From a virus, in IMG/VR virus record IMGVR_UViG_3300028837_000945, positions 1 through 31,899 of that record: 31,899 bases of DNA, one strand, 5' to 3'. How positions within the stretch are numbered: position 1 is the stretch's first letter; each line of letters begins with the position of its first letter. Both the position numbers and the translations under genes were made by a program. The notes below the pieces were generated by a model that worked only from the letters and a program-made list of their open reading frames with translations, was not told the DNA's origin and ran no database searches. Below, piece by piece: positions 1 to 31,899 of the stretch.

Positions 1-903
1 ACAGCAGCGGGCAGTCCTGACACGAGTGGTGTCGCGAAACTACTCTACCAGGACTATGTAACTGAGGTGGCGGTTGTGGCTGCTGGTTACAGGCAGGTTA
101 GGATGTTTGCCCAGAACGGCTCAGGAGTCTACGAGTGGTTCGAGCTACAGCCTACCACCAGCGAAGCATTCATCAAGCTGGGCGATGCGGCTGGGATACA
201 CAAGTTCAAGATCAAAGATTCCGTTGGTACTACACAATTCCATGTTAACTCAGACGGTGTAGTAGGCATCTACTACGCTGGCACCCAGGTAGGCGAAATC
301 AGTGCGTTGGACACAACCTGGTTCCGCTTCAACCAGGGGGTAGCCAAGAACATCTACACACCTCGTTACATCAGAGCGGATGGTGGTCTCGCTGCAGGGA
401 ATACTATGCCGGCGGCGGGCGAGCTGCGGACGACTTCTCATGTCTACGTGGGGGGTTCGATCATCACGAGCACGCCATTGGGCTGCCGCGCGATCAGCAC
501 CCAGTCACAGACGATACCGCATAACACAGCAACTGCTCTGTCTTTCAACACTCAGATTCATGATACAGATGGTGGCTTTGCACCCACCAGCACGGCGCTT
601 TATGCTAAGCATGCCGGTTATTACATGGCCGGCGGCGGGGTGGGTTTCAACGGTGTCGCGGCAGCGCGGCTGATGGTCTGTAGCGTCAGGCTCAATGGGG
701 CAACCTACGTGGGCAGCAGCGAACTGCTCGTTGACGAGAACGCTGCTATGACCCTGAACGTTTCGTCCGGGATGTTCTACATGGCAGTCAACCACTACAT
801 CGAGATTGTGGTGTATCAAAACAGCGGCGGAAACATGACCACGATAGCGGCCAGTACCACAAACCAACAGTGGGCTAATGCCTGGCTAGTGCGGGTGGCG
901 TAG
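1..903 (+). CDS. tail fibre protein, C-terminal part (5' end outside window)
   Basis: The frame is open from base 1 to the stop at 901-903, so this is the 3' part of a longer gene. An internal GTG at 67 has no convincing ribosome binding site and is unlikely to be the real start. The visible 300 residues begin with beta-rich fibre-like sequence (FHVNSDGVVGIYYAG). They end in about 140 residues resembling a C1q/TNF-like trimeric jelly roll: alternating hydrophobics, a GYYMAGGGVGF strand, SVRLNG, and a final aromatic strand. Such domains cap phage fibres and bind host surface receptors. The frame matches that of the gene leaving the right edge (30532-31899). If the genome is circular the two form one fibre of about 756 residues. 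Fibre assignment is likely; the receptor is unknown. Confidence 0.7.
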   Translation, partial: TAAGSPDTSGVAKLLYQDYVTEVAVVAAGYRQVRMFAQNGSGVYEWFELQPTTSEAFIKLGDAAGIHKFKIKDSVGTTQFHVNSDGVVGIYYAGTQVGEISALDTTWFRFNQGVAKNIYTPRYIRADGGLAAGNTMPAAGELRTTSHVYVGGSIITSTPLGCRAISTQSQTIPHNTATALSFNTQIHDTDGGFAPTSTALYAKHAGYYMAGGGVGFNGVAAARLMVCSVRLNGATYVGSSELLVDENAAMTLNVSSGMFYMAVNHYIEIVVYQNSGGNMTTIAASTTNQQWANAWLVRVA

Positions 904-912
904 GAGGAAGCT

Positions 913-1620
913 ATGGCTCGTGCTTGGATACCAAACCCCTGGCCTGCCAGAGAGATGTTCCCGCCGCCGGACCGGTACAGTCTTACCCTGAATGGGGAGC
1001 CATACTATGGCACCTGTGCCCCGCTGGCCATTGGCATGGTGACTGGCTACTGGAACCAGCGCAATCCAACCAGGTGGCAAGCGGTGGCCCCACAGACACT
1101 CATAGACACCAACGCGGACAAGTTCTCTGAGTTCGGGATAGGTGTCCACCAGTTCGAGAGCAATCTGCGGGACGCAGGCTACCGGTACAAGACGTACATG
1201 AACTCCGACTTCGACACGCTGCGCACAGTTGTAGGCCGCGAGCCGGTGATTGCCCACGTACAGTGGGAGTTTAGACCAGGCGGCGGGGCACATGTCGTTG
1301 TGGTGCATAAGATTGACCAGGACAACGTATACGTGGCCGATCCTGGCACTGCCACTGAGTACAGCGTGCCGGTCGAGACATTCCGCCATGCCTGGGAGGG
1401 GGATTGGGGTGGGCAGCCTGGCGTCTTTCACGTGGTTGGGCCACCATCCCCCTACTGGAAGGAAACCACCAAAGCAGTACCGCCAAAGCGGGCAGCGAAC
1501 CCGTGGGCAGGGGAGACTCGCCAGTCAAACCGCGCGGTCTCTCAGCCATCCCCTTCGGCCCCGCAGTCTACTGCCCCGTCCGCCTGGCGCAGGCCGGCCT
1601 GGCGCGACAGGAACCTGTAA
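913..1620 (+). CDS. C39-like papain-fold cysteine peptidase (possible lysin or virion peptidase)
   Basis: 235 residues. AGGAGG sits six bases before the ATG and overlaps the end of the fibre gene, so the two are probably co-transcribed. The N-terminal 150 residues look like the peptidase C39-like family: Cys35 in GTCAPLAIGM at the start of a helix, His127 in GGAHVVVV, and Asp143 in YVADPG, in the correct order for a papain-like triad. Residues 150-235 are Pro/Ser/Arg-rich and probably disordered. There is no signal peptide or membrane segment. Known roles of the fold include bacteriocin leader cleavage and peptidoglycan or peptide hydrolysis. As the last gene of the rightward transcript and with no other lysin visible, it is a candidate endolysin or tail-associated peptidase; this role is inference. 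Confidence 0.65.
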   Translation: MARAWIPNPWPAREMFPPPDRYSLTLNGEPYYGTCAPLAIGMVTGYWNQRNPTRWQAVAPQTLIDTNADKFSEFGIGVHQFESNLRDAGYRYKTYMNSDFDTLRTVVGREPVIAHVQWEFRPGGGAHVVVVHKIDQDNVYVADPGTATEYSVPVETFRHAWEGDWGGQPGVFHVVGPPSPYWKETTKAVPPKRAANPWAGETRQSNRAVSQPSPSAPQSTAPSAWRRPAWRDRNL

Positions 1621-1625
1621 ACACA

Positions 1626-1657
1626 AAGAGGGCCAGGACATCACGCCTGGCCCTTTT
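1626..1657. terminator. bidirectional intrinsic terminator
   Basis: An 8-bp GC-rich stem, GGGCCAGG (1630-1637) with CCTGGCCC (1646-1653) and loop ACATCACG, is flanked by AAAGA on the left and TTTT on the right. On either strand the stem is followed by a T-rich tract. It lies between the converging ends of the rightward late genes (stop at 1620) and the leftward block (stop at 1676), as expected for a shared terminator. Confidence 0.85.
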
Positions 1658-1675
1658 GCATGATCGTACCAGTGA

Positions 1676-1999
1676 CTACTTGGCCGCGTCGTTGAGCTTG
1701 ACCGTGAGAGCCATTGTCTCCGGGGTTACCGGCCAGCCGTCCCAGGCGTTGGCGCAGCCCAGGAGTGTGGCGAAGTCGGTATCCTCCAAGGCAATGTCGA
1801 ACTCGGTATGTATGTCCCGGATCGTCAGGCTGCCCGTGGTTGGATCTTCGACCCAGCCGACCTGCTCTTGCTCATCTTCCTTCAGGCGCAGTGTCTCGAT
1901 GATGCGCACGTACATCGGGACTTGCCCCAGCGGGGCTGTGGCGGGCAGGCTCCGCGTGAGCATAAGCCTTTCAATAGCGTTAAGTTTCAGGTTTTTCAT
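1676..1999 (-). CDS. hypothetical protein
   Basis: 107 residues, not recognised. The start is supported by GGAGGAG four bases before the ATG. It is the last gene of the leftward operon, ending just before the bidirectional terminator. The N-terminus is basic and helical (MKNLKLNAIERLMLTRSLP), the middle is acidic (LKEDEQEQVGWVEDP), and no membrane segment or cysteine motif is seen. The N-terminal ~60 residues read like small phage proteins with an 'E..xL..lLP' opening and a charged middle, but no function can be assigned. It lies 22 bases downstream of a 37-residue membrane-like ORF. Confidence 0.7.
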   Translation of the reverse strand: MKNLKLNAIERLMLTRSLPATAPLGQVPMYVRIIETLRLKEDEQEQVGWVEDPTTGSLTIRDIHTEFDIALEDTDFATLLGCANAWDGWPVTPETMALTVKLNDAAK

Positions 2000-2021
2000 C
2001 TTCTCCTCCAGTTCGGGTGAT

Positions 2022-2135
2022 TCACCAGGGCAGGATGGCCCTGGTCAGCAGCACAAAGTCCACGAGTATGCACAAGCCGACCATGCACTGCCACGATTTT
2101 GACATTGTTCTGAATCCAACGAGTAGTTTCTTCAT
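2022..2135 (-). CDS. small membrane protein, 37 residues
   Basis: A short frame starting at an ATG preceded by AGGAGG with six bases of spacing (TACA and adjacent bases), one of the better ribosome binding sites in the window. The product begins MKKLLVGFRTMSKSW and continues with a hydrophobic stretch (CMVGLCILVDFVLLTRAIL, about residues 17-35) long enough for one membrane span. The N-terminus is basic, predicting N-in topology. It fills the gap between the HNH gene and the 107-residue gene, so the operon is tightly packed. The role is unknown; small single-span phage proteins can be lysis or superinfection-exclusion factors, but nothing here shows that. Confidence 0.55.
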   Translation of the reverse strand: MKKLLVGFRTMSKSWQCMVGLCILVDFVLLTRAILPW

Positions 2136-2144
2136 TGTATCCTC

Positions 2145-2774
2145 CTATGCGTCGGCGAGGCGATTGCCACAGCAGATCCGGCACACGCCACTGACCGTGA
2201 TGCCCCCGCCGCATCGCTCGACGATCTGCGGATAAGTCAGGCCCAGCGCCCGCCAGGCCCGGATCTTGCGCGCGCGCCGCCGCTCGAACTCAGTGGCCCG
2301 GACAAGTCCAGGCCCTCCTGTGGCGTACTCCCAGTCCCAGACGGGGCGATAGCCTGGTTCGACCGGGACGGGGGACGCGGGCGTCTTTGCCTGGTCCACG
2401 GCTGCCAGGAAATGCCTCCAGTCCTGGTAGGTAAAGCCCAGGGCGTGGATGGCCACGTCTCGATGATTGCCGGCTGGCGTGTCGTAGCGCAGGTTCTCTG
2501 TCCTGTTGTTGCGGCGGTCGCCATCATTGTGACAGACCACCATTCCCCTGGGGCGTGGGCCAATGAACGTGCGTGCCACCAAGTGGTGCGTCCTCATAGG
2601 CACTGTCTGACCGTCGCGCCGCAGCTGCAGGAGCACGTACCAACGAGGGTTAGTCAGCTTGCTGCTCATCACATACGGCTTGCCGCGCCGGAAACTACGG
2701 ATGCGGCCCAGCGTGCTGGCCTCATATCCCGGAAAGCCCGGAATGGGCCTCCATTCCTCTGTACTATTCTGCAT
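2145..2774 (-). CDS. NUMOD4-HNH endonuclease (homing-type)
   Basis: About 209 residues from the chosen start. An upstream ATG at 2780 directly abuts AGGAGG, whereas the ATG at 2774 has the correct six-base spacing. The N-terminus has a NUMOD4 motif (EEWRPIPGFPGYEASTLGRIRS). An HNH_3-type core follows, with HH around residues 63-64, VVCHNDGDRRNNRTENLR around 79-96, and invariant His/Asn/Asn positions visible. The C-terminal 40 residues look like a helix-turn-helix (RKIRAWRALGLTYPQIVERCG, then GVCRICCG). Such proteins nick DNA and often spread as free-standing homing endonucleases. The gene overlaps the end of the endonuclease VII-like gene and has the 16-bp palindrome 24 bases upstream of its start. 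Confidence 0.88.
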   Translation of the reverse strand: MQNSTEEWRPIPGFPGYEASTLGRIRSFRRGKPYVMSSKLTNPRWYVLLQLRRDGQTVPMRTHHLVARTFIGPRPRGMVVCHNDGDRRNNRTENLRYDTPAGNHRDVAIHALGFTYQDWRHFLAAVDQAKTPASPVPVEPGYRPVWDWEYATGGPGLVRATEFERRRARKIRAWRALGLTYPQIVERCGGGITVSGVCRICCGNRLADA

Positions 2775-3267
2775 CGTCATCCTCCTTGCTCTGTGTTGGT
2801 TCTGCGCGCAGAACTAGGTGCTCTGCGAGCCTAGTCAGGATTTCAGACTCCCAGTCCGCCGCGTTGGCAATCAGGTGGCAGCGCTCGCATAGCAGCCCCG
2901 CAACCCTGCCGTCTACCACATCGGCACGGAACAACTGACCCGGCTTGACGGTGATACCACACCCGAGACAGCGCTCGTTCTGTGCCTGTAGCGCCCTCTG
3001 GTACTCCTCCCACTCAATTCTGTAAAGCCGCCGCACCCGATTGGCCAGGTGATACAGGTTGCCATACTTCTTCTCGTGCGCCCGGCGCTCGCGGCCATAG
3101 TCGCGGTGGCATTGCTTGCACCAGGAGGCCCTGCCCTGTCTGCCCAGGGGATGGACGCTGAACTCTGTAAGCAGCTTCCATTCATGGCATCGGGTGCAGA
3201 CCTTGCCCCATCCACATTCTGCCTGCCATCTCCTGGTTTTCACTTCTTCATCGGTGTAGACTGCCAT
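2764..3267 (-). CDS. recombination endonuclease VII-like protein with degenerate active site
   Basis: 167 residues. An N-terminal zinc ribbon (Cys24, Cys27, Cys50, Cys53) precedes an endonuclease VII-like domain: the IEWEEYQRALQAQNERCLGCG opening with Cys100/Cys103, then GRVAGLLCERCH with Cys127/Cys130, and the closing TRLAEHL. Family members normally carry a DH(D) catalytic motif just before the GLLC segment; here that place reads FRADVVDGRVAG, so the catalytic His appears to be missing. It may be a DNA-binding or structural relative rather than an active resolvase. A GGAGG lies about seven bases before the ATG. The C-terminal codons (VLRAEP) are written by the 16-bp palindrome, and the tail (SKEDDDAE) is acidic. 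Confidence 0.75.
   Translation of the reverse strand: MAVYTDEEVKTRRWQAECGWGKVCTRCHEWKLLTEFSVHPLGRQGRASWCKQCHRDYGRERRAHEKKYGNLYHLANRVRRLYRIEWEEYQRALQAQNERCLGCGITVKPGQLFRADVVDGRVAGLLCERCHLIANAADWESEILTRLAEHLVLRAEPTQSKEDDDAE
2799..2814. repeat. 16-bp palindrome, exact copy
   Basis: GTTCTGCGCGCAGAAC. It lies in the last codons of the endonuclease VII-like gene and 24 bases upstream of the HNH start (2774), just 5' of its AGGAGG. Confidence 0.95.
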
Positions 3268-3285
3268 GTCCTGCCCTCCGGTGTG

Positions 3286-3708
3286 CTAGTGCTTCTTGCA
3301 GGAGGCTTCCATCGCTATCGCAAACCTCTTTTGGGGATCGGTCTCTCCCCCAAAGATGTCGCCCTCCTCGCATGATAGCTCCTCGCGCAGGTCCAGGACC
3401 AGCGCGGCAAACTCAGAGACAAGGCCAAGTTCCCAGTCGCCCCCTGGTACATGATAGGCGAGCAGGTTGAAGGCTGGCTCCAAGAGCACCACAGTGGCCT
3501 GGCACACCTGGCCCTCCCGCGTCATTGGTAGGATCTCGATGCAGGTGACATGGCCCTGTGGCTGCCCACGGAGATACTCGGCCAGTTCCATTTGGAGCTT
3601 CCAGTAAGCCTCGTCCCAGACGGTGGGCTCCTCCTCGTCGATCACCAGGGGCTTGCCAAACACCTCTCGCAGGTCCTTCAGGTATCTTGCGTCAATCTCT
3701 ACTGTCAT
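3286..3708 (-). CDS. hypothetical protein with scaffold-like C-terminal tail
   Basis: 140 residues, starting at the ATG preceded by AGGAGGAGAACC. A longer frame reaching 3873 only reads through the 9-bp repeat array (YTx repeats) and is not the likely product. The body is acidic, with no recognised domain (DARYLKDLREVFGKPLVIDEEEP; later FAALVLDLREELSCEEGD). The last 22 residues follow FGGETDxxKRxAIAxxAS-x-K, which is also the C-terminus of the scaffold protein at 20667-21428. In other phages the scaffold C-terminus binds coat protein, so this protein may be drawn into the procapsid; that is inference. It lies in the replication block, immediately downstream of the iteron-like array. Confidence 0.75.
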   Translation of the reverse strand: MTVEIDARYLKDLREVFGKPLVIDEEEPTVWDEAYWKLQMELAEYLRGQPQGHVTCIEILPMTREGQVCQATVVLLEPAFNLLAYHVPGGDWELGLVSEFAALVLDLREELSCEEGDIFGGETDPQKRFAIAMEASCKKH

Positions 3709-3769
3709 GGTTCTCCTCCTTGTTGTGGTTAGCTTACCAGGTGGGTCAGCCCCACCCCCCTGTAAAACA

Positions 3770-3850
3770 GGTACACTGGGTACACCAGCTACACCGCAGT
3801 GTAGACCGGTGTACGTGGTGTACCCGGTGTACCTGGTGTACTTGGTGTAC
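3770..3850. repeat. array of nine contiguous 9-bp repeats (iteron-like)
   Basis: The array is exactly nine nonamers long with no spacing. Read on the minus strand, five are GTACACCNN in direct orientation (NN = AA, AG, GG, AC, GG), followed by TCTACACTG, then three in inverted orientation (CGGTGTAGC, TGGTGTACC, CAGTGTACC). It begins directly after the stop of the 141-residue gene and ends about 60 bases before the start of the 140-residue gene. The switch in orientation also allows a hairpin (CTACAC CGCA GTGTAG, 3789-3804). Iteron arrays beside replication genes are commonly origins or initiator operators; here that is inference from position and form. Confidence 0.9.
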
Positions 3851-4276
3851 CTATTTGCCTCCTCTAAGGCCAAATCTCTGACCTCCAGGGGAATCCCAAG
3901 AGATCAACAACCCCTTCCCTACTAGGTCTTGGCAGCGCTTGTAGGTATTCTTTGGATCACGGTCCACCCGTGCCAGTATCTGCGTGATAGCTGCGTGCCG
4001 TGGCTCGTTGTCGTCTGAGCCACGACTCTCGCCATGCCCGATGCTTACAGGCTCTGTATTAACAACAAACTCCCTCCGGTCGAAATAGTCGGAGGGCTCG
4101 CTGCCAAGGCAACGCACAAACTCGGCGAGACTCTCGCCAGGAACGACGATCCTGCGGCAATCTTTCATATCAGATAGTGAATACCATCCATCCATCTCTG
4201 CCCCACGCTGTTGAATGCTCAGCCCCCGGTCGTGGAATTCGATCATCCATGCTTCTCTGTACTTGTTCTCAGTCAT
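3851..4276 (-). CDS. small protein with winged-helix-like C-terminus (candidate initiator or regulator)
   Basis: 141 residues from the ATG at 4276, which has AGGAGG five bases upstream; a longer frame to 4369 lacks such a site. The N-terminal 80 residues are unrecognised (MTENKYREAWMIEFHDRGLS, then a charged segment). The C-terminal 45 residues (AAITQILARVDRDPKNTYKR followed by CQDLVGKGLLISW and a GGQRFGL wing) have the pattern of a winged helix-turn-helix. The gene sits between two clusters of related nonamers (3770-3850 and 4308-4419) and directly downstream of the primase-helicase. It is therefore a good candidate to bind those repeats as an initiator or autoregulator; this is inferred from position. 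Confidence 0.65.
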   Translation of the reverse strand: MTENKYREAWMIEFHDRGLSIQQRGAEMDGWYSLSDMKDCRRIVVPGESLAEFVRCLGSEPSDYFDRREFVVNTEPVSIGHGESRGSDDNEPRHAAITQILARVDRDPKNTYKRCQDLVGKGLLISWDSPGGQRFGLRGGK

Positions 4277-4307
4277 CTTATCCTCCTCTGTTGTGTCTGG
4301 TAGCGTA

Positions 4308-4419
4308 CCAGTGTAGGGTGTGTATAGTTTGACGGGTTTTCCAAGACTTTGCATGCAAATTTCCCTCATGTAGGACTTTTCAGAAAAACGCCTAAACTAT
4401 ACACACTATACACTACTGG
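4308..4419. repeat. long inverted repeat built of nonamers related to the iteron array
   Basis: The left arm (4308-4330) and right arm (4394-4419) are imperfect inverted copies with a 12-bp perfect core, TGTGTATAGTTT (4319-4330) and AAACTATACACA (4394-4405), separated by 63 bases. Each arm holds two adjacent nonamers: CTATACACA and CTATACACT at 4397-4414, and on the other strand CTATACACA and CCCTACACT at 4310-4327. These resemble the TCTACACTG/GTACACCNN units at 3770-3850. The right arm overlaps the primase stop codon. The spacer includes the 12-bp palindrome TTTGCATGCAAA (4348-4359). It is a probable binding region upstream of the 141-residue gene. Confidence 0.8.
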
Positions 4420-6922
4420 CCAACAGGCCGATGCCCTCGTAGACCTGTCCCCGGTTCGTGCGGGCCTTTGGAAACTGCTTGCCCAGTCGCAATCCAAAGG
4501 CAGTGATGCTCATGGGCTTGAGGCCGCCGTCTTTCATCCACTCTACATAGGCACGGTAGAGGTCCCGTGCTCCTACCCTGGCACCGTCGCCTATGTGACA
4601 GCAGTCGTCGAAAAACTGGGCCAGGGTGTTCTCGTCATTGCGGTACTCTTCTGTAGCAGCCGCCACACTGGCTGGCGGGCACAGGCCCATCGCTTGGTAG
4701 CTCAAGCATCCTTCTACTAACCAACGGAGGATACCAGGGGCCTCGGCTGCCAGCTTGGCGTCCAGGTCGTTGTCGCGTGGGTATTGCCTCTTACCTTGTG
4801 GCTTATCGACAAACTGTTGGGTGAAAGGCAGTAGCAGTATGCGCTCCCACAGCGCCCAATCCTCAGCATCAGCATGTGGCTTGTGGTTTGTCAGTAGTAT
4901 GATCAGGTGGCTTGGCATAAACGTGATGGGCTTGCCGTACAGAGGGCGTCCTGTTATCTCCCCACCGCCGGTAACGAACTTGACCAGCGCCTCGTTCATC
5001 CGGGCACCCTCTTTGGTCTCACTGGCCCAACCGATGCGCAGTCCCTGTAGTGCACACAGGTGCGGCGTTGCTCCTTCCGGGTTGCTATCCTTCGAGACCA
5101 GCGCCGCAGCATTGATAGGGCCGACGTATACACCCAGCGCGTTGCGCAGTGCTTTCAGCAAGGTGTCCTTGCCGTTGCTGCCACTGCCCCACAGCACCGG
5201 GAACTTGTGCTCATTTGACGTGCCCGTGATGCCGTAGCCCAGCAACCGCTGTACGAAGGCAATTAGTTCCTCGTCGCCAGCGAAGATCTCCTGCAGGAAC
5301 TGTTTCCAGCGTGGGGCTTCTGCGTTGGGCACCCATGGTGTTGGGGCATAAGTCCTGATAAAGTCCTCCGGTAGCCCATCCCTGAGACTGCCGTCTCTCA
5401 AGTTGAGCACCCCGTTGCCCACCCCGAGTAGCCAGGGGTCTTTGTCCCATACGTCACTGGTCAACGCCAGTTCGGGGATGGCGGTTGCCAGGCTGAGCAC
5501 GTTGCCAATGCGGTAGCGGGCGCGCAGGGACTTGGCCCTGTCGCTGAACTCTCTGGCGCGTGCGTGCTTGCCTTTATCGTTGTCATCGGTCTCCAGGATG
5601 TGGGCAGCGGCGTGATAGTACTGCGCAGCCAGGGGACCACTGACCAGGCGGCGCACGAAGAGCATCTTGTCCTCGACCCACCGGTGTTCATCCCAGCGAT
5701 ACCATAGCTGGGCGCTATGATCGTAGATCACCAGGCCGGTGAACATTGTGGCCAGTAGCTCTGCGTCTCCAGTCTCGCCACGTCCCAGGGCTTCTTCCAC
5801 GTCCTCGAAGCTGGCGCGAACGGCCCGCTCCGCTTCTGGCAAACGGGCGGGCACTATGTCCTTGGGCTGCGCCTCTTTCGGCCCACGGGGCTGGGCGAGC
5901 CCGGCCTCGATGCCGCTGCGGATTGTACGCGCGATGTCGGCTTCTGTGAAGCTGGCGTCGATGCCAAGTCCGTGTGCGCAGGCAGTCAGTGCGGCCTCCA
6001 CCCTGTGCCGGTCCAGATAGCCCCCACCTATGATTTGACCCAGGCTGAAGGCACTTGTGTTGAGCCGCACATTACGGTCAACGTGCTGCTGTGCACCAGA
6101 CAGATACACAAGCTCGTTGGCCAGTGCTGTCTCGGCCCACTTATCCCGGCCATTGGCCTTGCCGGTCTGCGGTTGGTTCTGGTTCTGCGCGCAGAACGTA
6201 GTAGGCTCCAGCGGGAGCAGGGCCTCCAGCTCGTCCAGGTCATAGAGCTGGCCCAGGTCGCAGCGGATGAGTGTTACCAGGGGGCGGTCAGGGTATTTGT
6301 AGTTGCGAGTGCCTGGCACCCTCAATACCCTGGCCAGGTCTTTGGTCCCCCCATCTCCTCCGGCGAAGGCAACCCAGCGGTACTGGATGCTTCGCGCTCG
6401 CTCGCGCTGTTCGTCTGTGCGAATGACGAACGGCTGGCGCAGGAGCCAATAGAGATGGTAGCCGTTTCCGCTATCGACAACCGCCGATGGTTGGGGACTG
6501 AGGCCATCTACGTGAGCCAGCGCGCCATCCTTCCCGTTGGAGAAGTCCTTGGCGTCGAGCTCAGCGAACAAGGCATTGACCGCACCGACGTCCTCGATCC
6601 TTGCGCGTTCAGCGATGCCCTTCTCTCTCCGGCTGGGGTGTACGCCGAAGTAGACGTTACCTGAAACGTCGGGAGTAGGGGCAGGGGCACTGGTAGGCCA
6701 CCACTGGCTGGTCTTGGTACTGCCGAACCAGTAGAGCCCCCATGCCCCCTGGCGCATCAAGTGTGACAAGAGCGTGGCCCACTCCTTCTCGCCTGTCTTG
6801 TCGTTTCCCGGCTTCCGTGGTATGCTACTACTATCGGGGAGGGAGGTGCGCCAAGTGTTCTTCTCTTCCTGGGCCGCCCCTGCGCTACCAGGGGTGGCCG
6901 CTTTTGTTACTACATTTGTCAT
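4406..6922 (-). CDS. AEP-type primase fused to SF3 (D5-like) helicase
   Basis: 838 residues; GGAG lies six bases before the ATG. The N-terminal part (about 45-235) resembles RepB/AEP primase-polymerase domains: FAELDAKDF (acidic residues 121-126), SGNGYHLYW (His156), and LARVLRVPGTRNYK (197-209). A linker of about 20 residues (240-260) contains FCAQN encoded by the 16-bp palindrome. The C-terminal half is a D5-type SF3 helicase with Walker A GSGSNGKDT (579-587, Lys585), IGWASET as the Walker B-like segment, ILLTNHKP as motif C, and a WALWERILLLPF arginine-containing element. A winged-helix-like tail ends the protein. It should prime and unwind phage DNA; no DNA polymerase is seen, so host polymerase is probably used. 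Confidence 0.92.
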   Translation of the reverse strand: MTNVVTKAATPGSAGAAQEEKNTWRTSLPDSSSIPRKPGNDKTGEKEWATLLSHLMRQGAWGLYWFGSTKTSQWWPTSAPAPTPDVSGNVYFGVHPSRREKGIAERARIEDVGAVNALFAELDAKDFSNGKDGALAHVDGLSPQPSAVVDSGNGYHLYWLLRQPFVIRTDEQRERARSIQYRWVAFAGGDGGTKDLARVLRVPGTRNYKYPDRPLVTLIRCDLGQLYDLDELEALLPLEPTTFCAQNQNQPQTGKANGRDKWAETALANELVYLSGAQQHVDRNVRLNTSAFSLGQIIGGGYLDRHRVEAALTACAHGLGIDASFTEADIARTIRSGIEAGLAQPRGPKEAQPKDIVPARLPEAERAVRASFEDVEEALGRGETGDAELLATMFTGLVIYDHSAQLWYRWDEHRWVEDKMLFVRRLVSGPLAAQYYHAAAHILETDDNDKGKHARAREFSDRAKSLRARYRIGNVLSLATAIPELALTSDVWDKDPWLLGVGNGVLNLRDGSLRDGLPEDFIRTYAPTPWVPNAEAPRWKQFLQEIFAGDEELIAFVQRLLGYGITGTSNEHKFPVLWGSGSNGKDTLLKALRNALGVYVGPINAAALVSKDSNPEGATPHLCALQGLRIGWASETKEGARMNEALVKFVTGGGEITGRPLYGKPITFMPSHLIILLTNHKPHADAEDWALWERILLLPFTQQFVDKPQGKRQYPRDNDLDAKLAAEAPGILRWLVEGCLSYQAMGLCPPASVAAATEEYRNDENTLAQFFDDCCHIGDGARVGARDLYRAYVEWMKDGGLKPMSITAFGLRLGKQFPKARTNRGQVYEGIGLLASSV
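6182..6197. repeat. 16-bp palindrome, exact copy inside primase gene
   Basis: GTTCTGCGCGCAGAAC. It falls in the linker between primase and helicase parts and is translated as FCAQN (about residues 243-247) before a QNQPQ-rich stretch, a place where inserted codons would be tolerated. Confidence 0.95.
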
Positions 6923-6962
6923 CGTCGTCTCCTGCTATGTATTCCTCCTGTTTTTTGTGGAG

Positions 6963-7054
6963 AGGGGGAGGGAGGGTGTTCAGCCCCCTCCCCCTACTCC
7001 AGCAGCAGGAGGTTGCGGCATGGCAGTGCCGCAACGGCGGGTAGCTAGCCCGCC
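6963..7054. other. cluster of three hairpins between two leftward genes
   Basis: Three inverted repeats occur in tandem: AGGGGGAGGG with CCCTCCCCCT (6963-6972/6986-6995), GTTGCGGCA with TGCCGCAAC (7012-7020/7027-7035), and GGCGGG with CCCGCC (7036-7041/7049-7054), the last spanning the stop of the 121-residue gene. No T-tract follows on either strand, so a canonical intrinsic terminator is not supported. They may stabilise or attenuate the leftward transcript before the primase. Confidence 0.6.
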
Positions 7055-7410
7055 GCCTGTTCAACCTTTGCCTGTGTCGAGGAAGCCCGGTATGCGCGGT
7101 CGGTTTCTGCTTGCTGCTGCCAGCCAGCCAGGAAGGCCGCCGCGTCTTCAATGGAGCCAAGCTCCCAATAGGAGACCCCGTAGGCGTCCATCCCGCGACA
7201 GTGCAGCCGATACGCAAACTGGTGCTCCTTGCCCTCGCGATCTAGGGCCAGGGCAACGATTTCCACGACGACCGGGCAGTCGCCCAGCCGGTCAACCTCG
7301 AAGGTTGCCTTGTAACCAGTCTGCTTGCCGGCGAAGCGCCCGTCGAAGTCGAGCCCGGCTACCACCATCTTCTGCACAAAGTCCTTCTCGTCCTCAAAGC
7401 GATTGCTCAC
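7045..7410 (-). CDS. hypothetical protein
   Basis: 121 residues from a GTG start. GTGA overlaps the stop of the upstream winged-helix gene, and GGAGGGG lies in that gene's last codons, so translation is likely coupled. No family is recognised. The body reads as a compact alpha/beta domain with alternating strands (GYKATFEVDRLGDCPVVVEIVALALDREGKEHQFAYRLHC) followed by a helical C-terminus (IEDAAAFLAGWQQQAETDRAY). No signal peptide, membrane span or metal-binding motif is visible. Its position between a winged-helix protein and the primase-helicase suggests a replication accessory role such as a single-strand or helicase-loading factor; this rests on position only. Confidence 0.65.
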   Translation of the reverse strand: MSNRFEDEKDFVQKMVVAGLDFDGRFAGKQTGYKATFEVDRLGDCPVVVEIVALALDREGKEHQFAYRLHCRGMDAYGVSYWELGSIEDAAAFLAGWQQQAETDRAYRASSTQAKVEQAAG

Positions 7411-7745
7411 TGTTCCCCTCCGTCAGAATTTTGATCTTTCTGTTGGCCCTTGGGCCAGTCCGACAGCTCGTTCAGCGCGATCCAGCGCACGCCAGATTCC
7501 AGCGGATACTCTGCTTCCACGGCGAGGCCCTGCTTAATCAGCGATTTGAGAATGCGCCTCGTTGTGTTGGGGCTCCACCAACTCGCCAGCCCGGCCTGAA
7601 TCGCTGCGGCATTGTACAGCAACCACCGGCGGCCCTGGTGCTCGACGCCATAGTCGTGCAATGCCGCCGCTAGCCTGCCGTGCATGACGGCTTCGTTGAG
7701 ACCGGCCTGTTCTGCCATTTGACCATCGACCGTAAAGGTAGTCAT
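7407..7745 (-). CDS. winged-helix DNA-binding protein, probable replication factor
   Basis: 112 residues from the ATG at 7745, seven bases after AAGGAG. The ATG at 7751 is only one base from that site, and a longer frame to 7802 would overlap the promoter. The sequence GLNEAVMHGRLAAALHDYG, then WLLYNAAAIQAGLASWWSPNTTRRILKSLIKQGLAVEAEY, follows the winged-helix pattern common in small phage replication or DnaD-like proteins: a structured leader, a W-containing middle, a TTRRILKSLIKQGL recognition helix and a beta wing. It is the first gene behind the strong leftward promoter, so it is expressed first in the replication block. A role as early regulator is also possible. Confidence 0.72.
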   Translation of the reverse strand: MTTFTVDGQMAEQAGLNEAVMHGRLAAALHDYGVEHQGRRWLLYNAAAIQAGLASWWSPNTTRRILKSLIKQGLAVEAEYPLESGVRWIALNELSDWPKGQQKDQNSDGGEQ

Positions 7746-7800
7746 CTCCATTCTCCTTGTATGTCTGTTAAATCTGGGAGTCGTCCTCCAGTTTGGGACC

Positions 7801-7828
7801 ATTATACCATGGTTGCGGTGGGTGTCAA
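7801..7828 (-). promoter_or_regulatory. leftward sigma-70 promoter, perfect -35 and -10 hexamers
   Basis: On the minus strand TTGACA (7823-7828) is followed by a 16-base spacer and TATAAT (7801-7806). Both hexamers match consensus. Transcription would begin near 7794, giving a leader of about 50 bases before the winged-helix gene at 7745. Confidence 0.88.
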
Positions 7829-7930
7829 GGGCTTCACGGTACGAATTTGGACCAATTCTGCCGATAACCCAAACTTATCCCAAGCTTTCAGTATCCTCAA
7901 GTGGATCGGAGGGGTTGCAACGACGGCGGG

Positions 7931-7946
7931 GTTCTGCGCGCAGAAC
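7931..7946. repeat. 16-bp palindrome, exact copy in control region
   Basis: GTTCTGCGCGCAGAAC lies between the two divergent promoters, about 100 bases from each, the only copy far from a coding sequence. Confidence 0.95.
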
Positions 7947-8027
7947 GTATCCCTCAGAGAGCGGCTGGCAGCCTCGTTGTTTGAATACACCCCACACAGC
8001 AAGATAAAAATTGGTCAGCGCAAAAGA

Positions 8028-8057
8028 TCGACAGGCCATGACTGCTCATGGTATCAT
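8028..8057 (+). promoter_or_regulatory. probable rightward sigma-70 promoter
   Basis: TCGACA (8028-8033) and TATCAT (8052-8057) each match the consensus at five of six positions with an 18-base spacer. A start near 8064 would place the hairpin at 8068-8100 in the leader of the first rightward gene (8135). Confidence 0.5.
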
Positions 8058-8067
8058 TGACACTGAG

Positions 8068-8100
8068 GGGAAACCAGGGGGCGTGCCTCACTGGTTTTCC
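8068..8100 (+). other. leader hairpin
   Basis: GGGAAACCAG (8068-8077) pairs with CTGGTTTTCC (8091-8100) with one G-U pair and a 13-base loop. It is followed by TATT rather than a long T-tract, so it is a weak terminator or attenuator candidate just upstream of the first rightward ribosome binding site. Confidence 0.5.
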
Positions 8101-8134
8101 TATTCGCATACCTACCAGAGGAGACACGTTCTAC

Positions 8135-8341
8135 ATGGCAAGCTGCTACACTGCGGACTTGAACGGGCTTACCAAGACACTCGCGGAGATCCTGGCCGAG
8201 GCGGACCGGGGAAACCTGGTCGCTCGTGGGCTCATACACCGACTGGACACACTGATTCAGCGCCAGGGCGAGGCCATTGACCTGGCCCGCAAAGCGCTGG
8301 GGCTGGATGAACCCCAGCAGGTTCTGCGCGCAGAACTCTAG
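8135..8341 (+). CDS. hypothetical small helical protein
   Basis: 68 residues, the first gene of the rightward block. Its ATG follows AGAGGAG by about ten bases; a longer frame from 8048 has no ribosome binding site and would overlap the leader hairpin. The sequence is mostly helix-forming, with leucine/isoleucine at heptad-like spacing (LTKTLAEILAEADRGNL, then LIHRLDTLIQRQGEAIDLARKAL), so a short coiled coil or dimer is plausible. The last residues (VLRAEL) are encoded by the 16-bp palindrome at 8321. No function is recognised. Confidence 0.6.
   Translation: MASCYTADLNGLTKTLAEILAEADRGNLVARGLIHRLDTLIQRQGEAIDLARKALGLDEPQQVLRAEL
8321..8336. repeat. 16-bp palindrome, exact copy
   Basis: GTTCTGCGCGCAGAAC covers the last codons of the 68-residue gene and ends 17 bases before the next start (8354). 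Confidence 0.95.
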
Positions 8342-8353
8342 CCAGTGGAGGGC

Positions 8354-8656
8354 ATGTTGTTCGATAGCATTTACACGATTCGGCTGAGGGGCGGGACCAG
8401 GCTGGAGCTTGGGCAGGATGGTGCCAATGGCCTCTGGCTCAAGGTCTGCAAGAACGGCGAGGAGCACACTCGCTCCGAGTTGCACCCCAAGCTGTTGGTC
8501 TTTTTGGCCCGGAAGGAAGGCGTCCAGGATGACTCCGCATGCGTGCGCCACGGGCTCATGCGCCCAGGTAGCGTCACCACCTGGTATGCCTTGGTCAAAC
8601 ACCAGATCAACCGGATAGAGGTCCAGATCAATGACGACGAAGAAGACGAAGAGTAA
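8354..8656 (+). CDS. hypothetical protein with acidic tail
   Basis: 100 residues from the ATG at 8354. GGAGGG lies only one base upstream, so TTG at 8357 or GTG at 8345 are alternative starts. No family is recognised. The sequence is beta-rich at first (IYTIRLRGGTRLELGQDGANGLWLKVCKNGEEH) and then helical, ending INDDEEDEE. The final 26 bases also encode the start of the next gene in another frame, where the same bases give a lysine-rich N-terminus. Its position upstream of the small terminase suggests an early rightward accessory gene. Confidence 0.6.
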   Translation: MLFDSIYTIRLRGGTRLELGQDGANGLWLKVCKNGEEHTRSELHPKLLVFLARKEGVQDDSACVRHGLMRPGSVTTWYALVKHQINRIEVQINDDEEDEE

Positions 8657-8867
8657 GCCCAAGAAGTGGATCGCCGGAGCGATTAAGCGTGAGGGTGCCC
8701 TTCGCGCCAAAGCGGCCAAGTCCCCTGGTGGCTTAACCAAGAGCGGCAAAGTCTCCAAGACCTGGGCCAAGTCTGAGCGCGCCAAGCTCCGTGGTAAAGC
8801 CAAGAGAACCACAGCAGAGACCCGGCTGATGCGCCAAATCAATCTGTTCTTGACCCTACGTAAATAG
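8631..8867 (+). CDS. very basic small protein, possibly nucleic-acid binding
   Basis: 78 residues, of which roughly a third are Lys or Arg (MTTKKTKSKPKKWIAGAIKR, then GALRAKAAKSPGGLTKSGKVSKTW). The W-I-x-x-AIK-x-x-GALRAKA opening resembles small basic proteins seen in phages and large viruses, but no function is established here. It has no cysteine motif or membrane span. The gene overlaps the preceding one by 26 bases and its ribosome binding site (GAGG, nine bases upstream) is weak, so translation is probably coupled. A DNA-condensing or nucleic-acid-binding role is a guess from charge. Confidence 0.6.
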   Translation: MTTKKTKSKPKKWIAGAIKREGALRAKAAKSPGGLTKSGKVSKTWAKSERAKLRGKAKRTTAETRLMRQINLFLTLRK

Positions 8868-8964
8868 CGCCAGACCATATCGTCGCAGGCCACGTCACAG
8901 GGAAACAGGTCAGCAGAGCAGAGAGCAGCCGAATTAGACACCGCAGGACACGGAGAATAACACG

Positions 8965-9288
8965 ATGGCGAACCGAGACAGCAGAGGCAGATTCATAAAG
9001 GGCAACAAGGCAGCCCAGGGCAATGTGGGTGGTGGCCGCCCTGCTCGTGAGCGCGAGGAGCGGTACAACGAGATCATGCTGACCACGTGCTCATTCGAGG
9101 ACTGGGCGGCGATCATCGTCACGGCGGTGCAGCAGGCCAAGCAGGGCGACTATCGCGCACGGGACTTCCTGGCCAACTATCTGATCGGCAAAGCGGCGCT
9201 CAACTTTGGTGTCAGTCCCCAGCTGGGCGAGCTACTTGAAGAGCTTATCTCGCTTGGCGATGAAGGTGACGACGAGGGCGACGACTAG
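8965..9288 (+). CDS. terS: terminase small subunit
   Basis: 107 residues. The opening (NRDSRGRFIKGNKAAQGNVGGGRPARE) matches the usual start of small terminase and DUF5681-like phage proteins. A helical domain follows (ERYNEIMLTTCSFEDWAAIIVTAVQQAKQGDYRARDFLANYLIGKA), and the end is strongly acidic (DEGDDEGDD). Small terminases recognise phage DNA and regulate the large subunit. The ATG is preceded by GGAG at about ten bases. The adjacent large terminase downstream (97 bases away) supports the assignment. The packaging recognition site would be expected in or near this gene, but no site can be pointed to from sequence alone. Confidence 0.75.
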   Translation: MANRDSRGRFIKGNKAAQGNVGGGRPAREREERYNEIMLTTCSFEDWAAIIVTAVQQAKQGDYRARDFLANYLIGKAALNFGVSPQLGELLEELISLGDEGDDEGDD

Positions 9289-9385
9289 GCGCGCCTTTAC
9301 TTTAGAGGAAGTGGCCCTTCAAAGCTGCACACGGGGCAATGCACCTGGTATTCTTCCGATTAGCGGCGCGCACGGAGACTCGTAG

Positions 9386-10774
9386 ATGGCTCGTTGGCCT
9401 AACTTCAAACAGAAGCAACTCATATTCTCGAAGATCGGTTATGAGCCACACAGCGCCCAGTTGCCAGTCCATCAGAGCCGCGCACGGGTGCTATTGATAG
9501 CTGGCGGTGAACGTGCTGGGAAGTCGAAGGTGGCCGCTGCTGAGGCCATAGCGCGCACGCCGTGGTGCACCAAGGGGCCACGGGTGGCGTTGACTGGCCA
9601 GGAATACGACCACACCAGGGCAGAGGCTGAGTATCTTATTGCGGACCTTGACAGACTAGGGTTGTTGGCAGGCACGCCGTCTACTCCGCGCCAGGGGAAA
9701 TGGGAGTGGCGCACCGTACACGGCACACAGTTCGAGACGGTCTCACTCGCGCGGGCGGGGGTGCGTGAGCTGACCGGGCGGGGCCTGGCCTACGACCTGA
9801 TACTGGTCTGTGAGGCAGGTTTAACAAGCTACGATGTTTTCCTTGGCGCGCTCGGTCGGGTGTCAGAGACGCGGGGCACGGTCATCATTTCAGGCACATT
9901 GTGGGACAGCGCAGGCTGGCTTCCTGATCTGTACCAGGTATTCGCGGGGCCTAACGTGTGGGGTGGCGAGGTCTTCGCGCTGCCGACCTGGGCCAACACG
10001 GCCATTTTCCCTGGTGGTGAGGATGACCCGGAGATCATCAGGCTGCGGAACACACTGCCAAATGACGAATACGCCAGGCGGGTAGCGGCCAAGCTGGTGC
10101 CCTCGCCCGCACGGATTTACCCGGAGTTCTCATACCCGGTGCACGTTAAAGAGGTTGAATACGATCCCGAGCAGCCCGTCTATCTGGCCGTGGACCCTGG
10201 TTACCATGCCCGCTATGCTGTGTTGGCTCTCCAATTGGCACAGGATGAAGATGGAATGGAGATCGTGTGCCAGATTGACGAGCTTTGGGAACAGGGGTGC
10301 ACGCACCACGACATCATTGCGATGTGCCGCGAGCGTGAGTGGTGGCCCAATGTCGTCGAGGCTGTAGGCGGACACGAGACACGTCAGCATCATTCAGCAG
10401 AGTCTACGGCAGAGGTGTGGCGCAACCTGGTAAGCCAGGAGGGTGACCCAGAGCAGTTCAAGTTCGTGACGTTCAATGCAGGCCGGATCATGGATGGGGT
10501 CATCCGGGTCAAGACCTTCCTGGTAGATCCTGGCACAAAGAGGCCGAGGTACTTTTGCACACCGCGCTGCACTGGTACGCAGACAGAGTTTTCCAAGTAC
10601 AGCCGGCGCACGAACAGCCGGGGTGAGGTGACCAGTGAAGAGCCAAAGGATGCCGACAACGACGCAATGGATGCGATCCGCAACTGGCTGGTCCATCGCT
10701 ATGGCCTGGTAGAGAAGACCATCAAGTACGGTGTCATAAAGCCCGGCAAGCGCCGTGGCACAAGCATAGGATAA
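9386..10774 (+). CDS. terL: terminase large subunit
   Basis: 462 residues. The ATPase has Walker A GGERAGKS (40-47, Lys46), a Walker B-like LILVCEAG (138-145) with catalytic Glu143 but Cys142 in place of the more usual Asp, and VIISGTLWD as the coupling segment. The RNase H-like nuclease begins with VYLAVDPGYH (Asp270) and closes with DADNDAMDAIRNWL (424-437), which supplies acidic residues. It packages DNA into the procapsid through the portal and cuts concatemers. The ATG follows GGAG by eight bases. The next gene is the portal, 30 bases downstream, with a palindrome variant between them. Confidence 0.93.
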   Translation: MARWPNFKQKQLIFSKIGYEPHSAQLPVHQSRARVLLIAGGERAGKSKVAAAEAIARTPWCTKGPRVALTGQEYDHTRAEAEYLIADLDRLGLLAGTPSTPRQGKWEWRTVHGTQFETVSLARAGVRELTGRGLAYDLILVCEAGLTSYDVFLGALGRVSETRGTVIISGTLWDSAGWLPDLYQVFAGPNVWGGEVFALPTWANTAIFPGGEDDPEIIRLRNTLPNDEYARRVAAKLVPSPARIYPEFSYPVHVKEVEYDPEQPVYLAVDPGYHARYAVLALQLAQDEDGMEIVCQIDELWEQGCTHHDIIAMCREREWWPNVVEAVGGHETRQHHSAESTAEVWRNLVSQEGDPEQFKFVTFNAGRIMDGVIRVKTFLVDPGTKRPRYFCTPRCTGTQTEFSKYSRRTNSRGEVTSEEPKDADNDAMDAIRNWLVHRYGLVEKTIKYGVIKPGKRRGTSIG

Positions 10775-10776
10775 AA

Positions 10777-10791
10777 GTTCTGCAACAGAAC
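10777..10791. repeat. palindrome variant with three-base centre
   Basis: GTTCTGCAACAGAAC keeps both six-base arms of the 16-bp palindrome but has CAA instead of CGCG between them. It lies between terminase stop and portal start, 13 bases upstream of the latter. Confidence 0.85.
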
Positions 10792-10804
10792 TGGGAGGCA
10801 AACA

Positions 10805-12904
10805 TTGAAGATTAGAGACTTGACAATTTCCTTCATCCAGCAACGGGTGGAGCGGCTCAAGGGAGAGCGGGGTGAGTGGAACGACCGCGCCAGCCTCTAT
10901 GAGCGCGTCTATTTGATGAACCTGTGGGATGATACGCCAGAGCCGGATGAGAGGCGACTGGTAGCTCCTACCGCATGGACCAGGGTGGAGAGCTACAAGG
11001 CCCTCTTGCTGGCCCGACCTCCCGTCATCAGTGTTCCGGCCTCCAGTGTGCAGGCTGTGGCAGAGGACCAGGCCGACCAGATTGAGAAATATCTGTGGGC
11101 TGCCTGGTATCAAGCCGATGTGCTTGGGGCGCTCAATCACGCTGAGTGGTTCGCATGCGCTTTTGGTGAGGGTGTGCTGCGCTGCCTCTATGATGACCTG
11201 GCTGCAGATGGTGACTTCCCCCTGCTGATCCACGGCAACATTGACCCGCGCAACGTCTATGCACTGGCCTCTTCGCGTGCTGGCCTGGACATCGAATTGG
11301 CGCACTCCTTCAAGCGCACCAGGGCGGAGATTGAGGATGAGTGGGGCGAACTGCCTGGCCATCCCGATGATAGCACTGAGGCTGGCTGGCTGGATGAGGA
11401 GATAGACTTCTGCGATTATTGGCGCGTGGACACAGTGATCGAGACCCGCTCCGAGCCCGTGGTAGAGTCAGAAGAGGAAAGTGGCCCTGTCACCCACCTG
11501 GTAAAAACCGCCGCTGAACAAGAGGAAGCACCAGAGGCAGAAGAGCCCGAGGTGGAGAATGTGCCTGCAGAGATCGTGACCAAGCGGGTGCGCAAGCGGG
11601 TGGTGACCAACGCGATCGTGGCCGGCGATGACTTCATCAAGAAACCCACAGTGATGCCTGGCTACAGCCGGATTCCCTTCGTCAGGTTTGCTGGGATCGA
11701 GACCCCACTGAAGGGTGCAGATGGTGCGCTGTCGATTCTCTTTCCTATTACGGCTGGGAGCCAGGTGGGCAACTCTGACGTCAAGGGTGTGGTGGCTGCG
11801 CTGAGTGAACTGCTGGGTCATCGCCAGCGTATCGTCGAGATGTTTGCCAACGGGGCCACGGTGGTGATCGGGGCTGATGCTGACGTGACACTGGACTTCT
11901 CGCCCTCTGCACAGAACTTCCTACCCAAGGATGCCAAGGTTGAGTTCCTGGTTCCTCCTGGGCCACATCCTGCGGTAGATGGACAGTTGCAGATCCTTGA
12001 CCGCGAGATTGAGGATGCGACCATCTCTGCCTCAATGATGGGCCGCCACACTGGTGACGTGTCTGGGTTGGCGCTGAGTGCGATGGCCAGTCCTGTGCTG
12101 ATGAGGATTGCCCACAGACAGCAGATTCGGGAGCGGGCATACCAGGACTTGAATGAGCTGATCCTGGCCCTGACCGAGTTCTACTCTGGTCCTGATGGGT
12201 GGGAGGTCTGGGGTACTGACCGGATTGGTGGGATGATTGATATGGTGATCCGGCCAGAGGACATCAACGGCTACTACCGCAACCGGGTGAAGCTGAGTGC
12301 CTCGCTGCCAAAGGACGCGAATGGCGACATCATGATCATGGCCAACCTGGTGACGCAGAACTTGATCAGCCACGAGACCTTCCTGGACCATCTCCAGCAA
12401 GTGAAGGACCTGGTGAGGCAGAGCCCGATGGACGAGATCAAGGCCGTGCTGAGGGACAAGATGCTGTTCGGCAGTGAGGTCAGTGAGATCCTGGCCAAGC
12501 TGATCGTGACAGAGTACAGCCAGGAGTTGGCCGATGCACTGGGTATCACGTTGGAGCCAGAGCAACCACAGCAACCTGGGATGCCCCAGATGCAAGGGCC
12601 ACCCCAGATGCCACCTGGTATGATGCCTCCACCCGGTATGCCTGGAACGACACCAGGCGGTCCTCCATTGGGTACGGCGAACGTACCGGCGCCGCCCGTT
12701 GGTCCACCGCCTGGTGTATCACCTGGTGGGCCGATGCAGGGTATTGGCCCTGGCGTGGTTGCGCCGATCCCTGAGATGAGCGGGGCGCAGGGGACACCAG
12801 AGGGGTTGGCGGCTATGCTTCAGATGACCGGGCAACCACTGCCGCCGGAGCTGGTCGAGCTACTGGCCCAGATGGGACAGCAGCCGCCGGGGGGACAGCA
12901 ATGA
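10805..12904 (+). CDS. portal protein
   Basis: 699 residues from a TTG start preceded by GGGAGG. The order terS, terL, portal and the overall composition support the assignment. The N-terminal region (WDDTPEPDERRLVAPTAWTR) and a central segment (MGRHTGDVSGLALSAM, near residue 420) resemble phage portals. Residues about 219-266 form an acidic then basic insert (EEESG, EQEEAPEAEEPEVE, KRVRKRVV). From about 584 to the end is a Pro/Gly/Met/Gln-rich tail, probably disordered, that could extend into the capsid or bind scaffold. As a dodecameric ring it would form the DNA channel. It overlaps the next gene by ATGA. Confidence 0.88.
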   Translation: MKIRDLTISFIQQRVERLKGERGEWNDRASLYERVYLMNLWDDTPEPDERRLVAPTAWTRVESYKALLLARPPVISVPASSVQAVAEDQADQIEKYLWAAWYQADVLGALNHAEWFACAFGEGVLRCLYDDLAADGDFPLLIHGNIDPRNVYALASSRAGLDIELAHSFKRTRAEIEDEWGELPGHPDDSTEAGWLDEEIDFCDYWRVDTVIETRSEPVVESEEESGPVTHLVKTAAEQEEAPEAEEPEVENVPAEIVTKRVRKRVVTNAIVAGDDFIKKPTVMPGYSRIPFVRFAGIETPLKGADGALSILFPITAGSQVGNSDVKGVVAALSELLGHRQRIVEMFANGATVVIGADADVTLDFSPSAQNFLPKDAKVEFLVPPGPHPAVDGQLQILDREIEDATISASMMGRHTGDVSGLALSAMASPVLMRIAHRQQIRERAYQDLNELILALTEFYSGPDGWEVWGTDRIGGMIDMVIRPEDINGYYRNRVKLSASLPKDANGDIMIMANLVTQNLISHETFLDHLQQVKDLVRQSPMDEIKAVLRDKMLFGSEVSEILAKLIVTEYSQELADALGITLEPEQPQQPGMPQMQGPPQMPPGMMPPPGMPGTTPGGPPLGTANVPAPPVGPPPGVSPGGPMQGIGPGVVAPIPEMSGAQGTPEGLAAMLQMTGQPLPPELVELLAQMGQQPPGGQQ

Positions 12905-13176
12905 GCAAGAGTAGAAGCGGCATAGTGCATGAGAGCGCCTTAGAGGCGCTAGGTGTGATTAGGGACGTGATGGATGGGATGCGCACCGAGCAGTTGGGCG
13001 ACCGGGCTGTCCTGGCCCAGTACGCACAGCACCGGGGCAACCCTGCGGCCATCCTGGAGTTCACCGCCCAGAGAATTGGAGATCAGGTACCAACACCAGA
13101 GCAGCTTGTCACAGAGGCGACACGCTACATCGGTGAGATGGAGAAGCTCTGGAACAAGAATCAAGGAGGCAAATGA
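12901..13176 (+). CDS. hypothetical protein between portal and giant gene
   Basis: 91 residues. The ATG overlaps the portal stop (ATGA), and GGGGGG lies about six bases upstream. It is predicted to be mostly helical, with no cysteine, signal or membrane motif (ALEALGVIRDVMDGMRTEQL, later LVTEATRYIGEMEKLWNKN). Its tight coupling to the portal and to the next small gene suggests a head-assembly or virion accessory protein. No family is recognised. Confidence 0.7.
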   Translation: MSKSRSGIVHESALEALGVIRDVMDGMRTEQLGDRAVLAQYAQHRGNPAAILEFTAQRIGDQVPTPEQLVTEATRYIGEMEKLWNKNQGGK

Positions 13177-13562
13177 TGCCAAACAACTATGGATACTGGC
13201 CCTGGATGAATCCAAACACTCAGCAGCCTGACTACAGTTGGCTGCCCTGGCGAACGGACTGGGCACAAGCGCCGTGGGCTGGTGTGCCCAAGAGCCAGGC
13301 GTCCCAGCAGATGGCGTGGGCGAACGTGATGCTCCCCTGGTTACAAGCGTCCATGCAGGGGCAACAGTGGGGCACGGAGTTCGACTGGCGCAAGGCTCAA
13401 GATCAGTGGAACCGCATGTTCCAGGAAGGCCAGTTCGGCTGGCAACAGGAGCAAGATCGCTGGGGCAGAGAGCAGGCACAGCGCCAACTGGAAGCCGAGC
13501 GCGAGAATGCTGCGATGGCTGCTTTTGGCCGACGTTGGCGTCCCAACACGCGCTGGGGCTAG
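13173..13562 (+). CDS. Trp/Gln-rich small protein
   Basis: 129 residues; ATGATG at 13173 and 13176 gives two possible starts behind AGGAGG, the second with better spacing (six bases). The sequence is unusually rich in tryptophan and glutamine: more than a dozen Trp, mainly as PW, DW, QW and RW pairs (YGYWPWMNPN, WLPWRTDWAQAPW). A helical segment near the end (WQQEQDRWGREQAQRQLEAE) could form a coiled coil. Aromatic regularity suggests a surface that packs against other virion proteins. It lies between the portal cassette and the giant gene, so a head-interior role is plausible but not shown. Confidence 0.7.
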   Translation: MMPNNYGYWPWMNPNTQQPDYSWLPWRTDWAQAPWAGVPKSQASQQMAWANVMLPWLQASMQGQQWGTEFDWRKAQDQWNRMFQEGQFGWQQEQDRWGREQAQRQLEAERENAAMAAFGRRWRPNTRWG

Positions 13563-13611
13563 AACTAAACCACACAGCTACCTGGTAACTAACTGACTGT
13601 AGGGGGACTCT

Positions 13612-16600
13612 ATGGCACGCAAAGCATCACGTCCAGCAGGGGCAGCGCGCGCGGCTGCAGAGGCCAGGCGCAAAGCTGCAGAGGCCAAGGCTAAGGCTGA
13701 GGCGGAGAAGCGCAAGCAAGAGGCAGCACAGCATGCTATGCGTGTGCGGAAGGCTGCTGCTGTGCGTCGAGGGCAGCCGGCTGCGCCTCCGCCCCCGGCA
13801 GAGGTTATAGCCCTTGGCGAGTGGTGGCGTACTCCTGCCAAGTCCAAAACTACCTGGCAGACGAGCGGTGTGCCCACTGGTGTACAACGCCAGGGTTCTG
13901 CGGGCAGAACTGCAGAGCCAGCACTCACTCCCCAGCAGCTGCAGCAATATCGCTCTGCTCCCCCCGCCCCATCGTCTGCCCTCCCCTGGCAAGCAAAACA
14001 GCACCGGGGATACTGGCCTGGTGTGGCAGAGGAAGTGGCCCGTCGGCGGGCAAGACAGACGCAGGCCGAGGAAGCACTGTATCCAACAGTGCAGCCCCCT
14101 GCGCCCCTACCTGGTAATGTGCCGCCTGAGCTCACTCCCCAGCAGCTACAGCAATATCTGTCGAGCGCTGCCCCGACCACGCTTGAGGAGATGGAGTATG
14201 CCAAGTGGCACCAGCACCCCTATGAGGAGGAGCCAACCCCCGTGGGCATGGGCGGTGCACCGGAGCCTGGCCAGACGCGCCTGCCCTGGGGAATAGGCGA
14301 GGTAGCTCCTCCCTGGCAATCTGACCTCTGGCGGCAGAGGCTCTACCCTGATGAGCCCATCGAGCTAGTAGCGGCACGGGCTGCCGGGGTTGCGGGCACA
14401 GATCTCCCATCCCCCACAGTTGAGTACGTTCGTGAGAATATCGGGGAACGATGGGGTGTGGATCGCCTGGGCACCCGCGCCGTTCCGCCGCACACCTTCT
14501 CGCCAGAGCGCCAGGCCGAGCTGATAGAGATTGGCAAACGTGACGGCATGGATGCGGTGAGGGCGGCTATGACGCCAGAAGAGCGCGAGATGGCCGATAA
14601 GCAAAGGCCATACTGGCTGCGCGTCCTTGGGGCAGTGCTTGGCACTGGACTGGACGTGCTCAATGCCCCAGCCTGGGTGGTCGAAGAGGCTTTAGGCGGA
14701 GCAATGCAGACGTATGACGTTAAGATGCCGCCCATCTTCACTCCTGGTAAGTACCTGACCCCGGAACAACAGGCTGAAGTTGACAGGCGCATGGCCAAGT
14801 ACCTGGAGGAGCATCCAGATGTGGCTGGGATGGGCGGTGCTGGCCCAACGCGCTACGAGATCGAGCAACAGGTGTGGCTTGAAGGGGCAAGGGTATCGCC
14901 TGGTGTTCAGGAGTATGCCATAGAGACGTATGGCGACACACCCGAGACAGAAGCTGCGCTGAACCAGCTGCGAGTAGTGGCTTACAGTCCCTACCAGGCC
15001 CAGATCCAGATGCTGGATGGCCTGATGGCCGGCGAGGATCTGGACACTCTGATGAACGGTCGAGAGGTGCGGGGCTACACCGATGAGAAAGGCGAGTACC
15101 GCTACAGCCCGGAGGACCAGGCGGCCTTCAATGCCTATATTGCCGGGATTTATGCTAGCGGCGGTGACGTAGCAGCGGCAGTTGACGAGGTACAGCGCAC
15201 TGGCTATATCCCTCCACGCACAGATCCCTGGAATGAGATGGTGCTCCAGATCGTCATTGACCCGCTTAACCTGCTTGACCTTGCTGGTGGAGTGGCCAAG
15301 GGCGGGCGTGCCGCGAAGGCCGGGAGCAGGTTCGGTGATGTGGCCAGTGAACTCGCAGAAGTAGCCGCCAAGGCTGGCGATGAAGCCGTTGAGGTTCTTG
15401 GCGAGGCAGCAAAGGTCGTTCCACCGTCTGTTATGGACGAAGTCGCTGGGCTGTTTGATGAGGCTGGGGAGCTTGTTGACGAGATTCAGAGTGTCATAAA
15501 ATCCACTGTGGACGAGATGGCGGAGGCTGCTGCAAAGACCGGCGATGACGTCTTTGATTACGCTACGCGCTACGACGAGCTGGAGGCCGCTGCCAAGGCT
15601 GGCGATATTGACACACTTGTTGACCTTGGCGCAACCGACGTGGCCGACGGGGTGCTTGCGAAGGCGGAGCCCGGTTGGGTATCTGACCTGGCACGCACGG
15701 ACAGCCTGATTGACGAAACCATGCAGGGCGTGCAGACAACCATTGATGCTGCCAAGGTGGCGACGAAGACTGACGAGGCAGCAGAGGCCCTTGCCAAGGC
15801 AAGTGATCTACTCAGTGGTAATCGGTACAGCGTAGGCATAGACACTACCGGGCACTATCAGCTTCTCGATAAGGCCGGGGCGATGGATGTGGTTGACCCA
15901 GACACCGTGGCAAAGATTACGGGTGACCCAGTCCTGGCCAAAGCGTATGACCTGGTAAGGAACGGCGACGAGGCCGGCCTGGAGGTACTGGGTTACACCG
16001 ACGGGGTTCAGGGAGTAATCGGCGAGATAGGCGATGCTCTCAACAGTGTGCCAGAGGTTGCCAACGCAACGGAGATCGTGGCCGACACCAAGACTGCTGA
16101 GCTTGTGCGCCTGGTGTTCTCCCCCGACAACATAGACCGCAGAACTGTTACCGGGAGACTTGCTTACTGGTGGCGCAACTATGGCTTCGGCCCCAGTGCA
16201 TGTGCAGCAGTGAGAACCAGGGCAGATGAGGCATTTGAGGTCGTCGCTGGCCTGACGCGCAATCTCAAAGACCCCAATAGCGCACTGCAAATCTTGACAG
16301 ACTGGGTAGCTGACCCCACCAGCATAAAGGGCTTTGGCAACCTGCCAATCAGCCCAGCGGCGAGGGATGCAATAGAGATCATCGCCCCTATTCTCGACGA
16401 CCTGTCGAGTTTCAAGTCGGTGCAGAAGGCATTTGAGACTGGCCGGTTCAGCCCGACGTGGTTTTTGAAAGAGCTGGATACCCACCTGTTCCTCTCTGCA
16501 ATGGACGTGCTTAGCGTCGCCGCTGAGCCACTGGGCAAGCGGGGCAAGGCGTTCAGGTGGTTCATGAACACTATGAGCAACCTGTACCTGAAGCTGTCTG

Positions 16601-19600
16601 GCTATGCCATTCGCAACATGCTGGGCGACCTGGTAACGATGGGTTTTGACGGCAAGCTGATCTGGACCAACCCGCGCACGATAGATGACTTCCTCACGGC
16701 TATTGGGCCAACCACTGCACGCATTGTCAACAACAAGGCCCGTGGCTTGATGGGGATGGTTGACGTTGCAGCCAGATACGGTGACGAGGTTGCCGCCGGT
16801 GCCGACGAGGCTGTCGAGGTTATTCAGACGGGCAGGAAGACAATCCTGGGCATAGTGTCTGATAAGATTAGCGATGCCTACAAGGGCCTTGAAGAGTGGC
16901 GGTACAAGGTTGCCTTTGCCGTTGGCCTGGATCAAGAATTGGCCCAGGTGTGGCACCCCAATCTGCCGCAAGAACTGGCACAGATGCTCACCCCCAAACA
17001 GGCCGACGATCTTACACAGGCCCTGGCGCATGCATACAATCCGCGAGAGTTCTGGAAGGCCATAGTAGACACGGTGCCAGATGGCAAATGGGGCACCTTT
17101 TGGCGCTGGGCCAAGGACGCTCTGACCGATGAGTGGAATACGGTCCTGTCGCCGGCCATTGCTGTCGCCAAGGCCCACGCAGACTTCTGCCTGTTGGACT
17201 ACATGGCCAAAGAGCGCGGGGTTGATGCTATCCTCCGCGTTATCTCTCCATTCTCGTTCTGGTCTACCAGGAGTGCAGTCAACTGGGTAGCGCGCTTCCT
17301 AGACCACCCCGGTGTGGGGCGAGCCTATGCTGAGTTCAAGGCGTATAGGGTACAGCAGAATCTACAGAAGGGCTATCCCAGTAAATATGCCGGCGCTGTA
17401 GAAATCCAGCCGCCCTGGACCGATGATTCTGTGATGCTGTATCCAGAGCGCATGATCTCGCCTCCGGCGCAGCTGTACGGCCCAATAGTGGGTGCGGCCA
17501 CTGGCGGTTACTACGACCAGCCAGACAGCACAACCGAGAAGATACTCGATACATACGAGCTCAGCGGGCTGCGCCTCAATCCGCTGATTGAGATTGCGCT
17601 GTACGCTCTTGGCCTGGTGGACAATCCCTCTGAGATACAACTCCTGGTGCCCTATTTCCGCCTCAGCAAGGGCTTCACGGCTATGATGGGTATAGGCGGC
17701 CCGCGGGGCATTGATATTGAGGGAATGGTGCGCGAGTCGCTCGATCTGCGCGCAGAACCTTACGAGGGCGGGCACATCGGCACCAGGCTGTCTGCGATGG
17801 CTGCCGACGACCCCGAGCGCACGGAGGACGTCTATGGTGCTCAGGCACTCAACCAGGGTGTTGAGGATGGCCTGTTCAGCCTGGACGATGCGATGGGGCA
17901 GAACGGCGACGTCGAGGCTGTCACCCAATTTGCCCAAGAGCGGGGCTGGACCGATGAGCAACTGGCAAACTTCCAGGGCCTACTGGTAGCAGCGGCTCAC
18001 CTGGACGCCGTCGAGTCCGGTGTCAAGGCTATAGCATCTAGCCTATTTGGCACGAGTATGGACATCCTCCCAGCTGGTGAGAAGAAACAGTACGAACTGC
18101 AGGGGGACAGGCGAGTAGCGATGTACTCCCCGCTGACCGGCGAGGGTAGCCGGGAGGGCTTGCAGGAGTTTCAAAAAGAACATTCCGAAGCCGGCACCTG
18201 GGGCACCCGCTGGCCGAAGGAGGAATCGGAAGAGGGGTACACTGCCGCTGATGCCCTGGCAAATCTTCAGTACTCCCAGGACGTAGAGAAGCTGATAGCT
18301 GATCACGAGGCCGAGAGGGCGGCATTCATCAAGGCCAACCCGTGGGACAAAGACGGCTTGCGCAAGCTAGACGAGGCACACTATGAGGCCAAAGACTACC
18401 TGTGGGCCTTCTACCACCCCGGCGAACAAGAGCCCGGCGCACCCGCCGCTGTCCCCCAGGCGGTACTAGACCTTTGGGGCGGCCAGCCGCCGGAAGTGAT
18501 AGGCGCAGAGCCTGCTGGCGAGAAGCCCTGGTCTACCTTTGGTGCTACCCCTGAAGAGGCTGCGGATACCCGCAACCGCCAGGTGATGCACATCGTGGCC
18601 CAGAACAAGCCACAGGCTGACGACTACGAGGACGAAGACGGCGAGATTGATTGGGATGCGTGGAGAGCAGCAGAGGCCGAGTACTTTGCCACACTGGTAG
18701 ACACCTTGGCAGACGACCCGACGATCGTGGCCCTTGCGGATGAGATGGGCGTCACGCCAACCGAGCTGCTCACGCCCATCACCCAAGAGGCGTACAACCA
18801 GCACAAACTTGAGAACGACACCATCACAGAGGCCGCGCAGGCCGCCTGGTATGAGACCGTTTACGGCGATGCCTGGAACAGGTATCACAAGGACGTCGAG
18901 CGCGGGGTGAGCAAATCAACTGCCTGGCGCAGGCACATCGAGCCTGCTATAGAGGTGGAGCCCGCAGCACTGATCAAGGCCATCCAGGAAATGTACCCTG
19001 GCAGATGGACCACCCACGAGTTGGTAACGGAACTCGAAGGAATGGAGACATTCCCGTCGGTTGAGCAGGCTTCGTTCTTGCGCAAGTCGCCAGAGGAGCA
19101 GGCGGTGAAGACGGCCAGCAATGAGTACCACGATTACGTTGGCACGGTGCTCGCGCCTGGCGAGCGCACCAACGAGTGGCTCTATGACATCCCATCTGTG
19201 CAGTACATCATGGACCCCGCCAACAAGGGCAAGCTGACCGCCGAGGACTACGAGAAGGCACTGGCTGACGCTAAGGCGGCGTTCCTCTTGCAGGACCGCA
19301 GCGATTGGGGCTCTTCTGCCAGGCAGCAACAGGCCAGGGAGGAGGACGCCAAATTTCAGGACTACTGGGTTGAACAGACCCTCCCTGGCGTAGACGTCAA
19401 GGCTCTACAGAAGGAACGGCGCGAACTGAGCCCAGAAGCCCAAGAGATATTCGATGCCCAGCACCCAGAGCTTCAGGACTACTATGATCTGCGAAGCGAG
19501 TATGCTGAAACTCACCCGGTCTGGGCCGAGTACTACATCACCAACAAATCACGCTTCTGGACTGAGGTCAACGAGAACATGCCGCCCGGCTGGCGCTCCA

Positions 19601-20598
19601 ATGACGTGTACGACGACCCGGCAGTGCGCGCGGCCATGGACGCAGCCGAGGCTGATGAAGACAACCGCGCGCTGTGGGGCAAGGCATACGAGGCCGTGCT
19701 GGCCTACATCGAGCAGCACCAGGCAACCTGGCCCGGCAATCCAGAGGAGTGGGCAGAGGTCAGGGCACTCGACAAGCAAATGAAGGCACAGGCCGCCGAG
19801 GCCATCCCTGGTCTCCAGGACATCCTGGACGGCTACTATGATACACCAGAGAAATCAGCGGAGCGCCAGCAGTACGTGGCCGACCACCCCGAGATGCAAC
19901 AGTACTGGGATGCGCGGGACAAGTTTGGCGCTGAGAACCCGCTCTGGGCCAAGTACTACGACACACCGCGCAAGATCAAGTCTGGGGCCTGGGACTACGT
20001 TCACGAGAAGACACCGCCTGGCTGGCGGTCATCCGGGCTCTATGACAATGAACTGATGGACCTGCTCGACGAGGATGACATTACAGGCGAGCAGCTTGCC
20101 CAGATCACAGCCTGGGTAGACGAGTGGGTTGCAGGGCAGGATACCACCGACTGGGGCACAGAGGATGCGTGGGCTGAGGCCCGCCGGCTCAACACTGAGC
20201 TTGAGCGCATACTGGGCGAGTTGCTCCCTGGTATCGACACGATCATGGATATGTACTACGATACCGAGCCGGCCTCAGAGATGCGGAAAGCCTTCAAGCA
20301 GGCCCACCCGGAGATCCAGACCTACTTCGACATGCGGGACGCCTGGGGCGCGCTGCCGGCGAACGCTATCTGGGCCTACTACTACCTGCGCCCCGACCAG
20401 TATGGCAAGGGCAAAGGCGGCAAGGGTGGGGGTGGCCAGGGTGGTTGGGTGTGGGATGAGTTCTACCGCCAGGCGCACGACGTGCCAAGAGTGTTCCTAG
20501 ACACGCCAAGTCCCTGGGAGGGGGCACTGCGGTTCCCGAAGTTTGAGTATGAATCGCCCTTCCGGTTGGACTGGAAACAGCGACTGCGCTGGAGCTAA
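13612..20598 (+). CDS. giant 2328-residue virion protein, possible DNA-ejection protein
   Basis: One frame covers about 22% of the window; AGGGGG precedes its ATG. Residues 1-60 are Ala/Lys/Glu/Arg-rich helix. LTPQQLQQY occurs twice (105-113, 174-182). A hydrophobic helix (WLRVLGAVLGTGLDVLNAPAWVV, about 337-360) and long Ala/Glu/Asp coiled-coil stretches (about 560-720) follow. The segment around 1210-1240 (VISPFSFWSTRSAVNWVARF and HPGVGRAY) resembles the 'large polyvalent' virion proteins of other phages. Residues about 1850-2328 contain degenerate repeats of about 140 residues with HPExQ at 1951, 2092 and 2232. Its place between portal and scaffold and its size fit an internal ejection protein; a tape measure is unlikely as no tail tube genes are seen. 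Confidence 0.8.
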   Translation: MARKASRPAGAARAAAEARRKAAEAKAKAEAEKRKQEAAQHAMRVRKAAAVRRGQPAAPPPPAEVIALGEWWRTPAKSKTTWQTSGVPTGVQRQGSAGRTAEPALTPQQLQQYRSAPPAPSSALPWQAKQHRGYWPGVAEEVARRRARQTQAEEALYPTVQPPAPLPGNVPPELTPQQLQQYLSSAAPTTLEEMEYAKWHQHPYEEEPTPVGMGGAPEPGQTRLPWGIGEVAPPWQSDLWRQRLYPDEPIELVAARAAGVAGTDLPSPTVEYVRENIGERWGVDRLGTRAVPPHTFSPERQAELIEIGKRDGMDAVRAAMTPEEREMADKQRPYWLRVLGAVLGTGLDVLNAPAWVVEEALGGAMQTYDVKMPPIFTPGKYLTPEQQAEVDRRMAKYLEEHPDVAGMGGAGPTRYEIEQQVWLEGARVSPGVQEYAIETYGDTPETEAALNQLRVVAYSPYQAQIQMLDGLMAGEDLDTLMNGREVRGYTDEKGEYRYSPEDQAAFNAYIAGIYASGGDVAAAVDEVQRTGYIPPRTDPWNEMVLQIVIDPLNLLDLAGGVAKGGRAAKAGSRFGDVASELAEVAAKAGDEAVEVLGEAAKVVPPSVMDEVAGLFDEAGELVDEIQSVIKSTVDEMAEAAAKTGDDVFDYATRYDELEAAAKAGDIDTLVDLGATDVADGVLAKAEPGWVSDLARTDSLIDETMQGVQTTIDAAKVATKTDEAAEALAKASDLLSGNRYSVGIDTTGHYQLLDKAGAMDVVDPDTVAKITGDPVLAKAYDLVRNGDEAGLEVLGYTDGVQGVIGEIGDALNSVPEVANATEIVADTKTAELVRLVFSPDNIDRRTVTGRLAYWWRNYGFGPSACAAVRTRADEAFEVVAGLTRNLKDPNSALQILTDWVADPTSIKGFGNLPISPAARDAIEIIAPILDDLSSFKSVQKAFETGRFSPTWFLKELDTHLFLSAMDVLSVAAEPLGKRGKAFRWFMNTMSNLYLKLSGYAIRNMLGDLVTMGFDGKLIWTNPRTIDDFLTAIGPTTARIVNNKARGLMGMVDVAARYGDEVAAGADEAVEVIQTGRKTILGIVSDKISDAYKGLEEWRYKVAFAVGLDQELAQVWHPNLPQELAQMLTPKQADDLTQALAHAYNPREFWKAIVDTVPDGKWGTFWRWAKDALTDEWNTVLSPAIAVAKAHADFCLLDYMAKERGVDAILRVISPFSFWSTRSAVNWVARFLDHPGVGRAYAEFKAYRVQQNLQKGYPSKYAGAVEIQPPWTDDSVMLYPERMISPPAQLYGPIVGAATGGYYDQPDSTTEKILDTYELSGLRLNPLIEIALYALGLVDNPSEIQLLVPYFRLSKGFTAMMGIGGPRGIDIEGMVRESLDLRAEPYEGGHIGTRLSAMAADDPERTEDVYGAQALNQGVEDGLFSLDDAMGQNGDVEAVTQFAQERGWTDEQLANFQGLLVAAAHLDAVESGVKAIASSLFGTSMDILPAGEKKQYELQGDRRVAMYSPLTGEGSREGLQEFQKEHSEAGTWGTRWPKEESEEGYTAADALANLQYSQDVEKLIADHEAERAAFIKANPWDKDGLRKLDEAHYEAKDYLWAFYHPGEQEPGAPAAVPQAVLDLWGGQPPEVIGAEPAGEKPWSTFGATPEEAADTRNRQVMHIVAQNKPQADDYEDEDGEIDWDAWRAAEAEYFATLVDTLADDPTIVALADEMGVTPTELLTPITQEAYNQHKLENDTITEAAQAAWYETVYGDAWNRYHKDVERGVSKSTAWRRHIEPAIEVEPAALIKAIQEMYPGRWTTHELVTELEGMETFPSVEQASFLRKSPEEQAVKTASNEYHDYVGTVLAPGERTNEWLYDIPSVQYIMDPANKGKLTAEDYEKALADAKAAFLLQDRSDWGSSARQQQAREEDAKFQDYWVEQTLPGVDVKALQKERRELSPEAQEIFDAQHPELQDYYDLRSEYAETHPVWAEYYITNKSRFWTEVNENMPPGWRSNDVYDDPAVRAAMDAAEADEDNRALWGKAYEAVLAYIEQHQATWPGNPEEWAEVRALDKQMKAQAAEAIPGLQDILDGYYDTPEKSAERQQYVADHPEMQQYWDARDKFGAENPLWAKYYDTPRKIKSGAWDYVHEKTPPGWRSSGLYDNELMDLLDEDDITGEQLAQITAWVDEWVAGQDTTDWGTEDAWAEARRLNTELERILGELLPGIDTIMDMYYDTEPASEMRKAFKQAHPEIQTYFDMRDAWGALPANAIWAYYYLRPDQYGKGKGGKGGGGQGGWVWDEFYRQAHDVPRVFLDTPSPWEGALRFPKFEYESPFRLDWKQRLRWS
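13895..13910. repeat. palindrome variant with CGGG centre, inside giant gene
   Basis: GTTCTGCGGGCAGAAC keeps both arms. It is translated as GSAGRTAEP in a low-complexity N-terminal linker of the giant protein. Confidence 0.85.
13924..13951 (+). repeat. 28-bp direct repeat, first copy
   Basis: Begins CTCACTCCCCAGCAGCT and is repeated at 14131-14158 with a single G/A change. Both copies encode LTPQQLQQY in a proline-rich region of the giant protein. Confidence 0.85.
14131..14158 (+). repeat. 28-bp direct repeat, second copy
   Basis: Copy of 13924-13951, 207 bases downstream, with one mismatch; encodes residues 174-182 of the giant protein. Confidence 0.85.
17743..17758. repeat. palindrome variant with one arm mismatch, inside giant gene
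   Basis: GATCTGCGCGCAGAAC differs from the palindrome by one base (T to A at position 2). It encodes LDLRAEP in the giant protein. Confidence 0.75.
19162..20598 (+). repeat. degenerate protein repeats of about 140 residues at the giant protein C-terminus
   Basis: Three copies share HPE[LMI]Q-x-Y[YWF]D-x-R (His at residues 1951, 2092, 2232), followed by a WA-x-YY motif. The first two also carry PPGWRS. Half-units with DWG, EAR and PG-D motifs precede the first copy. The third is shortened and ends with a GKGKGGKGGGG linker and WVWDEFYRQ. Confidence 0.8.
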
Positions 20599-20666
20599 AT
20601 TCACAAAGTCCCCACGCAATGTGGGAGAATATCAGATAAGGCGAAAGCCGAAGGAGAGCAGTAACA

Positions 20667-21428
20667 ATGTCGGACCAGAATCAGGAATTGGGAAACGAAG
20701 GTGGAGTTGGTGCAGGCGCGCCGACAGGCGAGAGAGCAGTTGGCGAAGGCACACCGACAGCCCCCGGCAGTCAACCGATAGCCGGAGAAGGTCAAGGGGC
20801 CAACAAGGTCAATCTGACCGAATTGGCAGAGTTCAGGGCATACCAGGCCAACGTTGACCGCGAGAAGGAAACGGCAAGGCGGCGCGAGCAGGCTCTACAG
20901 CAGCAACTGCAGACCGTGCAGGCCACACAGGCCGCGATGGCACGGGAGTTCGAGCAGATGCAGCTCAAGGGGGCCAAACCAGAACAAGCCGTCGGCTACC
21001 TTCAGCAGCAGTTGGCCAAGGAACGCCAGGAGCACGAGAACATGCTCCGCCAACAGAGCGTGGCCACAGAGCTTCAAGACCGTGCGACCAAGACGCTCAC
21101 CAGTCTGGGGCTAGACTTTGACACCCCCGGCCTGGACTTTGGCGATGGGCAGATCAACGAGGCGAACTATGTGCGGCTCCTGGAGAGCGCCCTGCAAGTC
21201 GCTGGTAAGAGAACCGGCGATGAGGCTGCCCGCCTGAAGGCAGAAACCGAAGAGGCGGCCCGCGTAGCTGCGCAAACCACACAGGTGGCCCTGGCGCGGC
21301 AGATGGGGGCTACCACCGTGAGTACGACGACTGGTCCGGGCGCACCGCCAGACGACCCCTTCGGTGGGGAGACAGACCGCTCGAAGCGGTGGGCGATTGC
21401 GCTGGCGGCCAGCCGTAAGCGAAAGTAA
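20667..21428 (+). CDS. capsid scaffold protein
   Basis: 253 residues; AAGGAG lies about nine bases before the ATG. The N-terminal 45 residues are Gly/Pro/Glu-rich and disordered. Residues 48-135 are a glutamine- and arginine-rich coiled coil (REKETARRREQALQQQLQTV, YLQQQLAKERQEHE). The C-terminus is basic and helical (SKRWAIALAASRKRK). This architecture and position immediately before the major capsid gene are typical of scaffolds, which assemble the procapsid and then leave. The final 22 residues match those of the early-region protein at 3286-3708 (FGGETDxxKRxAIAxxAS), marking a probable coat-binding motif. Confidence 0.85.
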   Translation: MSDQNQELGNEGGVGAGAPTGERAVGEGTPTAPGSQPIAGEGQGANKVNLTELAEFRAYQANVDREKETARRREQALQQQLQTVQATQAAMAREFEQMQLKGAKPEQAVGYLQQQLAKERQEHENMLRQQSVATELQDRATKTLTSLGLDFDTPGLDFGDGQINEANYVRLLESALQVAGKRTGDEAARLKAETEEAARVAAQTTQVALARQMGATTVSTTTGPGAPPDDPFGGETDRSKRWAIALAASRKRK

Positions 21429-21461
21429 CAACACATATCACCCTGAAAAGGAGATGACGCA

Positions 21462-22436
21462 ATGGCAGTTACATTGAATGATCTGGCGAAGCTGTCGCGC
21501 GAGCCACTCCGCACTATGGTCATCGAGGACCTGGTGCGTGACTCCGATCTGCTAGCCATCGTACCGTTCGAGAGCATCAACACGCTGGAGACGATCGTCA
21601 CGAGTTGGGATACGCTTCCCTCTGTGGGCTTCCGTAAGATTGGTGGCGGGTACACCGAGTCCAGCGGCACGCACAAGCAGGACAAGTACGCCGTGAAGCC
21701 GATGGGTATCGACATCGACATTGACAATCTGCTTCTGAAGCAGGCAGAGACGTTCCAGAAACTCGACGCGGCCCAGATCCAGATGGCGCTGAAGTCGGTG
21801 GCCTGCACGTTCGCCTACTACTTCATCAAGGGCTCGCCCGCCGTGGACGCCGATGGCTTCTATGGGCTGGAGTACCTGGTGGACACGCTGCCCGCCCGGC
21901 AGAAGTTCGCCCTGGGCACCGCTGGCACGCCGTATGATGCGACCGCGGACGCCGCGCACGAGCAGGCGTTCCTGGATGGGCTGCACAGGCTGAGCAAGGT
22001 CGTGGGCGGCGCTGACGCCTTCTTCATGAACGAAGAGATGTACCTGGGCGTTGGCAAGGTCCTGCGCCGCGCCAACCTGCTCGACGTGACGAAGGACCAG
22101 TACGATCGCACGTTCAAGACCTTCGGCAAGGGCAAGCTGATCGACGTCGGGCTCCAGTCTGACCAGGCGACCGAGATCATCACCGACACCGAGGATCCTG
22201 GCGACGAGGGCGACGACACGACCAGCATCTACGCCGTGCGGTTCGACGAGACCGATGGTCTGACGGCCATCCAGAACGGCGAGCTGGATGCCTACTGGGT
22301 TGGTGGCGATGACCACGAGCTGGAAGCCAAGCCGGGGAAGCGCATACGGATCGACTGGGCGGTTGGACTGGCGCCGGCTGGCCGGTACTGCATCGCCCGG
22401 ATGTACAACCTGAAGCCCGCGCTGAGCTGGACCTGA
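21462..22436 (+). CDS. major capsid protein (HK97-fold type)
   Basis: 324 residues; AAGGAG precedes the ATG. The opening (TLNDLAKLSREPLRTMVIEDLVRDSDLLAIVPFESINTLE) and the following GFRKIGGGYTESSGT loop are typical of a family of phage major capsid proteins. The mid-region (FFMNEEMYLGVGKVLRRANLLD) and the C-terminal GKRIRIDWAVGLAPAGRYCIARMYNLK also fit. It forms the icosahedral shell; the scaffold is upstream and a small decoration-like protein downstream, which is the classical order. Codon use is strongly C-ending compared with neighbours, consistent with high expression. Confidence 0.9.
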   Translation: MAVTLNDLAKLSREPLRTMVIEDLVRDSDLLAIVPFESINTLETIVTSWDTLPSVGFRKIGGGYTESSGTHKQDKYAVKPMGIDIDIDNLLLKQAETFQKLDAAQIQMALKSVACTFAYYFIKGSPAVDADGFYGLEYLVDTLPARQKFALGTAGTPYDATADAAHEQAFLDGLHRLSKVVGGADAFFMNEEMYLGVGKVLRRANLLDVTKDQYDRTFKTFGKGKLIDVGLQSDQATEIITDTEDPGDEGDDTTSIYAVRFDETDGLTAIQNGELDAYWVGGDDHELEAKPGKRIRIDWAVGLAPAGRYCIARMYNLKPALSWT

Positions 22437-22477
22437 TCCTAGCTCTATAACAGGCAGATCACACAGAGAGGTGAACG

Positions 22478-22864
22478 ATGATTCAACCTAAAGCCCGCAC
22501 CTGCAACGCAGTGTTCGACAGCAACCTGATGATGCGCGAGACGACCGATGGCTCGCTGACGACCACAGGCACGTATGACGGCGTCTTGCTCCGGGAGACC
22601 CCCGTCCGGGGTGCCGCGATGAAGGTCGTGGTCCCCGCCGCTGACGGGACGACCCCCGTTGCCAAGTTCGTCGTCCAGGCCGCTGACGCGGACGTGGATG
22701 CTTCCTACACCGAGATCGCCCGCTCCGAGGACGTGAACGCCGCTGGCGAGTACATGGTCGGCTTCTCCACGCAACGCGCCTACGTGCGCCTGAGCGTTGA
22801 GATTTCAGGCGAAAGCGTTGATTTTGGCCAGGTCCAAGCCGGTATCGTAACCGGCGGCCTCTAG
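22478..22864 (+). CDS. small beta-rich head protein, probable decoration protein
   Basis: 128 residues; GAGAGGTG precedes the ATG. Alternating beta strands dominate (AMKVVVPAADGTTPVAKFVVQAADADVDASYTEIA, then YMVGFSTQRAYVRLSVEISGESVDFGQVQAGIVTGG). This resembles small capsid-associated proteins that follow the major capsid gene in other phages, with a 'data-like' strand pattern and a conserved YVRL...G...FG.V.AGI ending. It may stabilise the shell. Codon use matches the capsid gene. Assignment rests on position and fold type. Confidence 0.65.
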   Translation: MIQPKARTCNAVFDSNLMMRETTDGSLTTTGTYDGVLLRETPVRGAAMKVVVPAADGTTPVAKFVVQAADADVDASYTEIARSEDVNAAGEYMVGFSTQRAYVRLSVEISGESVDFGQVQAGIVTGGL

Positions 22865-22885
22865 CCATCGCACAACGTGAGCAAG

Positions 22886-22919
22886 CTGGCCGGGGTGTGA
22901 TACACCTCGCCCCGGCCAG
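22886..22919 (+). terminator. strong hairpin after the capsid cassette
   Basis: A perfect 10-bp stem, CTGGCCGGGG (22886-22895) with CCCCGGCCAG (22910-22919), encloses a 14-base loop that can extend the stem. The following bases (TATATCTA) are not a clear T-tract, so it could be a partial terminator or a processing and stability element that lowers expression of the accessory genes downstream. Confidence 0.65.
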
Positions 22920-22949
22920 TATATCTATCCCACGGCCAGGAGGGGCAAC

Positions 22950-30531: not shown

Positions 30532-31899
30532 ATGGAAATTAAACTGAGAAAGGGCGCGCTTGCGCCACAGCCTGGTGATACGCTCTACTATGAACTGGAC
30601 GGCTGGGACTTCCGCCAGCTGCCCAAGTCGCCCTCTGCCTTCACGCAAGTCCACACCAACACCATAATCAAGATTGCGATGGGGCCAACGCGATCACCGG
30701 ACTTTGTAAGTGGGGTGTCGGGCTGGGAGATCCGGGCGGACGGCTCAGCCGAGTTCAATGACATCGTGGCCCGTGGCACAATCTATGCCGACGCCGGCCT
30801 CATTGGCGGCTGGACCATCAATGCTGCCTACCTGGCTAAGGATACTGGGGCCGATGCGACCAGCGCTGGCCTGGCCCCAACTGACTACCCGTTCTACGCC
30901 GGAGCCACGTATGCCAACCGGGGCTCGGCCCCATTCCGGGTCACGCCAGCCGGTGCCCTGGTAGCGACAAGCGCAACTATCAGTGGCTCGATCACGGCCA
31001 CCAGTGGTACGATTGGCGGCTGGACCATCAACGCTACGCAGATTAAGGCCGATGGGGATGCGGTCATCCTGGACAAGACGGGCGTTATCACAGTCGGCGG
31101 GGCCGGGTATCTGACGTCGAGCCCGTTCGTGTCTGGCGTCCAGGGCTGGCGCATCACTCCAACCCACGCAGAATTTGGCAACGTCACCGTGCGCGGGGAA
31201 CTGCACTCAGCAGTATGGGTCAAGGACCTGATAGGAGCACATGCCGGCACTATGGTGATTGCAAAGTCTGCTGGGGTATTAGCAGCGGAAGCCACGGCTA
31301 CTGTCGCCGGTGTCGTCATATATTGTGAACCATCCCCGGGCGGTGGTTGGCTGTTCGACGTAGGCGACTATCTGCGGCTGATGGCCGAAACTGGTGATGG
31401 TGTACGTGGGGTGTGGGTGGACGCGGTGTCCAGGGAAGAGGTGGGTGATCTACAGAAATACACTTGTGCCTTCCAGTCTGGCACTGTACCCACGACTTTC
31501 CCGGAGGGCACGGCGGTCATTGATTATGGGGCAAGCGGGCAGGGCTATCTTCTGATGACTGCGGACCTGGCCAACTCGCCATATTACGACGTGAGAACAC
31601 ATGCGGGTGTTCCCTGGACGACAGAGACAACCAGGGTCCGGCTGGGCAACCTGGCGGGGATTACCGATGCCGACCTAAACCCCAGTGGCTATGGGCTCTA
31701 CTGTGATAACGTGTTCCTGAAAGGAAAGATGGTCTGGAGCAAGGGGAGCCTGGACGCCGACGGTATCACGCTCGACATTGACGAAGCTGCCGATGAAGCG
31801 TGGATCAAGTTTGGTAGCGCGAACGATCACATTCGCGGCATCTCCGGCGGCGGAATCGCCATTCACAGTCTGGCCGACTGGATTGACGTTAGAGCCTGG
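30532..31899 (+). CDS. tail fibre protein, N-terminal part (runs off right edge)
   Basis: The frame from ATG 30532 (GAGGAGAGGG upstream) stays open for 456 codons to the last base, so the 3' end lies outside the window. The protein is beta-rich and has repeated short modules. IGGWTIN occurs twice (near 30800 and 31013), and VSGxxGWxI occurs twice. Later come YYDVRTHAGVPWT and RVRLGNLAGITDADLNPSGYGLYCDNVFLKGK, common in phage fibre or host-specificity proteins. It would sit at the tail tip and determine host binding. The frame is exactly divisible by three to the edge and continues plausibly into base 1 (WIDVRAW, then TAAGSPDTSG), where a C1q-like tip would complete it. Confidence 0.75.
   Translation, partial: MEIKLRKGALAPQPGDTLYYELDGWDFRQLPKSPSAFTQVHTNTIIKIAMGPTRSPDFVSGVSGWEIRADGSAEFNDIVARGTIYADAGLIGGWTINAAYLAKDTGADATSAGLAPTDYPFYAGATYANRGSAPFRVTPAGALVATSATISGSITATSGTIGGWTINATQIKADGDAVILDKTGVITVGGAGYLTSSPFVSGVQGWRITPTHAEFGNVTVRGELHSAVWVKDLIGAHAGTMVIAKSAGVLAAEATATVAGVVIYCEPSPGGGWLFDVGDYLRLMAETGDGVRGVWVDAVSREEVGDLQKYTCAFQSGTVPTTFPEGTAVIDYGASGQGYLLMTADLANSPYYDVRTHAGVPWTTETTRVRLGNLAGITDADLNPSGYGLYCDNVFLKGKMVWSKGSLDADGITLDIDEAADEAWIKFGSANDHIRGISGGGIAIHSLADWIDVRAW

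Follow-up and report, generated by a model that had tools for sequence, protein, structure and literature searches.

A nine-unit GTGTA[C/G] array and a second inverted site beside a D5-type primase-helicase gene: a candidate iteron module of a phage replication origin

The window, the whole 31,899-nucleotide stretch of viral DNA analysed here, carries a D5-type primase-helicase gene followed on the same strand by two smaller genes, with one group of short repeats at the end of the primase-helicase gene (region B) and another at the end of the gene after it (array A). The features, in the order in which the minus strand is read, are as follows.

4406-6922, minus strand: D5-type primase-helicase of 838 aa, the proposed initiator, assigned from Pfam, PHROGs, a profile match and a structural model
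4399-4413, minus strand: second inverted set of region B, two GTGTAT copies 9 bp apart
4326-4398, no strand: spacer of region B, ~60% AT against 40-50% around it (50-bp AT windows), the proposed melting site
4311-4325, plus strand: first inverted set of region B, GTGTAG at 4311 and GTGTAT at 4320, 9 bp apart
3851-4276, minus strand: orphan gene for a 141-aa protein between region B and array A, whose winged-helix-like C-terminus is a low-confidence guess
3798-3851, plus strand: six-unit GTGTA[C/G] set of array A, hexamers at 3799, 3809, 3818, 3827, 3836 and 3845
3789-3804, no strand: CTACAC-CGCA-GTGTAG centre of array A, without an AT-rich spacer, the flanking sets pointing outward
3770-3795, minus strand: three-unit GTGTA[C/G] set of array A, hexamers at 3771-3776, 3780-3785 and 3789-3794
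3286-3708, minus strand: gene for a 140-aa protein, family not assigned, of which array A could be the operator

Array A consists of nine GTGTA[C/G] sites between 3770 and 3851, three on the minus strand and six on the plus strand, with centre-to-centre steps of 9, 9, 10, 10, 9, 9, 9 and 9 bp. A sequence-only reading of the same DNA had placed nine units at 3770-3850 in perfect 9 x 9 phasing; the nine sites are there, but the steps are not all of 9 bp; within the sets, every step but one (10 bp) is of 9 bp. The reading was right about the division into six units facing one way and three the other, as the hexamer positions and strands confirm, about the CTACAC-CGCA-GTGTAG centre at the switch, and about the position directly after a stop codon, which is the TAG (3851-3853, minus strand) of the 141-codon gene. 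The array starts ~555 bp past the stop of the primase-helicase gene, one gene further on, and ends 62 bp upstream of the start of the same-strand gene 3286-3708. This arrangement greatly exceeds chance expectation. The 31,899-base record has eight pairs of GTGTA or TACAC at a distance of exactly 9 bp, six of them in array A and two in region B, against a mean of 0.02 and a maximum of 1 in 300 dinucleotide shuffles of the window, among which the longest GTGTA/TACAC cluster had three sites. Searching phages and plasmids with array A by blastn gave no match.

Region B (4311-4413) is a second site with the core and pitch of array A, 460 bp away from it. It spans the helicase stop (4406), which falls inside one of its iterons, GTGTATAG, and the 141-aa gene begins beyond it, at 4276. 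The 9-bp pairs of region B, GTGTA at 4311 and 4320 and TACAC at 4400 and 4409, form two inward-facing sets around ~73 bp that are AT-richer than their surroundings, and the region contains a 32-nt inverted repeat, 78% complementary, with a fold z of -4.1. Region B places its short repeats immediately behind the helicase gene, in two inverted sets that flank an AT-rich region. Set against the same PICI-type origin layout, array A alone has the inverted sets, but its centre is only CGCA and its sets face outward; its unit and pitch of 9-10 bp are also shorter than the 17-22 bp of classical iterons.

The primase-helicase matches D5_N (2.5e-26) and Pox_D5 (7.6e-8) in Pfam, with weak matches to RepB-primase (N-terminal) and RFX, and phage DNA primase families in PHROGs. 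A profile built from five relatives matches PDB entry 7ola, 'DNA primase', at 1.1e-41; we take this entry to be SaPI5 Rep. A model of the last 98 residues, based on 27 relatives, is confident over approximately the last 75 and predicts a Pox_D5/RFX-like winged helix at residues ~763-825. No PDB entry matched this model at 0.001; the best was the RFX DNA-binding domain (E 0.0015), and the P4 origin-binding domain, 1ka8, ranked 15th (E 0.14). Domain matches, the 7ola profile and the predicted structure together indicate that the gene next to the repeats encodes a D5-type AAA+ helicase whose C-terminus is a winged helix.

Other proteins of the window offer less as binders. The 141-residue protein, which the sequence-only reading had proposed together with another small protein as a binder of the array, has a poor model (pLDDT 41) and no relatives in viral contigs, phages, the PDB, two individual genomes or 298 genomes of the class of L217, a locus with a related helicase that is discussed below. 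That proposal finds no support, and the primase-helicase is the likelier binder. A 131-aa protein (7407-7802) has weak matches to IclR-type HTH (E 0.026) and phage replication-initiation (E 0.002) families, from which it is possibly another candidate binder of array A. Two genes for HNH-type endonucleases (2145-2780 and 22950-23822), the first with a NUMOD4 motif, are possibly mobile. Joining the ends of the record leaves a 769-codon frame open across the junction (window 1-903 plus the last 1407 bases), and the genome may therefore be complete and circularly permuted, though it is catalogued as a linear-type virus record. GC skew, which had been suggested as a check on the origin, tracks gene orientation and says nothing about an origin.

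Short phased repeats directly 3' of the gene are common among relatives of the helicase. We assembled 173 loci, namely 160 best-match D5-type loci (the best 80 from viral contigs and the best 80 from genome contigs), 11 named phages, the D5 relative L002 and the window; the stop was found in 172, at least 400 bp followed it in 167, and 151 were non-redundant, the window included. Exact 8-mers repeated at distance 9 occur in the first 400 bp past the stop in 36 of these 151 sampled loci, compared with 2/151 inside the gene, 1/123 at +2 kb, 3/93 at -3 kb, and a mean of 0.8 (maximum 3) in shuffles of the 400-bp flanks. Enrichment is weaker at distances of 8, 10, 11 and 12 (18, 12, 13 and 15 loci), and distances of 7 and 13 give 4 and 2 loci against shuffle maxima of 3. 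For 7-mers, the distance-9 signal is highest in the first 500 bp past the stop (51/150 loci), with 27/151 in the 500 bp before the stop and 6-15 loci in each other 500-bp bin. The preferred iteron pitch of the sampled D5-type loci is 9 bp. Such phasing had been called unusual for array A by comparison with plasmid iterons of 17-22 bp; for this family it is not, and the plasmid repeats are the wrong yardstick. A common 9-bp pitch for the D5-type family appears in no title or abstract that we found in the open-access literature.

The sets also share a layout. With 21 loci from genomes of L217's class added (172 loci in total), we scored a 6-mer present in at least three copies, with at least one pair 8-12 bp apart, opposite-facing copies and a spacer of 25-150 bp. 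Inverted sets phased in this way lie within 400 bp of the stop in 95 of the 172 sampled D5-type loci. The corresponding counts are 8/123 at +2 kb and 10/171 within the gene itself, and 10 rounds of shuffling averaged 6.0 with a maximum of 12; by the same criterion, the layout is absent from the other 77 loci. With a minimum of five copies, 73/172 loci remain, the two controls giving 3/123 and 0/171 and the shuffles 0.8 on average. Spacers in the 95 loci have a median length of 68 bp and a mean AT content of 64.5%, compared with 47.5% for the loci themselves, and are AT-richer than their own locus in 89. They are enriched in TATATA, AGAGAA, ATAGGG and CCTATA, which may mark an element for melting or priming that these origins have in common. 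On the gene strand, G outnumbers C in the first set of 49 of the 84 loci with at least four copies, C outnumbers G in 19, and the two are balanced in 16. Region B fits this family layout; array A, with its 4-bp centre and opposite facing, does not. Second arrays are found at only three of 81 other D5-type loci, and are weak there; in L002, Tandem Repeats Finder detected no clear long array.

Iterons and enzyme vary together. Across 76 loci, iteron similarity has a correlation of 0.26 with identity of the helicase core and of 0.185 with that of the winged helix, each at 0/1000 permutations. Given the core, the contribution of the winged helix is small (0.076; 45/1000 permutations), and it loses significance (169/1000) where core identity is below 50%. 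The iterons are tied to the enzyme, but the test does not single out its C-terminal winged-helix domain. Assigning that domain as the binder rests instead on homology and on the binding by the C-terminal domain of Cch2 described in the relevant part of PMC7581432.

Individual relatives illustrate the same organization. In L217, a locus from an Anaerolineae assembly, the helicase is 39% identical over 436 aligned positions to that of the phage, and its C-terminal stretch, at 48%, heads the 27 relatives aligned there. On the 3' side of the L217 gene, GTGTATAGTGTGTATAG is followed by an AT-rich stretch and CTATACACACTATACAC, and these two sequences hold nearly the iterons of region B. Among 298 genomes from L217's class, 36 have a helicase match, the best segments reaching 49% identity, which suggests, without proving, an Anaerolineae host. 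Scanning for the 18-mer GTGTATAGTGTGTATAGT returned 23 viral stretches: in one (L302) a D5-type gene is strongly matched and iteron sets lie ~410 bp 3' of it, another (L313) has a weak match, and 21 have none within the stretch examined. In Bordetella phage BPP-1 (L348, 2608-2711), 9-bp-phased TTTGCCTCG nonamers form two inverted pairs with ~73 nt between them, ~460 bp 3' of the primase-helicase gene bbp29.

The sequence-only reading had proposed searching for the array in related phages. No A-like array is present within the sequence examined of L217 or L302. Some inner iterons of region B and L217, AGTGTAGG and GGTGTAGG, are similar to array A's units, as are the GGTGTAG iterons of another D5 locus (L183). 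Intergenic 9-bp-phased GGTACAC units very like array A lie at 7090-7200 of contig L095, which has no D5-type match in the 8960 bases examined. A scan with GTGTACNNNGTGTACNNNGTGTAC returned at least 119 stretches; among the matches listed, 63 are collagen-like coding repeats, 31 lie in an open frame and 25 in no frame. The reversed-hexamer scan gave 57 in all (2 collagen-like, 38 in an open frame, 17 in no frame). Given these counts, we regard GTGTAC triplets elsewhere as weak evidence and set them aside; the triplet pattern occurs in one of the 298 genomes of L217's class. From 56 non-collagen-like loci among the matches listed, 45 GTGTAC-array records were chosen by eye, 11 being dropped as apparent coding repeats; D5_N is present in 1/45, DUF927 in 5/45 and DUF5906 in 6/45, and several of these genes sit kilobases from the array.

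On balance, we favor a model in which array A is an iteron cluster of a D5-type primase-helicase origin module and region B is the core origin. The proposal of a candidate origin at array A then stands in part: the 3' iterons of the D5-type family argue for an iteron-type replication role for this neighborhood, but the canonical site is region B. The primase-helicase would be self-loading, working like SaPI5 Rep or P4 alpha, with its C-terminal winged helix binding 5-6-bp cores at ~9-bp pitch. The inverted iteron sets of region B would position two hexamers, and the spacer between them would be melted and then primed. Because array A faces outward and has no AT-rich spacer, it is probably regulatory. 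Despite its larger number of sites, it would more likely bind surplus initiator, for copy control, handcuffing or as a loading reservoir, than undergo melting; it may also have a filament-type role. The core and pitch that it has in common with region B, and its position ~555 bp past the helicase stop, favor its being a further array of the same initiator, such that one protein would bind both sites. Against this stand the lack of a melting spacer, the rarity of second arrays (3/81) and the behavior of a matrix built from the sites of region B, L217 and L302, in which array A's sites rank 8, 110, 314 and lower among 63,774 positions and which consequently does not demonstrate a shared binder. 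Weighing both sides, we prefer a regulatory or reservoir role for array A, with an operator as the chief rival.

In that rival, which we consider unlikely but serious, array A is an operator: the 141-residue protein, or some other small regulator, would bind its tandem near-palindromic GGTGTACC units cooperatively, controlling gene 3286-3708 together with those that follow. Region B, possibly an origin in its own right, might in that case resemble array A in core sequence by chance. Tandem short operators occur for other repressors, MetJ- or omega-like small repressors being the type; apart from weak HTH matches no such family is present among 20 scanned proteins (10 with Pfam and PHROGs, 10 with PHROGs only), and the 141-aa orphan is a possible cognate repressor. 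The location of array A between a stop codon and the next same-strand start, 62 bp downstream, the near-palindromic unit and the failure of the B-type matrix to single out array A all suit an operator. However, we looked for a consensus promoter near array A and found none, and the replication-side proteins scanned with Pfam and PHROGs include no recognized regulator family beyond those weak HTH matches. The exact 9-bp pitch and GTGTA core common to array A and region B also argue against two unconnected sites.

In a second alternative, replication would start mainly at array A, and region B would have an accessory or regulatory part. Nine strongly non-random sites against four would fit such a role, but array A has no AT-rich spacer, both the layout of region B and its place immediately behind the gene are typical of the family, and region B is the site in common with L217; we judge this arrangement quite improbable. 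Least probable by our estimate, and very much so, is the reading of array A as a structured RNA or transcription terminator that closes the 141-aa gene: the array, a 35-nt inverted repeat with 86% complementarity, lies directly after the stop codon, folds far better than shuffles (RNA z -5.9, DNA z -5.2) and includes a terminator-like match at 3786-3770, but the tail of that match is TGTTTTACAG rather than a long T run, the region holds about as many such matches as chance predicts (3 against 2.8), an Rfam scan gave only sub-threshold microRNA matches, and inverted sets of binding sites would form hairpins anyway, as those of region B do.

If array A belongs to the module centered on region B, an odd repeat becomes a testable origin assignment for this phage, whose closest helicase relatives, among the matches listed, are in genomes of the Anaerolineae, a poorly studied host group. 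More broadly, that D5-type genes commonly have inverted, 8-12-bp-phased (mostly 9-bp) iteron sets with an AT-rich spacer directly 3' provides a rule for finding origins. We tentatively extend this to a joint proposal, somewhat less secure than the origin module itself, in which the 9-bp register is general for D5/SaPI5-Rep-type initiators, with approximately one winged-helix domain per 9 bp, and the phage has a bipartite origin in which array A controls the core. Were the register general, the origins of such phages and prophages could be read from sequence.

Several known systems stand close to that of the phage. Classical iteron plasmids resemble it in having repeated initiator sites near an AT-rich stretch, but their unit and pitch are much longer, and no plasmid Rep initiator family was found in the ten Pfam-scanned proteins, bar the weak RepB primase match in the helicase. 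In P4, iterons occur in more than one place (the origin and crr). P4 alpha is a fused primase-helicase whose C-terminal winged helix binds repeats, according to the P4 passages of PMC4234260; like the phage helicase it is a winged-helix primase-helicase, and its origin-binding domain is a weak structural match, but it has a Toprim-type primase, whereas the phage enzyme has D5_N and a RepB-like N-terminal match. The pRN1 ORF904 and BIP-1 systems also pair a winged-helix primase-helicase with an inverted repeat 3' of its gene, the element being needed for pRN1 and proposed, as a stem-loop origin, for BIP-1; the corresponding passages of PMC4234260 present stem-loops without iterons, and for BIP-1, where the stem-loop lies 3' of the bbp29 gene, without the nonamers seen in BPP-1. 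The inverted repeats of the phage are made of 9-bp-phased iterons, as are the two inverted pairs of BPP-1, and BIP-1's proposed stem-loop origin may likewise be readable as iterons. A likeness is also seen to SaPI/PICI Rep and Cch2, in which a related D5-type helicase again has short repeats directly 3' of its gene. In the part of PMC7581432 that describes it, the D5_N-type helicase Cch2 binds, through its C-terminal domain, three 5-nt iterons (AAGTG in SCCmec) within 23 bp downstream of its gene, which if evenly spaced would, by our calculation, give a 9-bp pitch. The inverted layout of the D5-type loci is the one published for PICI/SaPI origins, where two iteron sets flank an AT-rich region (origin description in PMC6092414). 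Unlike these systems, the present one belongs to a tailed phage, probably of an Anaerolineae host; its iteron core is GTGTA, and beyond the next gene it carries an extra, nine-unit, outward-facing array.
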